Below, piece after piece: positions 1 through 64,000 of a stretch of 64,000 nucleotides of DNA. The DNA lies in assembly GCA_016235245.1 (NCBI GenBank), contig JACRLO010000035.1:1-64000 (forward strand), read 5' to 3'. This DNA is from Nitrospirota bacterium. Its GTDB lineage: Bacteria > Nitrospirota > Thermodesulfovibrionia > Thermodesulfovibrionales > UBA6898. The number at the start of each line of letters is the position of its first letter. Position 1 is the stretch's first letter. The translations under genes were made by a program, and so were the position numbers. The notes under the pieces were generated by a model, which was not told where the DNA came from, ran no database searches, and was given only the letters and a program-made list of their open reading frames with translations.

Positions 1-440
1 TCATTGCCCGTCACATTCCAGTACAGCTCATCATACTCGTTAAAGAATCCGAGCTGGTGGTCAGTGGTATATGTCAGTTCATACTCATATATGCCGGGGG
101 CAAGGGTTACGTTATCGCTGCCGATGTAGGTCCTGATCCCATTCTCATAATCCTTCGTGGCATACGGCTCCGGCTTTCCGCCCCTCTTGACGCCGACCAT
201 ACGGAACCCCACTTTTCTGATCTTGCCTGAGGCCTCTTCATATTTTTGCGGGAAATCCCTGTAGATGCCGTGTTTGATCTTGATCGCTTCACTGCGGATG
301 ACAATGGTCTCGGTAACCGTCAGATGTGCATCCTCATGCACCGTGATATCGCTATGAAAGCTGAGGATCCGCTCGTCTGCCTGCGCAACGGGAACAAGCA
401 GACAGAAGAGGAAAAGCAGGGCCAGCAGGCGGGTCTTCAT
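1..440 (-). CDS. DUF2207-type membrane protein, N-terminal part (runs off window)
   Basis: The reading frame starts at the ATG at 438-440 and stays open to the window edge, so the C-terminal part is missing. The first 22 residues form a signal peptide ending near AQA-D. The next 120 residues show the pattern of the DUF2207 extracytoplasmic domain: an N-terminal beta region (RILSFHSDITV), a V-x-E stretch and the GIYRDFP motif. Family members usually continue into two membrane helices and a Gly-rich tail, which would lie outside the window. The family's function is unknown. The gene follows the DUF4149 gene with a 3-base gap, so the two are very probably co-transcribed. Confidence 0.75.
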   Translation of the reverse strand, partial: MKTRLLALLFLFCLLVPVAQADERILSFHSDITVHEDAHLTVTETIVIRSEAIKIKHGIYRDFPQKYEEASGKIRKVGFRMVGVKRGGKPEPYATKDYENGIRTYIGSDNVTLAPGIYEYELTYTTDHQLGFFNEYDELYWNVTGN

Positions 441-443
441 GCC

Positions 444-914
444 TTATTTATCGAGGCGAAGGCTGATGACCAGCAATACAATGCCGTCAGCCAGCATGAG
501 GAGATTAAGGATTGCGCTCTGGCCATGCAGGGTCCGGAACTTTTTTCTGAGCTGATCATCAGGAGAGGTCTTTTCAAAAGAGGCGATCTCCTGTTTGACT
601 CTTTTAATCTCCGGATGCAGTCTGACACTCACATACAGCGACAGTATGACAGCCGCGGTCAAAAGGAAAAGAGACAGGTTGTAACCGGGAACCGCCCTGT
701 CCTGAACAGAGAGCAGAAAAAGTACAAGGGACAGGACAGCGACAATTATGGAAAAAAGGAAATACGAGGGGAAGAGCTTCCCCACGATATCGCCGGCCAT
801 ATCCTTGCCATAGGATTTGAAGATCACCGGCGTGACAACAAAGGTGAAGAGAAAAATGCCGCCGACCCAGAGAGAAAGTATGAGGGTATAGAGATGGGTT
901 AGTATCGTTTTCAT
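444..914 (-). CDS. DUF4149 (TMEM205-like) four-helix membrane protein
   Basis: This 156-residue protein has four predicted membrane helices (about 8-28, 52-70, 77-97, 135-152). The family pattern WVGGIFLFTFVVTPVIF lies in helix 1 and a short acidic and basic loop lies before helix 4. This matches DUF4149/TMEM205-like proteins, which have no established bacterial function. It is the first gene of a two-gene unit with the DUF2207 protein. The ATG has no Shine-Dalgarno sequence. A TATAAT box sits only six bases upstream, which suggests the mRNA begins at or very near the start codon. Confidence 0.8.
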   Translation of the reverse strand: MKTILTHLYTLILSLWVGGIFLFTFVVTPVIFKSYGKDMAGDIVGKLFPSYFLFSIIVAVLSLVLFLLSVQDRAVPGYNLSLFLLTAAVILSLYVSVRLHPEIKRVKQEIASFEKTSPDDQLRKKFRTLHGQSAILNLLMLADGIVLLVISLRLDK

Positions 915-920
915 GGAGAC

Positions 921-949
921 ATTATAGCCTAAACTCTATCGGTAATGAA
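921..949 (-). promoter_or_regulatory. Candidate leaderless promoter of the DUF4149 gene
   Basis: On the minus strand TATAAT (926-921) lies six bases before the ATG at 914-912, with a weak TTCATT 17 bases upstream (949-944). Transcription would begin about at the A of the start codon. No ribosome-binding sequence is visible. Confidence 0.45.
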
Positions 950-1027
950 GACGCAGGACCGGCACAGCAGCCTGTACCGTTAAACAGACCTGTATTTCGA
1001 GCCAAATATCAGGTAGAGTATAGGAGT

Positions 1028-2389
1028 ATGCGTTTTGACGAACTGAACATCCATCCAAAGGTCCTCGAAGGAATACAGGCTGCGGGATTTTCAACATGTA
1101 CGCCTGTCCAGGCCTTGACCCTGCCGGAAGCCCTGAAAGGGCGGGATATTGCGGCTCAGGCGCAGACCGGCACCGGCAAGACTGCCGCATTTCTGATCTC
1201 GGTATTTTCAAGGATGCTTACCATGCCTGCTCCGGGCCAGGGACCTTCGCCGCGGGCGCTGGTTATTGCGCCTACCCGCGAACTGGTCGTTCAGATTGAG
1301 GCAGAGGCAAAACTGTTGGGCGGCTTTACAGGATTTACGATCGTCTCTGCCTACGGCGGCATTGACTATCTGAAGCAGAGAGATGACATCGCCAGAGGGG
1401 TTGATATGCTGATCGGCACACCAGGCCGGCTCATCGACTACCTGAAGCAGAAGGTCTATAGTCTGAGAAAAACCCAGTTCCTTGTTATTGACGAGGCTGA
1501 CCGCATGTTCGACATGGGTTTTATCGCTGACCTCCGCTTCATGCTCAGGAGAATGGCGCCCTACAACGAGCGGCAGTCCATGCTCTTTTCAGCAACCCTT
1601 TCAAACCGCGTCATGGAGCTCTGCTATGAACATATGAACAACCCCGAGCGGTTTTCCGTAACGCCCGAACAGATGACGGTCGATATTATCGAGCAGGAAC
1701 TGTATCACGTGAGCAAGGAAGAGAAGTTCGGCCTTCTTCTGGGACTTCTGAAGCGGGAGCCGGGCGGCCACTATATTATCTTCTGCAACATGAAGTCCAC
1801 CGCAGACAGGCTGAAGACGCTGCTGAACGCCAATGAGTATCCTGCGGCAGCCATCACCGGAGACCTTCCGCAGGACAAGCGGATCAAGGTGCTGAACCGC
1901 TTCAAAAGCGGAGATCTCGCGATTCTGATTGCAACTGACGTTGCCAGCAGAGGCCTGCATGTCGATGGCATCACCCATGTGATCAACTATGACCTTCCCC
2001 AGGATTCAGAGGATTATGTCCACCGCATCGGCAGGACAGCACGGGCGGGTGCAGGCGGCAAGGCGATCAGCCTGGCCTGCGAAAGCTACGTGCTTTCGCT
2101 CCACGACATAGAAGAATATATAAAGAAAAAGATACCGACTCTGCCCGTAACCGATGAGTTGATCGTTACCGATTATAAAAGAGTATCGTTGCATCAGCCT
2201 CAATCGCGAAAAGGGCCTCCTTCTCGCGGGAAAAGACCTTCAGATAAAGGGACAAAAAAATATACGTCCGGATCTGGCAGCAGGAGCACTGGCTCCTCAG
2301 GATCAGAAAGCCGCCGCAGACCTGACAGCCAAAAGCGGGCCGGGAAAAAACCTGCGTCTCATGCCAAGCCTGAGCCATCCGGCAGATAG
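1028..2389 (+). CDS. DEAD-box ATP-dependent RNA helicase, RhlB/RhlE-like
   Basis: This 453-residue cytoplasmic helicase unwinds RNA using ATP, typically in mRNA decay or ribosome assembly. The motifs appear in order: Q motif (GFSTCTPVQ, about 19-27), motif I AQTGTGKT, PTREL, TPGR, motif II as VIDEADRMFDMGF, SAT, and motif VI HRIGRTARAG near residue 338. The two RecA-like domains end near residue 385. The remaining 65 residues are a Lys/Arg/Ser/Gly-rich disordered tail, as in RhlB/RhlE proteins, where such tails bind RNA. The CTPVQ version of the Q motif favours RhlB-like. It appears monocistronic. Confidence 0.92.
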   Translation: MRFDELNIHPKVLEGIQAAGFSTCTPVQALTLPEALKGRDIAAQAQTGTGKTAAFLISVFSRMLTMPAPGQGPSPRALVIAPTRELVVQIEAEAKLLGGFTGFTIVSAYGGIDYLKQRDDIARGVDMLIGTPGRLIDYLKQKVYSLRKTQFLVIDEADRMFDMGFIADLRFMLRRMAPYNERQSMLFSATLSNRVMELCYEHMNNPERFSVTPEQMTVDIIEQELYHVSKEEKFGLLLGLLKREPGGHYIIFCNMKSTADRLKTLLNANEYPAAAITGDLPQDKRIKVLNRFKSGDLAILIATDVASRGLHVDGITHVINYDLPQDSEDYVHRIGRTARAGAGGKAISLACESYVLSLHDIEEYIKKKIPTLPVTDELIVTDYKRVSLHQPQSRKGPPSRGKRPSDKGTKKYTSGSGSRSTGSSGSESRRRPDSQKRAGKKPASHAKPEPSGR

Positions 2390-2508
2390 CAGCGATTCAA
2401 ACACGCAGTTTTCGAACGCTTATTCGTGAAGCAGGGCCAGTTGACAATGATGGTTCATTTCATATAATATCTAAACATTGCAACTATCAAATGCACGAGG
2501 AGGCATCC

Positions 2509-2895
2509 ATGTCAGACAAGAAATTCGTTTTTACCCTGTCGCACACAACTACCAACCCTATTGAAGTCCTTGGCATTATGAAAATCGCTTCGAACATCAA
2601 GGCCTTTTCGGACGAGTCAGAGATCGCTATTTTTCTTATCGGAGAAGGAGTTCAGTTGGCAAAAAAAGGTGTTATTGAGAATATCTCGATGGAGTTTGAG
2701 GGCAAGCAGGTCAATTTCGGCGAAATGCTCGAACTACTGGTCGATTTCGGCGTCAAGTTCTACGTCTGCCATGCCTTTATGCCTGGTTATGGTCTCACCC
2801 CGGAAAACATGATTCAAGGGGCAGAGATCAAGTCCAGCTCATATCTTGGAGAACTGCTTCTTCAGGGATACATACCCTTCTCACTCAGCATATAG
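2509..2895 (+). CDS. DsrE family protein
   Basis: This 128-residue DsrE-like alpha/beta protein belongs to a family that includes sulfur-transfer subunits and uncharacterised relatives. It opens with FVFTLSH, has the conserved IAIFLIGEGVQLA strand-helix unit, and carries one Cys in FYVCHAFM (about residue 86), the position used for persulfide transfer in active family members. An ATG at 2491 is in frame, but GAGGAGG at 2497-2503 stands five bases before the ATG at 2509, so the latter is taken as the start. It is followed at once by a strong bidirectional terminator and is probably monocistronic. Its partner and substrate are unknown. A related DsrE2 protein lies at 47959-48498. Confidence 0.8.
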   Translation: MSDKKFVFTLSHTTTNPIEVLGIMKIASNIKAFSDESEIAIFLIGEGVQLAKKGVIENISMEFEGKQVNFGEMLELLVDFGVKFYVCHAFMPGYGLTPENMIQGAEIKSSSYLGELLLQGYIPFSLSI

Positions 2896-2910
2896 GCTTT
2901 CATTTCGAAA

Positions 2911-2949
2911 AAAAAAGGCTCCCATGGAAACATGAGGAGCCTTTTTTTT
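2911..2949. terminator. Bidirectional intrinsic terminator
   Basis: A 7-bp perfect core stem AGGCTCC (2916-2922) / AGGAGCCT-side (2936-2942) is extended by an A-tract on the left and a T-tract on the right. The hairpin has a U-run in both directions. It serves the DsrE gene on plus and the small gene at 2962-3189 on minus. Confidence 0.85.
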
Positions 2950-2961
2950 GACTGCAGGAGA

Positions 2962-3189
2962 TTATACAGAGTCGATATCGTCGTACAGCGATGATTCTGT
3001 CGAATAGTAAGGGACTTTTTCCGAAGAGATATATTCATAGACACCGGCGGCAACCGAACCCGCAACCATGCCTGCTGTTGCCCCCAATAGACTGCCCTTT
3101 GCAGGATGCTTCCGGTCAGACAGCATGCCCATCGCTGTCCCTGCTGCAGTCGCAATTCCAAGCCATATGAGATATCGTGTTTTATTCAT
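2962..3189 (-). CDS. Small glycine-zipper-like membrane protein
   Basis: This 75-residue protein was not matched to a named family. It has a hydrophobic, Gly/Ala-rich N-terminal helix (about 7-21) and a second one (about 33-52: GSLLGATAGMVAGSVAAGV) with regular small-residue spacing, as in glycine-zipper or YMGG-like membrane proteins. A polar acidic tail ends in DDIDSV. The start is set by an AGGAGAGG ribosome-binding site just before the ATG at 3187-3189. A longer in-frame upstream reading has atypical composition. It ends into the shared terminator at 2911-2949. Confidence 0.65.
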   Translation of the reverse strand: MNKTRYLIWLGIATAAGTAMGMLSDRKHPAKGSLLGATAGMVAGSVAAGVYEYISSEKVPYYSTESSLYDDIDSV

Positions 3190-3279
3190 CCTCTCCTCTT
3201 CAAAAAGCAGTATAGAATACCACGAACGCCTGCATTCGGACAAAGGATATAGACAACATCTGCGCGATACTCCTTCCAG

Positions 3280-3288
3280 TGATATAAT
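3280..3288 (+). promoter_or_regulatory. Extended -10 promoter of the DUF1499 gene
   Basis: The sequence TGA-TATAAT is a perfect -10 hexamer with an extended TGn element. It ends nine bases before the ATG at 3298, so the predicted 5' leader is about three bases. No Shine-Dalgarno sequence is present. Confidence 0.5.
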
Positions 3289-3297
3289 GAACTCATC

Positions 3298-4044
3298 ATG
3301 ACACCACAGCACGGAAACATGCTCTCCATTGCCTGGCTCTGCGCTGCCCTGGCGGCCATCCTTGCAGTTGTCGCGATAACCGCCGGGTTCGGCACACGGA
3401 TAGGCTGGTGGGGATATAGGACAGGGCTTTCGCTCCTGAAATGGTCAGCCTGCGCTGAGCTTGCAATTGCAGCCTTCTCACTCGCAGGCAGTATCCTTGC
3501 CGCTTTCCGGGGTGGCAGCAGCGGACTTCCTCTGTATCTCCTTGCGTTCGTCATCAGCATTGCTTCGGTCATTGTTCCGTTTCGCATGTATCTTATTTCC
3601 CGCAGCGTGCCGGCGATCCATGACATCACTACGGACACGGAAAATCCTCCGCAATTCAATAGAGTCCTCGGCTTGCGAAAGGGCGCACTGAACCCGGCCG
3701 AATATGGAGGCCCTGAAATTGCACAACAGCAGAAAAAGGCATATCCGGACATTGCACCCCTGACGCTTGAAGTCCCTCCGGAGAAGGCCTTTGACCGAGC
3801 GCTTATCGAAGCAGGGAAGCAGAGATGGCAAGTTGTGAATGCTGACAAAGGCAATGGTCTGATCGAAGCCACGGATACGACATTCTGGTTCGGGTTCAGG
3901 GACGATATTGTAATCCGTATCACCCCTGAGGGAAACGGCAGCCGCGTCGATCTTCGCTCATTGTCTCGCGTCGGCAGGAGTGATGTTGGAGCGAATGCAG
4001 GCAGGATACGCAGATATCTGAATGCCCTGAAAAAAGGAGCTTAA
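3298..4044 (+). CDS. DUF1499 domain membrane protein
   Basis: This 248-residue protein has three N-terminal membrane helices (about 10-30, 50-67, 76-95) followed by a soluble DUF1499 domain (about 106-246). The domain markers are IHDITTDTENPPQF, the PLTLEVPP segment, IEATDTTFWFGFRDDIVIRI and the SRVGRSDVGANAGRIRRYL end. The family is widespread in bacteria and plastids without a proven role. It is followed two bases later by a glycerophosphodiesterase gene, so the pair forms one transcript. The start matches a TATAAT box only nine bases upstream. Confidence 0.85.
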   Translation: MTPQHGNMLSIAWLCAALAAILAVVAITAGFGTRIGWWGYRTGLSLLKWSACAELAIAAFSLAGSILAAFRGGSSGLPLYLLAFVISIASVIVPFRMYLISRSVPAIHDITTDTENPPQFNRVLGLRKGALNPAEYGGPEIAQQQKKAYPDIAPLTLEVPPEKAFDRALIEAGKQRWQVVNADKGNGLIEATDTTFWFGFRDDIVIRITPEGNGSRVDLRSLSRVGRSDVGANAGRIRRYLNALKKGA

Positions 4045-4046
4045 CC

Positions 4047-4715
4047 ATGTTCCTTAAAATAGGCCACCGCGGAGCCGGTGCGTATGAGATCGAAAATACG
4101 GTTGAGAGCTTTAAGAAGGCTGTAGAGCTGGGCGCCAATGCCGTTGAACTTGATGTAAGGCAGTCAAAAGACGGGCATCTGATCCTCTCCCATGACGATA
4201 ACCTCAAGAGAGTATTCGGGATTGACCTGCCCGTCCACGAAGCTTCATTGGCAGAGCTGAAAAAGACGAGCGGCAACAAAATGATCACCCTCGAAGATGC
4301 ACTTCAGGCCTTGGGCAGCAAGGTCAAAAAGATCCTCGTAGAGTTGAAGGAAATCGGGCATGAAAAGAAGATCCTTGATACGATCAAGAAAGAAAAACGT
4401 AAGGGAAAGGTTATCATCGTCTCCTTCCATACCGAGGCACTCGACGCTGTACGAAAACTCGACCAGGAGATCGAGACCGGACTGATCTATACGAAATTCA
4501 GGAACCCCATAGAAGCGGCATTAAAGCTTCAGGCCCAGTATCTTGTTCCTCTTTATCGCTTCACCCATACCAGGGATATCGAAAAGGCCCATAAGAACAA
4601 CCTGAAGGTGATCGTCTGGACCATCAACACAGAAGAAGAAGCACGGACATACAGAGCCAAGGGAGTTGACGGCATCGCAACCGATAAGCCTGATATCTTT
4701 CAGGGGATTTCGTGA
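4047..4715 (+). CDS. Glycerophosphodiester phosphodiesterase (UgpQ-like)
   Basis: This 222-residue cytoplasmic TIM-barrel enzyme hydrolyses glycerophosphodiesters to glycerol 3-phosphate and an alcohol. The catalytic His pair and metal ligands are visible: IGHRGAGAYEIENT (His5, Arg6, Glu12), ELDV (Glu and Asp about residues 31-33) and SHDD (His about residue 48). The later strands LVELKE, VIVSFH and VIVWTINTEEE with a terminal GVDGIATDKPD are also typical. There is no signal peptide, so it resembles cytosolic UgpQ rather than periplasmic GlpQ. It is coupled to the DUF1499 gene (two bases apart). The substrate head group cannot be inferred. Confidence 0.9.
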   Translation: MFLKIGHRGAGAYEIENTVESFKKAVELGANAVELDVRQSKDGHLILSHDDNLKRVFGIDLPVHEASLAELKKTSGNKMITLEDALQALGSKVKKILVELKEIGHEKKILDTIKKEKRKGKVIIVSFHTEALDAVRKLDQEIETGLIYTKFRNPIEAALKLQAQYLVPLYRFTHTRDIEKAHKNNLKVIVWTINTEEEARTYRAKGVDGIATDKPDIFQGIS

Positions 4716-4890
4716 TCATGCCTGCCAGCCCGCTCTCCATGCCCTTTGTTGCCTTCCTTATTTTCACCCGGTAAAATAGATAGCACATATTTACTTCCGG
4801 CGACCTGTAGGCATTAACTATCTCTCGCCCCACGTAACAAGGATTCAGTTTAGCTGCGGAAAGAAAGTTCAGGGGAACTAAAAAGTCACT

Positions 4891-6912
4891 ATGGATATAT
4901 ATAAAGAGATTGCGCGGCTCAATCCGCGGCAGGAAGAAGCGGTCATGCAGACTGACGGGCCCCTCCTTATCCTCGCCGGAGCCGGTTCAGGCAAGACCCG
5001 GGTCATCACGATGCGGACTGCCTACCTGATAAAGACCGGCATCACCAGGGCAGGCTCTGTCCTTGCCGTCACCTTCACCAACAAGGCGGCAAAAGAGATG
5101 CGTGAGCGGGTGAAATCCATGCTGAAGGGAGAGGCCGGCACGCCGGTTATTTCCACCTTTCACTCCCTCTGCCTCAGGATACTCAGGCGTGAGATCGAGC
5201 ATCTCGGGTACCGGAAAGACTTCACGATCTATGATACGTCCGAACAGGTCTCGCTCCTGCGGAACATCCTGTCTGACATAAAATTCTACGATAAGACATT
5301 CAAACCGGAAAATATTCTCGAAAGAATCAGCAGGACAAAAAATGATTTTTCAGCTCCCGAGGCAACCGCATCGGACAAGCCCCTTGAAGAGGCCTCGGCC
5401 ATGCTCTATCCCAGGTATCTCGATGCGCTCAAATCGCTGAATGCCCTCGATTTCGACGATCTTCTTCTGCTGACGCTGAAGCTCTTCAGAGAGCATCCTG
5501 ATGTGCTTGCGCAGTATCAGAATATGTTCCGTTATATCATGGTGGACGAGTACCAGGACACAAATAAGGTGCAGTATGATTTCATTAAACTTCTTGCAGG
5601 CGAGAGAAAAAATCTCTGCGTGGTCGGCGATGACGATCAGTCCATCTATGGATGGCGGGGAGCCAACCTCGGCAATATCCTCCATTTCGAAAAGGATTTC
5701 CCCGGCACAATCATCGTGAGGCTTGAGCAGAACTACCGCTCTTTCGGCAATATCCTGACTGCGGCAAACAGCGTAATAAAGAACAATAAAAGGAGAATGG
5801 CAAAATCCCTCTGGTCTGCACGGGGAGAGGGACCGAAGGTCAATATCCTGAAGGCGCGTGACACAGAGGATGAGGCAGCATGGATCGTTGACAGGATCGC
5901 GACGATCAAACTCGAAAAAAATACCCCCTACGAGCATTTCGCCGTAATCTACCGCGCAAATATCTTTTCCCGGCCCTTTGAAGAGGCACTCAGAAAACAG
6001 CGCATACCCTATTCCGTAGTCGGCGGAACAAGCTATTTCGAAAATAAAGAGATAAAAGACCTCGCGGCGTACCTCAAGATCATCGCCAATCCTTCTGACG
6101 ACTTGAGCCTGCTGCGGGCGGCAAATGCGCCGAAACGGGGTTTGGGCCCTTCTGCGCTGGGCCTGCTTTCGGAATTCAGCCGCGCCCATTCCATAAGCCT
6201 TCTCGATGCCTTTGGCAGGGCAACCGAGGCGCCCGGCCTGGGACCAAAGCCTGCGTCATCAGCCAGGGCCCTTTTCAGCCTGCTTGGGCGATACCGCGAC
6301 CTGTTCAGCAAAGGCAGAGAAATGGACAAGACGCTCAAGGCCCTTATCGATGAGGTCAATTACCGCGATTATATCAGTGAACTCTACAAAACCCCTGAGG
6401 TCTCATTCAGGAAGATAGAAAATCTCGATGGTTTTGCCGAGTCTGTGCGTCACTATGAATCCGCTGAAGTATCACCTTCTATCCATGGATTTCTTGAAAC
6501 CATGGCGCTCACTGACCTGATGGATGAAAAGGAAGAAAAAGGCGGCTATGGCGTTACGCTCATATCGTTCCACTCCTCCAAAGGTCTTGAGTTCCCTGTC
6601 GTATTCATTGCAGGCGCTGAAGAGGATATCCTGCCGCACAAGAAGTCTGCGGACACTGAGGGAGGCCTGGAAGAAGAACGAAGGCTTTTCTATGTAGGGA
6701 TAACACGGGCAATGCACGAACTGTATATCACCTATACAAACCAGAGAACGAAATACGGAAAAGAAGCACCCTCAAGCCCCTCGCGCTTTCTTGACGAACT
6801 TCCTGAGGAGGTCGTTAAAAAACTCGATCGTTTCGAGAAACTTTCCCCTGAAGAGGAAGAGCTCTATGCCAGGAAGTGCTTTGCAAACATACGCGCCAAA
6901 TTAGGAAAATAA
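4891..6912 (+). CDS. UvrD/PcrA/Rep-type superfamily 1 DNA helicase (first copy)
   Basis: This 673-residue 3'-5' DNA helicase has all SF1A motifs: Q motif LNPRQEEAV, Walker A GAGSGKT (30-36), Ia TFTNKAAKEMRERV, Walker B VDEYQDTN (about 217), III GDDDQSIYGWRGA, IV LEQNYRS, V ISFHSSKGLEFPVVF and VI EERRLFYVGITRA. Members act in nucleotide-excision or mismatch repair, or in removing stalled replication and transcription complexes. A second helicase of the same family lies at 35024-37120. Which copy is UvrD, PcrA or Rep cannot be decided here. The Tudor-like C-terminal tail that binds RNA polymerase in PcrA/UvrD is not obvious in this copy. It is followed nine bases later by tex. Confidence 0.92.
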   Translation: MDIYKEIARLNPRQEEAVMQTDGPLLILAGAGSGKTRVITMRTAYLIKTGITRAGSVLAVTFTNKAAKEMRERVKSMLKGEAGTPVISTFHSLCLRILRREIEHLGYRKDFTIYDTSEQVSLLRNILSDIKFYDKTFKPENILERISRTKNDFSAPEATASDKPLEEASAMLYPRYLDALKSLNALDFDDLLLLTLKLFREHPDVLAQYQNMFRYIMVDEYQDTNKVQYDFIKLLAGERKNLCVVGDDDQSIYGWRGANLGNILHFEKDFPGTIIVRLEQNYRSFGNILTAANSVIKNNKRRMAKSLWSARGEGPKVNILKARDTEDEAAWIVDRIATIKLEKNTPYEHFAVIYRANIFSRPFEEALRKQRIPYSVVGGTSYFENKEIKDLAAYLKIIANPSDDLSLLRAANAPKRGLGPSALGLLSEFSRAHSISLLDAFGRATEAPGLGPKPASSARALFSLLGRYRDLFSKGREMDKTLKALIDEVNYRDYISELYKTPEVSFRKIENLDGFAESVRHYESAEVSPSIHGFLETMALTDLMDEKEEKGGYGVTLISFHSSKGLEFPVVFIAGAEEDILPHKKSADTEGGLEEERRLFYVGITRAMHELYITYTNQRTKYGKEAPSSPSRFLDELPEEVVKKLDRFEKLSPEEEELYARKCFANIRAKLGK

Positions 6913-6921
6913 AAGGAACCA

Positions 6922-9189
6922 ATGAACGAATTGCATATATCCATAATCGCAAAAGAGCTTGGCATAACGCCTTCACAGGTAAAGGCAACAAATGCGCTGC
7001 TCGATGAAGGGGCAACAATCCCCTTTATCTCCCGGTACCGCAAGGAGGCGACCGGAAGTCTTGACGAGGTCGCTGTCGCTGCCATCAGGGACAGGCTGGA
7101 GCAGCTCAGGGAACTGGATAAACGGCGGGAGGCGATCCTGAAGTCTTTGGAAGAACGCAGCCTGCTTACCGATGAGTTAAAAGCAAAGATCGACAGCGCT
7201 GATTCCCTGACCATCCTTGAAGATATCTATCTTCCCTTCAGGCCCAAGCGCCGCACACGGGCCATGATGGCAAAGGAAAAGGGGCTGGAACCTCTTGCCG
7301 CCGCCCTGTTTGTACAGGAAGAGATGGATATCGAAACCGCGGCCTCTTTGTATCTGGATGAGGAAAAAGGCGTGGCCACTTCAGAGGAGGCCCTGGCCGG
7401 AGCGCGGGACATAATTGCCGAATGGATCAGTGAGGACCAGGAAGCGCGTCAGAAGATGCGGGAACTCTATGCCTCTGAAGGCATGCTGCGGTCAAAGGTG
7501 ATGACCGGCAAAGAAGAGGAAGCAATAAAATACCGTGACTATTTTGACTGGGAAGAACCCATAGCAAAGGCCCCTTCGCACCGGATCCTTGCGATCCGCC
7601 GGGGAGAAGCTGAGGGTTTCCTGATCATGCGCATAACCCCTCCTGAAGATGAAGCGCTTAACGTTCTTGAGGCGCTCTTTCTGAAAGGGGACAATGCGGC
7701 TTCCGGGCAGGTGAAGCTTGCCCTGCATGACAGCTACAAGAGGCTGCTCACCTCTTCCATGGAAGGCGAGACCCGTCTTGCTGCCAAGAAACGGGCTGAC
7801 GAAGAGGCGATTCGCGTTTTTGTCGAGAACCTGAGGCAGCTTCTGCTGTCCCCTCCTCTGGGCAGAAAAAGCGTGCTGGCCATTGATCCCGGCTTCAGAA
7901 CAGGCTGCAAAGTCGTCTGTCTCGACCAGCAGGGGAAGCTTCTCCATCATGACACCATTTATCCCCACTTCTCCGATAAAGGCATTGGCGAGGCAGAAGC
8001 CAGGATCAAAGACCTCTGCAGCCGCTTTACTATTGAGGCGATAGCCATAGGCAACGGCACAGCAGGAAGAGAGACCGAAACGTTTGTCAGAAGTCTCGGT
8101 CTATCGCCCGCCATACACATTGTTATGGTGAATGAAAGTGGTGCATCGATCTATTCAGCATCAGAGGTGGCGAGAGAGGAATTCCCTGACCTTGATCTCA
8201 CCGTCCGGGGATCAGTCTCGATCGGCCGTCGTCTCACCGATCCTCTTGCCGAACTGGTGAAGATCGACCCTAAATCCATTGGCGTTGGCCAATACCAGCA
8301 TGATGTCGATCAGACAGCACTCAGGAAAAGCCTTGATGATGTTGTCAGCAGCTGCGTCAACGGTGTAGGGGTAGAAGTGAATACCGCAAGCAGACAGCTC
8401 CTCACCTATGTATCAGGGTTGGGGCCGCAGCTTGCAAAAGGCATTGTTGAATACCGCAATGAGCACGGCCCTTTCAGGTCGCGTGAAGAACTGAAAAAAG
8501 TTCCGCGCCTGGGTCCGAAGGCCTTTGAGCAGGCAACAGGGTTCCTCCGTATACGGGACGGTGGAAACCCTCTTGATAGCTCAGCAGTCCATCCGGAAAG
8601 CTATCATATTGTCGATGCCATGGCACAGGACATGGGCTGTTCAGTGGTTGACCTGATTAAGGACAATGGCCTCAGACAGCAAATAGACCTCCCCCGATAC
8701 GTGACGGATACTGTTGGACTTCCAACGTTGAACGATATCATGTCAGAGCTTGCCAAACCGGGACGTGACCCCAGGCAGCAGTTCGAGTCGTTTGCCTTTG
8801 CCGAGGGAGTGCAGAAGATCGAGGACCTGCAGCCGGGCATGAAGCTCCCCGGCATTGTCACGAACATCGCTGCATTTGGCGTCTTTGTGGACATTGGAGT
8901 ACATCAGGACGGTCTTGTGCATATCAGCGAGCTTGCAGACAGGTTCGTGAAGAACCCGGCAGACGTAGTGAAGGTCCATCAGAAGGTGACGGTTACGGTG
9001 ATGGAAGTCGATCTGCAGAGAAAACGCATTTCGCTTTCGATGAAAAGTCCTCAGACAGACAAGGCGGCTGTCGCAGGGAAGAAAGACCCCGTGTCATTGC
9101 CGAAGCCTGAAATAAAGCGCGAAAAAAAGGACAGGCAGCCGGTGCAGTTTTCGAATAATCCCTTTTACGAGGCATTCAGAAAAAAATAA
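6922..9189 (+). CDS. tex: Tex-family RNA-binding transcription accessory protein
   Basis: This 755-residue protein has the full Tex layout: an N-terminal helical region containing the IPFISRYRKEATGSLDEV signature (about 33-50), a YqgF/RuvC-like fold (SVLAIDPGFRTGCKVVCLD, about 319), helix-hairpin-helix motifs (about 505-560, ELKKVPRLGPKAFEQATGFLRI) and a C-terminal S1 domain (about 639-710, GIVTNIAAFGVFVDIG). A Lys-rich tail follows. Tex is a homologue of eukaryotic Spt6 and affects gene expression in several pathogens. Its exact biochemical role is unsettled. It is probably co-transcribed with the upstream helicase. Confidence 0.93.
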   Translation: MNELHISIIAKELGITPSQVKATNALLDEGATIPFISRYRKEATGSLDEVAVAAIRDRLEQLRELDKRREAILKSLEERSLLTDELKAKIDSADSLTILEDIYLPFRPKRRTRAMMAKEKGLEPLAAALFVQEEMDIETAASLYLDEEKGVATSEEALAGARDIIAEWISEDQEARQKMRELYASEGMLRSKVMTGKEEEAIKYRDYFDWEEPIAKAPSHRILAIRRGEAEGFLIMRITPPEDEALNVLEALFLKGDNAASGQVKLALHDSYKRLLTSSMEGETRLAAKKRADEEAIRVFVENLRQLLLSPPLGRKSVLAIDPGFRTGCKVVCLDQQGKLLHHDTIYPHFSDKGIGEAEARIKDLCSRFTIEAIAIGNGTAGRETETFVRSLGLSPAIHIVMVNESGASIYSASEVAREEFPDLDLTVRGSVSIGRRLTDPLAELVKIDPKSIGVGQYQHDVDQTALRKSLDDVVSSCVNGVGVEVNTASRQLLTYVSGLGPQLAKGIVEYRNEHGPFRSREELKKVPRLGPKAFEQATGFLRIRDGGNPLDSSAVHPESYHIVDAMAQDMGCSVVDLIKDNGLRQQIDLPRYVTDTVGLPTLNDIMSELAKPGRDPRQQFESFAFAEGVQKIEDLQPGMKLPGIVTNIAAFGVFVDIGVHQDGLVHISELADRFVKNPADVVKVHQKVTVTVMEVDLQRKRISLSMKSPQTDKAAVAGKKDPVSLPKPEIKREKKDRQPVQFSNNPFYEAFRKK

Positions 9190-9223
9190 TGCATACTATT
9201 TTAAAACAGCGACAGGAGTAGCT

Positions 9224-9877
9224 ATGGATATTATTCTTGACGACAGAGAGATACGCATTCTTGGCTGCCTTATTGAAAAGGAGCTGACAACGCCCGAGTA
9301 TTACCCCCTGTCTTTAAACAGCCTGACCAATGCGTGCAATCAGAAGTCCAACCGTAATCCAATGGTCTCCTATGACGAGGCCGTTGTACAACAGGGACTG
9401 GAGGGGCTGCAGGCAAAAGGTCTTGCGCGCAAAACGCACACTGCAGGCAGCCGTGTCGACAAATACCTGCATACCTTCCTGGACCGATTTGATCTGTCAA
9501 AGCAGGAAATGGCAGTCCTCTGCGAACTTATGCTGCGAGGTCCTCAAACCGCCGGAGAGATCCGTTCCCGCGCCGAGAGGATGTCACCCTTTGAAAGCCT
9601 TGAGGCCGCAGATGAAACCCTGCGGGGGCTGATGGAGCACGATCCTGCGCTGGTATTACATCTGCCGCGGGAGACCGGGAGAAAGGAACGGAGATTTATC
9701 CATCTTCTTTCCGGTGACAGCAGTGTTGCAGCCGACGCCGATCAGCCGGAAGCGGCTTCAGCACCTCCGATGAATACGGAACAGCGTCTCCGCATTATGG
9801 AGGAAGAGATTGAAAAGCTGACTGCCGAGTTGAAAGAGCTGAAACAGGCCTTCGCAGAGTTCAGATCACAGTTCTGA
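9224..9877 (+). CDS. yceH: YceH family protein (DUF480)
   Basis: This 217-residue protein has tandem winged-helix-like domains. The family signature ILGCLIEKELTTPEYYPLSLNSLTNACNQKSNRNPMV fills residues 9-46, and a second winged region follows (about 85-165). The last 30 residues are a charged coiled coil (EEEIEKLTAELKELKQAF). YceH proteins are conserved in Gram-negative bacteria and lack a defined biochemical function. The ribosome-binding site is GACAGGAG before the ATG. The 3' end overlaps the convergent receiver-PilZ gene by 12 bases. Confidence 0.9.
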   Translation: MDIILDDREIRILGCLIEKELTTPEYYPLSLNSLTNACNQKSNRNPMVSYDEAVVQQGLEGLQAKGLARKTHTAGSRVDKYLHTFLDRFDLSKQEMAVLCELMLRGPQTAGEIRSRAERMSPFESLEAADETLRGLMEHDPALVLHLPRETGRKERRFIHLLSGDSSVAADADQPEAASAPPMNTEQRLRIMEEEIEKLTAELKELKQAFAEFRSQF

Positions 9878-10537
9878 TTCTTCGCCGGAAACGCGCCCGA
9901 TGGCAGACATGGCCTCAGTGCTGATATCGAAAAAACTGACCCCATACCCCGTTTCATGTTCGTCAGGCAGGATACGCACGACCTCACCGGCGACAGTCAG
10001 CTGCCTGCTGCCTGCTACCGAAAAGGTGCAATGGACCGTCGCTCCCTCCGGCATTACTGCTGAGGATCTGAAGAAGAGGCCTGCGGTGCTGATATTTTCG
10101 ATCATGCCCGTGAATCGTTTCCCCCGCGTCTGACATTCCAGCCTGATCTTCACAGGGACCCTGCAGGTCTTGCGTGGAGCGATATTCAGCAGGCGATGCG
10201 CCTCCTGCAGCAATACGGCAACGGAAACCGGCATGGTCACATGGGCATTGGCGTTGCTGCTTACGCAACGTTCGATTTCAGATTCCTGCGCCGCGCATAC
10301 GAGAAGTATCGAAACGCTGCGCGTCCCCGCAGTATCCCGTATCTGTCTGCAGAGTGCCTCTCCGCTGAATTCGTCGTCAAGGTGCGCGATGATAAGGTCT
10401 GCACGTACGGCCCGGTGCAGGGCAAGCGCCTGGCTGTTAGAGCTCGCAGTCCGTATTCTCACATCAGACCTGCTCAGGAAGCTCTGCTCCGGGACCAGAA
10501 GAGCATAGACATCTTTCGCAACAATCACATTTTTCAT
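9866..10537 (-). CDS. Degenerate receiver domain fused to a PilZ c-di-GMP-binding domain
   Basis: This 223-residue cytoplasmic protein has two parts. Residues 1-118 have the alternating beta-alpha pattern of a response-regulator receiver. However, the phospho-acceptor Asp position reads LIIAHL (His) and the conserved Lys position in NAHVTMPVS is Met, so phosphorylation is not expected. Residues 122-215 form a PilZ domain with both c-di-GMP motifs intact: RKTCR (RxxxR) and ENISTAGL (N-x-S-x-x-G). It likely reads c-di-GMP and passes the signal to a partner, as such proteins do in motility or surface regulation. The ATG at 10535-10537 is preferred. An in-frame ATG ten codons earlier is possible. 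Confidence 0.8.
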   Translation of the reverse strand: MKNVIVAKDVYALLVPEQSFLSRSDVRIRTASSNSQALALHRAVRADLIIAHLDDEFSGEALCRQIRDTAGTRSVSILLVCAAQESEIERCVSSNANAHVTMPVSVAVLLQEAHRLLNIAPRKTCRVPVKIRLECQTRGKRFTGMIENISTAGLFFRSSAVMPEGATVHCTFSVAGSRQLTVAGEVVRILPDEHETGYGVSFFDISTEAMSAIGRVSGEESEL

Positions 10538-10660
10538 GATGTATCTTTCTATAGTATATCTCATCAATGCGGCTGATTGCCCCTTTCCCCTCTCAAGGTA
10601 TGCTAAACTTTCTTACTTTTTTACAGAACGCAATACCAATGACAGACCAGAGCCGACTCC

Positions 10661-12181
10661 ATGATAATTCTTATTAATCCGCCTGTTGCAAAGCCGTGCG
10701 AGCCTCCGGCAGGCATTGCCCGCTTGTCAGGTATGCTCAACCGGCACGGCGTTGAACACACACTGTTGGATGCAAATATCGAGGGGCTTCTCTACCTCCT
10801 GGGACTACCCCTTCCCTCCGGGAACTCAGACAGTGCCTGGACAAAGAGGTCGTTCAGGAATTGCGGACAGAATATTTCTGCCCTCAGAGATCCCCGTCTT
10901 TACCAACAGCTCGACCGCTATAAAAGAGCCGTAAAGGATATCGGCAGGGTGCTCCATGAAATCAGCCCCTCAGGCATATCCGTCGGTCTGGCAGATTATG
11001 CTGATCAGGGTCTCTCTCCGGTAAAGAGTGCGGACCTTCTCATGGCAGCAGACAAGCCCAGGGCAAATCCTTTTTATCCCTATTTTTCAGCGAGACTGCG
11101 TGAGCTTTTCAGCAGGAGGAAACCCGCCATGGTCGGCATATCCCTCAATTATCTGAGTCAGGCCTTATGCACCTTTTCGATGATCGGCTTTATGCGAAGA
11201 GAATTCCCCGGATTAACGATAGTCCTGGGCGGAGGGCTTGTCACCTCGTGGATGAAGAACCTTGCCTGGCAGAACCCCTTTGCCGGTCTTGTGGATCACG
11301 TTATTGCAGGGCCGGGAGAATACCAGCTTATTGCGCTGCTGGGGAAGACCTCGGAAGAGGAGACATGGCCTCTTCCTGACTATCAATCACTTCCGCGCAA
11401 TGAATATCTTTCGCCGGGCTTTATTCTGCCCTACAGCGCCTCCTCCGGCTGTTACTGGAACAGATGCGATTTCTGTCCCGAAGAGGCGGAGCAGAACCCC
11501 TACATCCTGATCCCTCCAAAACAGGTGATCAGCGATCTGAAGGAGTTGGCAGCAAGAACCAATCCGTCCCTGATTCACCTGCTCGATAACGCCATAAGTC
11601 CTGCTCTCCTTGAAGCTTTTTGCGAGGAAAAGCCGGGCGTACCCTGGTATGGCTTTGCACGCGTCGGCAGACATCTTGCTGATCCTGAATTCTGCATGGC
11701 TCTGAAACAGGCTGGCTGCGTCATGCTTAAGCTCGGCATCGAGTCTGGCGATCAGGGAGTGCTTGACGCCTTGCGCAAAGGAATAAGCCTTGAAATGACT
11801 TCGGTTGTTCTTAAAAATTTGAGGCAGGCTGGGATAGCCACCTATGTATATCTTCTCTTTGGTACGCCGGTAGAAAATGAGGCATCGGCAAGAAAGACCC
11901 TTGAATTCACGGCCCAACACAGCGACTGCATCAATTATCTGAACCTTGCGATCTTCAATATGCCGGTCTGCAGCAAGTCCTCCGCTGAGCTGAAGATGAG
12001 AAACTTCTCGGAAGGAGACCTTTCACTTTATACTGATTTTCAACATCCGCAGGGTTGGGACAGAAAAAAGGTTCGACTCTTCCTCGACAGGGAATTCAAA
12101 CGGCATCCGGCCGTTGCCTCAATCCTGAAGAAGGAACTGCCGGTCTTCACCTCAAACCATGCACCGTTTTTTAGAGAATGA
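10661..12181 (+). CDS. Radical SAM protein with N-terminal cobalamin-binding-like domain
   Basis: The first 130 or so residues resemble a B12-binding Rossmann domain (ILINPPVAKPCEPPAGIARLSGML, then LDANIEG). The radical SAM core starts near residue 255 with SSGCYWNRCDFC. Its cysteines are spaced C-x4-C-x2-C, not the usual C-x3-C-x2-C, and this form recurs in a subset of B12-radical-SAM proteins. Later segments LLDNAISP, MLKLGIESGDQGVLDAL and YVYLLFGTP match SAM-binding elements of the barrel. No DxHxxG cobalamin motif is clearly visible, so B12 use is uncertain. The substrate is unknown. It stands alone between the PilZ and ankyrin genes. Confidence 0.82.
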   Translation: MIILINPPVAKPCEPPAGIARLSGMLNRHGVEHTLLDANIEGLLYLLGLPLPSGNSDSAWTKRSFRNCGQNISALRDPRLYQQLDRYKRAVKDIGRVLHEISPSGISVGLADYADQGLSPVKSADLLMAADKPRANPFYPYFSARLRELFSRRKPAMVGISLNYLSQALCTFSMIGFMRREFPGLTIVLGGGLVTSWMKNLAWQNPFAGLVDHVIAGPGEYQLIALLGKTSEEETWPLPDYQSLPRNEYLSPGFILPYSASSGCYWNRCDFCPEEAEQNPYILIPPKQVISDLKELAARTNPSLIHLLDNAISPALLEAFCEEKPGVPWYGFARVGRHLADPEFCMALKQAGCVMLKLGIESGDQGVLDALRKGISLEMTSVVLKNLRQAGIATYVYLLFGTPVENEASARKTLEFTAQHSDCINYLNLAIFNMPVCSKSSAELKMRNFSEGDLSLYTDFQHPQGWDRKKVRLFLDREFKRHPAVASILKKELPVFTSNHAPFFRE

Positions 12182-12244
12182 ACTGGAAGAAAACTAGCCA
12201 ACCGCTCGCCTCCAGATACAGAGGGCTCGCTAAACTGCATTTAA

Positions 12245-13471
12245 TCAGCGGCCGGCTGCCTTTATGAGCACCGCACTCACGGCAGGGTCAGCGTGAACAA
12301 GGTCTAAGGGTGTGCGGCCGTCAGGCAGTTTTTTGCGGGCATCAGCGCCCGCATTCAGCAGAGTCAGGACTGCGTCTGCGTTTCCGCTTGCAGCCGCAAA
12401 AAAGAGCGGCGTCCAGCCGTGAGCATCTGCCGCATCGACCTTGACACCTGCCTCAAGAATACGACGGATCATTGCGGCATCGCCCCCTTCAGCCGCCTTG
12501 TGGAGGGCGTTTCTTCCGTTCATATCAGCAAGACCGGCATCGGCACCGGCGTTAAGCAGAAGCATTGCGGTTTCGGCATGGTTGCCCTGCACCGCAAGCA
12601 GTAAGGCGGTATTGTCACTCAAATTGCTCACATCAGGATTGGCTCCAGCCTTAAGCAGCGCATCCACTGCCCTATCCGCCCCCATCCGTGCAGCGACCAT
12701 CAATGCCGTCGTACCCTGATCATCGCGCACATCCAGAAACACCCCGGAGCGAGCCGTCTTATTGATGCTCACCGCATCGTTCGCCCTTGCAGCTTCGAAG
12801 AGATGGCGGACTTTTTTGACCGCCACAGGGCCGAGTATCAGATGTCCTGCCGAAAAAAACCATATTAGTGCAGCAATCGTACAGAGAAAAACTGCCTGAC
12901 CTATTGCAGGCGGCAGGGGCTTTACCTTTCGAGGCGCACCTGCAAGGGGGTCTCTGCCCATCACTTTTGTTACGATCATGCCCGCAATGCTGAGCACCGC
13001 GAGCACCAGCAGAACCCACGAGGAGACCTTGCGGCGGATATCAAGCGGATGGAGCAGCATAGCGTTCTTCTTTGCCTTGTTCGCCAAAAATCCGCTGATA
13101 AGTGAAAGGTCCTCCCGGTAGGGATACGGCAGTATGCTGTCGCCAAGGAGCACAAGCTGCTCAGGCACGCTCAACATTCCAAAAGCATTGCGGTATGCCG
13201 AGGAGCGCACTTCCTTCTGAGTCAGAGAGATTGCCTGCATCTTTACCTCGCGGAGGTTCCGGACCGTCCTTTTCAGCAGGGTTATATGGCCGCCAATACG
13301 CCAGGCATTCACCGCAGTGACATTGCCATTATCGTCTCTTCTGAGTGAGAGCGTCGACTCGGTGCCGAGCAGCAGCCCGGCAGCCAGCATAATGAGGATG
13401 AAGATAATGCCGATGATTCTGGCAGCTCTTCTCTGCGCTGCGCCCCTTGATTGTCTGGATTCTCCTGCCAT
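12245..13471 (-). CDS. Membrane-anchored ankyrin-repeat protein
   Basis: This protein of about 408 residues has a basic cytoplasmic N-terminus, a membrane helix (about 17-37), a 90-residue extracytoplasmic segment and two further helices (about 143-165 and 190-215). The C-terminal 190 residues hold about five ankyrin repeats with the typical G-x-TALM-AA, NTALLLAVQGNH, GRNALHKAAEGGD, GWTPLFFAAASGN and GRTPLDLV consensus. Ankyrin domains mediate protein contacts; the partner is unknown. The ATG at 13469-13471 is chosen because GGGGGA stands five bases before it. An ATG seven codons upstream is possible but its spacing is poor. It does not overlap the downstream radical SAM gene, which converges on it. 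Confidence 0.8.
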   Translation of the reverse strand: MAGESRQSRGAAQRRAARIIGIIFILIMLAAGLLLGTESTLSLRRDDNGNVTAVNAWRIGGHITLLKRTVRNLREVKMQAISLTQKEVRSSAYRNAFGMLSVPEQLVLLGDSILPYPYREDLSLISGFLANKAKKNAMLLHPLDIRRKVSSWVLLVLAVLSIAGMIVTKVMGRDPLAGAPRKVKPLPPAIGQAVFLCTIAALIWFFSAGHLILGPVAVKKVRHLFEAARANDAVSINKTARSGVFLDVRDDQGTTALMVAARMGADRAVDALLKAGANPDVSNLSDNTALLLAVQGNHAETAMLLLNAGADAGLADMNGRNALHKAAEGGDAAMIRRILEAGVKVDAADAHGWTPLFFAAASGNADAVLTLLNAGADARKKLPDGRTPLDLVHADPAVSAVLIKAAGR

Positions 13472-13510
13472 GTTATCCCCCTGAGTTTTCATATACCTTC
13501 CATACAGTCG

Positions 13511-14053
13511 TCACTGACATTCCCCGGACGACTCTTCTCCTGCACAGGAAACAATGTTCGCCAGAAGGCCGAGCCGGTTGCTCGGCTTTCCCCTGCAGAG
13601 CATTTTGGTTTCCTTACCGGTGGACATGTCCGTAATGAGCAGACCGCTCTCGTTGATTACGGGCTTCATGTCGCCCTCGTAATCACTGAAGACGGAATAG
13701 TCATACGTGCCGTTTCTGAAGCCGAGCTCGGTCCGGTCAACGCGGGCCCGAACGTAGTGCATATAGGTAAATTTCCTCTGCGAACCGCTTTGGTCTGACG
13801 GATATTTCAGTTCGATTTTCCCCGGTGCGCCGAAGCGGTATTGGATATAGCCTTTCTCTTTTGTCAGCGGTCTGGACGCACAAAGCGAAACTGTTTTTGA
13901 CGAGCCCTTCATGCTGCAGTTGAAGATGGTATCTTCGTCCGGAAGACAATGGGTCTCCGCTGCAAAGGCACTGAGGGCGGAGAGAGCCGTGAGGATAAAG
14001 GGAAATATTTGCACAGCGATGTGTTTCCCGATCGTTTGTAATGGCATGGTCAT
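13511..14053 (-). CDS. Secreted hypothetical protein with conserved Cys residues
   Basis: No family is recognised. The protein of about 180 residues starts with a long hydrophobic signal peptide (ending near AFA-AET) and then has a small beta-rich domain. It contains six Cys residues in HCLPDED, FNCSMKG, SLCASRP, MLCRGKP, SCAGE and ECQ, probably disulfide-forming in the periplasm. The segment IQYRFGAPGKIELKYP looks like a beta sandwich. It lies about 30 bases after hrpB on the same strand and may be co-transcribed. The start is uncertain: an in-frame TTG at 14065 and ATGs at 14053 and 14047 are all possible, and none has a clear ribosome-binding site. Confidence 0.6.
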   Translation of the reverse strand: MTMPLQTIGKHIAVQIFPFILTALSALSAFAAETHCLPDEDTIFNCSMKGSSKTVSLCASRPLTKEKGYIQYRFGAPGKIELKYPSDQSGSQRKFTYMHYVRARVDRTELGFRNGTYDYSVFSDYEGDMKPVINESGLLITDMSTGKETKMLCRGKPSNRLGLLANIVSCAGEESSGECQ

Positions 14054-14083
14054 TATTATACGCAAGAGATCTGTTTTCTATCT

Positions 14084-16609
14084 CTATGTGCTTCGTGGTT
14101 TTAGTCTGCGCGTCGGAGGCGCATTCCACGGGTCCTCCGGCCAGGGATGTTTTGGATATCTGCCTTTCAGTTCCTTCCTGACCTGCTGATATCCGCTGTT
14201 CCAGAACCCCTCCAGATCCTGGGTCACCTGCACAGGCCGGCGCGCCGGTGAAAGAAGATGCAGGAGTATCTTCACGCTGCCCCCTGCAATCGTCGGCGTA
14301 TCAGCAAGGCCAAAGAGTTCCTGAAGTTTGACCGCAAGCACGGGAGTATCTCCTGCCGCATAGTCAACTGCGATACGGCTTCCGCTCGGCACGGACAGAT
14401 GCGTTGGCGCCTGTTCATCAAGGAACTGCTGCTGCCTCCAGGAAAGCTGTGCCCGAAGAGCAGGAAGGAGGTCGAGGCTCAAAAGGTCCTTTGCGGTGCG
14501 CATGCTGCCAAGCCATGGCAATAGCCATTCCTCGGGCTTCGAAAGCAGGTTCTCATCCGAGAGGTCAGGCAGATTCTCCTGCGGGAAAGCCCTCCTGACA
14601 AGGCTGAGGCGCGCCCGGAATTTTTTTGCCTCACTGCTGAATGAAACAGTGGCCTGACCATTCCTGATCGCCTCACAGATTATCGGCAGGACCTCATCTG
14701 CCGCCGGAGAAAAAGTCTTTACCGAAAGCAGCAAAGCTCCAAGACGCTCTTCTGATGCGGCAATAACCCTTCTCTCCCTCTTGTCCCATTCGATTCTGCG
14801 CAGCGTCTTAATGCTGCTGCCGCATTCCTGGCGGATGAGAGGTTCTGAAAGAGAAGCGGCAATATGCACCCTGCCCTCTGTCTTAACTCCTGCGTCCAGA
14901 TTCACGGCCACGATATAGGGACTTCCGGCAAGGGCGCTCTCCGCGGGCAGCCGCACACCCCTTCCCTGACTCAGCAGAAAACAGCCGTTGACTTCTTCAC
15001 GCCTTTTAGCGATGCGGTCAGGGAAAGCAGAGAGCAGAATCCGGGGGACCATATCCGGATCAGAGAAGTGTCTATCCCCGTCAGCATTGCCGGTTTCTGC
15101 TATAAGCCTCAAAAGCTGACTCGATGTTCTGTCCACAGCCCTCAAACCCCAGAGGTCAGCTGCATAAGGCAGTTCTTTGGTTCTGCGCCACGCATACAGC
15201 ATCTCTATTCTTGTTCCGATATCCGGCTCGCCGGAGACAGAGGGGCTGCGCTGGATAATATCCCTCTCTGAGACAATTGCGGCCAGGTCGGCACCAAGGC
15301 GTGGGCAGCCGAGTTCAACAGCTCTCAGCAGCAGTCTGCCAAGCCGGGGATGAAGCGGCAGTCTTGCCACTTTCCTGCCCAGAGCAGTCACTGAATGTGA
15401 CTCATCAATTCCCCCCAGATTGTAGAGCAGGTGTCTGGCTGATTCAAGGGCTGAAACCGGCGGAGCATCCAGCCATGCGAGCATGGAAGGTTCCTTCACT
15501 CCCCATAGCGCAAGCTCCAGCAGAAGCGATGACAGGTCGGACACCAGGATCTCCGGCGGGGTAAAGGGTATCATGGATTGAAACACGTGCCTGCTGTACA
15601 GACGATAACAGACACCGGGAGCAAGTCTGCCCGCCCTGCCCTTCCTCTGCTCGGCTGACGCCCGTGAGACATTTACCGTAATCAGCCGGTTCATGCCGGT
15701 TGATGGATCATACTGCAATCTGCGTGTCAGTCCGCTGTCTATGACGACCGTCACACCCTCAATCGTGAGGCTTGTCTCGGCAATGTTTGTCGCAAGCACA
15801 ATCTTGCGCCGGGGCGATGGCAGGATGGCCTGCTCCTGCTCTTCAAAAGGGAGATCTCCATACAGGGGATGAACCGAAATATTTCCGCTTCTGTCCGGGA
15901 TACTCTTCCTGAGCACATCGCTGCACTGACGTATCTCACCGGAGCCGGGCAAAAAAACGAGTATATCGCCAGAAGTTTCCTTGAGCGCACTGACAACAGC
16001 ATCGGTAATTCTCTCCTTAAGAGGTCTCTTCCCGGTTTCTCCGATATATCGTTCTTCAACAGAAAAAGCCTTGCCGCAAGAGGAGATGACCGGCGCATTG
16101 CCAAGGAGGGCTGCAATCGGGCCACAGTCAAGTGTCGCAGACATAATGAGCAGTTTCATATCAGTTCTCAGACCCTTACGGATATCCAGGCAGAGGGCAA
16201 GGGCAAGGTCAGCATGAATGCTCCGTTCGTGGAACTCATCGAAAATGATCATCGCCACACCCTCAAGGGTCGGGTCTGTCTGAATGCGGCGGGTAAGAAT
16301 ACCCTCGGTCACTACTTCTATGCGCGTCTTGTCGGAGACACGCCTGTCAAACCGGATGGTATAACCGACCGTCTCTCCGACCTGCTCGCCGATTGTCTGA
16401 GCCATCCACCGGGCCGCAGATACTGCGGCGATCCTGCGCGGCTCAAGCATGATAATGCGGCCCTGGCCGGGCGGGACACTCTCTAACAAGGCCAGCGGGA
16501 CTCGGGTCGTTTTGCCGGCTCCCGGCGGCGCATGAAGAACAACGGAACTGCTGCACGACAACGCTTCTTTAAGCGATGGAAGAATATGGTCAATAGGACA
16601 GGCTTTCAT
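14084..16609 (-). CDS. hrpB: ATP-dependent RNA helicase HrpB
   Basis: This 841-residue DExH-box helicase matches HrpB in length and motif order: Walker A HAPPGAGKTT (about 27-35), LEPRRIAA, motif II DEFHER (124-129), SATL, then in RecA domain 2 LVFLPGSGEIR, ATNIAETSLTIEGV and the QRKGRAGR motif VI. A ratchet/winged-helix region and the HrpB-specific C-terminal domain follow (AVDYAAGDTPVLAVKLQELFG, near residues 745-775). It is a family found in many proteobacteria with a poorly known role, possibly RNA processing. It sits 24 bases after the M1-ChaN fusion gene on the same strand. Confidence 0.93.
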   Translation of the reverse strand: MKACPIDHILPSLKEALSCSSSVVLHAPPGAGKTTRVPLALLESVPPGQGRIIMLEPRRIAAVSAARWMAQTIGEQVGETVGYTIRFDRRVSDKTRIEVVTEGILTRRIQTDPTLEGVAMIIFDEFHERSIHADLALALCLDIRKGLRTDMKLLIMSATLDCGPIAALLGNAPVISSCGKAFSVEERYIGETGKRPLKERITDAVVSALKETSGDILVFLPGSGEIRQCSDVLRKSIPDRSGNISVHPLYGDLPFEEQEQAILPSPRRKIVLATNIAETSLTIEGVTVVIDSGLTRRLQYDPSTGMNRLITVNVSRASAEQRKGRAGRLAPGVCYRLYSRHVFQSMIPFTPPEILVSDLSSLLLELALWGVKEPSMLAWLDAPPVSALESARHLLYNLGGIDESHSVTALGRKVARLPLHPRLGRLLLRAVELGCPRLGADLAAIVSERDIIQRSPSVSGEPDIGTRIEMLYAWRRTKELPYAADLWGLRAVDRTSSQLLRLIAETGNADGDRHFSDPDMVPRILLSAFPDRIAKRREEVNGCFLLSQGRGVRLPAESALAGSPYIVAVNLDAGVKTEGRVHIAASLSEPLIRQECGSSIKTLRRIEWDKRERRVIAASEERLGALLLSVKTFSPAADEVLPIICEAIRNGQATVSFSSEAKKFRARLSLVRRAFPQENLPDLSDENLLSKPEEWLLPWLGSMRTAKDLLSLDLLPALRAQLSWRQQQFLDEQAPTHLSVPSGSRIAVDYAAGDTPVLAVKLQELFGLADTPTIAGGSVKILLHLLSPARRPVQVTQDLEGFWNSGYQQVRKELKGRYPKHPWPEDPWNAPPTRRLKPRST

Positions 16610-16633
16610 AACAGGCGTCGCGCCGGCGATATA

Positions 16634-19618
16634 TTACAGCGCAACCTTAAATTCCAGCTCTCTGGCCCCAAAAAGAACGCTTTTTCTCGCCACTCTTACG
16701 GTAACCGTATCGCCTTTCTTCCGGTAAAACAGATGGATCTTGATATCTTCGATCGCCTCGATCTTCTCGCCGTCAAGAGCGAGGACCAGATCATCGGTCT
16801 TGAGTCCTGCCTTTTCTGAAATGCTTTCAGAAGAAAAACCGCTTATGCTGACAGCCTTGTTCTCTTCTTTCAGCATGACGCCAAGCTTCGGCGATTCGGT
16901 GAATGGCAGCGCAGAGGGATAGAGGATATAGTCAGCAACATCTTTTTCAAGATCGTCCGAGTTCAGGATCACCGAGTAGTCCTTTCCGTTGATCCTGTGC
17001 GAACGCTTTGGGATGCCTGATCCGAAGGCCATATGCCCTGATCCGGCCAGCACCACAACCTGGTACCCGGGATTTTTTATCATGAACTCGTTCAGGTTAT
17101 GGGCCATAGACTCGTCCCAGAGCACCTGAGACTGATAGAAGAAGTCAAAGTTCCTTGCCTCTGATCCTGCGTGCCGGTCAAAGAATCCCCTGAGCCTTTC
17201 TTTATACTCCATGTCAGAGAGGTCCATATCCTCAGGCAGGTCCTTCATGTCCTCGTTGCTCAATGCCTGAAGCCCTTCTTTTGAGACCTTTGTCACGATC
17301 TCTTTCCGGATGTTCAGGGCTATGACCGGGATCCTGTTCTCACGGGCAAAGAGTAGTATTTCACGATAAAGGTTGTAATCAAACCCCCACCGCTTGAAAT
17401 ACTCGGATTTTTTAAGAAAAATCTTCTCATCGGTCGCTCCCGAGATATAATCATCAAGTGCCTTCTGAAAAGGCTTCTGAAACATCTCCATGCCAATGGC
17501 AAGTTTTCTGTTCTTCCTGAACAGCTCCCTGATCACCTGATACTGGTTGCGGTGATGATCAAAACGGTCATGCAGTTCACCGACATAGACAATATCCTTA
17601 TCGCTCACCTTCCCTATTATCTGACTCAGGGCAGTGAGGCGCACGACTTCAACCGCCGGAATTTCATTGGCCAATAAGACTCGTATGCCCTGTTCGCTTT
17701 TATCGATGGCCTTGGTGATATTGCGGCTGTTCTTAAAGGCCAGGGTGCTGTATTTTCCGTAATGGGTAACCCGCTTCAGATACTTCCCGGTATCAGCTGC
17801 AGACGCGGCACTGAAAATGGCAATGACACTTTTTCTGCTGTAGGGATTCTGCTTCATGACCAGCGCAAAGTCTCCCTCCGGCATATCGACCTTCGCATAT
17901 AGCCTCTTGAGCAGCTCTGCATCGTGAGGGACAAGCAGTGATGACCTTTTAATGTCCTCATAGTTCAGGTCATCCTCCTTCTTTGCAGTAAACCCGTTGG
18001 CCTTCAGAATATCTCCGAGGTCATCATAAGCCTTCTCCCTGTCTTTGGGGAGAACGAATATCCTGTTGGGGTCGCCAAGGAGCCTTGCCAGGACCGGTGC
18101 GATCTCATCGTTCGTCAGTTTTCGGAAGAGGTCATACTGTTCATCAAAAACCAGTTCAAGCGGCATATCCGTTGTCTCAACTTCGAAAGATGAAGATTCC
18201 TTCCCCACGTCAAAGATCGCGCGCATATCTCCCTTGTCCGTTTTAAGCAGAACAGGGAGCTGAAATCTCCGGGCTGTCTCCTGCGAAACGCCAAATGATA
18301 TATGTGCCTTAGAACCCTCATACCTCACCATAACGTCTTTGATCTCAAAAGCCAGGACCGCTTTTTCCTCAACCCATTGGTTGAAGAACCAGTCGAGCTT
18401 TTTTGCAGAAACTATCTCAAAAGCAGTCTGCAGGTCAGTCCAGGAAGCCTGCCTGAACCTGTTCTTTCCGAAGAACTCTTTCAGCGATTTCCGGAACATA
18501 TCCTCGCCGAGCAGGCCCTTCAGCGCATGGAAGACCATGGCTGTCTTGCCATACCCAAGGGAAGCAGTTGCCCTGTCAATCCGCGAGATGAAGTCTTTCA
18601 GGGCAAAATCCTTTTCCGGTGATATCGCGCTTTGATAGTTGACCAGTATCTGTTTCCGATATTCGGCACCCTTGCCCTTCATCTCCTCATATTGATAGTC
18701 GGCAAGATAAGTTGTCAGACCTTCAGACCAGTTTCCGCCCTGACGGTCAACCGAGACGGCATTGCCGAACCACTGATGCAGTATTTCATGACCCAATGAT
18801 GTTTCGACGATGAACGGGAGTCTGACAACATCCCGTCCCGGGAGCGTAAAGGTCGGCATGGAATAGCCCGTAGGAAGGATATTTTCGACAACAGAAAAAC
18901 GCTTATAGGGGAACGGCCCGATCAGGTCTTCATACATGGCAATATATTTTTTCGCATGCTCCAGATAGCCTCCGGCCAGTTCCCTGTCTTCAGGAAAGAA
19001 ATAGGTATAGACATCGACTGCCCGGTGACGTTCTCTGCTGACCGCATACGGGCCTGCGATGAGATTGATATTGTCTGCAGGATGGTCCAGCAGAAAAGAA
19101 TATTCCTTCATGCCGGCAGATGCCTCTTTTACCACGATATCGTCAGCCTCAGACAGGGCCTCGAACTCCCGCGGCACGAGTGCAGAAAGCCTGAACCGGG
19201 AAAGTCCATCAATTGACGGATACCAGCCATTGGTCAGCGCGATCCCTCCCGGAGCGACGAGATTGGCGGTTTCAATGCCGTCTTCCTGGCCGCTCTTCTG
19301 AACCAATGCATACGATACCTCATACTCAAGGATCAGGACGGTTGGGGCAGTATCGGCCTTCAGGCTGATGGTATCGGCATCTTTCTGTATGTCTAACGGT
19401 CTTCCCTGAACAAGGGCCGATCGTATGGTCAGGCCTTCAATATATACAGTCCAGGCCTTGCCCGGCGGAAGGTCTATGCTCGATTTTCCGATGAGCCTGT
19501 TCTTCTCAAGGTCAAACCGCACCTGCAGGGTATGGAGTGGCATAAAGTCTTCAGCCCCTGATAGTGCAGGAATTGCAAGAAACAGCAACGAGAGGACTAG
19601 TGCTTGTATCCGGTTCAT
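16634..19618 (-). CDS. Exported M1-type metallopeptidase fused to ChaN-like and PDZ domains
   Basis: This 994-residue protein starts with a signal peptide (cleavage near LSG-AED). Residues 25-500 are an M1 gluzincin aminopeptidase: HEILH near residue 272, with the third zinc ligand Glu in NWSEGLTTY 19 residues later. Residues 670-880 are a ChaN-like domain (DIVYVGELHD-x-FDHH, AIGMEMFQ, VVVLAGSGHMAFGSGIP), a heme-binding fold linked to iron uptake. Residues 895-990 form a PDZ domain (GLKTDDLVLALDGEKI). It is predicted to act in the periplasm on peptides or heme-proteins. This three-part fusion is uncommon. A linker of about 150 residues joins M1 and ChaN. AAGGAG lies 11 bases before the ATG. 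Confidence 0.88.
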   Translation of the reverse strand: MNRIQALVLSLLFLAIPALSGAEDFMPLHTLQVRFDLEKNRLIGKSSIDLPPGKAWTVYIEGLTIRSALVQGRPLDIQKDADTISLKADTAPTVLILEYEVSYALVQKSGQEDGIETANLVAPGGIALTNGWYPSIDGLSRFRLSALVPREFEALSEADDIVVKEASAGMKEYSFLLDHPADNINLIAGPYAVSRERHRAVDVYTYFFPEDRELAGGYLEHAKKYIAMYEDLIGPFPYKRFSVVENILPTGYSMPTFTLPGRDVVRLPFIVETSLGHEILHQWFGNAVSVDRQGGNWSEGLTTYLADYQYEEMKGKGAEYRKQILVNYQSAISPEKDFALKDFISRIDRATASLGYGKTAMVFHALKGLLGEDMFRKSLKEFFGKNRFRQASWTDLQTAFEIVSAKKLDWFFNQWVEEKAVLAFEIKDVMVRYEGSKAHISFGVSQETARRFQLPVLLKTDKGDMRAIFDVGKESSSFEVETTDMPLELVFDEQYDLFRKLTNDEIAPVLARLLGDPNRIFVLPKDREKAYDDLGDILKANGFTAKKEDDLNYEDIKRSSLLVPHDAELLKRLYAKVDMPEGDFALVMKQNPYSRKSVIAIFSAASAADTGKYLKRVTHYGKYSTLAFKNSRNITKAIDKSEQGIRVLLANEIPAVEVVRLTALSQIIGKVSDKDIVYVGELHDRFDHHRNQYQVIRELFRKNRKLAIGMEMFQKPFQKALDDYISGATDEKIFLKKSEYFKRWGFDYNLYREILLFARENRIPVIALNIRKEIVTKVSKEGLQALSNEDMKDLPEDMDLSDMEYKERLRGFFDRHAGSEARNFDFFYQSQVLWDESMAHNLNEFMIKNPGYQVVVLAGSGHMAFGSGIPKRSHRINGKDYSVILNSDDLEKDVADYILYPSALPFTESPKLGVMLKEENKAVSISGFSSESISEKAGLKTDDLVLALDGEKIEAIEDIKIHLFYRKKGDTVTVRVARKSVLFGARELEFKVAL

Positions 19619-19708
19619 GGACTGGGATTCTCCTTAAAACAGGGCATTTCGAAAAAAAGTAGTGCATGCTCAATTATAGCCTTTTGCTGCGGATCAGACA
19701 AAAAACAG

Positions 19709-20344
19709 TTATTCTGCAAAAGAGGAAATCAATCGGGCATAGACCGTCTCAGCGGTCGATGCAGCATGTACCGGTATCTTGATACGTGCAGCTCCCCGTT
19801 CAGCGTAATAGTCGATAAGCGGTGCTGTCCGGCCATGGAATATCTCGAGCTTTTTTCTGATCATCTCATCAGCGTCATCGGTCCGCTCTGTCCTGTCGCC
19901 TCCCGTGTTCTGCTTTATCCGGGCACAGACGTCTTCGGCTGTACACTCCAGGACAAGAAGACCGGCAACGTTCACCAGTTCTGCCATGTCCCTTGCCTGC
20001 CCTGTGTGGCGGGGCAGGCCATTAAGGATAAGCAGATCGGCTTCATTAAAACAGCGAACAGCAAAAAAATTCCTGACAATCTTCGCTGCAAGAGGGAACT
20101 GCCGGTCCTCAAGAAGCAGTCCCTTACTCAATACATCCTGAACGAATTGATGTTCGCTTTCGGTAAAACCATCAGGGACAAAGTCAGCATCGGCAATGGA
20201 CCGCAATTCATGGCCAAAATCAAAGTGATGGCATTTCCGGCCTGCCATGCCATGCTCTTCGATATAACTGCCCAGAGGAGTCTTTCCTGAACCGGTAGGC
20301 CCTATAAGCAGCACAGCCTCTGCGGAGGTGTTTATAGGCTGCAT
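19709..20344 (-). CDS. Adenylate-kinase-like P-loop nucleotide kinase
   Basis: This 211-residue protein has a P-loop GPTGSGKT (15-22) in place of the adenylate kinase GxPGxGKGT. It has NGLPRHTGQA near residue 107, equivalent to the DGFPR substrate motif, and a C-terminal part with RIKQ and a Tyr-rich YY end. The zinc/LID region is reduced. It therefore belongs near the adenylate/nucleoside-monophosphate kinase superfamily, but it is probably not the housekeeping adenylate kinase because several substrate-binding positions differ. It lies 24 bases after thiC and may be read through from the thiamine operon. A role in phosphorylating a thiamine or purine intermediate is speculation. Confidence 0.72.
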   Translation of the reverse strand: MQPINTSAEAVLLIGPTGSGKTPLGSYIEEHGMAGRKCHHFDFGHELRSIADADFVPDGFTESEHQFVQDVLSKGLLLEDRQFPLAAKIVRNFFAVRCFNEADLLILNGLPRHTGQARDMAELVNVAGLLVLECTAEDVCARIKQNTGGDRTERTDDADEMIRKKLEIFHGRTAPLIDYYAERGAARIKIPVHAASTAETVYARLISSFAE

Positions 20345-20368
20345 GGATTCATTCGTAACCCGCGCCCC

Positions 20369-21652
20369 CTATTTTTTGTGCAGCGCCCTTTCAACGGTCC
20401 TGATGGCACAGAACTCTCCGCACATGCTGCATACCTCGGTCTCTGTAGGCGGGACCTCTGCCCTCCACTCCCTCACCTTGTCAGGGTTCAGGCTGCAGGC
20501 TATCTGACCGTTCCAGTCCAGTGCCTTCCGCGCCCGTGCCATCTTCATGTCAGCATCCATGGCGCCTTTAATGCCTTTGGCGATATCAGCGGCGAGTGCC
20601 GCAAGTTTTGATACGATAACGCCTTCTTTCACATCTTCTATGGTCGGGAGCCTGATATGTTCAGACGGTGTCACATAGCAGAGAAAGTCTGCTCCTGCCG
20701 CTCCTGCGACAGCGCCGCCGATGGCAGCAGTAATGTGGTCGTATCCCATGCCGATATCGGTAACAAGAGGGCCAAGCACATAAAAAGGCGCACCCTTGCA
20801 GATCTCTTTTTCGATTTTAACGTTCAGCTCGACCTGATTCAGAGGCACATGGCCAGGGCCCTCGATAATGACCTGCACGTTCCTTTCGACTGCCCTGTCT
20901 CGCAGTTCGCCAAGCGTGAGCAGTTCCTCAAGCTGGGTGCGGTCGGTTGCATCGGCAAGACATCCCGGACGCATACCGTCGCCGAGACTCAGCGTCATAT
21001 CATACTTATATGCAATATCACAGAGCCTGTCATACTGTTCATAGAGCGGGTTTTCCTTTTCGTTATAGATGATCCACTCAACGAGAAAAGAGCCTCCCCT
21101 GCTCACCACATCAAGGATTCTCCCTTCGGACTTCAGCCGCTCAATCGCCTTCATGGTAAGGCCTGCATGTGCCGTGACAAAGTCAACACCGTCTGCAGCA
21201 TGCTCCTCAATAACCGCAAAGAGGTCGTCCGCTGTCATCTTTGCAATCGAGCCTTTCTGCGCGACGGTTCTCACAATCGTCTCATAAATAGGCACGGTTC
21301 CGACTGCCACAGGAGATTTCTTCAGCATCATCTGCCTGAGTTCCCTGATCGGTCCCCCGGTAGAAAGGTCCATCACGGCATCAGCGCCATACTTCACCAG
21401 TACCGCAAGTTTCTCCATCTCTTCCTCGATAGAGATCCTGTCCTTTGACGTTCCGATGTTTGCGTTGATCTTGGTGCGCATGTTTTTGCCGATGCCTATA
21501 GGCGTTATCTTGTGGTTGCGATTGATCGGGATCACGCTTACGCCAGATGCAATGTCTGCTGAAAGCTGCTCAGGCGTCAGGCCTTCGGAGGCGGCAACAA
21601 GCTTCACCTCGTCAGTGATCGTCCCTTTTTTTGCCAGTTCAAGTCTTGTCAT
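20369..21652 (-). CDS. thiC: Phosphomethylpyrimidine synthase ThiC
   Basis: This 427-residue radical SAM enzyme converts aminoimidazole ribotide to hydroxymethylpyrimidine phosphate in thiamine synthesis. Visible motifs are NINRNH-type metal-site segments, MDLSTGGPIRELR, SLGDGMRPG, EGPGHVPLNQVE and the C-terminal cluster motif CSMCGEFC. The cluster spacing (C-x2-C-x3-C) and the short N-terminus are those of the compact clostridial/archaeal ThiC form rather than the long E. coli form. The start codon at 21650-21652 overlaps the thiE stop (ATGA), a sign of translational coupling. A longer in-frame upstream reading lies inside thiE and is not the real start. Confidence 0.95.
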   Translation of the reverse strand: MTRLELAKKGTITDEVKLVAASEGLTPEQLSADIASGVSVIPINRNHKITPIGIGKNMRTKINANIGTSKDRISIEEEMEKLAVLVKYGADAVMDLSTGGPIRELRQMMLKKSPVAVGTVPIYETIVRTVAQKGSIAKMTADDLFAVIEEHAADGVDFVTAHAGLTMKAIERLKSEGRILDVVSRGGSFLVEWIIYNEKENPLYEQYDRLCDIAYKYDMTLSLGDGMRPGCLADATDRTQLEELLTLGELRDRAVERNVQVIIEGPGHVPLNQVELNVKIEKEICKGAPFYVLGPLVTDIGMGYDHITAAIGGAVAGAAGADFLCYVTPSEHIRLPTIEDVKEGVIVSKLAALAADIAKGIKGAMDADMKMARARKALDWNGQIACSLNPDKVREWRAEVPPTETEVCSMCGEFCAIRTVERALHKK

Positions 21653-22284
21653 GATAGTTTCCTCACAAACTCCTCTGTAGTTTTTTGAATATCGTCTGCT
21701 GTCAGGACCGCTGAAATAAGCGCTGCCCCGTATGCTCCCTGCGCCAAAACTTCCCCAATTCTCCCGGCGGTAATGCCGCCTATGGCAAAGACCGGGATCA
21801 TACAATTTTCTGCTGCCTCAGCCAGAACAGGTAAGCCGACCGGTCTGCCGTACTGCATTTTTGAAGGCGTTTCATACACTGGCCCCATTGTCATAAAATC
21901 AGCACCATCTGCTGCAGCCTGCCGCGCCTCATACAGGCTGTGCGTCGAAACGCCGATCATCAATTTTCCTTCTGATGCCTTAAGTGCTGCCTGCACCGGT
22001 ATGCTCCAGCCGCCGAGATGTACGCCATCTGCATCCGCTGCAAGTGCTATATCAACCCGGTCATTGATAAAAAGCTTTGCGCCATATCCCGCTGTCAGTT
22101 CTCTCATCTGATATGCCAGCGCAAGAAGATCCCGGATGGCAAGGTCCTTTTCCCTCAATTGAACAGCTTTAACGCCGCCCTGGAGAGCCTTCTCAATTGC
22201 TTCCAGCATCTCATCCAATGATCCAAAGAGCTTCCTGTCTGTTATGAGATACAGTCTGAAATCAACAACAGTGTTGCTTATCAC
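21649..22284 (-). CDS. thiE: Thiamine-phosphate synthase ThiE
   Basis: This 211-residue TIM barrel joins hydroxymethylpyrimidine pyrophosphate with thiazole phosphate to make thiamine phosphate. Diagnostic segments are LYLITDRK, the VQLREKDL phosphate/Mg region (about 42-49), LFINDRVDIALAADADGVHLG, GVSTHS and FAIGGIT near the end. The best start is the GTG at 22282-22284, as no ATG fits upstream or just downstream. Translation of thiC is coupled to it by the ATGA overlap. It lies 26 bases after thiG. Confidence 0.95.
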   Translation of the reverse strand: MISNTVVDFRLYLITDRKLFGSLDEMLEAIEKALQGGVKAVQLREKDLAIRDLLALAYQMRELTAGYGAKLFINDRVDIALAADADGVHLGGWSIPVQAALKASEGKLMIGVSTHSLYEARQAAADGADFMTMGPVYETPSKMQYGRPVGLPVLAEAAENCMIPVFAIGGITAGRIGEVLAQGAYGAALISAVLTADDIQKTTEEFVRKLS

Positions 22285-22310
22285 GCGTTACTGATTACGC
22301 ATCACAGCCT

Positions 22311-23081
22311 CTAAAGCATTCCGTCAAAGGGGCTGCTCGCTGTTGCATAGAGCTTCCGGGGAATCCTTCCTGCCTTGTACGCAAGCCGGCCGGCAAGAAC
22401 GCCATGCTTCATGGCCAATGCCATGGCGATCGGGTCTTTTGCCCCTGCAATTGCCGTATTCAGCAGGACCGCGTCACAGCCAAGCTCCATCGCAAATGCA
22501 ACATCCGAGGCTGTGCCTACTCCTGCATCAACAATAATCGGGACCGTTGCCTGCTCAAGAATAATCTTGAGGTTGTAGGGGTTCCTGATCCCGAGGCCTG
22601 AGCCGATCGGCGCAGCAAGAGGCATGACCGCGGCAGCGCCTGCATCAACAAGCCTTTTTGCCATAATGGGGTCGTCATTCGTATACGGAAATACAATAAA
22701 GCCCTCTTTCGCCAGTATCTCGGTTGCCTGAAGCAGGCCGATAACATCCGGGAAGAGCGTTTTTTCATCGCCGATGACTTCGAGCTTTATAAGATCAGAG
22801 ACACCAGCCTCACGGGCAAGCCTTGAATATCTGAGAGCATCTTCAACCGTGTAGCAGCCCGCAGTGTTTGGGAGGATTTTGTATTTCTTCGGATCAATGA
22901 AATCCAGAAGGTTTTCTGATTTTCTGTCTGTGATATTGGTACGCCGGACTGCAACCGTAACCAGATCAGCACCCGAGGCCTCAATGGCCTTCTTCGTCTC
23001 CTCGAAATCCTTGTATTTACCTGTTCCGACCCAGAGCCGGGACTTGAACTCTATTCCCCTGATGATCAACGTATCTTCCAT
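22311..23081 (-). CDS. thiG: Thiazole synthase ThiG
   Basis: This 256-residue TIM-barrel enzyme builds the thiazole phosphate ring from deoxyxylulose phosphate, a glycine-derived imine and the ThiS thiocarboxylate. The catalytic Lys is in LIKLEVIGD (about residue 98), and the barrel signatures [31 protein letters not shown] and [33 protein letters not shown] are all present. It follows thiS by 69 bases. The glycine or tyrosine oxidase partner (ThiO/ThiH) and ThiF are not in this window. Confidence 0.95.
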
Positions 23082-23150
23082 GCCTTCTCCTTGCTTTCTG
23101 TTCCTTTGTTGTTACTCATCACCCATCACGCATCGCCCATTACCGCCTTA

Positions 23151-23351
23151 TCATCCTCCGCCCACAAAGTTGACGATCTCGATCACATCTCCGTCATTGA
23201 GCCTGAACTGCTCATACTCTGTTCTTCTTACGATGACCATGTTCACATCAACAGCTACCCTGCCGACCGTAATCTTCAGTTCCTCAAGCAGCTCCTGTAC
23301 AGTCGCTGCCCTGATGTCGTCTCTGTCTTCTCCGTTAATCTTCAGCCGCAT
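23151..23351 (-). CDS. thiS: Sulfur carrier protein ThiS
   Basis: This 66-residue ubiquitin-like protein carries the sulfur used by ThiG. It shows the fold pattern LKINGEDR, VQELLEELKI, VAVDVNMVIVRR, DGDVIEIVNFVGGG, with the terminal diglycine needed for adenylation and thiocarboxylate formation. The chain ends in three Gly residues; in most ThiS it ends in exactly two. The start codon comes only about ten bases after the 3' arm of a riboswitch terminator hairpin and no separate Shine-Dalgarno sequence is visible. Initiation may therefore depend on that hairpin being open. Confidence 0.92.
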   Translation of the reverse strand: MRLKINGEDRDDIRAATVQELLEELKITVGRVAVDVNMVIVRRTEYEQFRLNDGDVIEIVNFVGGG

Positions 23352-23385
23352 AAAACAAAAAACCGCATCCCATTCAGGATACGGT
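23352..23385 (-). terminator. Terminator hairpin of the TPP riboswitch (expression platform)
   Basis: On the minus strand ACCGTATCC (23385-23377) pairs over nine positions, with one G-U, with GGATGCGGT (23370-23362). A six-base loop separates the arms and a U-rich tract follows to 23352. It lies between the aptamer and thiS and ends directly at the thiS start codon. This fits transcription termination when TPP is bound, with possible blocking of initiation. Confidence 0.8.
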
Positions 23386-23402
23386 TGCCTTTTCTGATCA
23401 AT

Positions 23403-23500
23403 TCCCTGTTTCCTCCGTCGGAATTATCCGTATCAGGTTCAAGGGGTCTCTCCCGCTTTACCGAGAGACTCTCAGGCATAAACTGCCTCCCCCAAGGGTT
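23403..23500 (-). promoter_or_regulatory. TPP (thiamine pyrophosphate) riboswitch aptamer
   Basis: Read on the minus strand, the region contains the conserved THI-box elements in order: a 5' ACCCTTGGGGGAGG strand, the TGCCTGAGA pyrimidine-sensor bulge, a variable hairpin, ACCCCTTGAACCTGATACGG (the CCUUUGAACCUGAUCUGG element) and the GATAATTCCGACGGAGG 3' element, closing with a P1-like CAGGG. TPP binding would repress the downstream thiSGEC operon. Identification is by motif reading; no covariance search was run. Confidence 0.92.
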
Positions 23501-23506
23501 GATGTA

Positions 23507-23536
23507 AGTATAGTGAAGCGCTCTGCGCAAAGTCAA
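23507..23536 (-). promoter_or_regulatory. Promoter of the thi operon
   Basis: On the minus strand TTGACT (23536-23531) and TATACT (23512-23507) are separated by 18 bases, placing the transcription start just before the riboswitch aptamer. The -35 box overlaps the last codons of the broken larB gene. Confidence 0.7.
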
Positions 23537-24184
23537 CGAATGGTGTTAATCTTATGCCCCAGACAGCCTGCGCCAAAGCCGTTGTCTATGTTCATCACCG
23601 CAATTCCTGGAACGCAGGAATTGAGCATGGCAAAAAGCGCAGTGAGGCCATTGAAACTGGTGCCATAACCGGTCGAGGTCGGCACCGCAATGTTCATCTT
23701 TCCTGTCCATCAGCCGGTGAAGGCCGGCGACACCTACATCGTAGACTGTTGTTACGCTGCTCCCAAGGAACGCTGCCGTTACGGCAGCCTCTTCAGCCAC
23801 AGGGATATCCGAGGTTCCGGCGGTAAGGACAAGGACGTTCCCTGCCTTCTTTTTTTGCTCCCCTACCGCGATAACACCTGACAAGGCATGAAAGACCGCA
23901 CCGTTGAGCTTCAGGGATCTGTATATCTTCTCCGTCGCTTTGGTAATCAGGAAGCTTTTGCTCCTCTTATACATTGTTTGTGCGATCGCAGCCACCTGTT
24001 TTTCGGTCTTGCCTGAAGCAAAGATCACCTCAGGCACACCCTGTCTCAGATGGCGGTGGTGGTCGACCATGGCAAAGGAGATATCTTCATAGGGAAGATG
24101 CCGCATCTTCTTAAAAGCCGCTTCTACCGCCAGCGTTCCCTCGCTGACCGCATGAAGAATATTTTTTATCTGATCAGTATTCAT
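23533..24184 (-). pseudogene. larB: Disrupted larB (pyridinium-3,5-biscarboxylic acid mononucleotide synthase)
   Basis: LarB makes the first precursor of the nickel-pincer cofactor of lactate racemase. From the ATG at 24184 the frame codes for a good LarB N-terminal and central region (about 160 residues, including VLVLTAGTSDIPVAEEAAVTA and [13 protein letters not shown]). It then leaves the family pattern and stops at 23552. The expected C-terminus, [19 protein letters not shown]...MLNSC...NIDNGFGAG, is present in another frame and ends at a TGA at 23533-23535. About 35 residues that normally join the two parts (the VVAGMEGALPSVV region) are absent. An internal deletion of roughly 105 bases with frame loss explains this. 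larA, larC and larE are not in the window. Confidence 0.8.
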
Positions 24185-24332
24185 ACAATAACCTGCCCTC
24201 CTTGACAACCTCGGGATATTGATACGATCCGTCAGCCTTAAGAATAGTATACAGAGACAAAGAGGAGCAAGCCGGGACCTGAAAAGCGGCTGTGAGACCC
24301 GTTCCGGTGACATCTTTTTTACACCCTTCCTG

Positions 24333-24338
24333 TATAAT
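24333..24338 (+). promoter_or_regulatory. -10 box close to the mlaE start
   Basis: A perfect TATAAT ends 11 bases before the mlaE ATG at 24350, so the predicted leader is only about five bases. No good -35 box at 16-18 bases is visible (GTGACA at 24307-24312 is 20 bases away). No Shine-Dalgarno sequence is present. Confidence 0.4.
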
Positions 24339-24349
24339 ATAGCGTTATT

Positions 24350-25120
24350 ATGACGAATATATTGAGAATTGCCGGCAGATATGCGTTATCCACGCTCAGA
24401 GAAATGGGCAGAATGTTCCTGTTCCTCCTGAGCGCTCTTGAGATGATATTCAAGCCGCCCTTTAAGTTCAGACAGCTACTGCAGCAGATGCGGTTCTTCG
24501 GCAATAAATCAATGCTCGTCATTCTCCTGACCGGGTCTTTTACCGGCATGGTGCTGGCCCTCCAGCTGTACTACATTCTCAGAAAGTTCGGCTCCGATGC
24601 CCTACTCGGCCCCGGCATAGCGCTCAGTCTCATCCGCGAACTGGGACCTGTCCTTTCTGCCCTTATGGTGACAGGAAGGGCCGGATCAGCTCTTACCGCG
24701 GAAATAGGCATGATGAGAATTTCAGAGCAGATCGATGCACTTACTGCCATGGCCCTCAATCCGATCCGGTATCTGATCGTTCCGAATATCGCTGCAGCGT
24801 TGATCGTCTTCCCTCTGATCACTGCAGTATTCGATGTCATCGGCATTTTCGGAGGATATCTCGTCGGCGTGAAGCTTCTGGGCATCAGCGGCGGCACATA
24901 CTTTTCCCTTATGGAGGATTATGTCGAGATGAAAGACATCCTCCTGGGGCTCTACAAATCTATCAGTTTCGGTCTCATTGTTGCCTGGATTTCCTGCTAT
25001 AAAGGCTTCAATTCAGGATTCGGGGCTGCAGGTGTAAGCAAGGCAACGACAGAGGCCGTTGTTCTGTCATCGATATTGATCCTTGTATGGGACTATGTAC
25101 TCGGATCATTTCTTATTTAG
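24350..25120 (+). CDS. mlaE: Phospholipid ABC transporter permease MlaE
   Basis: This 256-residue inner-membrane permease belongs to the Mla system, which moves phospholipids between the outer and inner membranes. It has five to six hydrophobic helices and the family motifs SFTGMVLALQ (about 62-71), ELGPVLSALMVTGRAGSALTAEIG and MRISEQIDALTAMALNPIRYLIVPN, with an EQIDAL coupling helix for MlaF. It is the first gene of mlaE-mlaF-mlaD-mlaC. The start at 24350 matches family N-termini, but no ribosome-binding site precedes it. Confidence 0.93.
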   Translation: MTNILRIAGRYALSTLREMGRMFLFLLSALEMIFKPPFKFRQLLQQMRFFGNKSMLVILLTGSFTGMVLALQLYYILRKFGSDALLGPGIALSLIRELGPVLSALMVTGRAGSALTAEIGMMRISEQIDALTAMALNPIRYLIVPNIAAALIVFPLITAVFDVIGIFGGYLVGVKLLGISGGTYFSLMEDYVEMKDILLGLYKSISFGLIVAWISCYKGFNSGFGAAGVSKATTEAVVLSSILILVWDYVLGSFLI

Positions 25121-25148
25121 ATAACAGGGGAGACAAAAAAGAAGAGCT

Positions 25149-25898
25149 ATGATCGAACTGATCGGTCTTTATAAATCATTCAAAGGTCAAAACGTGCTGA
25201 AAGGCGCAGACCTGCTTATTCCAACCGGCAAGATCGTTACGGTCGTGGGCAAGAGCGGATGCGGCAAGAGCGTCCTGGTAAAACATATCATGGGTCTTCT
25301 TAAGCCGGACTCAGGTCAAGTCCTGATAGACGGTGTTGATATCACAAAACTGACGCTGGCTGAGCTCGACCGGATACGGGAAAAGCTCGGTGTCCTTTTT
25401 CAGGGCGGCGCATTGTTCGATTCCATGACCGTAGAGGAAAATGTGGCCTTTCCCCTGAAAGAAAAGACCAGGATGGGCAAAGTTGAGATACATGACAGAG
25501 TGATGCGGGCGCTCGAGGATGTGGGTCTGGGCGACAGGGGGAGCAAATTCCCGGAGGAATTAAGCGGCGGCATGAAAAAACGTGCGGCCCTTGCGCGGGC
25601 ACTCATAACAGAGCCATCCCTGGTGATCTTTGACGAACCGACAACCGGTCTCGATCCGGTCATCACGAGTTCGATTCATAAACTTATAAAGACGACCCAT
25701 GACAAATACGGGTTTACGGCAGTGATCATAAGTCACGAGGTCCCCGGCATCTTCAGCATTGTCGACAAGGTGGCGGTGCTGCATAATGGAATCATTGAAC
25801 AGGCCGGCACTCCCGAGGAGATCAGGGACTCGACCAACCCTGTCGTAAAGCAGTTCATCACCGGCTCGCTTGAAGGGCCGATAGATATTTTATCCTAA
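25149..25898 (+). CDS. mlaF: Phospholipid ABC transporter ATP-binding protein MlaF
   Basis: This 249-residue cytoplasmic ATPase drives MlaE. It shows Walker A GKSGCGKS (about 35-42), a Q-loop VLFQGGALFDSMTV, the signature LSGGMKKRAALARAL, Walker B LVIFDEPTTGLDP and the H-loop ISHE. The combination GGALFDSMTV after the Q-loop and the signature LSGGM is typical of the MCE/Mla ATPases. The C-terminal IRDSTNPVVKQFITGSLEGPI matches MlaF tails that latch onto the neighbouring subunit. It follows mlaE by 28 bases. Confidence 0.94.
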   Translation: MIELIGLYKSFKGQNVLKGADLLIPTGKIVTVVGKSGCGKSVLVKHIMGLLKPDSGQVLIDGVDITKLTLAELDRIREKLGVLFQGGALFDSMTVEENVAFPLKEKTRMGKVEIHDRVMRALEDVGLGDRGSKFPEELSGGMKKRAALARALITEPSLVIFDEPTTGLDPVITSSIHKLIKTTHDKYGFTAVIISHEVPGIFSIVDKVAVLHNGIIEQAGTPEEIRDSTNPVVKQFITGSLEGPIDILS

Positions 25899-25916
25899 TG
25901 CACGAGGAGAACAACG

Positions 25917-26357
25917 ATGAAAAAATTCGATCTTGAACTTGCAGTGGGCATTTTCCTGCTGATAGGAATTCTTTCAATCGGCTACCTTTCGGTCAAACTC
26001 GGCCATCTGGACCTCACCGGAAAAAGAGGCTATACCCTCCTGGCCGAGTTCGAAAAAGCCGGAGGGATTAAGCCTGGCGCGGTTGTCGAGATAGCCGGCG
26101 TGGAAGTGGGCTCAATAAAAAATATTCGCCTGAGCAATAATGCCGCATTGCTTGAACTCACCCTCGATGAAAGCGTAAAGATCCATGACGATGCGATAGC
26201 CTCCATCAAGACAAAAGGGCTGATCGGCGAAAAATTCATACAGATAACTCCGGGCGGCTCGGATAACATATTGCCTACCGGCGGAAAGATCAGAGATACG
26301 GAGTCAGCGGTAGACATTGAAGAACTCATTTCAAAATTCGTATTCGGAAAGGTATAG
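25917..26357 (+). CDS. mlaD: MCE-domain substrate-binding protein MlaD
   Basis: This 146-residue protein has one N-terminal membrane helix (about 9-25) and a single periplasmic MCE domain (about 38-117), containing LLAEFEKAGGIKPGAVVEIAGVEVGSI and IKTKGLIGEKFIQITPG. MlaD forms a hexameric ring on MlaE and receives lipid from MlaC. The length matches short MlaD proteins. It begins 18 bases after mlaF. Confidence 0.94.
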   Translation: MKKFDLELAVGIFLLIGILSIGYLSVKLGHLDLTGKRGYTLLAEFEKAGGIKPGAVVEIAGVEVGSIKNIRLSNNAALLELTLDESVKIHDDAIASIKTKGLIGEKFIQITPGGSDNILPTGGKIRDTESAVDIEELISKFVFGKV

Positions 26358-26361
26358 TCCC

Positions 26362-26970
26362 ATGAAAAAAAGCATTTTCTCACTCGCCCTTGTTACCATC
26401 ATTGCCGTGATCGCGCTCACCGGCTTCCCGCCCTGCGCTGACGCAGGCGCACCGACCGACCAGGTGAGAGAAACCGTTGACGCTGTTATGGATATCCTTG
26501 GCGACAAGGAATTAAGGAAGCCGGAAAAACAAAAAGAGCGGCGCGACCGCATCCGCCAAACCGTCATCAAGCGCTTTGATTTTGAGGAGATGGCAAAACG
26601 ATCTCTTGCCGTCCATTGGAAAGATCGGACACCTGCCGAGCAGAAAGAATTTGTAGCCCTGTATTCCGATCTCCTTGAAAATACGTACATCCGGAAAATT
26701 GAGCGGTACGAAAATGAAAAAGTCGTCTATTTTGACGAAAAATTGGACGGTGATTATGCGGTGGTAAAGACAAAGATCGTTGACAAAAAGGGGCTTAGCA
26801 TCCCGGTTGAATACCGGATCATCAGGAAAAAAGATAAATGGGAAGTATATGACATTATTATCGAGGGCGTAAGCCTTGTGAATAACTACAGGACACAGTT
26901 CACTCAGATTATTCGGGCAGGTTCCTATAACGACCTGGTAAAGCGTTTAAAGGAAAAAGCAGTTAAATAG
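26362..26970 (+). CDS. mlaC: Periplasmic phospholipid-binding protein MlaC
   Basis: This protein of about 202 residues has a signal peptide (first 28 residues, ending near ADA-GAP) and the MlaC/Ttg2D fold: VRETVDAVMDIL, RIRQTVIKRFDFEEMAKRSL, WKDRTPAEQKEFVALYSDLLENTYI and VEYRIIRKKDKWEVYDIIIEGVSLVNNYRTQF. It shuttles phospholipid across the periplasm between MlaA and MlaD. An upstream ATG at 26317 lies inside mlaD. GGAAAGG at 26346-26352 supports the ATG at 26362, four bases after the mlaD stop. Confidence 0.93.
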   Translation: MKKSIFSLALVTIIAVIALTGFPPCADAGAPTDQVRETVDAVMDILGDKELRKPEKQKERRDRIRQTVIKRFDFEEMAKRSLAVHWKDRTPAEQKEFVALYSDLLENTYIRKIERYENEKVVYFDEKLDGDYAVVKTKIVDKKGLSIPVEYRIIRKKDKWEVYDIIIEGVSLVNNYRTQFTQIIRAGSYNDLVKRLKEKAVK

Positions 26971-26981
26971 TCAGTGGACGA

Positions 26982-28079
26982 TCACTCCCGGATTTTATTT
27001 CTCCGGTACTGCTTATACATATCCCGTATGGAAAAGTAGGGATCCACGGCAGATTCCTTAATGTCTTCATAATCGCCGATCTTGAAGGAAGTATCATTGA
27101 CCCTGTCAAAGGTCCTTACGGCAATTGCATCCCTCGCCGGAGTTATATACCCTATCGGGTCCACGAAATAGTCGCCGACCATTCCTGCCGTATCCCTCAG
27201 CGATGAAGGCCCCAGGAAGGGCAGGACAAGATAGAAGCCCTCGCCTATTCCATACGAGCCGAAGGTCTGCCCCAGGTCCTCTTCGCTGGTCCTGAGTTCA
27301 GGGTGTCTCGAAGCGATATCGAATAATCCGGCAACGCCAACCGTGCTGTTAAGAACAAACCGGGCAAATTCAGTTCCAGACTTATTAATTTTAAGTTGCA
27401 GGAGCGCATTGACCAGCCTCACCGGGCTCTGAATATTATCGAATACATTCCGGACTCTTGTCCGACCCCATTCCGGCACGATAAATCCATAGACACGGGC
27501 AGCAGGTTTCAGCACCCAGAAATAGAGTTTATCATTAAAGGTAAAGAAGACGCGGTTTATCGGTTCAAGCGGATCCGCAATATCCTCGTTTTCCTGGGGA
27601 CTTTCAGCGCTGATATCCCGTTCCGGCGTTCTGTCTGCCGCCCCTCTAAAATTCATATTCATGGCTACATCGATGCCCTGCAGTTTTTCATTCCCCTTAT
27701 CCGCACCGACAGAAACATTGCCGGCATCTGCAAGCACCGTATCTCCTGATGACATGCCCGCCGAATCGGCATCAAAGGCATTCTGCCCGACGGTATCAGA
27801 TACGATGACCGGCACAATAGAAAATGCTGCATATGCCTTAGCCATCGGCTTTTGCATCAGGACATAGAGATTATCGCTGACAACATAATACGACTGCGCA
27901 GAGGCCCCAGGCATTACAGAACTATCATCGAAAACAGTCGAGTCGGCGGGTTCAGGACGGGCATTGTCCTGCTTGTCAGGCACTGCTGCATGCCGGGCGA
28001 TGGAAGTGCCCTGCATACATGACAGAAAAACCGCCAGAACAGCCGCCAACAGCAACCAAAATCTTTTATATGATTTCAT
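26982..28079 (-). CDS. mlaA: MlaA/VacJ outer-membrane lipoprotein with long extra N-terminal region
   Basis: The C-terminal 215 residues are a clear MlaA domain: DPLEPINRVFFTFNDKLYFWVLKP, ARVYGFIVPEWGRTRVRNVFDNI, RFVLNSTVGVAGLFD, EDLGQTFGSYGIGEGFYLVLPFLGPSSLRD and GDYFVDPI. MlaA extracts misplaced phospholipid from the outer membrane outer leaflet and hands it to MlaC. The N-terminus has a signal peptide and a lipobox (VFLSC). Between them and the MlaA domain lie about 145 residues of low-complexity, Ala/Ser/Asp-rich sequence not found in typical MlaA. The gene converges on mlaC (11-base gap) and is transcribed separately. The ATG at 28077-28079 is preferred over a GTG seven codons earlier. 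Confidence 0.9.
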   Translation of the reverse strand: MKSYKRFWLLLAAVLAVFLSCMQGTSIARHAAVPDKQDNARPEPADSTVFDDSSVMPGASAQSYYVVSDNLYVLMQKPMAKAYAAFSIVPVIVSDTVGQNAFDADSAGMSSGDTVLADAGNVSVGADKGNEKLQGIDVAMNMNFRGAADRTPERDISAESPQENEDIADPLEPINRVFFTFNDKLYFWVLKPAARVYGFIVPEWGRTRVRNVFDNIQSPVRLVNALLQLKINKSGTEFARFVLNSTVGVAGLFDIASRHPELRTSEEDLGQTFGSYGIGEGFYLVLPFLGPSSLRDTAGMVGDYFVDPIGYITPARDAIAVRTFDRVNDTSFKIGDYEDIKESAVDPYFSIRDMYKQYRRNKIRE

Positions 28080-28151
28080 GGATAATACCGGCCTTTTCAC
28101 AAGTAATGAAGCATATACGTGTATGCGCTATTGTACTATAAATTGTGTTTT

Positions 28152-28179
28152 TTGACTAACACTGTCTGGATGGTATATA
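28152..28179 (+). promoter_or_regulatory. Promoter upstream of degP
   Basis: TTGACT (28152-28157) and TATATA (28174-28179, preceded by an extended TGG) are 16 bases apart. The predicted start is near 28186, leaving a leader of about 190 bases before degP. Confidence 0.5.
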
Positions 28180-28374
28180 TTTTCTTACGTGGGAGCGATG
28201 TCCCTTTGGCCGTTATACGGGTCCATGGCAATACTATCCGTGGCAATTCCCGCTTCAATTTGCTGATGTTATTTGTTCTTATCTATCAGAATCGCTCCAG
28301 GAACTCATCCGTTGCAGAAACCTTTCTTCGATGGGAGAGTTCAATGGTATGAACCAGCAAACAGGAGGTACTTA

Positions 28375-29844
28375 ATGTCTTCTAGCTCAACGTTCCTTAA
28401 CAAAACAGCTCGTTTTTTGGCGGTATTAATCGCCGGTATATCCCTGACGTTGCCGTTTCTGGCAACGGTTTCAGATGCTCAGGGGCCAAAAATTTCGCAA
28501 GAGTCTGTTGATCTTCTTACAAGAACAGGCAGGGCAATGGCAGAGGTAACCGCTGCGGTCAAGCCGGGCATTGTAAACATCCTGACAACCAGAACCGTTA
28601 AGGTCGGCAGCGGTCAGGACCCCTTCCTCGATGATCCGTTTTTCAAGAGGTTTTTCGGTGACCAGTTCGGTCGTCAGAAACAACAGCCCAGGGAACAAAA
28701 GTCTTCCGGTCTTGGATCCGGAGTCATTGTCTCCCCGGAAGGATATATCATCACCAACTCCCATGTGGTCAAGGATGCTGATGAGATCAAGGTAACGCTC
28801 ACAGACAAAAGGGAATTTATCGGAAAGATTATCGGGTCTGACCTGAAGACCGAGATTGCTGTCGTAAAAATTGATGCGACCGGCCTTCCTACGGTTCCCT
28901 GGGGCAACTCTGACAAAGTGCAGGTCGGCGAGGTTGTCCTTGCCGTCGGAAATCCCTTTGGCCTTAATCAAACCGTTACCATGGGCATTGTGAGTGCCCT
29001 CGGAAGAGCAAACGTCGGCATCGCTGACTACGAAGATTTCATCCAGACAGACGCAGCGATCAATCCCGGTAACTCGGGCGGTGCACTCGTCAATGTCAAG
29101 GGTGAAGTTGTCGGCATCAATACCGCCATATACAGCACAAGCGGCGGGTACCAGGGCATCGGCTTTGCCATCCCGAGCAATATGGTTAAGTCGATCATGG
29201 AAAGCCTCATTAAGAAAGGCAAAGTTGTAAGAGGGTGGCTCGGTGTTTCGATCCAGAAGATCACCCCGGATCTTGCGAAGCAGTTTGACCTGAAGGATGA
29301 AGTAGGCGCTCTCGTAGGAGACGTCGTTGAAGACGGCCCCGCGGAAAAGGCCGGACTGCAGAGAGGAGATATAATTTTCGAATATGACGGCAAAAAGATC
29401 GAAGAACCCTCAATTTTGAGGAATATGGTGGCAAATACGCTTCCCGGGGAACAGCATACCATAAAGGTCTTAAGAGACGGCAAGGCAAGGTCCATGACGA
29501 TCACGATTGGCGAGCTTCCCTCTGATGCCCAGCATTCGGTTGAGGCCGGTGATTTTCAGAATGCCCTTAAGGGAGTCAGTGTTCAGGATATGAATCCCGA
29601 ACTCGCAAAAAAGCTGAAGGTCCCCGACAAGATCAAGGGAGTTATCATCAGTGACGTAGAAGAAAACAGCGTCGCAGCAGGGGCCCTGATACAGGGAGAT
29701 GTGATTCAGGAGGTTAACCGCAAGAGGGTTCCCGATGTGAAGAGCTACAAGGATGTTGTTGCCAAAATTAAGAAAGAGGAATCGGTTTTGCTTCTCATCT
29801 TCAGGGGGGGGTCTTCCCTCTTCGTTACGCTCTCGCAGAAATAG
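28375..29844 (+). CDS. degP: DegP/HtrA periplasmic serine protease with Glu at the catalytic Asp position
   Basis: This 489-residue protein has a signal peptide (about 1-35), a trypsin-like domain and two PDZ domains (about 275-370 and 390-485). His130 (NSHVV) and Ser234 (NPGNSGGAL) of the triad are clear. The acid position, 30 residues after His, is Glu160 in KTEIAVVKI where most HtrA proteins have Asp. The sensor region QTDAAINPG and the GIGFAIPSNMV end of the protease domain are intact. DegP degrades or refolds damaged envelope proteins. The start is fixed by AGGAGGT at 28363-28369, six bases before the ATG. A 14-codon upstream reading frame ends at this start (TAATG). Confidence 0.93.
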   Translation: MSSSSTFLNKTARFLAVLIAGISLTLPFLATVSDAQGPKISQESVDLLTRTGRAMAEVTAAVKPGIVNILTTRTVKVGSGQDPFLDDPFFKRFFGDQFGRQKQQPREQKSSGLGSGVIVSPEGYIITNSHVVKDADEIKVTLTDKREFIGKIIGSDLKTEIAVVKIDATGLPTVPWGNSDKVQVGEVVLAVGNPFGLNQTVTMGIVSALGRANVGIADYEDFIQTDAAINPGNSGGALVNVKGEVVGINTAIYSTSGGYQGIGFAIPSNMVKSIMESLIKKGKVVRGWLGVSIQKITPDLAKQFDLKDEVGALVGDVVEDGPAEKAGLQRGDIIFEYDGKKIEEPSILRNMVANTLPGEQHTIKVLRDGKARSMTITIGELPSDAQHSVEAGDFQNALKGVSVQDMNPELAKKLKVPDKIKGVIISDVEENSVAAGALIQGDVIQEVNRKRVPDVKSYKDVVAKIKKEESVLLLIFRGGSSLFVTLSQK

Positions 29845-29861
29845 TTTCCGCAGCAAGAAAG

Positions 29862-29900
29862 GGCCGCTGAGGTTTTCTCAGCGGCCTTCTTTGTTTTTTA
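29862..29900. terminator. Strong intrinsic terminator after degP
   Basis: A perfect 10-bp stem GGCCGCTGAG (29862-29871) / CTCAGCGGCC (29877-29886) with a five-base loop is followed by TTCTTTGTTTTTTA. It ends degP. The convergent DUF4143 gene stops four bases beyond the tract. Confidence 0.9.
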
Positions 29901-29903
29901 CCG

Positions 29904-31070
29904 TTATAGTCGTTTTTCCTGGAGGTCCTGCAGAAAGTCGTTGACAGGCAGTGCTTCAATGCCGTCTTCTGTTTGAAATGGACGATCTCCCATGAAAGCC
30001 ACTATTCGGCGCTTTATGCCCTTCAGTTCTGCGATCGTCCTTAATCCGCCAAAGTCGCGGTTGCTCAAGGTCTCTTTTGCCTTAACTTCAACTGCAGTGA
30101 ACTCTTTTCCCCTCTGAATCAGGAAATCCACCTCACCGCCGCCCTGTGCCGGCGACCAGTAGAACATGGCATCGTAGGAAAGCCCCAAAGCACTGCCAGG
30201 TTCTCCGTAGGCCCTGAGCAGATTAGCTATCCAGCCCTCAAACAATGCACCACGCTCTGTCTCTCCGGGGTGATGGTACTCGCGACGAATTGCTCTTACC
30301 ACTCCGGCATCGGTCCAGTAGAGTTTTGGATGCTTGCGTTCTTTTGCTCGCAGACGGCCTTCAAAGGCGGGTAACTGCCATGCTAAATGAGTATCTGCAA
30401 GAATACTGATATAACCTGCAACGGTGGTACGTGCTACTCCGGCATCTCTGGCCAGACTGGATATGCTTAATACCTGACCATGAAAGAGGGAGGCTACGGG
30501 CAGAAAACGCGCAAAGCCGGGAAGATTTCGGACCAATGCTTCGGCCTGAATTTCTTCTTTAAGAAACAACTGCACATAAGCATCGAGGCTTTCAGGCTTG
30601 GATGGCGCCTGCCATATTATCGGCAGACTCCCAAAACGAAGAACCTCATTCAGATCGAAATCACTTCCCAGTTCTTCAGGCAGAAACGGAAACATTATGC
30701 GTCGCAATGCGCGTCCGGCAAGCAAATTCGTGCCAGCTTGTTTCAACTTCTTTGCGCTCGACCCCAGGAGAACAAATCTGAGTTGCCGTTCCTCAATGAA
30801 ACGGTGGACTTCGTTAAGAAGTGACGGCAGGCGCTGAACCTCATCCACAACTACTATCTGACCTGAGGGGGCTCGGAGCAACTCCCGGCCAAATAAGCGG
30901 GGGTCCCGCAAATAGCTCTGAAACAGCCCTTCATCGAGAAGGTCAAAGCGCAAGGCCTCCGGAAAGGTCTGCTTCACCCAACTGCTTTTCCCCACACCTC
31001 TCAGCCCAAAAAGGAAGAAACTGCTATCAATTGGCGGGTTCAGAAGTCTCTTGTACAAAGCTTTTGCCAT
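29904..31070 (-). CDS. AAA ATPase with DUF4143 domain
   Basis: This 388-residue protein has a P-loop AAA-type domain (Walker A GLRGVGKS, about 22-29; Walker B IVVVDEVQRLP; sensor LLGSSAKKL). It is followed by a winged-helix linker and a DUF4143 region whose end reads EVDFLIQRGKEFTAVEVKAK. That E-V-D-x(n)-E-V-K pattern is like a PD-(D/E)XK nuclease core. The family is abundant in mobile and accessory regions and its function is unknown; a defence or toxin role is only suspected. The gene lies at the end of the integron-like region and has its own promoter with a palindrome. Only three or so bases of leader and no ribosome-binding site precede the ATG. Confidence 0.87.
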   Translation of the reverse strand: MAKALYKRLLNPPIDSSFFLFGLRGVGKSSWVKQTFPEALRFDLLDEGLFQSYLRDPRLFGRELLRAPSGQIVVVDEVQRLPSLLNEVHRFIEERQLRFVLLGSSAKKLKQAGTNLLAGRALRRIMFPFLPEELGSDFDLNEVLRFGSLPIIWQAPSKPESLDAYVQLFLKEEIQAEALVRNLPGFARFLPVASLFHGQVLSISSLARDAGVARTTVAGYISILADTHLAWQLPAFEGRLRAKERKHPKLYWTDAGVVRAIRREYHHPGETERGALFEGWIANLLRAYGEPGSALGLSYDAMFYWSPAQGGGEVDFLIQRGKEFTAVEVKAKETLSNRDFGGLRTIAELKGIKRRIVAFMGDRPFQTEDGIEALPVNDFLQDLQEKRL

Positions 31071-31073
31071 TAC

Positions 31074-31110
31074 GATGTCATTTTTACCATATAAATGACA
31101 TCGATGTCAA
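31074..31110 (-). promoter_or_regulatory. Promoter with palindromic operator for the DUF4143 ATPase
   Basis: On the minus strand TTGACA (31110-31105) and TAAAAA (31086-31081) are 18 bases apart. A perfect 14-bp palindrome TGACATCGATGTCA (31096-31109) overlaps the -35 box. A third half-site GATGTCA lies at 31074-31080, between the -10 box and the start codon, in inverted orientation. The arrangement fits a repressor of dimeric type, possibly autoregulatory. Confidence 0.6.
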
Positions 31111-31111
31111 T

Positions 31112-31244
31112 ATCTAACGAATAGCATGGCTAAGCATGCCCGGCGCCAATCCTGTTTGATTAGGACATCCGGTCCCTTATTAGATATACATCTGATAGCG
31201 GTCGCTTTTTCTCTTGACAGTCGTGGGCCTTATTGGTGTTAGCC
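31112..31244 (-). other. Weak candidate for a second integron recombination site
   Basis: A canonical core-like GTTAGAT (minus strand, 31118-31112) and a GGCTAAC (31244-31238) flank 119 bases between the second cassette-like gene and the DUF4143 gene. The spacing is in the attC range, but no continuous stem with extrahelical bases was found. The GGCTAAC box is not complementary to the start of the preceding cassette. It could be a decayed site or chance. Confidence 0.25.
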
Positions 31245-31262
31245 AACTTTGCCATGCGGAGC

Positions 31263-31832
31263 TTAGCTTTGAGAATTAACATTGGTTACCCGTTTCTTAA
31301 TGACCTTAATGACCCCCACTAGGAGCAGAATGAAGAAGGCTATCGTGAATCCACTTTTCAATATGGTGAACGTGCTGGATACGCCAACAAGCCCATGAGA
31401 CACAGTTGGATATGACTTGATCAGTTGAATGATGCAAATATTTTCCAGATAGTCAAAGAGACCGCCAAAGAATGGGATTACAGCAAAGTTGATTATTTTT
31501 GAATCAGACGCATAGCCTTTACTGAAAATCCAGGTCAGAAGCAATGAATATGAAATGGCGAATAAGCCGGGATAGATAAAGTCCATAGGCAGTTGGCGGT
31601 AGAGATACATACGCCGCCCTTCAGGGCCTAATACTTCAAGCAGAGAGACTGCATATTCATATGAGTAGCCGGCAGGAGATAGATCAAACAACGCTTTTCC
31701 CGGTACAAATCTTTCGACAGCAGGAAGTGTATAGAGCAACATCGTCAGATAGACCGCCATCGTAGCTATGAAAAGCCCCAACACCAATTTTCCTGAAGCC
31801 CACTTTTTAAGAAGACCGACTACGTAATCCAT
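31263..31832 (-). CDS. Multi-pass membrane protein, second integron cassette-like gene
   Basis: No named family is recognised. The 189-residue protein has a short basic N-terminus and about four membrane helices (about 19-37, 83-102, 112-132, 155-177), with an extracytoplasmic loop containing PAGYSYEYAVSLLEVLGPEGRRMYLYRQLP and a Lys/Arg-rich C-terminus. The start is set by GGAGA seven bases before the ATG at 31832. A longer upstream reading crosses the attC-like site and is unlikely. It sits right after the attC-like element and in the same orientation as the preceding cassette gene, as expected for the next gene of an integron array. Confidence 0.65.
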   Translation of the reverse strand: MDYVVGLLKKWASGKLVLGLFIATMAVYLTMLLYTLPAVERFVPGKALFDLSPAGYSYEYAVSLLEVLGPEGRRMYLYRQLPMDFIYPGLFAISYSLLLTWIFSKGYASDSKIINFAVIPFFGGLFDYLENICIIQLIKSYPTVSHGLVGVSSTFTILKSGFTIAFFILLLVGVIKVIKKRVTNVNSQS

Positions 31833-31863
31833 GTGTATTCTCCATTTCCACACACTAGGCTTG

Positions 31864-31954
31864 ATTGAACGACCGGCGTCACCCGCGCCGGAAAAAACCT
31901 TTGCCAACATCAAACCGGGATTAATCGGCGTCGGTGTGGACGCTTTTGTTCGGC
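31864..31954 (-). repeat. attC-like integron recombination site
   Basis: This 91-base element lies between two minus-strand genes. Outer boxes ATTGAAC (31864-31870) and GTTCGGC (31948-31954) pair over six positions including two G-T. Then 31876-31890 pairs in full (15 bp) with 31926-31943, apart from three single unpaired bases, T31931, T35 and G38 of that arm, all on the same strand. Unpaired spacers of five and four bases separate the boxes from the stem, and a 35-base loop closes it. Paired R and L boxes, a central spacer and one-sided extrahelical T/G bases are the hallmarks of folded attC sites. The core is GTTC, not the usual GTTR. Confidence 0.78.
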
Positions 31955-31964
31955 TTTTTCATTT

Positions 31965-32747
31965 TCAATATGCCCCATCATATAAGATTTGCATCATCTC
32001 AATTTCATTCAAAAGATCAGTATCAACGATGCTCATGCTACGCTTTCGCCTAATTTGATTTATTCGAGCATTGATGATTTTCTTATAAATAGGATTTTCT
32101 GCCTTTAGTATTTTGCCTTTTTCTAATTCCAAATTATAAAAAGAGAACGACCCTCCATCCCATGAAAGTTTTTCTTGCCACGTGTAGCTCGCCCTGTGTT
32201 TAGGGTTGGTATCAGAATAATGGTATTTCAAGGCTGCTGAGATCTGTTGAGATCCTTTATTGTTAAACTCATAGTTCATCTTGAAATCTTCCAAATACCC
32301 ACCGGCAGATGATATGTGATATGATGTTGTCTCAAAAAAGACGGGGACAAATTTATCAGCGTGCCAGCCCCAGTAGGAAAGTATTTTTTGTAATGTGCCT
32401 GTACCCGTATTGCCTTCAGATTCTATTCTGATAAATTTTATGCCGTTTCCTAATAAATCTTCATAGCTGATTTTCGCCATCTGATACCAAGAGGTAATTG
32501 TCAGCTGATTTCTCTGTTCGAATTCTCCATTAGTGTTGCCGTCATAAACCGTTATCTTTAAATCGTGGTCGTCAAAGGCAGATATAATACAGTTCTCCTT
32601 CTTCTTATCTTTGAGAGGCTGCATTTGGCACCCGTTCTTTACCGCAGCGCGTTTCGTCGCGAAATGTTTTGGCGGGTCATCATATGCGTATGCCCCTGTG
32701 GAAACAAAGACGAACAGGAGTATGGGTATAGGCAATAATTTATTCAT
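31965..32747 (-). CDS. Secreted hypothetical protein, first integron cassette gene
   Basis: No family is recognised. The protein of about 260 residues has a clear signal peptide (first 20 residues, ending TGAYA-YDD) and a soluble domain rich in aromatic and charged residues, with motifs such as DDHDLKITVYDGNTNGEFEQRN and YLEDFKMNYEFNN. It contains two Cys residues (GCQMQ, ENCII) that could form a disulfide. It is AT-rich compared with the housekeeping genes. It lies directly behind the probable attI and cassette promoter, and is closed by an attC-like site whose outer box is complementary to the bases at the cassette start. The start at 32747 is chosen for the signal peptide; no ribosome-binding site is visible. 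Confidence 0.7.
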   Translation of the reverse strand: MNKLLPIPILLFVFVSTGAYAYDDPPKHFATKRAAVKNGCQMQPLKDKKKENCIISAFDDHDLKITVYDGNTNGEFEQRNQLTITSWYQMAKISYEDLLGNGIKFIRIESEGNTGTGTLQKILSYWGWHADKFVPVFFETTSYHISSAGGYLEDFKMNYEFNNKGSQQISAALKYHYSDTNPKHRASYTWQEKLSWDGGSFSFYNLELEKGKILKAENPIYKKIINARINQIRRKRSMSIVDTDLLNEIEMMQILYDGAY

Positions 32748-32762
32748 ATTTTTTATTTGGCA

Positions 32763-32820
32763 GCCGAACATTGTTTTTTATGCCGCTTCCATGTTTGTAG
32801 CGATTTTATTTTAACCGAAC
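32763..32820 (-). other. Candidate attI recombination region
   Basis: On the minus strand GTTCGGC (32769-32763) stands just before the first cassette gene and is the exact complement of the GCCGAAC box of that cassette's attC. A second similar box GTTCGGT lies at 32820-32814, 51 bases away. In integrons attI carries a G/TT crossover point plus extra integrase-binding repeats next to intI. The position, 190 bases from the integrase start, fits. Confidence 0.6.
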
Positions 32821-32831
32821 CTATCTGTCAA
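32803..32831 (-). promoter_or_regulatory. Probable cassette promoter Pc
   Basis: On the minus strand TTGACA (32831-32826), a 17-base spacer and TAAAAT (32808-32803) form a near-consensus sigma-70 promoter. It reads out of the integrase region into the cassette genes, with a start near 32796. This is where integron Pc promoters are found. Confidence 0.75.
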
Positions 32832-32861
32832 TAAAAATATGCCCCAAATATGCTGCATGCG

Positions 32862-32923
32862 TTGATTATGGAGATTTTCTGCGATATAATACCGCTCAGG
32901 GACGTATTATGCTGCAGCGGTAT
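32862..32923 (+). promoter_or_regulatory. Probable integrase promoter with dyad operator
   Basis: TTGATT (32862-32867), a 17-base spacer and TATAAT (32885-32890) face intI, with a start near 32897 and a 59-base leader. An 8-bp inverted repeat ATACCGCT (32889-32896) / AGCGGTAT (32916-32923) overlaps the -10 box and start site and could bind a repressor. In proteobacterial integrons LexA acts here, but this dyad is not a known LexA box. Confidence 0.6.
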
Positions 32924-32955
32924 AATTCGGAATAATATTATCCCTGGGGGATTTT

Positions 32956-34179
32956 ATGTTTGGGGACTTTGAGCAGTATCTTTTTCAAAAGGCATATATT
33001 CAGCAAAAATACGTTCCCTACTACCTTAAATGGGTCTCATACTGCTATCTGTTTCTCGACCAGCCGGAAAATATCATCCTTACCTCAGATCAGATTCAAT
33101 GCTATCTGAACCATATCGCAAAGACCCGCGAAGACTGGCAGGTCAAACAGGCCGAAACAGCTTTGAGACTTTACGGATATTTTCTCTCATTAAAAGGCGA
33201 GGCCCAGGCGGAAACTGCCATGAGGAGCACTTCTCCCACAAACAGGGATCTTTGGACGGAACTGGAAAGAAAGACTGGTGACGCTCTGCGGCTCCGGCGC
33301 AGATCCTACAGCACTGAAAAGACCTATATCGGCGATAGCAGACCTCCCTCCGACCTTACAGTCGCAGACATGCAGAACTTTCTCAGCTTCCTTGCAGTCG
33401 AACGGCGAGTCGCAGCATCCACACAGAACCAGGCGCTAAACGCACTCATATTCGTTTACCGGCATATTCTCGAAATAGACCCCGGCCCGGAGGAGATACG
33501 CTCTGTCAGAGCGCTTCCGAAGCGCCGCCTGCCTGTTGTGCTTTCCGGAACTGAAGTGCAGTCTCTCTTTGACCATCTGTCGGGGACGCATCTGCTCATG
33601 GCAAGGCTTATTTATGGATGTGGCCTGCGAATCAAGGAATGCATGCATCTTCGTATTAAGGACATCGACCTTGAGCGTGGTATTGTTACAGTCTGGGGCA
33701 AAGGGGACAAGGAGCGAAGGACGGTGCTTCCATCGTCCGTAAAGGATGATCTCATGAGCCAAATCAAGACAGTGAGAGTTGTCCACGACAGCGACCGTGA
33801 AAAGAACCTTAACGGCGTGTATCTGCCGGACGCGCTCGAACGAAAATATCCGAAGGCCGGAAAGGAGTGGGCGTGGTTCTGGCTGTTTCCTGCCCAGACC
33901 CTTTCAGTGGACCCCCTTAGTCATATCGTGCGCAGGCATTATATGCATCCTTCCTCGCTTCAGAAGGCATTCAAGGAGGCAGTTTTCAAGGCCGGCGTGA
34001 CCAAGCAGGCCTCTGTTCACACCCTCAGACACAGCTTTGCAACGCACCTCATCGAGAAGGGATATGACATCAGAACGATTCAGGAACTCCTTGGCCATGA
34101 GGATCTTCAGACTACTATGATCTATACCCATGTGGCTAAGATGAATGTCCTTGGCGTAAAAAGCCCTTTGGACGGCTGA
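32956..34179 (+). CDS. intI: Integron integrase (IntI-type tyrosine recombinase)
   Basis: This 407-residue site-specific recombinase has catalytic residues Arg225 (GCGLRIKE), His355 and Arg358 (HTLRHSF), His381 (LLGHEDL) and Tyr390 (TTMIYTHV). The IntI-specific patch near residues 287-333 (GVYLPDALERKYPKAG, WFWLFPAQ, DPLSHIVRRHYMHP) is absent from XerC/D and identifies it as an integron integrase that inserts gene cassettes by attC x attI recombination. It has about 95 extra N-terminal residues resembling a second core-binding domain. In the normal N-terminal domain about ten residues expected between TEKTYI and SRPPSDL are missing. It is divergent from the cassette-like genes; GGGGGA precedes the ATG. 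Confidence 0.93.
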   Translation: MFGDFEQYLFQKAYIQQKYVPYYLKWVSYCYLFLDQPENIILTSDQIQCYLNHIAKTREDWQVKQAETALRLYGYFLSLKGEAQAETAMRSTSPTNRDLWTELERKTGDALRLRRRSYSTEKTYIGDSRPPSDLTVADMQNFLSFLAVERRVAASTQNQALNALIFVYRHILEIDPGPEEIRSVRALPKRRLPVVLSGTEVQSLFDHLSGTHLLMARLIYGCGLRIKECMHLRIKDIDLERGIVTVWGKGDKERRTVLPSSVKDDLMSQIKTVRVVHDSDREKNLNGVYLPDALERKYPKAGKEWAWFWLFPAQTLSVDPLSHIVRRHYMHPSSLQKAFKEAVFKAGVTKQASVHTLRHSFATHLIEKGYDIRTIQELLGHEDLQTTMIYTHVAKMNVLGVKSPLDG

Positions 34180-34293
34180 CATTTCCACTATAGAAACCCT
34201 GTCACTTGAAGGAAGAGACCTAAATCTCGCGCTGCTGCTTTTTGACAGGCTGCCGCCGGTTGCCCACTCAGGTGTAAACCGGGGAAAGGTCTC

Positions 34294-34650
34294 CTACTTT
34301 TTCTTCTTCGTGATCCGGTTTTTTGAATCGACGAAAATAATCTTCGGCTTGATCTCTTTGGCTTTGGCATCCTCGAAGTGGCTGTAGCAAAAAATAATGA
34401 CCTTGTCGCCGACAGCGCCCTTGCGGGCAGTCGGGCCGTTCAAACAGATCTCACCCTTCTTTTTGCCGGGGATGACATAGGTCTCGAACCGTTCGCCATT
34501 ATTCATGTTGCTGATCATCACCTGTTCGTAGGGAAGGATATCCGTTTCCTTGAGGATCGATTCGTCAATCGTAATGCTTCCCTCATAGGCAAGGTTTGAT
34601 TCTGTGACCGTTGCCATATGGATCTTTGTCCTGAGCATGCACCTCAGCAT
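34294..34650 (-). CDS. panD: Aspartate 1-decarboxylase PanD
   Basis: This 118-residue pyruvoyl enzyme makes beta-alanine for pantothenate and coenzyme A. The self-cleavage Gly-Ser pair (Gly24-Ser25 in YEGSITID) and the substrate residues Tyr58 (ETYVIPG) and NGPTARKG are all present. It ends in a Lys-rich tail. Family N-termini (MLRxMLxxKIHxATVTE) match the chosen ATG. It is the last gene of the minus-strand housekeeping block, 89 bases after gatC. The maturation factor PanZ is not in the window. Confidence 0.95.
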   Translation of the reverse strand: MLRCMLRTKIHMATVTESNLAYEGSITIDESILKETDILPYEQVMISNMNNGERFETYVIPGKKKGEICLNGPTARKGAVGDKVIIFCYSHFEDAKAKEIKPKIIFVDSKNRITKKKK

Positions 34651-34739
34651 AGGGTCACCCCACGAGCAGTGGTCGGTAACGCATGGGAAGTAAAAACATC
34701 AAAGTGCCGGTTCTTCATGTAGCCAGTAGCCTTTCTCAT

Positions 34740-35018
34740 TTACTCTATTATTTTCGGTACGCGGTAAAAGCTGTCTGTCTTATCAGGTGCGTTCATCAGG
34801 GCATCTTCCCGGTTAAGAGAGGGCCGTACCGTATCCTCCCTCATGACATTACTGATCGACAGGACATGAGAAGTGGGTTCAATACCTGTTGTATCGAGTT
34901 CATTAAGCTTTTCCACGTATTGAAGGATATTGTCGAGCTGGTTGCCATATCGGGACGCTTCCTCTTCAGTCAGCGCCAGGCGGGCAAGCCGCGAAAGATG
35001 ATCAATAGAAATATTCAT
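34740..35018 (-). CDS. gatC: Asp-tRNA(Asn)/Glu-tRNA(Gln) amidotransferase subunit GatC
   Basis: This 92-residue protein stabilises GatA-GatB in transamidation of mischarged Glu-tRNA(Gln) or Asp-tRNA(Asn). It has the family pattern HLSRLARLALTEEEASRYGNQLDNILQYVEKLNELDTTGIEPTSHV and the tail VRPSLNREDALMNAPDK. It follows the helicase gene by five bases, so it is translated from the same mRNA. gatA and gatB are not in the window. Confidence 0.95.
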   Translation of the reverse strand: MNISIDHLSRLARLALTEEEASRYGNQLDNILQYVEKLNELDTTGIEPTSHVLSISNVMREDTVRPSLNREDALMNAPDKTDSFYRVPKIIE

Positions 35019-35023
35019 CCTGT

Positions 35024-37120
35024 TCAGATCTTCGTCAGATTGGCCATCTTCAGCGACAACCTCTTCAGTCCAATCTGGGGGAAATTAACCATTACCTTCT
35101 GCTCCTCACCATCACCATAGCAGTCACGTACAACACCTACCCCCCAGACAGGATGCTTTACCCTGCAACCGGCAGCGAAGGGAACATGAGTCTTTTTGAC
35201 TTCATACTTCTTTCGGTTGTCACAGACAACCTTGATCGTCTGTGGTGCCGAAATTTTTTCGATCCATCTGCAGCAGGCCTTGGGGAGATCTTTCAGGAAA
35301 CGGGACGGTTCCTGCTCCTGGAGCTTTGCATAGAGCTTTCTCTTGCGGGCACCGGACAAAAAGAGGATATCCTTTGCCCTGGTCATACCGACATAGCAAA
35401 GCCTTCGCTCCTCAGCGACCTCTTCAGGGTTGCCGATCGATTTAAAATAGGGAAGCAGCCCTTCTTCCAGGCCGGAAAGAAAAACAACAGGGAACTCAAG
35501 CCCCTTTGCGTTATGCAGCGTCATGAGAGAAATAACGTTGCCGCCGGATATCTGCTCATGGCTGGCCATAAGTGAGACCTTGTCAAGAAAATCCTGCATG
35601 TCCCGTCCTTCGCCGGACGCCATAAGTTCAATCACATTTTGCCTTCTTTCTTCGTCAAGCTTGCCAAGGCAATCGATTGTATCGGCAATCGCCTTGAGCA
35701 GATCGCCCGCGCTCTTGTAAGAGACGGAAGAAAGCTTATCGATGAGATTAACAAATGAACTCAGTTTATCCCTGGTGGAGGCGATAATGCCATTGCCTTT
35801 GATGCCCTGTCTGATGGCGTCGTACAGGCAGATTGACTTCTTCTTTGCCTCGTTCTCAAGCTTCGTAAGCGTGGCCGCGCCAATGCCCCTCGCAGGAGTA
35901 TTGATGATCCTTCTCAGACTTACATTATCCTCATGATTCAGCACAAGGCGCACATACGCAATAATATCCTTGATCTCTTTTCTCTGGTAGAAACTGACAC
36001 CGCCGACAATGTGATAGGGCAGACCGGTCTCACGCAGGGCGTCTTCTATCGCACGCGACTGAAGATTCACGCGGTACAGGACAGCAACGTCCTTGTATGC
36101 ATAGGACCCTTTGAGATAAAGTTCCTTGATGACCTTTGCAATATGCTTTGCCTCTTCCTCTTCCGAACTGAGCCAGCAGAAATTGACCATCTCGCCGGTT
36201 CCCCGCTCAGTCCAGAGCTTCTTGCTTTTGCGGTTGGCAATCATCGAAATGATCGCATGGGAAGCATCGAGAATGTTCTGCGTAGAGCGGTAATTCCTTT
36301 CCAGCCTCACGACCTTTGTCTTGGGGAAGTCCTTCTCAAAATTAAGGATATGCTGAACGTCAGCGCCTCTGAACTTATAGATACTCTGGTCGTCATCGCC
36401 GACAGCGCAGATATTCCTGTTTTTCTGAGCCATCAGCTTTACCAGCTGGTACTGCGCATAATTAAGGTCCTGGAACTCGTCGACAAGCACATAGGGAAAC
36501 TGTGCCTGATAGCGTTCGAGTATCCTGGGGTTTTCCTTAAGCAGCTTGACCGTAAGCATGATGAGGTCGTCAAAATCAACGGCATTGGACCGTTTCAGTT
36601 CGTCCTGATAGCGCACATATACCTTCGCCAGCTTTTCGTCAAAACCGAACCCTTCACCGGCAGAGAGAAATTCCTCGGGGCCCACGAGTGATGCTTTCAG
36701 GAGGTTCATCCGGGATGAAACGCCTTTATACAGTGCTTCATAAATCTTAAATTCCTTGAGAATATGTCTGATGAGCGTACAGCGATCGTCTTCATCATAA
36801 ATCGAAAAATCATTGCCATAGCCGAGAGCATTGATATCCTTGCGAAGCATCCTGCTGCATTGAGAATGGAGCGTGCCTATCCAGGAAGAATTCATGTCCT
36901 TGCCCAGCAGACCCCTGACCCGTTCCCTCATCTCGTTTGCGGCCTTGTTGGTAAAAGTCACGGTGAGTACAGAATCCGGAGACATCTTTTTTGTCTTAAC
37001 AAGATGAGCAAACTTATGGGTGATCACCCGCGTTTTGCCGCTACCCGCACCTGCCAGAACAAGGATCGGACCGTCATTGATTTCCAGAGCCTGTTTTTGT
37101 TGGGGATTCAAATCTTGCAT
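35024..37120 (-). CDS. UvrD/PcrA-type DNA helicase (second copy)
   Basis: This helicase of about 698 residues belongs to the same SF1A family as the gene at 4891-6912: Q motif LNPQQKQAL, Walker A GAGSGKT, TFTNKAANEMRERV, VDEFQDLN, GDDDQSIYKFRGADVQ, LERNYRS, LMTLHNAKGLEFPVVF and EERRLCYVGMTRA. Unlike the first copy it ends in a basic region and a Tudor-like segment (GCRVKHPVWGVGVVRDCYGDGEEQKVMVNFPQIGLKRL), the RNA-polymerase-binding tail typical of PcrA/UvrD. That makes this the better candidate for the housekeeping PcrA. The ATG at 37118-37120 is chosen because AGAGGT stands five bases before it. An in-frame ATG six codons earlier is less likely. Confidence 0.92.
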   Translation of the reverse strand: MQDLNPQQKQALEINDGPILVLAGAGSGKTRVITHKFAHLVKTKKMSPDSVLTVTFTNKAANEMRERVRGLLGKDMNSSWIGTLHSQCSRMLRKDINALGYGNDFSIYDEDDRCTLIRHILKEFKIYEALYKGVSSRMNLLKASLVGPEEFLSAGEGFGFDEKLAKVYVRYQDELKRSNAVDFDDLIMLTVKLLKENPRILERYQAQFPYVLVDEFQDLNYAQYQLVKLMAQKNRNICAVGDDDQSIYKFRGADVQHILNFEKDFPKTKVVRLERNYRSTQNILDASHAIISMIANRKSKKLWTERGTGEMVNFCWLSSEEEEAKHIAKVIKELYLKGSYAYKDVAVLYRVNLQSRAIEDALRETGLPYHIVGGVSFYQRKEIKDIIAYVRLVLNHEDNVSLRRIINTPARGIGAATLTKLENEAKKKSICLYDAIRQGIKGNGIIASTRDKLSSFVNLIDKLSSVSYKSAGDLLKAIADTIDCLGKLDEERRQNVIELMASGEGRDMQDFLDKVSLMASHEQISGGNVISLMTLHNAKGLEFPVVFLSGLEEGLLPYFKSIGNPEEVAEERRLCYVGMTRAKDILFLSGARKRKLYAKLQEQEPSRFLKDLPKACCRWIEKISAPQTIKVVCDNRKKYEVKKTHVPFAAGCRVKHPVWGVGVVRDCYGDGEEQKVMVNFPQIGLKRLSLKMANLTKI

Positions 37121-37213
37121 GCGGACCTCTTTATACATCGATTTGCTGCTTGATATAGATTACCAGATAAGACCTCTGCAAATCCACTTTCCGCGCGCTT
37201 TCCGGCTGCTTTT

Positions 37214-39040
37214 CTACTCAACGGTGACACTCTTTGCAAGATTTCGGGGCTGGTCAACATCACATCCCCTGAGCACCCCGATGTGATAGGCGAGGATCTG
37301 GAGAGGTACGACAAGGAGCATGGACTGAAGATAAGGATTTGTGTCAGGCACTAAAATGCAGGTTCGGGCAATATCACAGACCTCGCCATTGCTTTCATTT
37401 GCTATGGCGATCACCTTGCCTCCCCTGCTGTTTACTTCCTGAATATTGGTAGTAATCTTTTCATGGAGCTTATCCCCCGGCGCAAGCACAACGACCGGCA
37501 GTTCTTCATCGATAAGCGCTATCGGGCCATGCTTCATCTCTCCGGCCGGATAGCCCTCGGCATGGATATAGGATATTTCCTTAAGCTTGAGCGCACCTTC
37601 AAGGGCAATAGGGAAATTGATTCCCCTGCCAAGATAGATGAACCCCCGTGCCTTGAAATAGTCCCGCGCAATCGCCTTGATCTTGTCCTCTGCCGTGAGC
37701 GCCCGCTCTATCTTGCCCGGCAGCAGAAGCAGCTCCTGCAGGAGTTCCTTTGACCTGTCCCGCGACACGGTTTCCCTCGTCTGGCCCAGGGCAATGGCAA
37801 GGAGATACAGTGACATGACCTGGGTCAGAAAAGCCTTAGTCGATGCAACGCCTATTTCCGGCCCTGAGTGCGTATAGAAAACGGCATCAGCCTCACGGGC
37901 AGACGTGCTTCCCACGACATTGCAGATCGTGAGCGTCCGCGCGCCCCTGAGCTTTGCCTCCCGCTGTGCAGCAAGCGTATCCGCAGTCTCCCCTGACTGG
38001 GTTATCACGATCATAAGGCTGTCGCATCCGATAAGAGGATCCCGGTATCTGAACTCCGATGCAATGTCAACCTCAACTGCCAAGCGCGCAAGGTCCTCAA
38101 TCATATACTTGGCTATGAGGCCGGCGTGCCACGATGTTCCACAGGCCACGATATAGACCTTCTTTATCCCTGAGAGGATCTCCCGCGAAAGGCCGAATTC
38201 TTCGAGGTTCACTTCGCCGGTCTCGAGGGAAAACCTTCCGCGCATTGTGTCGGTGACCGCACGAGGCTGCTCAAAGATCTCTTTGAGCATAAAATGGCGG
38301 TACCCGCCCTTTTCAGCCATGGAAGGGCTCCAGGTTATGGCAGTCACTTCCTTCTGCACCATGGCGCCCTCAAGTGTTGTAATCATGACTCCTTCAGGCG
38401 TTATCACTACCATCTCTTCATCGTCAAGAAACATAACGTTCCTCGTATGGCTCAGAAAGGCCGGGACATCCGAAGCAACGAAGAACTCCCCCTCGCCAAG
38501 ACCGACCACAAGCGGGCTGTCCTTGCGGACCCCCACAATCTTGTTCGGTTCTTTTTCGCTGACTACGGCAATGGCATAAGCGCCCTTCACTTCCCTGAGC
38601 GCAGCCCTGACAGCGTCTTCAAGAGGCAGATCCTCTGCATAGTCCCTGATGAGATGGCAAAGCACCTCGGTGTCCGTATCAGAGGTAAAGGCATACCCCT
38701 TGTCCAATAGCTTCTTCCTCAGAGGCAGGTAGTTTTCGATGATGCCGTTATGAACGATAACAATGTGATCAGACCGGTGTGGGTGGGCATTCTCCTCCGA
38801 GGGTTTTCCATGGGTTGCCCAGCGCGTATGGCCTATGCCGGCTCTGCCAAAAAGATTCCTTGATTCGACAATTGCCGCAAGTTCCCTGATCTTGCCCTTG
38901 CACCGCACAACCTCAATGCCTTTGCCGGTATGGAAGGCTATGCCCGCTGAATCATAGCCCCGGTATTCCAGCCGCTTCAGCCCTTCAAGCATAAGGGAAA
39001 CGGCATTCCGGTTCCCGATATATCCGATAATCCCGCACAT
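37214..39040 (-). CDS. glmS: Glutamine-fructose-6-phosphate aminotransferase GlmS
   Basis: This 608-residue enzyme makes glucosamine 6-phosphate from fructose 6-phosphate and glutamine for peptidoglycan and LPS. The N-terminal class II glutaminase starts with the catalytic Cys2 (MCGIIGYIG) and contains LEYRGYDSAG and GHTRWATHG. The two sugar isomerase domains carry VACGTSWHAGL, VITQSGETADTLAA and a C-terminal DQPRNLAKSVTVE. No glmS ribozyme was recognised upstream. It is encoded next to glmU (51-base gap), a natural pair in UDP-GlcNAc synthesis. Confidence 0.96.
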   Translation of the reverse strand: MCGIIGYIGNRNAVSLMLEGLKRLEYRGYDSAGIAFHTGKGIEVVRCKGKIRELAAIVESRNLFGRAGIGHTRWATHGKPSEENAHPHRSDHIVIVHNGIIENYLPLRKKLLDKGYAFTSDTDTEVLCHLIRDYAEDLPLEDAVRAALREVKGAYAIAVVSEKEPNKIVGVRKDSPLVVGLGEGEFFVASDVPAFLSHTRNVMFLDDEEMVVITPEGVMITTLEGAMVQKEVTAITWSPSMAEKGGYRHFMLKEIFEQPRAVTDTMRGRFSLETGEVNLEEFGLSREILSGIKKVYIVACGTSWHAGLIAKYMIEDLARLAVEVDIASEFRYRDPLIGCDSLMIVITQSGETADTLAAQREAKLRGARTLTICNVVGSTSAREADAVFYTHSGPEIGVASTKAFLTQVMSLYLLAIALGQTRETVSRDRSKELLQELLLLPGKIERALTAEDKIKAIARDYFKARGFIYLGRGINFPIALEGALKLKEISYIHAEGYPAGEMKHGPIALIDEELPVVVLAPGDKLHEKITTNIQEVNSRGGKVIAIANESNGEVCDIARTCILVPDTNPYLQSMLLVVPLQILAYHIGVLRGCDVDQPRNLAKSVTVE

Positions 39041-39091
39041 GTCAAACCCGTGACGCGTACTGCGTGAAACGTGAATAGTTCAAAGCAAACC

Positions 39092-40480
39092 TCATTTGCC
39101 GGCCTTCTTCCTGGCCTTGACCCGCTTCTTCGCCCAGTCTTTGATACTCCTCTGTTCTGACCTGCTGACCGCAAGGGACCAGGGAAGAACGTCCCTGGTG
39201 ATCGTTGATCCTGCGCCTATGTAAGCGCCTTTGCCGATTTTCACCGGCGCCACAAACTGCGAGTCGCTGCCGACAAAGACATTGTCACCAATGATGGTCT
39301 GATGCTTTTTTTCACCGTCATAGTTACAGGTTATGGTGCCTGCACCTATGTTGACATCGCGGCCGATGACTGCGTCTCCGAGATAACTGAGGTGGGATGC
39401 CTTTGCACCCTTCCCCATGACGGCCTTCTTTAGTTCAACGAAATTTCCTATCTTTGCATGGGCTCCGATCGCAGAGCCGGGCCGGATATGCGCAAACGGG
39501 CCCACGCTTGCGCCCATGCCGACTTGAGAATCTTCGATCACCGTCGAGTCTTTGACCACCGCATGGTTATTGATACTGCTGCGGGAAATTCGCACATGGG
39601 GATAAATGGTCACGTTGCTGCCTATTTTCGTGCCGGCCTCGATGAAAACATTCGGATAGATAGTCGTGTCCCTGCCGACCGAGGCATTCGGATGGATAAA
39701 CACCGAGGCAGGATCAAGGAAGTTCACACCCCCGGCAATGCATCTGCGTACAACACCCTGCCGCAGCACCTCTGATGCCCTGAGCAGCTCTTCCCGGGTA
39801 TTCACACCCATGAATTCTTCCTCCCCGCCAATGGCAAAGGCAGATGTCCGCAGGTCCTGCCTGAGCGAAAGCGATACGATATCGGTCAGATAATATTCGC
39901 CTTTCTGCCTGTTCATATCCAGTCTGTCAAGAAGAGGAAAGACATCATGATTGATGGCATATACACCGCTGTTCACTTCATGGATCTTCTTCTGGCTGTT
40001 GTCAGCATCCTTCTCTTCCACAATAGCAAGGAATTTTCCAGTCCCTCCCCTGACAACCCTGCCATACCCCCTGGGGTCTTCCGCATGAAACGAAAGCACG
40101 GAAATGGCATTATTGTTCTTCCGATGAAGTAAAAGGAGCTGTCTGATCGTCTGCGGCTCAATAAGAGGGGCGTCACCGTTTAAGACAATCACGGTCCCCC
40201 TGAAGCCCTTCAGTGCCGGTATGGCGCTCCTGAGTGCATCACCCGTGCCTTTCGGCTCCTTCTGGATTACGAACTGAAGATCAGGAGCATCAACCTCTCT
40301 TTTGAGAATATCGATCTGTTTGCCGGCAACAACAATTACGCGCTCAGGTTTCAGCTTCAGGGCAGTGTCAATGACAGCCTGAAGCATGGGCATGCCACAG
40401 ACCTTGTGGAGGACCTTCGGTAAAGAAGACTTCATTCTCTTGCCCTGACCTGCGGCAAGGATGACACAGGCGATTCTCAT
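39092..40480 (-). CDS. glmU: Bifunctional UDP-GlcNAc pyrophosphorylase / GlcN-1-P acetyltransferase GlmU
   Basis: This 462-residue enzyme makes UDP-N-acetylglucosamine. The N-terminal nucleotidyltransferase domain has LAAGQGKRMKSSLPKVLHKV (about 8-27) and VLNGDAPLI. The C-terminal half is a left-handed beta helix with hexapeptide repeats (SVGPFAHIRPGSAIG, NFVELKKAVMGKGAKASHLSYLGDAVIG, NIGAGTITCNYDGEKKHQTIIGD) holding the acetyltransferase His in KASHLSYLGD. It starts inside the stop of the DUF502 gene (ATGA), indicating translational coupling. Confidence 0.96.
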   Translation of the reverse strand: MRIACVILAAGQGKRMKSSLPKVLHKVCGMPMLQAVIDTALKLKPERVIVVAGKQIDILKREVDAPDLQFVIQKEPKGTGDALRSAIPALKGFRGTVIVLNGDAPLIEPQTIRQLLLLHRKNNNAISVLSFHAEDPRGYGRVVRGGTGKFLAIVEEKDADNSQKKIHEVNSGVYAINHDVFPLLDRLDMNRQKGEYYLTDIVSLSLRQDLRTSAFAIGGEEEFMGVNTREELLRASEVLRQGVVRRCIAGGVNFLDPASVFIHPNASVGRDTTIYPNVFIEAGTKIGSNVTIYPHVRISRSSINNHAVVKDSTVIEDSQVGMGASVGPFAHIRPGSAIGAHAKIGNFVELKKAVMGKGAKASHLSYLGDAVIGRDVNIGAGTITCNYDGEKKHQTIIGDNVFVGSDSQFVAPVKIGKGAYIGAGSTITRDVLPWSLAVSRSEQRSIKDWAKKRVKARKKAGK

Positions 40481-41115
40481 TCCATAGACTCCCCTATCCT
40501 GTGAGGCGCGGCTATCCCTCCTGAGAGGATGATCTTCATCCCTTCATCAACCGGGATATCCGTAGCAAAAACCTCCCCTTCAGATACCAGCACGATATCT
40601 CCCATATACAGGTTGTTCGTCGGCACATACACTGCCCTGAGGTTTAGTTCTTTGCCATTGCGGTCAGCCAGAACCGTGCGTTCTTTGGTAAGAAACCCAA
40701 AGGCATAGGCGCCCTTCCGCGGATACTCAATAATCACGACCTTCTTGAATGAAGATGTTTTGCTCTCCGGCGAAAAGGCATCTACCAGCTGTTTGATGGC
40801 TGTATAGAAGCTCTTGAATACAGGGATATTGAGAAATATGCGCTCAAAAAAGAGAATAATCTTTTTGCCGAAGACATTTGTCGAGACGATGCCGACGACA
40901 AAGATAAGAATAATCGCAGATATAAAACCGAGACCAGGCGTGTGGTATCCAAGTATCCGGTAATAGACAGGCTCAAGCAACCCATCAACAAACCGGAAGA
41001 ACCAGGCGATTACGAGGATTGTGATTATTGCGGGGATCGAGATAAAAAGCCCGGCTATAAATTTTCTTTTAAACGTTACCCTGATCGAGGTTGCAGTCAT
41101 GTTAGACCTTGCCAT
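40477..41115 (-). CDS. DUF502 family membrane protein
   Basis: This 212-residue protein has two membrane helices (about 20-42 and 58-80) and a soluble C-terminal domain with the family markers NIPVFKSFYTAIKQLVDAF, IIEYPRKGAYAFGFLT, VYVPTNNLYMGDIVLVSEGEVFATDIPVDEGMKIILSGG. DUF502 proteins are common next to cell-envelope and housekeeping genes, and no biochemical function is proven. It overlaps glmU by four bases and follows yebC by 62 bases. The ATG at 41115 is given. An ATG five codons later, preceded by AAGGT, is an equal alternative. Confidence 0.88.
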   Translation of the reverse strand: MARSNMTATSIRVTFKRKFIAGLFISIPAIITILVIAWFFRFVDGLLEPVYYRILGYHTPGLGFISAIILIFVVGIVSTNVFGKKIILFFERIFLNIPVFKSFYTAIKQLVDAFSPESKTSSFKKVVIIEYPRKGAYAFGFLTKERTVLADRNGKELNLRAVYVPTNNLYMGDIVLVSEGEVFATDIPVDEGMKIILSGGIAAPHRIGESME

Positions 41116-41177
41116 GGACCCCTGCAGATTGCTTTTCTGATATACACGATTCCCGTAACGACTTCACAGGCACCGGC

Positions 41178-41933
41178 TCACTTATTGATCTTCTCCGCCA
41201 CATCATCCGGGATATCGAAATTTGCATACACATTCTGCACGTCATCGTTGTCCTCAAGGGCATCAACAAGCCGCAACATCTGCTCTGCCGCCTTTTGATC
41301 AAGAACAATATAATTCTTCGGAAGCATCGTAACTTCGGCAGACTCAAGGGGAATAGCTGCCTTCGCCAGCGCCTCTTTCACAACCGCAAGGTCTTCAGGG
41401 GCTGTTATGATCTCAAAGTTATCTTCTTCCGGATCGTTTTTCATATCCTCGGCACCGGCGTCAAGTGCCGCATTCATGACCGCATCTTCGGATGCACCTG
41501 ACTTGCCGACCAGGATATAGCCCTTCTTGTCAAACATCCAGGAGACGCATCCCGACTCGCCAAGGCTTCCACCATTTTTTGACATGATAAAACGGATCTC
41601 GGGAACGGTCCTGTTCTTGTTATCCGTCATTACCTCGACCATTACCGCAACACCTGCAGGGCCATAGCCTTCATACAGGTATTCCTCATACGACATGCCC
41701 GGAAGTGCTCCCGTTCCTTTCATGATCGCCTTTTTTATATTATCGTGAGGCATATTCACTTCTTTGGCAGCGTCTATGGCAGTACGCAGGCGAGGATTAC
41801 TGTCAGCGTCTCCTCCGCCAAGTCTGGCTGCAGTACTAATTTCCTTCACGATCTTGGTGAAGGCCTTCCCTCTCTTGGCGTCGGTGATCGCTTTCTTGTG
41901 CTTTATTGAAGCCCACTTCGAATGTCCTGACAC
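41178..41933 (-). CDS. yebC: YebC/PmpR-family protein
   Basis: This 251-residue protein has the family start [31 protein letters not shown] and the central motif [57 protein letters not shown]. YebC proteins were first called transcription regulators. Recent work on the family links members to translation of difficult peptide stretches such as polyproline, which would suit a ribosome-associated role here. The start is a GTG with GGGGG five bases upstream. It precedes DUF502-glmU on the same strand. Confidence 0.95.
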
Positions 41934-42053
41934 AAAATCCCCCTGAAAAGTAATTGAAAACTAAAACATGAATTATCTATGTTTTTTATAATAATGGCAA
42001 GCAGTTCAGACTGTCAAGAAACCGGTCTGCAATCTAAAGGCCGTCAACAGGGT

Positions 42054-43427
42054 TCAGGGATTCTCTATGCCATAATCTTTGATCTTGGTAAGAAGGGTCT
42101 TGTAACTCACCTGAAGGATTTCTGCTGCCTTTGTTTTGTTTCCTTTCGTATCTTTCAGGGCCTTTGTAATGCGCTGCGTCTCGACAATACGGGTCGCCTC
42201 TTTCATTACCTCTTCGAGGGTCCCGTCCGCAGGGAGGTTCCTCAGAGAACTCTCGATTGCCATCTGTCTGTTCAGCACAATGTGGTCATCGGTAACCGTA
42301 TCTCCCTCGCAAAGGATAATGCCGCGTTCAATGCAATTTTCGAGCTCGCGCACATTTCCCTTCCAGGGATAACTGATGAGAAGATCAAGGGCCTCCCTGG
42401 CAATACGCAGATGCGGTTTCTTCAGTTCACGGCAATATTTGCTCATGAAAAATTCGACAAGCAGCGGGATGTCATCTCTGCGTTCTCTCAATGGCGGAAT
42501 AACGATCGGGAAGACGTTCAGCCGGTAGAAAAGGTCTTCCCTGAATAGCTGCGCCTCAACGGCCCTTTCAATATCCTTGTTGCTTGCGGCGACGATCCGC
42601 ACATCAATCCTGATAGCCTTGATGCCTCCCACGCGTTCTATTTCACCTTCCTGTATAACTCGCAGGATTTTTGCCTGAAGTGTCAGGTCCATCTCAGCGA
42701 TTTCGTCAAGAAAGATCGTCCCTTTGTCAGCGAGTTCGAACTTGCCAATCTTCCTGGCTTCCGCGCCGGTAAAGGACCCTTTTTCATGGCCGAAAAGCTC
42801 TGTTTCAAGAAGTTCCCTCGGTATGGCAGCACAGTTTATGGGAACAAAAGGGTGCCCCCTTCTACTGCTTAGGCTATGAATGGCACGAGCGAAGAGTTCC
42901 TTGCCCGTGCCGCTCTCGCCAAGGAGCAGCACCGTGGTCTTTGCAGAGGCAACCTTCTGGACTTTCTGGGCAACTTCGGTAATCGCCCTGCTGATCCCAA
43001 TAATCTTCGGCATACCAAGCTTTCCCGTAAGTTCATCTTTAAGCAGGATGTTTTCGGTTATAAGCCGCTGGTTTTCAAGTGCACGCTTAATGAGAAGGAG
43101 AAGGTGGTCGGTATCGAAGGGTTTTGTAATAAAATCAAAGGCCCCCTCTTTCATTGCAGCCACGGCGGTCTCTACCGTCCCAAAGGCGGTCATCATGATT
43201 ACCGGTGTAAACGGACTTTCCGCCCTTGCCGCCTTCAGCACCTCGATGCCGTCTTTCCGGGGAAGCTTCAGATCAGAGACGATGAGGTCAAAACGGCTTT
43301 CCCTGATCTGACGGATGCCGTCGCTGCCGTCACCCGCAACGGCAACGCGGTATCCCTCCGCTTCCAGGGTTTCCCGTAGCATCTGCGCCATGGAATCTTT
43401 GTCTTCTACGATCAGAATGGTCTGCAT
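42054..43427 (-). CDS. NtrC-family sigma-54 response regulator
   Basis: This 457-residue transcription activator has three domains. The receiver (1-120) has acidic residues near 8-11, the phospho-acceptor Asp52 (LIVSDLK) and a TKPF Lys. The AAA+ sigma-54 interaction domain (about 140-375) has Walker A GESGTGKE, a GSFTGA loop (usual GAFTGA, Ala to Ser) and Walker B IFLDEIAEMD. A Fis-type HTH forms the C-terminal end (NKTKAAEILQVSYKTLLTKI). It drives sigma-54 promoters after phosphorylation. No histidine kinase is adjacent; its partner is elsewhere. The gene lies 15 bases after the phosphorylase. A sigma-54-type promoter precedes lpxC 2.4 kb away. Confidence 0.94.
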   Translation of the reverse strand: MQTILIVEDKDSMAQMLRETLEAEGYRVAVAGDGSDGIRQIRESRFDLIVSDLKLPRKDGIEVLKAARAESPFTPVIMMTAFGTVETAVAAMKEGAFDFITKPFDTDHLLLLIKRALENQRLITENILLKDELTGKLGMPKIIGISRAITEVAQKVQKVASAKTTVLLLGESGTGKELFARAIHSLSSRRGHPFVPINCAAIPRELLETELFGHEKGSFTGAEARKIGKFELADKGTIFLDEIAEMDLTLQAKILRVIQEGEIERVGGIKAIRIDVRIVAASNKDIERAVEAQLFREDLFYRLNVFPIVIPPLRERRDDIPLLVEFFMSKYCRELKKPHLRIAREALDLLISYPWKGNVRELENCIERGIILCEGDTVTDDHIVLNRQMAIESSLRNLPADGTLEEVMKEATRIVETQRITKALKDTKGNKTKAAEILQVSYKTLLTKIKDYGIENP

Positions 43428-43442
43428 ACGAGTATTACCTTA

Positions 43443-44234
43443 TCAGGCCTGCATCCTGGCGTTCGTCAGACTACCGCCGCAGGTGCATGCCGACGGTGCC
43501 GGATTGAGACTGAAAAATGCCTTAAGCAGGGCTCTGATCTGCTGCAGGGAAGCCTTCATCGCAGCGACAACCTCTGTTGCCGAAAGTCTTCCTTCTGCTA
43601 TGCCTGCAGCAACATTCGTCACAACCGCAAGACCGGCGAAACAGATCTCTAACTCGCGGGCAAGAGCGGCCTCGGGCATGCCGGTCATGCCTACTACGTC
43701 AGCGCCGATCAGTGCAAATTCCCTTATCTCCGCCGCAGTTTCAAGCCTCGGCCCGTTCACTGCGATATAGGTGCCTTTTCCCAGAACATGGACGGCGGCC
43801 TCTGAAGCAGAAACAAGCAGCATCTTTCTCAAGTCAGGACAAAAGGGTTCCGTAAAGTCAATGTGCACTACTTCATTTTCATCATAAAAGGTGGCTTCCC
43901 TGCCGCTGGTTCTGTCGATGATCTGATCAAGAAGTACAAGAGATCCCGGCCTCATTTCCTTGCTGATGCCGCCTGTTGCACCCACGGAAAGGATCCTTTT
44001 TACGCCAAGTTCCCGGAAGCCCCAGATGTTTGCCCGATAGTTTATCCTGTGTGGCGGAATATGATGTAGTGAACCATGCCTCGGAAGAAAAGCAATCTCC
44101 CTGCCCGACAGCCTCCCGATCCGATAAAGGTCGGAAGGCTCACCAAAAGGTGAACTCAGCTTCACTGATTCTATGATCTCAAGCTCAGGGATAGTATAGA
44201 CACCACTTCCCGCTATTACGCCAAACTCAGGCAC
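43443..44234 (-). CDS. 5'-methylthioadenosine/S-methyl-5'-thioinosine phosphorylase
   Basis: This 263-residue trimeric purine-nucleoside-phosphorylase-like enzyme cleaves methylthionucleosides for methionine and purine salvage. Features are the phosphate-binding GVIAGSGVY, LPRHGSLHHIPPHRINYRANIW, VGATGGISKEMRPGSLVLLDQIID, the substrate Met in DVVGMTGMPEAALAREL and the purine-site segment VVTNVAAGI. The Asn in that segment, where adenosine-specific MTAP has Asp, suggests a 6-oxopurine substrate (methylthioinosine). This is inferred from family knowledge. It is followed 15 bases later by the NtrC-type regulator. Confidence 0.88.
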   Translation of the reverse strand: MPEFGVIAGSGVYTIPELEIIESVKLSSPFGEPSDLYRIGRLSGREIAFLPRHGSLHHIPPHRINYRANIWGFRELGVKRILSVGATGGISKEMRPGSLVLLDQIIDRTSGREATFYDENEVVHIDFTEPFCPDLRKMLLVSASEAAVHVLGKGTYIAVNGPRLETAAEIREFALIGADVVGMTGMPEAALARELEICFAGLAVVTNVAAGIAEGRLSATEVVAAMKASLQQIRALLKAFFSLNPAPSACTCGGSLTNARMQA

Positions 44235-44285
44235 AAGATCTCCTTTTGTTTAGAAGGCAAACGCAGCAGCCCTGCAATACAATAG

Positions 44286-44294
44286 TGCTATAAT
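44286..44294 (+). promoter_or_regulatory. Extended -10 promoter of tldD
   Basis: TGC-TATAAT (44286-44294) is a perfect -10 hexamer with an extended TGn motif, 30 bases before the tldD ATG at 44325. The -35 region is poor. Confidence 0.5.
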
Positions 44295-44324
44295 AACTTA
44301 CTTGGCACAAATGGTGAACAGAAA

Positions 44325-45710
44325 ATGATCGAAAAAGAACTGCATCTTGATCTCCTGAAAAAGGTCCTCTCCCGGGGCGGAGATTATGCTGACATCTTCA
44401 TTGAATCGCAAAAGACTCTATCGTTTGTCATGGAGGACAGCAGGATTGAAAAGATCGTATCCGGAACTGATGCGGGAGCAGGCTTTCGCCTTCTGCGCAG
44501 AGGCAAAACCTCCTATGCGTACCGCAATGACCTTTCCAGACAGTCATTGTTGCAGTCAGCCTCAGAGGCAAGTAAAATGGCTGCAGATATACCGGCGATA
44601 ACCCCGACCTCACTGGCAGCCAGAAATTCTTCGGTACAGTTCACCATACCGTGTATGCCGGAGGACATTCCGCTTGAGAATAAAATTGCTCTCGTCAGGA
44701 AAGCCGACAAGATCGCAAGGTCCATTGATCATCGCATCAGGCAAGTCACTGTCACCTACAGGGATTCGGTCCAGGATGTTCAGACCGCAACCTCTGAGGG
44801 GTTCATTGCTGAGGAGCAGCGCGTCTATACCCTGCTCACGGTTCGGGTCATTGCAGGCTCAAATGGGATAGTACAGACAGGATACGAAGCAGTCGGCGGC
44901 TTTGCCGGTTTTGAACTTTTCGAAAAGGAACATATCGAAGAAATCAGCAGCAAGGCCGCAGCACGCGCTATCATGATGCTCGGCGCACGAAAGGCCCCGG
45001 CAGGGAGAATGCCGGTGGTGATCTCATCGCTTGCGGGCGGAACGATGATCCACGAGGCTATCGGGCATGGTCTCGAGGCAGACCTTGCGCAGCAGGGTCT
45101 CTCGGTCTTTTCAGGGAAGCTTGAACAGCGGGTGGCATCTGAACTGGTCACGGTCATTGATGACTCAACCCTCCCGGGCAGAAGAGGATCGTTTAGGTTC
45201 GACGATGAAGGGACACCATCGCAGCGAACGGTTCTTGTTGAACGAGGCATTCTTAAGAGTTTCATGTATGACAAGCTTACCGCCATGAAGGACAGGACCC
45301 AGTCAACAGGCAATGGCAGACGCGAATCGTATGAGAGCAGGCCTATTCCGAGAATGACCAATACCTATATAGCGCCCGGAGCTGATAATCCAGAGGATAT
45401 TATCCGGTCAGTCGACCGGGGCCTGCTCGTGGTAAAAATGGGTGGCGGACAGGTAAATACCGTTACGGGTGATTTTGTCTTTGACGTCCAGGAGGGATAT
45501 CTTATCAAAGGGGGCAGGAAAGACGAGTTGGTGAAAGGGGCAACGCTTGCAGGCAATGGTCCGGAAGTGCTGAAAGCGATCGATATGGTCGGCAGCGACC
45601 TTGGCTTTTCTATCGGAACGTGCGGCAAGGATTCACAGGGAGTACCTGTTACGGATGCGATGCCGACCGTCAGAATACCCGAAATTGTGGTAGGCGGGGC
45701 CTACGAATAA
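44325..45710 (+). CDS. tldD: TldD-type metalloprotease subunit
   Basis: This 461-residue protein belongs to the TldD/PmbA family. The zinc-site motif HEAIGHGLEADL (HExxxH, near residue 246) and the IDDSTLPGRRGSFRFDDEGTP, RMTNTYIAPG and GGGQVNTVTGDFVFDVQEGYLI segments are intact. That marks it as the active TldD subunit. TldD with TldE processes modified peptides such as microcin B17 and acts in antitoxin turnover in E. coli. The TldE/PmbA partner is not in the window. The gene is divergent from the phosphorylase gene. Confidence 0.95.
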   Translation: MIEKELHLDLLKKVLSRGGDYADIFIESQKTLSFVMEDSRIEKIVSGTDAGAGFRLLRRGKTSYAYRNDLSRQSLLQSASEASKMAADIPAITPTSLAARNSSVQFTIPCMPEDIPLENKIALVRKADKIARSIDHRIRQVTVTYRDSVQDVQTATSEGFIAEEQRVYTLLTVRVIAGSNGIVQTGYEAVGGFAGFELFEKEHIEEISSKAAARAIMMLGARKAPAGRMPVVISSLAGGTMIHEAIGHGLEADLAQQGLSVFSGKLEQRVASELVTVIDDSTLPGRRGSFRFDDEGTPSQRTVLVERGILKSFMYDKLTAMKDRTQSTGNGRRESYESRPIPRMTNTYIAPGADNPEDIIRSVDRGLLVVKMGGGQVNTVTGDFVFDVQEGYLIKGGRKDELVKGATLAGNGPEVLKAIDMVGSDLGFSIGTCGKDSQGVPVTDAMPTVRIPEIVVGGAYE

Positions 45711-45811
45711 CTGAGTTTCGTGGGCAGATACTGATGCAAAAATAAGACAGTTATTGTTATTTATCCACGCAACTTCTCATCATACCGTTTGAAAACAAAG
45801 AATATACACAG

Positions 45812-45827
45812 TGGCATTCTACTTGCA
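45812..45827 (+). promoter_or_regulatory. Sigma-54-type (-24/-12) promoter of lpxC
   Basis: TGGCAT (45812-45817), five bases, then TTGCA (45823-45827) gives the exact GG-to-GC spacing of a sigma-54 promoter; only the C of TGGCAC is changed. Transcription would begin about 45838, six bases before the lpxC ATG. An NtrC-type activator gene is at 42054-43427. Confidence 0.6.
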
Positions 45828-45843
45828 TAATCTACCTTACATT

Positions 45844-46734
45844 ATGTTGCGAGCACAGCGAACCATAAAAAATGAAGTGTCGTTTGAAGGTATAGGCCTC
45901 CACACAGGCAAGCATTCACGCGTGACGCTCAAGCCTGCTTCGCGTGATGCGGGGATAACCTTCATAAGAACGGACAAGCCTGCCATCATTAATGCTCATG
46001 TCGGAGCTGTTATTGATACTGCATTTGCAACAACCATTGGGGTTAATGGTGTAACAATCAGGACGGTAGAGCATATACTTGCGGCGCTGGCCGGGCTTGG
46101 AATCGACAATATCATCATTGAAGTGGCTGGTCCCGAGATACCTATTCTTGACGGCAGTTCAACAGAGCTTATCAGTTTTGTTCTCACGGCCGGCATAGCA
46201 AAACAGGGCAAGAAAAGACCATATTTGAGAATCAACAAGCCTTTTATTTTTGAAGATGGCCATGCGCATATAGCTGCGTTTCCCTATTGCGGCAGCAAAA
46301 TAACCCAAAGCATCTTTTTCCATCATAACGGTATCGGCGAGCAGAGGATCAGCATTGACATTACCGAGGAGAATTTTGTAACAGAGATTGCTCCGGCCAG
46401 AACTTTCGGATTTCTAAAGGACATTGAATATTTGCGCAGCAATGGTCTCGCAAAAGGTGGTTCTCTTGATAATGCCGTTATAATGGGAGAAAACGGTGTA
46501 ATAAATGCTTCTGGACTCAGGTTTACGGATGAGTTTGTGCGTCATAAAGTTCTTGATTCTATTGGAGATTTTTCCCTGATCGGGTTTCCGATCTATGGAC
46601 ATATTGTTGCGAGCAAGTCAGGCCACTCAAGCAATATCAAATTTCTCAGGAAACTTATATCCGCCCCGGAGATTTGGGATATTATTGTTGAAGAGCAGTT
46701 GTCTCCTGTCCATGATATGCAAATAAGTATTTAA
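45844..46734 (+). CDS. lpxC: UDP-3-O-acyl-N-acetylglucosamine deacetylase LpxC
   Basis: This protein of about 296 residues catalyses the committed step of lipid A synthesis. Its start RTIKNEVSFEGIGLHTGKH matches the family. Zinc ligands are His in TVEHILAALAGLG (near residue 73) and the His/Asp pair in RHKVLDSIGDFSLIG; the catalytic His is in KSGHSSN. It proves that the organism makes LPS. An in-frame GTG at 45811 overlaps the sigma-54-type promoter and gives a poor N-terminus, so the ATG at 45844 is used. No ribosome-binding site is visible. It shares no operon with tldD (130-base gap). Confidence 0.95.
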   Translation: MLRAQRTIKNEVSFEGIGLHTGKHSRVTLKPASRDAGITFIRTDKPAIINAHVGAVIDTAFATTIGVNGVTIRTVEHILAALAGLGIDNIIIEVAGPEIPILDGSSTELISFVLTAGIAKQGKKRPYLRINKPFIFEDGHAHIAAFPYCGSKITQSIFFHHNGIGEQRISIDITEENFVTEIAPARTFGFLKDIEYLRSNGLAKGGSLDNAVIMGENGVINASGLRFTDEFVRHKVLDSIGDFSLIGFPIYGHIVASKSGHSSNIKFLRKLISAPEIWDIIVEEQLSPVHDMQISI

Positions 46735-46801
46735 AATCAATACGTTGTCAGAATCATCAAAATCTTTTTCCTAAATTTATTGAGCTTGTGCTAATATAAA
46801 C

Positions 46802-46833
46802 AAAAAAAAGCTGGGGAATTGCTGTTCCCCAGC
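46802..46833 (-). terminator. Intrinsic terminator of the Lys/Ala-rich peptide gene
   Basis: On the minus strand a 9-bp perfect stem GCTGGGGAA / TTCCCCAGC (46833-46810) with a six-base loop is followed by eight T. It lies 24 bases after the small gene at 46857-46946. Confidence 0.9.
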
Positions 46834-46856
46834 CATAGTAACCAAGTATCTTTTAA

Positions 46857-46946
46857 CTATTTCTTCTTCTTTGTTGCTGCTGCCTTCTTCGGAGCTGCCT
46901 TCTTTGTTGCTGCCTTCTTCGCTGCGGGCTTCTTTGCTGCTGCCAT
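46857..46946 (-). CDS. 29-residue Lys/Ala-rich histone-H1-like peptide
   Basis: This small frame was found by reading the strand directly. From the ATG at 46944-46946 it encodes repeated K-K-A-A/P-A units ending in KKKK and TAG. Of 29 residues 13 are Lys and 11 are Ala, like the tails of bacterial histone-H1-like proteins and eukaryotic H1. It has a good ribosome-binding site (AAAGGTGGTG about seven bases upstream) and a strong terminator directly after it, so it is a stand-alone gene. A role in nucleoid or RNA binding is inferred from composition only. Its short repeats probably expand and shrink. Confidence 0.65.
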   Translation of the reverse strand: MAAAKKPAAKKAATKKAAPKKAAATKKKK

Positions 46947-46991
46947 GTTGGTCACCACCTTTCTTTACCCCAATTCAGGGGGATGTTGAGA

Positions 46992-47552
46992 TTAAAGCTT
47001 CCCCATCAGGATGATCTTCTCTCCTGACAGGAGCTTTTCAAGCTCTGGGTCTCCGCTTTCCTTCTTGCTTTTGAACTCGGCCTCATCGATCATGGTCACG
47101 CTGATCTTTTTGATGAAGCGCTCTTCAATATCCTTGAGACCCTCAAGCGAGACTGAGCCGACTATCAGGACATTGACCGTGTCGGCCTCCTCACTTTCTG
47201 TATAGGGACCGAATATGAAAGCAATTTTTGCCCCTGTTGTCTTCAGCATCGCCTTAAGCGCACCTGTCACGCCAAGTGACTTTGCAATGATGCTCTTCAG
47301 TTCAGTAAAGAAAGGGGATTTTTTGTCGGCCTGGAAATATTTGAGATTTGCAACTTTCTTGCTTATAAGGATACCCATATTTTCAAGATTGTCGAGCTCT
47401 CTCTTGACACCGGAGGGGTTTTTTCTCAGAAGCGTGGCAATTTCCCTGACGTAGAACCGTTCGTCAGCATTATTTAGAAGCAGCGCCAGGACATCGGCTC
47501 TAATGGCCGATGAAAAAAGACTCTTTAGTGTATCTCGTGCCTGCTTGCTCAT
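46992..47552 (-). CDS. Winged-helix protein with degenerate nucleotidyltransferase-like domain
   Basis: This protein of about 186 residues has an N-terminal ArsR-like winged helix (about 8-85: LFSSAIRADVLALLLNNADERFYVREIATLLRKNPSGVKRELDNLENMGILISKK). Its C-terminal domain aligns with minimal nucleotidyltransferases of similar wHTH-NTase proteins. The catalytic motif is lost: FIFGPYTESEEADTVNVLIVG has Pro for the Ser of GS and lacks the D-x-D. It is therefore probably a DNA-binding regulator rather than an enzyme. The longer upstream reading is discarded. The ATG at 47552 sits 12 bases after a TATAAA box and lacks a ribosome-binding site. Confidence 0.8.
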   Translation of the reverse strand: MSKQARDTLKSLFSSAIRADVLALLLNNADERFYVREIATLLRKNPSGVKRELDNLENMGILISKKVANLKYFQADKKSPFFTELKSIIAKSLGVTGALKAMLKTTGAKIAFIFGPYTESEEADTVNVLIVGSVSLEGLKDIEERFIKKISVTMIDEAEFKSKKESGDPELEKLLSGEKIILMGKL

Positions 47553-47958
47553 GTCTTGTGTATATTTATACAACAGGAGTATCCCACTTGTCAACAAAAA
47601 AATCATAAATAATAACAGATTGTTCAAATACTGGAACAGACCAATATTTACAAATAAACGATACTTGCGGCGAGATAAACGATTCTGCTGTTTGCGAGAA
47701 CGACTGATCATTTTCCCTATATGACTATTACCAACCAGACAACAGTCATTGTCTAGACCGCATGCTTTGTTGACTTGAAGTGCTGGAAACACCAGCATCG
47801 ATGCATTATCTATATGTTGGGGTCTGAAGTTAGTTACTACTATTTATAGGATTTTCAGTTGAACAGCAGATTGGCAATAAAGGCCTTTATACAGCGAGGT
47901 AAATGCTAAGGGCAGGCTGGCAGGATCAAAAATCCCTGCAACCTGCCCTTATTTGAAA
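47553..47958. other. 406-base region without genes
   Basis: Apart from the promoter at 47565-47594, this AT-rich region holds one hairpin: AAGGGCAGG (47908 region) pairs with CCTGCCCTT (47942-47950), with inner complementarity TGGCAGGAT / ATCCcTGC. It lies just after the DsrE2 gene on minus and may act as a transcript end, but no U-run follows on that strand. Nothing else is recognised. Confidence 0.5.
47565..47594 (-). promoter_or_regulatory. Promoter of the winged-helix gene
   Basis: On the minus strand TTGACA (47594-47589) and TATAAA (47570-47565) are 18 bases apart. The -10 box ends 12 bases before the ATG, predicting a leader of about six bases. Confidence 0.65.
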
Positions 47959-48498
47959 CTAAACAAAAAGCGTGGTATTTGAATTAAAAGAACTGCCGAG
48001 GAATGCCGCAACTCCGCCAAACTCGAGTCCGTCTATGAGATCTTCCTTTTTGATCCCCATCACATCCATCGACATCTGACAGACAACAATTTTAACACCA
48101 AACTCGATCGAAGTATCCACAAGCGACTGAAGCGAGGTGATATTTTTTTTGCCCATCATGTAATTGAAGAGCTTTGGCCCAATACCTGCAAAGTTCATTT
48201 TTGATGTAGGGAGATTTGCAGTCCCTTTCGGCCTCATCATCGTTACCATCTTTTCAAGAAAATTCTTTCCTGCGCCGGTCATGGTCGGCTTCTTCAGTAC
48301 GTCGATACCCCAAAATGTCACGAAAATCGTGACTTCCTTTCCCATCGCAAGAGCTCCGTTGGCTATGATAAAGGCAGCAAAAGCCTTGTCAAAATCACCG
48401 CTGAAAAGCACCATAGTAAGGTTTGATCTATTGGCCTCAACCTTTTCCAGTCGCTCCTCAAGCTCTTTAATCTTCTCCTGGACTGCGTCTGTAGTCAT
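47959..48498 (-). CDS. DsrE2-type (DsrE/DsrF/DrsH-like) protein
   Basis: This 179-residue protein has a short N-terminal coiled coil (AVQEKIKELEERLEKVEAN) and a DsrE2 domain (VLFSGDFDKAFAAFIIANGALAMGKEVTIFVTFWGIDVLKKP, KMNFAGIGPKLFNYMMGKKNITSL). It has one conserved Cys in KIVVCQMSMDVMGIKKEDLIDG. In sulfur-oxidising bacteria DsrE2 proteins transfer sulfur to or from TusA, and the TusA-like gene lies ten bases upstream here, so the pair is a sulfur-relay module. DsrE2 is often membrane-bound. This one has no clear membrane helix and is predicted to be soluble or peripherally bound. Confidence 0.9.
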   Translation of the reverse strand: MTTDAVQEKIKELEERLEKVEANRSNLTMVLFSGDFDKAFAAFIIANGALAMGKEVTIFVTFWGIDVLKKPTMTGAGKNFLEKMVTMMRPKGTANLPTSKMNFAGIGPKLFNYMMGKKNITSLQSLVDTSIEFGVKIVVCQMSMDVMGIKKEDLIDGLEFGGVAAFLGSSFNSNTTLFV

Positions 48499-48508
48499 AA
48501 GTCCTCCG

Positions 48509-48733
48509 CTACTTCTTGGTAATGATAACCGTAATATCCTTGCCGGTCTTCGTGAGACCGCTCATAGGATGACCAGTCTCTTTGGCCCACGCAATGATAT
48601 CAGGCTCAAACCCGGCATCATCGCTGATAGCCTCAAACATGTCACCCGAAGCTCCTTTTTTTACCGCTGCTGCCAGCTTCATGATCGGCATGGGGCAGCT
48701 CAATCCCTTCAGATCCAATGTAGTCTTTGCCAT
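48509..48733 (-). CDS. TusA/SirA-type sulfurtransferase
   Basis: This 74-residue protein has the TusA fold with the active CPxP motif (LDLKGLSCPMPIMKL, Cys about residue 13) and the conserved helix 2 end IIAWAKETGHPM. The Cys carries a persulfide in sulfur trafficking. It is transcribed with the DsrE2 gene ten bases downstream. The family splits into tRNA-thiolation TusA and dissimilatory relatives. The DsrE2 neighbour and the absence of other tus genes in this window favour a dissimilatory or general sulfane-sulfur role. Confidence 0.9.
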   Translation of the reverse strand: MAKTTLDLKGLSCPMPIMKLAAAVKKGASGDMFEAISDDAGFEPDIIAWAKETGHPMSGLTKTGKDITVIITKK

Positions 48734-48789
48734 GGTGTCCTCCTCAAATGTATAATTTTTATTATAGCAATAGTCAATAAGTTTAGCAA

Positions 48790-49647
48790 CTAAAAAGAAG
48801 GCTGTGTCAGAAGCATTCTGACTGCAGTCAAATTCCTCGGGTCATCTTCCTCTGTCTTCTTTGGCGTCTCCAGAATCAGGGGAATATTGGGAAAAAATGG
48901 ATGCAGAAGAAACTTTCTCAGCCCTGTTCTTCCAATCGTACCTTCGCCAATATGCTCATGCCTGTCGACACCCGAACCCATAGGCTTTTTTGAATCATTG
49001 AGATGAATAAGTCTGAGATGCTCTTTGGACATATATTTACCAATCTCCTGAGCCAAACCCTCTATGCCTTTTTCAGTGGCAATATCATATCCTGCAGCAA
49101 ACGCATGGCAGGTATCGAGGCAGAGGCCCGCAATGAGATCAGATGACACCTTCTCTATAATCCCGGCAATATCTGCCATGTGCGAAGTAATATCTCCCCG
49201 TTCGCCGGCAGTATTTTCGAGCAGAAGACCTGCCTTCCATCTGCCCTGCCCAGCGACCTGCTTCAGAGCCTCCACTGCCCGGGCACGTGCGGCAGCAGGC
49301 AGATCCCCTGAAGCGCTGCCTGTGTGAAGCACCACATATTCGGCATCGATCTCGTCTGCAATATCCAGCTCCTGAATCACCATACGGACCGACTTATCGA
49401 AAAGCTCAGTTCGTGATGAAGCAAGATTAATAAGATAAGAGGTATGGATCACAACTGGCGATAAATCAAACTCCTGTTTCAGTTCCCTGAATCGCATAAT
49501 CTCTTCAGGGGATCTTTTGGCCAACTCCCAGCCTCTTGGATTGTGGGAGAACATCTGAACAGAGGAACAGCCGAGGTCTCTTGCACGTTCAAGACCTTTG
49601 TCAATGCCGCCGGCAATGGAAATATGAACTCCGATCCTTCGTTCCAT
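48790..49647 (-). CDS. nfo: Endonuclease IV
   Basis: This 285-residue TIM-barrel zinc enzyme cleaves DNA at abasic sites and takes part in base-excision repair. The family marks are all present: VHISIAGGIDKGLERA, SVQMFSHNPRGW, VVIHTSYLINLAS, YVVLHTGSASGD, LLLENTAGERGDITSHMADIAGII, GLCLDTCHAFAAGYD, LIHLNDSKKPMGSGVDRHEHIGEGTIG and PLILETPK. These include the His, Glu and Asp ligands of the three-zinc centre. It begins only 16 bases before the terminator that separates it from the upstream DUF1858 operon. Confidence 0.96.
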   Translation of the reverse strand: MERRIGVHISIAGGIDKGLERARDLGCSSVQMFSHNPRGWELAKRSPEEIMRFRELKQEFDLSPVVIHTSYLINLASSRTELFDKSVRMVIQELDIADEIDAEYVVLHTGSASGDLPAAARARAVEALKQVAGQGRWKAGLLLENTAGERGDITSHMADIAGIIEKVSSDLIAGLCLDTCHAFAAGYDIATEKGIEGLAQEIGKYMSKEHLRLIHLNDSKKPMGSGVDRHEHIGEGTIGRTGLRKFLLHPFFPNIPLILETPKKTEEDDPRNLTAVRMLLTQPSF

Positions 49648-49662
49648 GATGGAGTATCATAC

Positions 49663-49695
49663 CAAAAAAAGCCCCCTGATTATAAACCAGGGGGC
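49663..49695 (-). terminator. Intrinsic terminator of the DUF1858 operon
   Basis: On the minus strand GCCCCCTG (49695-49688) pairs fully with CAGGGGGC (49678-49671) around a nine-base loop and is followed by seven T (49670-49664). Confidence 0.9.
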
Positions 49696-49727
49696 TTGCA
49701 TATGTACACGTTCACACTATTTTCGTT

Positions 49728-49853
49728 TTAATGGCCGCCGTGGATCAGGACAGGCAGGCATCGCACACACACATAGGTATCTTTGCCCTCATGCAGGCAC
49801 GCCAGCAGCACTCTTTCCGTATCAGTGGCATTGCAGACAAAACATTGTGCCAT
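49728..49853 (-). CDS. 41-residue small CxxC protein
   Basis: This small gene was found by direct reading. The ATG at 49851-49853 is two bases after the DUF1858 stop and has a GGAGGG ribosome-binding site eight bases upstream, inside the end of that gene. The protein holds CFVC near the start and CVRCLPVLIHGGH at the end. The two CxxC pairs, with nearby His, suggest a zinc ribbon or redox centre. It ends in a strong terminator. Its function is unknown, but it is co-translated with DUF1858, whose own CFTC motif hints at a shared role. Confidence 0.7.
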   Translation of the reverse strand: MAQCFVCNATDTERVLLACLHEGKDTYVCVRCLPVLIHGGH

Positions 49854-49855
49854 GG

Positions 49856-50071
49856 TTATCCCTCCAGCTCATTAATTTCGTTAACTACCTTATCCGGGTC
49901 AAGATTATGCATCATGGCCCCGAAGGAAAGAGACTCTACATTAATGCCGGGACAGGTGAAGCACCCGCCGCCGAAATACTTCTGAATGATGTCCTTTGCT
50001 CCCGGCACATCCCTGATCACGTCTCCAATAAGAGTGTCCTTTGTTACAAGCTTCTTATCCGTTGCTGCCAT
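49856..50071 (-). CDS. DUF1858-domain protein
   Basis: This 71-residue protein has the DUF1858 pattern LIGDVIRDVPGAKDIIQKYFGGGCFTCPGINVESLSFGAMMHNLDPDKVVNEINELE. CFTC is the conserved feature, a possible metal or redox site. Members are common in anaerobes and are often next to hybrid-cluster or nitrogen-oxide related genes. It heads a two-gene operon with the small CxxC protein. Its start faces the plus-strand heme-copper-like gene across a 198-base gap that carries two Crp/Fnr-type dyads. Confidence 0.9.
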   Translation of the reverse strand: MAATDKKLVTKDTLIGDVIRDVPGAKDIIQKYFGGGCFTCPGINVESLSFGAMMHNLDPDKVVNEINELEG

Positions 50072-50138
50072 CTCTTTATCCTCCTATGGTATTGGCGCTT
50101 CTATCGTTTCTATTTTACCTCAGGAGTTGTACGCATAC

Positions 50139-50154
50139 TATGACTTTCATCATA
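50139..50154. promoter_or_regulatory. Crp/Fnr-type operator 1
   Basis: TATGA-N6-TCATA, a 16-base dyad with the half-site spacing of Crp/Fnr family boxes (TGA-N6-TCA core). It lies between the divergent DUF1858 and 50270 genes. Confidence 0.5.
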
Positions 50155-50189
50155 CGCATACAGCCGACATCCATATCAGCGATCTGACG

Positions 50190-50205
50190 TATGACGTTCA
50201 TCATA
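50190..50205. promoter_or_regulatory. Crp/Fnr-type operator 2
   Basis: TATGA-N6-TCATA again; it differs from operator 1 by one base over 16, and lies 51 bases from it. A repeated near-identical dyad is unlikely by chance. Confidence 0.5.
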
Positions 50206-50269
50206 GACACGCTGCGCATTCTGTTTTATGATGTAGGCAGAAATCATAACAGTATCCTGAGGAGGGAAC

Positions 50270-50686
50270 ATGGACAGATTTGTAAAGAACTTTATCATCA
50301 TGAGTATTGTGTACCTGGCGGTTTCGACAATACTGGGTATCGTAATGCTGCATCATCCGCAGGCGCTTTCCTTCAAGTTCGTACACTCGCATCTCAATAT
50401 GTTAGGCTGGGTCTCAATGATGATCTACGGCGTGGGATATCATATCCTGCCAAAATTTGCAGGAAAGTTTCTCAAATCTCCCAAACTTGCAGAACTGCAG
50501 TTCTGGGTCGCCAACGCGAGCCTGATCGTGATGCTGCTCTTTTATACCATGAATGTGATGAGCCCCGCATCGAGCTACATCACGATCGCTACTCTTGCAG
50601 GCGTTGCGCATGCATTTTCCATAGGGATCTTCTTCTATAACATGCTGGCAACGCTTCTGCCTGCAGCCCCCCCGCCTCAGAGATAA
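50270..50686 (+). CDS. Short heme-copper oxidase subunit I-like membrane protein
   Basis: This 138-residue protein has four membrane helices. The segment FKFVHSHLNMLGWVSMMIYGVGYHILPKFAGK matches the start of the subunit I family of cbb3 oxidases and NO reductases (His pair HSHLN, then GYHILP). Full-length subunits have 12 or more helices, so this is a stand-alone quarter-length form, not an oxidase by itself. It may bind heme or act in nitrosative or oxygen response. AGGAGGG precedes the ATG. The gene is convergent with crp/fnr and divergent from DUF1858. Confidence 0.75.
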   Translation: MDRFVKNFIIMSIVYLAVSTILGIVMLHHPQALSFKFVHSHLNMLGWVSMMIYGVGYHILPKFAGKFLKSPKLAELQFWVANASLIVMLLFYTMNVMSPASSYITIATLAGVAHAFSIGIFFYNMLATLLPAAPPPQR

Positions 50687-50692
50687 GTCAAG

Positions 50693-51361
50693 TTATGTCA
50701 GGGATCTCAGCTTTTCGAGGTCCCTGATGATGATCTTTCCGGACTTTGCATTGATTAGACCTGCCTTGGCAAGTTTGCTCATGGTCCTGATGGATGTCTC
50801 AACGGTCGTGCCGACCATCTCTGCAATATCCTGCTTGGTGAGCTTCATGGTAATTGCAATTCCTTCAGAAACCTTCTCGCCCGATTTTTCTGAAAGCTTG
50901 ATAAGAAGCGATGCGATCCTCGATTCGACCTTCTCAAGGGCAATGTTCTTCAGGGTTTCATGGGTATCCTTAATCCTGTCACCAATATTCATTGCCATGC
51001 AGTACATAAGGTTTGGCAGTTTATCCATGAGGGAAAGCAGGTTCTTTCGCGAAATTTTCAGGACCTCACTGTCTTCCATGGCTACCGCATTGGCAGGATA
51101 GGGAAATCCGCGAACAACGGCAATGCCCCCGAACATCTCATGAGGCGAGATGATCTCAAGGATAATCTCCTTGCCCTCATTCGACAGCTTGGTAATCTTG
51201 ACCTTCCCTGTTTTTACGATGTAGAGCCACTCAGAGGAATCTCCTTCAGAAAATATAGACTCTTTTTTCGCAAGAGTCTCACTCAGAAGGTACCGGGAGA
51301 GCTCTTTAAGCTCTTCCGAACTTAACGTGCTGAAAATAGAGACTTTTTTTAAGTCAAACAT
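50693..51361 (-). CDS. Crp/Fnr family transcription regulator
   Basis: This 222-residue protein has an N-terminal cyclic-nucleotide-binding-type domain (about 8-120), a dimer helix and a C-terminal winged HTH (about 150-215). The recognition helix region TTVETSIRTMSKLAKAG resembles Fnr (VETISR) more than Crp. No Fe-S cysteines are present at the N-terminus (MFDLKKVSIFSTL), so it is not a classical oxygen-sensing Fnr. The effector is unknown; heme, NO or a nucleotide are all possible. Two Fnr-type dyads lie 490-550 bases beyond its 3' end, in front of the neighbouring genes. Confidence 0.92.
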   Translation of the reverse strand: MFDLKKVSIFSTLSSEELKELSRYLLSETLAKKESIFSEGDSSEWLYIVKTGKVKITKLSNEGKEIILEIISPHEMFGGIAVVRGFPYPANAVAMEDSEVLKISRKNLLSLMDKLPNLMYCMAMNIGDRIKDTHETLKNIALEKVESRIASLLIKLSEKSGEKVSEGIAITMKLTKQDIAEMVGTTVETSIRTMSKLAKAGLINAKSGKIIIRDLEKLRSLT

Positions 51362-51482
51362 GGCACCTTATCCTCCGTGCACTTTTTATAATTATAATTA
51401 ATAGCCAGCCTAATTTTTTTCTTGACAAGCCAATTGAAATCTGGTTACATATAATCAGTAAGCGCCTCGTTACCTCCCCTAA

Positions 51483-51519
51483 GCTGCTGTCCATTTTCCA
51501 CGGACAGCAGCATTTTTTT
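51483..51519 (+). terminator. Plus-strand intrinsic terminator between two minus-strand genes
   Basis: A perfect 10-bp stem (51483-51492 with 51502-51511), a nine-base loop and seven T (51513-51519) point to termination of a plus-strand transcript. The only genes nearby are on the minus strand, so a short plus RNA starting in the gap after 51420 is possible. Confidence 0.7.
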
Positions 51520-52639
51520 ATCTAACATCTGCCAGTTCATACTTTCTTGATCCAAGTCCAAGCTTTTCAGCCTCCTCCACCTGCATAAGATACGGTTTGT
51601 CATGCAGCTTCATAAGAATGTCATCACCCTTCCGGAGCCCGTGGTCATCAGCAAGTGACTGCTCAAGCGGACCGGCCTTCAGTAACATATCAATGCTCGC
51701 CTGCTCTATTGCAACCAGATCTTCAGATACCAGGATACCTAAATCCTGAATTACAGGGACATCTGCAGAGGGCATACAATCACATTCAGGCTGTATCTCG
51801 GTCAAGAAATTGATGTAAAGGATCTTCCTTGCTTCAAACGTTCCGATGACTGCTTTTGCCGCCTCAGCCAGCGAATGCATAAACCGCTGATCATCACCAG
51901 GAAGGGTCAGGGACTCGTTCTGACAGACCCGCTCACACCTTCCGCACCGCCAGCAGATATCGCGGTTCCAGACGATCTCATCGTCCTTGAATGTAATGGC
52001 ATCAAGCGGACATACCTCCTTGCACTGAAGGCAGAGTTCACATTTGTCAGAATTCCAGACAAGCTCTCCTTCGCCGATCGTATGCATGGCGCCTCTGCCG
52101 CATTTCCATCCACAGGTGCGGTGAGAACTGCTCACGCCTCCCATGGCAAGATTCTTTATCGCTCCAGCGTACCCGGCATTAATATGGCCTTTTACATGGG
52201 AACATACGACCATGGCCGGGACGTCATGGACCAGAGACGCAACCGCTATCTGGCCGAGTATCTCGCCTGCCTTGACCATGATGCTGTCGTTGCCGTACAG
52301 CCCGTCAGCAATCACCACAGGGGCTCCGACGCTCAGATGGTTTATACCGTTCTGGTTGGCAACCTCAAGATAGTCCAGCCCCTTTATTCTTACCGTATCG
52401 GTAACAAAAGGCTTTGCGCCTATCCTTTTGAGCGCATCAACAACCTTTCTGAGAAAAACCGGCCTCACAACCCTGTGGGCTCCCTCTGAACCAAAATGTG
52501 TCTTCACGGCAACCCATTCTTCCGGGCTGAAATAGTTCATCAACCCTATCTCCTTCAGGAGCTGTTCAAGCTTCCCCGGCATACTGTCATCATATTTCCA
52601 CTTTCTGGCACGCGCCGATGCAAAATAAACCTTTGCCAT
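51518..52639 (-). CDS. DUF362 protein with two [4Fe-4S] clusters
   Basis: This 373-residue protein has a DUF362 domain (WVAVKTHFGSEGAHRVVRPVFLRKVVDALKRIGAKPFVTDT, CSHVKGHINAGYAGAIKNLAMGG) and a bacterial-type ferredoxin pair in the middle (CELCLQCKEVCP and CWRCGRCERVC, about residues 195-245). The family is found in anaerobes and is thought to pass electrons, but no reaction is known. A second Cys-rich site CDCMPSAD follows. It is followed 14 bases upstream on the strand by rsmI and may be co-transcribed with it. Confidence 0.92.
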   Translation of the reverse strand: MAKVYFASARARKWKYDDSMPGKLEQLLKEIGLMNYFSPEEWVAVKTHFGSEGAHRVVRPVFLRKVVDALKRIGAKPFVTDTVRIKGLDYLEVANQNGINHLSVGAPVVIADGLYGNDSIMVKAGEILGQIAVASLVHDVPAMVVCSHVKGHINAGYAGAIKNLAMGGVSSSHRTCGWKCGRGAMHTIGEGELVWNSDKCELCLQCKEVCPLDAITFKDDEIVWNRDICWRCGRCERVCQNESLTLPGDDQRFMHSLAEAAKAVIGTFEARKILYINFLTEIQPECDCMPSADVPVIQDLGILVSEDLVAIEQASIDMLLKAGPLEQSLADDHGLRKGDDILMKLHDKPYLMQVEEAEKLGLGSRKYELADVR

Positions 52640-52653
52640 GATCGATCTCCTCT

Positions 52654-53475
52654 TTAGCCTTCAAGGCTCTTGTCGTACAGCTCTTTTTTGCTGAAGCCAT
52701 AGGCCTCGCCGATCTTTTTTGCCGATTCCTTTCTACCCATACCCTTCCTCATTAATTCCTTGACCTCTTTTAAGGCATCGTCCATATGCAGTTCCCCTTT
52801 TTCAGGTCTGCCTTCAAGGATAATCACATATTCTCCTGCAATAGTTGAATGCTCAAGACCTTCCAGGACTGCAGAGACCGTGCCGCGAAAAACCTCCTCA
52901 TGGAGTTTGGTCAGCTCCCGTATCACCACGATATTCCGCTCTCCGATCACGTCCGCAATGTCTGCAATCGTTTCAAGGATCCGGTGCGGCGCCTCGTAGA
53001 ATACAAGCGTCCGCTGTTCAAGACTGACCCGCTCAAGCATCTTTCTCCTCTGCGTCTCCTTTGCAGGGAGAAAACCGCAAAAGGTAAATTCCTCGGTCGG
53101 AAACCCTGAAAGAGAAAGTGCGGTGATCACTGCAGAGGGTCCAGGCACGGGAACAACGCGAATGCCCTCTTCAACCGCTTTTTTTATAAGCACGGTCCCA
53201 GGGTCTGAAATGCCGGGAGTGCCGGCGTCGGAGATAAGGGCAACAGACATGCCATCCTTCAGCCGCTGGAGCGTCTCCTCAGCCTTGACCTTCTCTTTTT
53301 CGCCCCAGTAGCTGACCAAAGGTTTCCTGATTTTAAAGTGGTTCAGCAGCTTAAGCGAATGGCGGGTATCCTCTGCTGCGATGAGATCGACCTCCTTGAG
53401 GATACGCAATGCGCGCAGCGTAATATCCTCCAGGTTGCCGATCGGCGTTGAGACTATGTAGAGCGTGCCTTTCAT
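52654..53475 (-). CDS. rsmI: 16S rRNA (cytidine-1402-2'-O)-methyltransferase RsmI
   Basis: This protein of about 273 residues methylates the 2'-OH of C1402 in 16S rRNA. The SAM-binding tetrapyrrole-methylase fold is marked by LYIVSTPIGNLEDITLRAL, LIAAEDTRHSLKLLNHF, VALISDAGTPGISDPG, VVPVPGPSAVITALSLSGFPTEEFTFCGFLP and TLVFYEAPHRI. The ATG at 53473-53475 fits the family N-terminus (KGTLYIVSTP). An in-frame GTG five codons earlier gives an odd extension. It lies 55 bases after the small secreted gene. Confidence 0.95.
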   Translation of the reverse strand: MKGTLYIVSTPIGNLEDITLRALRILKEVDLIAAEDTRHSLKLLNHFKIRKPLVSYWGEKEKVKAEETLQRLKDGMSVALISDAGTPGISDPGTVLIKKAVEEGIRVVPVPGPSAVITALSLSGFPTEEFTFCGFLPAKETQRRKMLERVSLEQRTLVFYEAPHRILETIADIADVIGERNIVVIRELTKLHEEVFRGTVSAVLEGLEHSTIAGEYVIILEGRPEKGELHMDDALKEVKELMRKGMGRKESAKKIGEAYGFSKKELYDKSLEG

Positions 53476-53530
53476 CCCGAAAAAAGGCACCCGAAAGGGG
53501 CAGCAAGAGAGGAAAAAAGGCCACGGGTCT

Positions 53531-53779
53531 TCACTGCTGGTTCAGCATCTTTTTCAGTCTTCTGTCGGTCTTCACAATCTCGTCCGCATCATCTCCGGCA
53601 AGTTCCCAGGTATACTCGTCCCTGGGTGACCGTTTCAGCTTGATCTTTACCGGTTTTTTCGGTTTTATCTGCTGCAGTTCAGGCTGCTTTTTAAACTGAA
53701 ATCCGTCCTTCTCCGCAGTAGAGACAGAGACCGGGGCCAGAAGCATAACTGCTGCAATCAGCAGACCATACATACGCAT
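53531..53779 (-). CDS. Small secreted hypothetical protein
   Basis: This 82-residue protein has a signal peptide (about 1-22, ending STA-EKD) and a short basic soluble part rich in Lys and Pro (KKQPELQQIKPKKPVKIKLKRSPRDEYTWEL). No family is recognised. Its ATG overlaps the nadE stop (TGATG), and AGGAG lies six bases before it, so it is translated with nadE. Two further ATG codons just after the start are possible. A periplasmic role with nadE is not obvious; the overlap may reflect only transcript coupling. Confidence 0.65.
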   Translation of the reverse strand: MRMYGLLIAAVMLLAPVSVSTAEKDGFQFKKQPELQQIKPKKPVKIKLKRSPRDEYTWELAGDDADEIVKTDRRLKKMLNQQ

Positions 53780-55509
53780 CAGTAACTCCTGTATCTGTTT
53801 GTGATCGGGAATCGCCAGTCCCGGCCAAAGGCTCGCCCTGTTATCTTGATGCCGGGAGGGGACTGCCTTCTTTTGTATTCGCTTCTGTCTACCATGCCGA
53901 TAATGCGTTTTGTCTGCTCTTCCGTAGCGCCAAGACCAAGAATATCATCAAAGCTGAGTTCATATTCAATGTATGCCTTGAGCACCGGATCAAGCTGATC
54001 ATAGGGAGGCAGAGAATCTGTGTCCTTCTGGTTCGGCTTAAGTTCCGCAGTTGGCTCCTTTATCAGAACCCTCTCCGGAATAATCTCTTTTTTGTGCACG
54101 GCGTTGCGCCACCTGCAGATATCATATACAAGGGTCTTAGGGACATCCTTGATCACGGCAAATCCTCCCGCCATATCACCATAGAGCGTTGCATAGCCAA
54201 CGCTCATCTCTGATTTATTGCCTGTGGTCAGCACCAGCCAGCCGAACTTGTTGGATAATGCCATAAGAAGATTGCCGCGTATACGCGCCTGAAGGTTCTC
54301 TTCGGTAGTATCCATCACCTTGCCTGCAAATTGCGGCTCCAAAACTCTCATATAGCTTCCCATGATACCCCTGATAGGAAGTTCCACAATTCTGATGCCG
54401 AGGTTCAGCGCGAGCTGTTCAGCATCCTCCCGGCTCTCCTTTGAGGTATAGGGCGAAGGCATGAAAATGCCGGTTACGTTCTCCCTGCCTATGGCGTCTG
54501 CTGCAATGGCTGCAACAAGCGATGAGTCTATGCCGCCGCTCAGGCCGATGACAACACCCTGGAACCCGTTCTTCCTGACATAGTCAGCCGTGCCTAACAC
54601 CAACGCGCCATATACTTCTTCCTCTCTCTCCCCGAATGATTCTATCCGAGGCATAGGCAATGCCTTTCTCTTTGTATGGTCAGGAATTGAGACGCTGATC
54701 TTCTTTACGCAGCGGACAGATTCTGTCTCCTCAGTATCCACAGGCAGAAGGTCCTTCCGGTATTGATGCACTCTGCTTACATCAATATCGAGCATCATCA
54801 TGGCCTCGTCGAACTGTGCTGCCCGGGCAATCAGTCTGCCCTCGTAATCATAGACCATACTGCAGCCGTCGAATACGAGTTCATCCTGGCCGCCGACCGC
54901 ATTAAGATATGCAATAAAGACCCTGTTTTCGCGCGACCGCTCTTCAAGGATCTTTTCCCTTGCCGCAGGCTTCCCCATCTCGTAGGGAGACGCATTGATA
55001 TTGATGATCAGCTCTGCGCCTGCGCGCGCCTGGGTGAGCGCCGGGCCCTGCCTGTGCCAAATATCTTCGCAGATGTTCAGACCGACCTTCACGCCGTTCA
55101 TGCGGTAAACCGGGAAGCGGTTGCCCGGCCTGAAATAGCGGACCTCGTCAAAGACACCATAGTTGGGCAGCAGGATCTTGTGATAACTGTCTTTCATCCT
55201 GCCGTCTGCTATTATGGCTGCCGCGTTATATAGATTGTTGTTCACACTGTCAACAAATCCTATGACAGCGGCAATGCCTGTTGTTTTATCGACGATCTTT
55301 TTGAGCGCTTCCTTATTGTCAGCAATGAATTGGGGTTTAAGGAGGAGGTCCTCGGGCGGGTACCCGGTAATGGCAAGCTCGGGGAAGGCAACAACATCAG
55401 CCTGCTGCTTTTTAGCCTTGCTGATTAAAGAGAGGATCTTTTGGGAATTACCCCTCAGATCGCCGACCGTCGAGTTCATCTGCGCAAGCGCAATGCGAAG
55501 CGTTTTCAT
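53779..55509 (-). CDS. nadE: Glutamine-dependent NAD+ synthetase NadE
   Basis: This 576-residue enzyme makes NAD+ from nicotinic acid adenine dinucleotide and glutamine. The N-terminal nitrilase-like amidase domain carries its triad Glu (FPELAITGYPPEDLLL), Lys (KILLPNYGVFDE) and Cys (LNICEDIWH). The C-terminal synthetase has GLSGGIDSSLVAAIAADAIG and STGNKSEMSVGY-like (TTGNKSEMSVGYATLYGDMAGGFAVIKD). It is the glutamine-dependent, two-domain form. It overlaps the next small gene by one base (TGATG). Confidence 0.96.
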   Translation of the reverse strand: MKTLRIALAQMNSTVGDLRGNSQKILSLISKAKKQQADVVAFPELAITGYPPEDLLLKPQFIADNKEALKKIVDKTTGIAAVIGFVDSVNNNLYNAAAIIADGRMKDSYHKILLPNYGVFDEVRYFRPGNRFPVYRMNGVKVGLNICEDIWHRQGPALTQARAGAELIININASPYEMGKPAAREKILEERSRENRVFIAYLNAVGGQDELVFDGCSMVYDYEGRLIARAAQFDEAMMMLDIDVSRVHQYRKDLLPVDTEETESVRCVKKISVSIPDHTKRKALPMPRIESFGEREEEVYGALVLGTADYVRKNGFQGVVIGLSGGIDSSLVAAIAADAIGRENVTGIFMPSPYTSKESREDAEQLALNLGIRIVELPIRGIMGSYMRVLEPQFAGKVMDTTEENLQARIRGNLLMALSNKFGWLVLTTGNKSEMSVGYATLYGDMAGGFAVIKDVPKTLVYDICRWRNAVHKKEIIPERVLIKEPTAELKPNQKDTDSLPPYDQLDPVLKAYIEYELSFDDILGLGATEEQTKRIIGMVDRSEYKRRQSPPGIKITGRAFGRDWRFPITNRYRSY

Positions 55510-55813
55510 GCATGATTCCTTTGCAACATAGGTACATAATAAAGCAAAGCAGGGCCTTTGTAAAGAATGAGAATCCCTGAAAATATGGCCAATAATTGTA
55601 TGCTCTGCATGCAGACAGTCCGTTCCTCAAAGCCTTTCAAGGCGATAGGATCAGGATAAGGGCCTGTTGTCGTGATTCCGAAACAATACTGATTTGCAAT
55701 ATCCTGGCCCGGATATTAACGTGCCTGCAAGGGCCATTCGGTATCGCTGCGAAAGCCTTTTCGGCCCGATCAGTCCGCATACACTTATATGCGAATAATT
55801 GATACACTACTGC
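55510..55813. other. 304-base divergent intergenic region
   Basis: It separates nadE (minus) from trmJ (plus) and must hold both promoters. No strong sigma-70 pair, repeat or RNA gene was recognised. Near the trmJ start the sequence is AT-rich without a ribosome-binding site. Confidence 0.5.
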
Positions 55814-56629
55814 ATGGAAAACTGGAAAGACAATGTCTCCTTCGTCCTTGTCGAGCCGAAGGAATCGGGCAATATCGGCGCGTCTGCCCGTGCGATCAAG
55901 AACATGGGGTTTATGAACCTCTGCATGGTGAACCCTCCGTCGCAGCTCACTGACGAGGCGCGCTGGTTCGCCTGTAATGCCCTTGATGTGCTGGAGTCGG
56001 CACGATCGTATCCTGATTTCAAGAGCGCGATCAGGGATAAGGCAATTGTCGTTGGCACAAGCAGGAGGACAGGCAAGCGCAGGGGCATGATCCTGCCGGT
56101 TGAGCAGGGAGCAGGAAAGATCATTGAGCGGGCAAAGGCAGGCAAGGTCGCCATACTCTTTGGCAGAGAGGCTAAAGGGCTTCTCAACGAAGAGGTCGAC
56201 GAATGCGGTCTCCTGCTTACGATCCCGACGAGTAAAGAACACAGATCGCTTAATCTCAGCCAGGCTGTATTGATTGTTGCATACGAACTGCTGAAGGCAG
56301 GGTATGAAAGTCAGGGATTAGGGGACAGGGATCAGGGATTGACAAAAAAAAGAGGAGCGAGAAACAGCAGACAGAGACCGTCTCCCAAGATGATGGAATC
56401 AGGGGAATACGGCACGCAGCTCGTCAGTTACGAGGAGATCAGCGCACTCTATAACCGTATGACTGAAACACTGAAGCTGCTTGAATATATCCCGCGCGGT
56501 GACCGCGACCTTGAGGCAAAGATCATGCAAAATCTCAAACACTTTATCGCCCGCTCAGGCCTCACGGACTGGGAGCTGAATATGCTGCACGGTATTCTGA
56601 CACAGATAGAGAAGAAGGTGAAGAACTGA
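55814..56629 (+). CDS. trmJ: TrmJ-family tRNA 2'-O-methyltransferase
   Basis: This protein of about 271 residues belongs to the SpoU/SPOUT superfamily and methylates a ribose in the tRNA anticodon loop (position 32 in known TrmJ). Motifs are VLVEPKESGNIGASARAIKNMGF, LFGREAKGLLNEEVDECG and TIPTSKEHRSLNLSQAVLIVAYEL (trefoil-knot SAM site). The C-terminal helical domain (ISALYNRMTETLKLLEYIPRGDRDLEAKIMQNLKHF) is the TrmJ type. Residues about 164-190 contain a repetitive insert coded by GGGA-rich DNA. The ATG at 55814 is chosen; an upstream TTG at 55799 is poor. No ribosome-binding site is seen. Confidence 0.9.
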   Translation: MENWKDNVSFVLVEPKESGNIGASARAIKNMGFMNLCMVNPPSQLTDEARWFACNALDVLESARSYPDFKSAIRDKAIVVGTSRRTGKRRGMILPVEQGAGKIIERAKAGKVAILFGREAKGLLNEEVDECGLLLTIPTSKEHRSLNLSQAVLIVAYELLKAGYESQGLGDRDQGLTKKRGARNSRQRPSPKMMESGEYGTQLVSYEEISALYNRMTETLKLLEYIPRGDRDLEAKIMQNLKHFIARSGLTDWELNMLHGILTQIEKKVKN

Positions 56630-56644
56630 CTTAACCGTCATGCG

Positions 56645-56734
56645 CTACTTCTTTTTTTCTGGCCAAAGAAATCTCATAATCGCAAGCAGAAACGTAATCT
56701 GACTTCCCATAAATCCCGCAACTTCTGACAACAT
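56645..56734 (-). CDS. Candidate 29-residue membrane peptide after the AsmA gene
   Basis: This frame begins at the ATG at 56732-56734, eight bases after the AsmA stop, with GAGGCGG just upstream. It encodes a hydrophobic stretch (about 5-24: VAGFMGSQITFLLAIMRFLW) and a PEKKK end, like single-pass small membrane proteins with a positive C-terminus. It could equally be chance; only the position and composition support it. Confidence 0.35.
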   Translation of the reverse strand: MLSEVAGFMGSQITFLLAIMRFLWPEKKK

Positions 56735-56742
56735 TCCGCCTC

Positions 56743-59700
56743 TTACTCCTGCTTTCCCTTCGGGAAGAGGGGGGACAGTATGCTCACCGGCAGGTTCAAT
56801 GTTCGTTTCATCATCCCCGCAAGACTGGAAGCAACCGCAGAGGGAGAGAGATATGTTACATGAGGCTCTGCCGGAGTTCCGGTAACCCTGACCGGAACTG
56901 AAATCACTGAACCGCCCAAAAAAGTACCAACGATAGGCACCTTTCCGATAAACGAATTTACCTGCCTTAACGGCGCGACCATAACGTTCAGGTCGAGCTG
57001 GTTGTCCATGAGATTCAGCGAGCCCTGCGCTACGACCTCCATGACAGCGCTGTCAATAATAGCTTCCTCAACAACGAGGGTTCCCTTGCCGACTGAAGCC
57101 GTGACCTTCAACAGCTCATAGGCGAGCTCGCTCTTGTCGAGGTCTGGCATCTGCCCTCCGAGTTCCTCTCCTTTATTGAGAAAATCAAAAACCGTATCCA
57201 ATGTCTTGTAGCGTGAGATGTTCCCCTTTTTTGCGGTCAGTTCGACCTTTCCTGAGACGATCTTCTTAAGATCCCCAGCCTTGCCGCTCCCCTTCAGATT
57301 ACCCTTGAGCGTAAACCGTCCGGAGGCATCGCTTTTCCCCCTGGAGAGGCAGAGGATGGTGGGCTTCAACTCCTGATCTGTCGCTGTAAAATGGACATCC
57401 AGGTCCATTACGGAACCTGCTCCATCCTTTAAGAGGCTGACATCACCGGTCATATTGACACCGCAAAAGCCTGACCTCCCTATCCTGATATCGGTCTTAT
57501 TGACGCTCAACATAAAGTCGGCATTAAACGGTGCGATCTGCATTCCCTGGTAATCAAACAGCTCTGTTTTCAGTCTGACAACACCATGCACGGTCAGCGG
57601 CTTTCTTTTCTGTTCTGTTTGCTGCGACTCCTTTGTGTTGTCACCATCCGGTGTTACGAGGGCATCCCACACAATACGGTCAGAAGAAACATCTATCTCC
57701 AGAACCAGATCGCCGGACTTTGACGATGCGCTCCCCTTCAGGGAGGCAGTATTCACACCGAGTCTCAATAAAGCAGCGTCAATAACAAGGCTGCCCTTCT
57801 TAGCGCTTAGTGCCACTGAATCAATGATAAGCGGCAGCTCCCTTCTCCACGGCAGAACGATCTTCTCCCCCCGGAGATTGCCCTGGACAACGATCCCCTC
57901 AAGTTCTCCCCCGCTGGTTCCGGCAGTCATCTCGCCCTGTACCATGCCGCCCTGTATTTGGGGGGTAGTGATGAGCTCTGCAGCTGAGGATGTATAAAGT
58001 CTGCCTTTAAAGCTCACCTGTTTTTTCTTTTCCTGAAGATCAATGCTCAACAATGCCTTTGATACACTATCTGACAGGTCGAGTCTGCTGATCGTCAGGC
58101 CGTCCCTGCCCTTTGCAAGCTCTATCAAAACTGACTGCCCGCCACCGGTCTTCATCGCACTCTGGAATGTAATATCTCCCATTTTCTGCCAGATCAGATG
58201 CGCATCTGAAACAGCAACAGTCTGGTCCGTCCGTATGTATTCAGGAATCCTGAAAGCACTCTTGATCCATTGCAATGCCCTGGGCCCGACAGTCCCGGAA
58301 AACCGAATATCACCCTTTCTCACAATCTCAAGCGATGTATTCAGATAACCTGAAACCATAGAGGAAGCGTCAAGAATGTTTGTATTGGCATCAGAAAAAG
58401 TGAACTGACCTGCCTGAGTTTCGAACTTGCCGCTGTTGAGAGCAAGCTGACCAGGTAGCAGCGGAGTATTAAGCATCAGTTTTTCGACTGAACCGGATAT
58501 TTTGAAGTTCCAGGCCTGGGAATCCCTTATCAGTCCCTGAAATCTCAGAGAAGACAGATTGATTCTGCCGCTGAGCGAGGCGATCTTGCGAAGCGGCTCT
58601 TTCAGCTTTTCATAAGAAGAAAGCCAACGATGCACCTCTGCCGTGTCAAGCTTGCCCTGCCCGGACAGGAGCTCGAGATAATAACTGCCTGTCTGCACCC
58701 GGGCCGACAGCCCTGAAAGCGCAGACTTCCCAATCGTTCCCGCAAGGTTATTAACAGCAACCCCTTTTTCATCATAAGAAAAACTCCCCTGCGCAACCGT
58801 TATGGGCAGGGGGACCCTGTCATAGTTGGCAGAGAATTTCATCTTTGCTATATCCACCCTGGCCCTGACTGCCCCCAGGCTTTCGCCAAGCACCAGCCTT
58901 CCCTCTGCTTTGCCGTTTATTGCCTTTATATGGCCGAGTTCCGTATGAAAATCCGGATTCTTCACGATGCGGCTTAGGACAAGATGGACATCTGTCAGAT
59001 CTGCTGCGACTGCTGCATCAGCCTGAAATAGGGCATCCCTGCCTTTCAGTCCGATGCTGAGGGTCCCATCGCTGATCCGCGACCGCATGATCTGTCCCTT
59101 GAGGCCTTTGCCATACAGTATGCCGTCTCTTATCTCACAGTATCCGCTGACATCCCTGAAGTCAAGACCAAGGTCGGAGATCATGACGCCGCCCCTGTCC
59201 AGCCTTCCGGTAATCTTGATATTCGCTGTTTTCCCAAGATCAGCAGGGGCGCTGCCGCTGGACTTAAAGGTGATCTGCTCTACCGTGCCGTTCCTCATGA
59301 TATCAAAGATCTTCAGCACCACCGGCACGTCATCTCCAAGGGCAAGGGCCGCATTTCTCACTGAGGGGATATCCAGGTTCCTTCCCGTTGCCTCAAGGCT
59401 GATCCTGTTGCCTGAAGGGTTTACCCTGAATTCTCCGGACAGGGAAAGACCAGGGTCTTTGCTGCTCAACCTCCCGATGGTGAGTACAACTTCGTCCTTC
59501 GTGTTTGCCAGTTTCAGACTCACCGCGATCTTTTTTGCCGATACCGGGGTATGCTCGGGTTTTTCGAGGATCACGCTCCCCTCATCAATGCCGAAGCTGA
59601 TATCTGCCGCGCCAAGGGCCAGTGAACGCATCACTGCCGCTATCTCATCAAGAGACTTTGTCTTCTCGTCTTTTTCTGCAGGAATACGGACTGTAAAAGA

Positions 59701-60048
59701 CGGCTCATCGACCTGAATCTTTGCCAGCCTCACCTCTCCGCGAAAGAGCGGCAGCAGTTCAGGGAAGATTGTGACCGTCCTGATCGTACCGTTCAGCTTG
59801 TCGGGGATAGCCAGACTCGCATTTCGCATGATGACGCGCGGAAGGGGAAACAGGGATATGTCCAGATCCAGAAATGTAACCGTGCCGGCGATCTTCTGCG
59901 ACAGAAGATGCACGATCTTCTCCCTGACCATTTCCCTATTAATGAGCCTGGGCAGAAGAAACAGAGCAGCGGCAACAGCGAGAAGAAGAATCGCACCTGC
60001 GCCTATCAATACCCGCCTCATCGAATTCTTACTGTGGCTAAAAGCCAT
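56743..60048 (-). CDS. Giant AsmA-family periplasmic membrane protein
   Basis: This 1101-residue protein has one N-terminal membrane helix (about 11-32) and a long periplasmic beta-rich body typical of AsmA-like bridge proteins. The family's N-terminal region (LINREMVREKIVHLLSQKIAGTVTFLDLDISLFPLPRVIMRNASLAIPD) and C-terminal AsmA_2-like segment (DLDKSELAYELLKVTASVGKGTLVVEEAIIDSAVMEVVAQGSLNLMDNQLDLNVMVAPL) are clear, and the body is full of amphipathic strand pairs. Such proteins form grooves that move phospholipids to the outer membrane. It may complement the Mla system in this window. No ribosome-binding site was assessed for its start. Confidence 0.9.
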   Translation of the reverse strand: MAFSHSKNSMRRVLIGAGAILLLAVAAALFLLPRLINREMVREKIVHLLSQKIAGTVTFLDLDISLFPLPRVIMRNASLAIPDKLNGTIRTVTIFPELLPLFRGEVRLAKIQVDEPSFTVRIPAEKDEKTKSLDEIAAVMRSLALGAADISFGIDEGSVILEKPEHTPVSAKKIAVSLKLANTKDEVVLTIGRLSSKDPGLSLSGEFRVNPSGNRISLEATGRNLDIPSVRNAALALGDDVPVVLKIFDIMRNGTVEQITFKSSGSAPADLGKTANIKITGRLDRGGVMISDLGLDFRDVSGYCEIRDGILYGKGLKGQIMRSRISDGTLSIGLKGRDALFQADAAVAADLTDVHLVLSRIVKNPDFHTELGHIKAINGKAEGRLVLGESLGAVRARVDIAKMKFSANYDRVPLPITVAQGSFSYDEKGVAVNNLAGTIGKSALSGLSARVQTGSYYLELLSGQGKLDTAEVHRWLSSYEKLKEPLRKIASLSGRINLSSLRFQGLIRDSQAWNFKISGSVEKLMLNTPLLPGQLALNSGKFETQAGQFTFSDANTNILDASSMVSGYLNTSLEIVRKGDIRFSGTVGPRALQWIKSAFRIPEYIRTDQTVAVSDAHLIWQKMGDITFQSAMKTGGGQSVLIELAKGRDGLTISRLDLSDSVSKALLSIDLQEKKKQVSFKGRLYTSSAAELITTPQIQGGMVQGEMTAGTSGGELEGIVVQGNLRGEKIVLPWRRELPLIIDSVALSAKKGSLVIDAALLRLGVNTASLKGSASSKSGDLVLEIDVSSDRIVWDALVTPDGDNTKESQQTEQKRKPLTVHGVVRLKTELFDYQGMQIAPFNADFMLSVNKTDIRIGRSGFCGVNMTGDVSLLKDGAGSVMDLDVHFTATDQELKPTILCLSRGKSDASGRFTLKGNLKGSGKAGDLKKIVSGKVELTAKKGNISRYKTLDTVFDFLNKGEELGGQMPDLDKSELAYELLKVTASVGKGTLVVEEAIIDSAVMEVVAQGSLNLMDNQLDLNVMVAPLRQVNSFIGKVPIVGTFLGGSVISVPVRVTGTPAEPHVTYLSPSAVASSLAGMMKRTLNLPVSILSPLFPKGKQE

Positions 60049-60065
60049 GGAGAAACCTCATGAGA

Positions 60066-60398
60066 TCAGGAAACAGGCCGGTCAATAAGTGCCTTTGAGG
60101 ATTTCACAAAACAGATCCCTTGCGGAAGCATACAGTTGCCAGCTTTTTTTTGCCCCACCGCGTCAGCCACAGGATGGAGATTTGCGAGCGTCGAGTTGAT
60201 GTCTGCCAGCATAAGCAAGACCTGCGGCGGAAGGGCTGAAAATTCTGCGGTATTCGTCGGCATACTATTTATGTCATGTCGCAGCTGCTGAACACTGTTT
60301 GTAAATGCCTTGCAGACACTGCAAAGAGGATCGCGTTGCTGATTCGCCAAAATACCTGCAATAAAGCGGTAATAACGCAGTCTGGTCAAAACGTCCAT
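60066..60398 (-). CDS. Hypothetical protein with CxxC motif
   Basis: No family is recognised. The 110-residue protein is soluble and mainly helical (LTRLRYYRFIAGILANQQ, FTNSVQQLRHDINSM). It has a CSVCKAF motif near residue 28 and further Cys residues in GNCMLPQGICF, so it may bind a metal. The start is set by GAGAGGGGG seven bases before the ATG at 60398. It lies upstream of the AsmA gene on the same strand (17-base gap), so the two are probably one operon. Confidence 0.6.
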   Translation of the reverse strand: MDVLTRLRYYRFIAGILANQQRDPLCSVCKAFTNSVQQLRHDINSMPTNTAEFSALPPQVLLMLADINSTLANLHPVADAVGQKKAGNCMLPQGICFVKSSKALIDRPVS

Positions 60399-60557
60399 TG
60401 GTTGCCCCCTCTCAACGTAAAATTGGAACACACTTCAGTTCAATTATAGAATGTTTAATGCCCGAATTGCTGAAATGGCAGTTTCGGAATGTTGGCCGGT
60501 ATAAGGATCGCGAATATGCTAAAATGTAGCCGACCCTTTATCACGACAGCCATACAT

Positions 60558-61118
60558 ATGAAAAAAGAAAATACCCGACATCCGGTCCAGGACACCTTCA
60601 CCGGAGACAACATTGAAAACATACGGAAGGCGATTGCCCAGGGCAAAAATATCCTGATCTGCGGGGTCGAGGGCGTCGGCAAGATCACCAATACAGTCCA
60701 GGCGGTAAAAAATGCCACCAATGTCTATTATCTGGGCAACCCCCTTGATTATGAAGGCAAGATGCGTCCCGGCAGCTATGAGAAATACCTCAAGTACATC
60801 CATTCACTAAAAAAAGATATCAGGATCATCGAGGACATTGAGGGCTTTTTTACGATCACTCAGCCGATCATCCTGATCATCGACGAAGTCTACGGCAGGA
60901 GCGACGCCGAGTTCAGCCATATCAGCAGGCTGCTGGAGATGACAAACATTCAGGTTATACAGATTACCGGGTGCATCAAGAACATGAAGCGGCTCATTGA
61001 CAAGATCGATTTTATCCTCGAGCTGCATGTCGAGGGGGCCTTCTCGGTAGAAAAAGATCTTGCCCAGGCGATCTGCAGGATTCTGGGAAAAGATAAACCT
61101 ACAAGCAAACTCTTCTGA
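60558..61118 (+). CDS. P-loop-like ATPase of unknown function with altered Walker A
   Basis: This protein of about 186 residues resembles a small AAA/type-IV-secretion-like ATPase core. It has a P-loop-like ILICGVEGVGKITN segment (near residues 33-46) in which the Ser/Thr after the Lys is Ile, and a Walker-B-like IILIIDEVYGRSDAEF near residue 110. A second ITGCIKNMKRLI segment suggests a sensor motif. No C-terminal partner domain is seen. The role is unknown. The ATG at 60558 is chosen as giving a polar N-terminus; an upstream start at 60489 extends it by 23 residues with odd composition. It ends in a bidirectional terminator. Confidence 0.6.
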   Translation: MKKENTRHPVQDTFTGDNIENIRKAIAQGKNILICGVEGVGKITNTVQAVKNATNVYYLGNPLDYEGKMRPGSYEKYLKYIHSLKKDIRIIEDIEGFFTITQPIILIIDEVYGRSDAEFSHISRLLEMTNIQVIQITGCIKNMKRLIDKIDFILELHVEGAFSVEKDLAQAICRILGKDKPTSKLF

Positions 61119-61121
61119 AAT

Positions 61122-61152
61122 AAAAAAGGCCGACATTTCTGCCGGCCTTTTC
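61122..61152. terminator. Bidirectional intrinsic terminator
   Basis: A-tract, GGCCG (61128-61132), a ten-base loop, CGGCC (61143-61147) and a T-tract. It lies between the convergent P-loop gene and the GltD-like gene and fits both. Confidence 0.8.
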
Positions 61153-61172
61153 CACTATTCTAAAAACAACGC

Positions 61173-63587
61173 TCAGACGTTCTCGACCATCTCCCAGACT
61201 CCGGTCGGGCAGGTGCCTGCGCAAAAACCACAGCCTATGCATTTTGCTTCATCGACCACATATTCGAAGGCGCCATTGCCGAGATCGTTCCTGCTGATTG
61301 CGCCCCAGTAACAGGTCGACTCGCACATGTGACAGTCACGGCAGGACGCACAGGACAGACATTTATGCCCTTCCTTTTCAACCGTGAAGTCTCCATTGCC
61401 TGCCTCATAGTATTCCCGCCTGATCTTATCATACGAGATCATCTGTTTGGTCTCAGGCTGCCGCGGTGCATGCATGAGCTGATAATGCACGGTCTCTGCA
61501 ACAAGCCTTCCCTGGCCGATAGCATGCGTTACCAGTCCGAGGCCTGTCACGTCACCAATCGCAAAGACCTTTACATCAGAGGTCTGATTAATATTGTTGA
61601 CCGCAATCCAGCCGCGCTCCGTATGGATATCAGCCGGCAGAAAATCAATGACCGGGACGTCGCCGACAGAGATAATCACCACATCGGCATCAAGAGACGA
61701 GCCGTCCTTGAAATAGATCTTCCTTCCGGCATGATCATACCGTTCAGTGATCTTCGGGTAGAGTATCTGCGTGCCTTTTGACGTTGCAGCCTCCATCTCC
61801 TTGCCGAATGCTGCAGGCTTCTGGATGTCAACCGCAATGACAGACTCTGCGCCGAAGTTGTACGCCTCGGACGCCACGTCCATGCCGACATTACCGGCTC
61901 CGATCACCACGACTTTTTTGCCTTTGAGGTCATGGACCTTGCCGCTGTTCGTCTCTTTCAGAAAATCGTAGGCTGTGCTCACATGCTCAGAACCGGGAAA
62001 CGCTATGACCCGGCCTTTCTGTGCCCCCACAGCCACGATCACGATCTCGTGGTCCTTGTAGATCTCGCCATATTTCTTCCTGTCGATCTCTGCATTGAGC
62101 TTGACGTTTACTCCAAGCTCGCTGAACCGTGAAAGCTCCTTCTCAAGGATCTGGTGCGGCAGACGCTCACGCGGGATGCAATGCTCAATCTTTCCGCCAA
62201 GCTTTTCTGAAGCTTCGTACAGGTCAACATTATGACCTTTAAGGGCAAGCTGCCATGCAGCGCTGAGGCCGCCAGGGCCGCCGCCGATCACCGCAATCTT
62301 GTGGCCTGTCGACTTCTCCTTTTTGGGAGCTGGCAGATCAAGTGCAAGACTGCCAAGCTTGTCGATCGCAAGGGGCTTGTCAATAAGGCCCCTGGTGCAG
62401 CCGGTCATGCAGAGGTTCGGACATATCTGCCCGCAGACTGTTGCAGGAAGCGGGCTGTATCTGAGCACCAATTCCAGAGATTCCTGAAGCAGCCCCTGCC
62501 TGATCAGCGTTGCCCTCTTATGCGAGGGGGTCAGCGTAGGACAGGCATATGCACAGGGAGGGTTATATTTCTCATTCGACCAGAGCGGCTTGTTTCTTCT
62601 GTCGCTGCCGGTCGTTATGTAGGGAAGCACCGTAAGGTCATGGTCGAGGTACTCGGCAAAGATCCCGCCCTGGCCCACAGACTTTTCCCAGTTATTCTTG
62701 CGGAAGTCGACCGTCGACATCTTAAGCGGCTTTTTCGCCTTCTTCTCCTGGGGCGTGTAGGCCATGAGCTTTTTCCAGTCAGAAGAAGACCGGGTAAGCT
62801 CTTCGTAATAGTCCGTCTTCTCAATTGCTTCGAGATACGGCTTCATATTCGCGGTCAGCCACTGCCAGTCCTGGTCAGTAAGGTCAAGGAGCTTCACGTC
62901 CTTTTCGCTGTAACCCTGTATCGGGCCGCGGAAATAGATCGTGCCTCCGACCATGCCAACACAGGGACGGTACCCAAGCACATTTTCCGGATTCCTCGGA
63001 TTTACGCCGCAGACAACTGCAATACCGCCAGCCTTGAACTCTGCAAACGAGTCGCCGACATTTCTGAAATACCAGGACTGCGGAGGGTCAAACCGCGGAT
63101 TGCGCTTGGTCATGGTATCGCAGCGTGCACCGCCGCTGCCCTGCACATACAGAAGGCCCTGTGCAGCAGCATTGAATGCTCCGTTTGTGACATCGCCCAG
63201 GACCGTAATCTTTGCACCGCAGTTTATCCATCCTGCATCATCAGATGCGCTGCCCTTTACCACGATCTCGGTCCCCTCCATGCCCATGCTGCCTACTCTC
63301 TGGCCTGAAGTGCCTTCAATCGTGATCTTTATAGTCTCGCCTTTCGGCCAGATACGTCCGCCGATGCCATGCTGGCCTTCAGCGATCACCCGCAGCTCGC
63401 TTACACCGCTCTTTACCGCCTCCTGGATCTGCTCCTCGAGGATTCGGGAAGGCACACGCTGTCCTTTCACATTGCCTTTTATGGTAACGAGTGAGGACGG
63501 GACATTTCTGTCTTCTGTCTTGTCACTTTTTACGTTTTTCTGTTTTCCCGTCACGGTACGTTTAACACTTTCTTTCTTAGCACGCAT
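61173..63587 (-). CDS. Fusion of glutamate synthase GXGXG domain with GltD-like FAD/NAD(P)H module and ferredoxin
   Basis: This 804-residue protein has three parts. Residues about 30-260 form the GXGXG beta-helix domain of glutamate synthase (ASDDAGWINCGAKITVLGDVTNGAFNAAAQG, GGIAVVCG). A linker follows. Residues about 330-715 are the small-subunit-type oxidoreductase: two N-terminal Fe-S Cys groups (CAYACPTLTP, CGQICPNLCMTGCTRG), the FAD motif IAVIGGGPGGLSAAWQLALKG, the NAD(P)H motif VVVIGAGNVGMDVASEA and a C-terminal FAD motif (VFAIGDVTGLGLV). Residues 720-804 add ferredoxin-type Cys sets (CLSCASCRDCHMC, CIGCGFCAGTCP). It would deliver electrons from NAD(P)H to the FMN subunit encoded just upstream, whose 3' end overlaps its start by 11 bases. 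Confidence 0.9.
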   Translation of the reverse strand: MRAKKESVKRTVTGKQKNVKSDKTEDRNVPSSLVTIKGNVKGQRVPSRILEEQIQEAVKSGVSELRVIAEGQHGIGGRIWPKGETIKITIEGTSGQRVGSMGMEGTEIVVKGSASDDAGWINCGAKITVLGDVTNGAFNAAAQGLLYVQGSGGARCDTMTKRNPRFDPPQSWYFRNVGDSFAEFKAGGIAVVCGVNPRNPENVLGYRPCVGMVGGTIYFRGPIQGYSEKDVKLLDLTDQDWQWLTANMKPYLEAIEKTDYYEELTRSSSDWKKLMAYTPQEKKAKKPLKMSTVDFRKNNWEKSVGQGGIFAEYLDHDLTVLPYITTGSDRRNKPLWSNEKYNPPCAYACPTLTPSHKRATLIRQGLLQESLELVLRYSPLPATVCGQICPNLCMTGCTRGLIDKPLAIDKLGSLALDLPAPKKEKSTGHKIAVIGGGPGGLSAAWQLALKGHNVDLYEASEKLGGKIEHCIPRERLPHQILEKELSRFSELGVNVKLNAEIDRKKYGEIYKDHEIVIVAVGAQKGRVIAFPGSEHVSTAYDFLKETNSGKVHDLKGKKVVVIGAGNVGMDVASEAYNFGAESVIAVDIQKPAAFGKEMEAATSKGTQILYPKITERYDHAGRKIYFKDGSSLDADVVIISVGDVPVIDFLPADIHTERGWIAVNNINQTSDVKVFAIGDVTGLGLVTHAIGQGRLVAETVHYQLMHAPRQPETKQMISYDKIRREYYEAGNGDFTVEKEGHKCLSCASCRDCHMCESTCYWGAISRNDLGNGAFEYVVDEAKCIGCGFCAGTCPTGVWEMVENV

Positions 63588-64000
63588 AGCTTATTCCCAG
63601 CCTCTCAGCAATTGCTTTATCATCAACACTCAGCCCGTCTGACATGCCTATCGGCAGCTCAGTAGACCGACCCATCGGAGCGAAGATTTTCTTCAGTTCC
63701 GTATCCGCTGCCTTGAAAACCTCCACGACACGTTCGGCAACCTTGTCCGGATCAAGTCTTCTGTAAAGCTTGGGGTCCTGAGTCGTGATACCGCGCGGGC
63801 ATTTCCCGGTATTACAGAGATTGCAGCGGTTATATTCATCACCGAAACAGTCTGCAGCAGCCTGCATAATGTATTTGCCGATTGCTACGCCGGATGCGCC
63901 AAGCATCATGAGCGCAGCAGCATTTGCAGCAAGGTTGCCCTTCTTGCCCACGCCGCCTGCTGCGATAAGCGGCAGTTCGTTCTGCTTGCCCTGTTTGACC
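63577..64000 (-). CDS. Split glutamate synthase, FMN-binding subunit (C-terminal part)
   Basis: This frame is open to the window edge and only its last 141 or so residues are visible. They match the end of the FMN-binding domain of the glutamate synthase large subunit: LPLIAAGGVGKKGNLAANAALM-type phosphate loop, GASGVAIGKYIMQAA, and the Fe-S Cys set CNLCNTGKCPRGITTQ (3Fe-4S region). In GltB these motifs sit inside one 1,500-residue chain. Here FMN and GXGXG domains are on separate genes, as in archaea and some anaerobes. Its stop overlaps the start of the GXGXG-GltD gene, giving tight coupling. A glutaminase subunit gene may lie upstream, outside the window. Confidence 0.85.
   Translation of the reverse strand, partial: VKQGKQNELPLIAAGGVGKKGNLAANAAALMMLGASGVAIGKYIMQAAADCFGDEYNRCNLCNTGKCPRGITTQDPKLYRRLDPDKVAERVVEVFKAADTELKKIFAPMGRSTELPIGMSDGLSVDDKAIAERLGISYAC

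Follow-up and report, generated by a model that had tools for sequence, protein, structure and literature searches.

A Lysine/Alanine Micropeptide Gene Paired with a Winged-Helix Gene of Probable MNT-HEPN Kinship in Nitrospirota

A 29-residue lysine/alanine-rich (K/A) micropeptide is encoded behind a gene for a winged-helix (WH) protein in a 64,000-nt stretch of Nitrospirota DNA, hereafter the window, and the same pairing recurs across relatives. With moderate confidence, we propose that the two genes form an autoregulated module, kin to MNT-HEPN pairs, that would supply large amounts of a histone-H1-tail-like polycation acting on nucleic acid. The module and its surroundings comprise the following features.

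45835–46734, plus strand: lpxC (Pfam LpxC, E = 1e-102), a convergent neighbor outside the module
46801–46834, minus strand: intrinsic terminator, a 10-bp stem (46834–46809, six G-C pairs) followed by T8, assigned from its structure and from relatives
46857–46946, minus strand: K/A micropeptide ORF, 29 aa (ATG at 46946, stop at 46857), assigned from its retention in relatives and its codon substitution pattern
46952–46964, minus strand: extended Shine-Dalgarno sequence AGAAAGGTGGTGA preceding the K/A ATG, assigned from duplex energy and rarity in the genome
46968–46981, minus strand: CCCC-loop-GGGG hairpin of four pairs ahead of the Shine-Dalgarno sequence, its stem longer in many relatives
46992–47552, minus strand: WH gene, 186 aa, with an N-terminal ArsR-like wHTH and a C-terminal degenerate MNT nucleotidyltransferase-fold domain
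47565–47594, minus strand: putative WH-K/A operon promoter, TTGACA (47594–47589), an 18-nt spacer, and TATAAA (47570–47565), with the start codon 12 nt further on
47589–47681, minus strand: five YGTT repeats spaced 21, 22, 21, and 21 bp apart (by eye), the last overlapping the -35 element; candidate WH operator

The Micropeptide ORF and Its Expression Signals

The minus-strand ORF translates to MAAAKKPAAKKAATKKAAPKKAAATKKKK, which carries 12 Lys and no acidic residue, has a computed pI of 11.0, and has one match in the 3.25-Mb assembly. Genes and proteins this small are usually skipped by gene calling and proteomics. The original prediction of a 29-residue Lys/Ala gene with its own ribosome-binding site and terminator, placed at 46802–46946 (the ORF plus the terminator), is borne out by the ORF itself, by its Shine-Dalgarno duplex of -18.7 kcal/mol, and by the 10-bp stem with its T8 tract. 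The duplex energy was computed against a generic 16S 3' end because the source genome's own 16S gave no match when searched for in the assembly. By this measure, the K/A site is stronger than those of all 57 long, non-overlapping ORFs taken from the window (median -8.5 kcal/mol; 58 ORFs with K/A included, taking the best of up to five starts per long ORF). The pattern GAAAGGDGGTGA-N3-9-ATG occurs four times in the assembly, the K/A gene among them. By our own motif reading, the other three sites precede ORFs of 105–141 aa with signal-peptide-like starts, and one of these longer ORFs contains several CxxCH motifs. Among the four ORFs with this same extended Shine-Dalgarno sequence, the one at L211 (G000:C10 near 42886) is 112 aa long and has a signal-like start and repeats rich in K, A, and E.

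RNA structures flank the ORF in most relatives. Of 75 distinct leaders, 53 contain a hairpin with a stem of 5 bp or longer whose end lies 5–7 nt before the Shine-Dalgarno sequence, whereas dinucleotide shuffles predict 21.4 (mean z of -2.0). The sequences of the stems differ from locus to locus. Downstream, a script detects a terminator-like structure after 72 of 75 K/A ORFs, versus 29 of 375 mononucleotide-shuffled tails; in the three misses, a stem and a T-rich tail are visible by eye. The terminator arms in one set of loci are GGGAATACCC and GGGTATTCCC, separated by a long loop. Between lpxC and the K/A terminator lies an extended -10 promoter-like block, TGTGCTAATAT (46787–46798, plus strand), directed antisense toward the K/A gene. 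The block recurs by eye in near relatives of family f1, and an antisense transcript from it is possible.

The substitution pattern points to translation. Across 49 overlapping pairs of equal-length K/A ORFs, substitutions at the three codon positions number 62, 18, and 306. Codons with a single change in these overlapping pairs are synonymous in 272 cases (92%) and nonsynonymous in 24, where uniform change would give 22% synonymous; 15 disjoint pairs give 70 versus 5. One antisense frame is likewise open and is 73% synonymous because its wobble positions overlap those of the sense frame, and the sense frame, at 92%, accounts for the substitutions better. Two properties are products of the procedure. 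The in-frame openness of the K/A ORFs arises by construction and is no evidence of coding, and an N-terminal MA is forced in the coding and composition analyses because the script anchors on ATGGC; the K/A ORF of L251 begins MV. Judged from sequence, translation of the K/A ORF is near certain.

Pairing with the WH Gene and a Shared Promoter

The frame is conserved in relatives, on which the original prediction had depended. WH was found in all but one of the source family's 27 genomes (26 genomes, 29 loci), and a K/A ORF follows in 24 of the 24 family loci with DNA beyond WH. This count covers 27 of the 29 loci, of which two stop at the contig edge and one (L040, also L216) is a distant WH paralogue without a K/A ORF; two 5' fragments, L039 and L041, lie outside it. 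In a wider set of named loci, comprising the best 80 of 117 WH loci and nearly all labeled Nitrospirota, all 78 with DNA beyond WH carry a K/A ORF, and the other two (L058 and L059) stop at the contig edge. L066 and L121 bear other phylum labels, and some named loci are labeled 'uncultured'. The 78 loci do not equal 78 genomes because L092 and L099 share one MAG. A script returned 66 of the 78 ORFs, and the 12 below its limits, 11 ORFs of 13–14 aa and one open to the contig end (L119), were read from printed DNA or from the codon analysis; for L080 and L103, the script's reading gives no ATG start.

Beyond this order, a K/A ORF is present in 23 of 23 loci with close WH homologues (E below 1e-60) from other orders of the class, 18 plus five fetched later, with some genomes shared with the named loci. 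In a phylum search, the WH model matched 153 of 395 genomes, and strong in-order matches beyond the named loci were left out of the locus-by-locus reading. A distant WH gene of family f14 (L182) has a K/A ORF 165 nt on. L082, L083, L100, and L102 have two K/A genes in tandem downstream of WH, and each copy is preceded by a separate Shine-Dalgarno sequence. A search with the peptide by itself (E up to 1) recovered 12 of the 27 family genomes, versus 24 by synteny. The Shine-Dalgarno pattern, found in 38 of 176 genomes across the order, was kept out of the counts.

In families f9 and f11 of the order, the genomes examined contain no close WH and yielded no K/A ORF; the function is therefore dispensable or replaceable. 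Among 27 genomes without a close WH, 26 have no WH match (20 by the listing of matches, six checked separately), and the 27th (G114) has only a distant WH (E = 2e-24), behind which lies a HEPN-like ORF. Matches of two sequence patterns in genomes without a close WH included no K/A ORF; the patterns were of limited sensitivity, the first recovering four of six positive genomes and the second 60 of 76 loci.

The K/A ORFs span 13–108 aa across relatives (median 26), and the shortest form is the 13-aa MAAKKKAAKKKKK. In 75 K/A ORFs of the named loci (L080 and L119 dropped; L058, L059, and L103 not parsed), Lys makes up 45%, Ala 35%, Thr 8%, and Pro 6%, with no Asp or Glu, and 71 of the 75 end in KKK. 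Acidic residues occur in two relatives from other orders, one Glu in L167 and three in the 96-aa L251. Little is fixed in these peptides beyond Lys pairs and the KKK end, and with lengths from 13 to 108 aa, charge and flexibility are therefore probably what is selected.

The original prediction had pointed to lpxC or the winged-helix gene as the place to look for the peptide in relatives. The peptide was indeed found beside the winged-helix gene, and lpxC proved to be only a common convergent neighbor: among 71 loci with enough sequence to judge, 65 have a convergent lpxC no more than 1500 nt away. lpxC was rejected as a functional partner because the six loci without an adjoining lpxC still have the K/A ORF behind WH. 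Fusion of WH to K/A by read-through or frameshifting was also rejected, as the K/A start falls in frame 0, 1, or 2 of the WH stop in 27, 20, and 29 of 76 loci, respectively; this variable relation argues that no read-through is conserved. An attenuator leader peptide would need a co-directional gene behind the terminator, and in the 65 of 71 loci with convergent lpxC this is not the arrangement.

Upstream of WH, TTGACA is present in 78 of 78 regions (77 loci plus the window), and in 64 of the 78 the best -10-like hexamer, mostly 17–18 nt on, shares five or six bases with TATAAT. The start codon lies 12 nt past the -10 element in the window, and the WH message may therefore be nearly leaderless. 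Pairs of YGTT at 21–22 bp number 104, versus 5.1 expected, and occur in 51 of 68 dereplicated loci. Judged solely by its position, the array is probably the WH operator, and the operon would then be autoregulated by WH. A wider WH regulon was considered and dropped. A strict form of the array was matched 16 times across 29 genomes, at only 11 WH promoters, which speaks against the operator reading, and at five sites elsewhere, and a reversed-pattern control gives nine; matches elsewhere are thus below the control level, and no regulon is claimed. In L070, L075, L079, and L085, GAACNNNNGTTC palindromes lie upstream of WH near the repeat array. We take GAACNNNNGTTC to resemble a LexA box, so a regulator other than WH is possible at these repeats.

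Kinship of the WH Protein with MNT-HEPN Pairs

The WH protein, with a computed pI of 9.1, gives a single match in its genome. Its AlphaFold2 model is of fair quality (pLDDT 85, pTM 0.62), and structure matches to the whole model fall mostly on the wHTH part, which is ArsR-type; partial matches to ASMT and TrmBL2 structures were also returned. When the C-terminal domain was modeled separately (pLDDT 83), the first eight Foldseek matches were all MNT antitoxin, HI0073, or MntA-HepT entries (E of 2e-3 to 1e-2, probability 0.97–1.00, TM 0.45–0.54, rmsd near 5). The window WH protein matches PADLOC PDC-M05A with E = 1.1e-35, and PHROGs and PADLOC gave further weak matches. In a 2026 survey (PMC12988326), PDC-M05 is presented as a nucleotidyltransferase paired with a HEPN protein, with an unconfirmed antiviral role.

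More distant WH homologues bring the HEPN gene into view. Among 22 loci fetched for weaker WH matches (E of 1e-46 to 1e-52), a HEPN-like ORF lies next door in 20, overlapping the end of the WH homologue. The remaining two are L182, with its K/A ORF, and L184, with neither; L215 is the same gene as L184, fetched again. Weaker matches in G196, G212, G222, G234, and G393 fall outside this set. HEPN-like partners matched Pfam HEPN in two of two tested and PADLOC PDC-M05B in three of three. hhalign of WH against a HEPN-paired homologue gave a probability of 99.7, and HMM matches to HEPN-paired homologues are near full-length. In an unrooted tree of moderate support, in which L184 is labeled HEPN-paired though its stretch has neither a HEPN nor a K/A ORF, the K/A-paired and HEPN-paired proteins are strongly clustered. 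K/A pairing needs two changes on this tree, and a single origin is possible.

The nucleotidyltransferase site itself appears to have decayed. The motif GSX10DXD is described as needed for adenylylation (PMC7641770). It is present in none of 91 WH proteins, a set that includes one sequence cut inside the motif (L059) and the distant member L182. At this site, 76 of the 91 have G followed by P, usually with two residues missing between, and L164 fits a looser form of the pattern out of register. The full motif is also absent from all 21 proteins of the HEPN-paired comparison group, of which at least 14 keep GS and none keeps DXD. DXD is thus missing in both groups, and the domain is therefore probably inactive in K/A-paired and HEPN-paired proteins alike.

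The WH-K/A module shares with PDC-M05/HEPN-MNT pairs the PDC-M05A match, the MNT-like C-terminal domain, and the two-gene layout. It differs in having neither an adjacent HEPN gene nor GSX10DXD, and a polycation gene instead; in the K/A loci, no HEPN gene lies next to WH, and the K/A ORF stands in its place. These comparisons make it most likely that the module is kin to wHTH-MNT/HEPN pairs and that it has lost the HEPN gene along with an intact nucleotidyltransferase site. We infer that the MNT-HEPN arrangement is ancestral. If this is correct, a polycation has taken over from the HEPN half of an MNT-HEPN-like pair.

Likely Role of the Micropeptide

The peptide had originally been likened to a histone H1 tail. 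The resemblance holds for its K/A/P-rich, basic composition and stops short of model-level similarity. The window peptide has no model match in Pfam, NCBIfam, or PHROGs, and a 107-aa relative scores 44 bits against a cutoff of 135 for NF038052 and 37 against 80 for NF038053, the Hc2 and Burkholderia H1-like models. Like Hc2, the Burkholderia H1-like proteins, and the Pseudomonas AlgP/PhaF tails, the K/A peptides are K/A/P-rich and highly basic with a varying number of repeats. Those proteins, however, are long or are tails on another domain, whereas the K/A peptide stands alone behind the WH gene. The size of Chlamydia Hc2 reportedly also varies by lysine-rich pentamers (PMC2848022). Literature searches with K/A peptide strings and for Thermodesulfovibrio small histone-like proteins gave no match, and those on Nitrospirota small ORFs or iterons gave nothing relevant. 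The K/A peptide would thus work like an H1-type tail yet belong to no described family that we found.

These observations lead to the mechanism that we favor. WH would bind the array of 21-bp-phased repeats ahead of its -35 element and control the operon, with K/A co-transcribed as the second, 3' cistron. The very strong ribosome-binding site, the gene's own terminator, and the leader hairpin present in most relatives would yield much of a short, disordered polycation. This peptide would serve as an H1-tail-like counter-ion on nucleic acid, nucleoid DNA first and RNA second, and the module would have arisen from a wHTH-MNT/HEPN-like ancestor through loss of the HEPN gene and decay of the nucleotidyltransferase site. 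On composition, the peptide probably binds DNA or RNA in the manner of a histone H1 tail, and a nucleoid role is plausible; other polyanions, such as polyphosphate, are possible targets. Several points count against this mechanism: the 13-aa form is very short for a condensing protein, two relatives contain acidic residues, families f9 and f11 do without the module in the genomes examined, and the window peptide matches no curated model. What the analysis describes is a micropeptide family whose members can be as small as 13 residues and on which purifying selection acts strongly across a class of environmental bacteria. It also offers a natural series of polycation lengths with which the effects of charge and length on nucleic-acid compaction could be tested.

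A general polyanion binder, directed to RNA and the ribosome or to polyphosphate granules and not to the nucleoid, is the alternative that survives best, though we consider it unlikely. The K/A composition suits any polyanion, and AlgP, an H1-like protein with KPAA repeats, associates with polyphosphate granules and alters their spacing (PMC9239181). The same paper describes an extra N-terminal domain in AlgP, which the K/A peptide lacks, and the pairing with a DNA-binding protein weakly favors DNA as the target.

A bolder reading can also be drawn. In eukaryotic linker histone H1, a winged helix and a K/A/P tail occupy one chain. The WH-K/A pair likewise combines a winged-helix DNA-binding protein with a K/A/P-rich tail-like peptide, but as two genes and with an ArsR-like wHTH, and Linker_histone (Pfam) gives no match at E up to 1; no fusion of WH and K/A in one chain occurs in the loci read. 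The pair could be a split linker histone derived from a toxin-antitoxin-like pair, in which a dead-nucleotidyltransferase wHTH sits on the phased array and a separate H1-tail-like micropeptide of freely varying length works with it and replaces HEPN, an idea that we hold to be doubtful.

The peptide might instead be a direct ligand of WH, occupying HEPN's place on the degenerate MNT domain and tuning DNA binding, for example, as an anti-repressor or as a DNA-affinity tail supplied in trans. Its strict pairing with WH even where lpxC does not adjoin, the HEPN-like gene in the K/A position of distant homologues, and the single match of WH in its genome, with the strict array mainly at its own promoter, would all fit. 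The basic WH protein disfavors a polycation as its ligand, however, and the wide length range disfavors a specific interface, leaving this possibility improbable. Still harder to sustain, and very unlikely in our view, is a toxic or growth-modulating cationic peptide under WH control by toxin-antitoxin logic. The kinship with MNT-HEPN pairs and the probable promoter array speak for it, but purifying selection, single copy number, and a conserved neighborhood resemble a housekeeping gene, and the expression signals are strong, with no sign of damping.

We give least credence to an ORF that is not translated for the sake of its product. Such an ORF might act as a leader or stall ribosomes, which Lys-rich runs can slow, or it might arise incidentally from a regulatory RNA or from a gene on the opposite strand. 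Hairpins at both ends in many loci, the open antisense frame with its synonymous bias, and the promoter-like block facing the gene in near relatives favor this reading. Against it, most loci have no co-directional gene directly behind the terminator, the substitutions are better accounted for by the sense frame, which is also the one served by the conserved ribosome-binding site and ATG, and length changes within an open frame, up to 108 aa, point to a product.

Two further features of the window lie outside the module. A TPP riboswitch is found at 23392–23503 on the minus strand (63.7 bits), and two small ORFs upstream of WH (47959–48733, minus strand) look like genes for what we take to be DsrE-type and TusA-type sulfur proteins.
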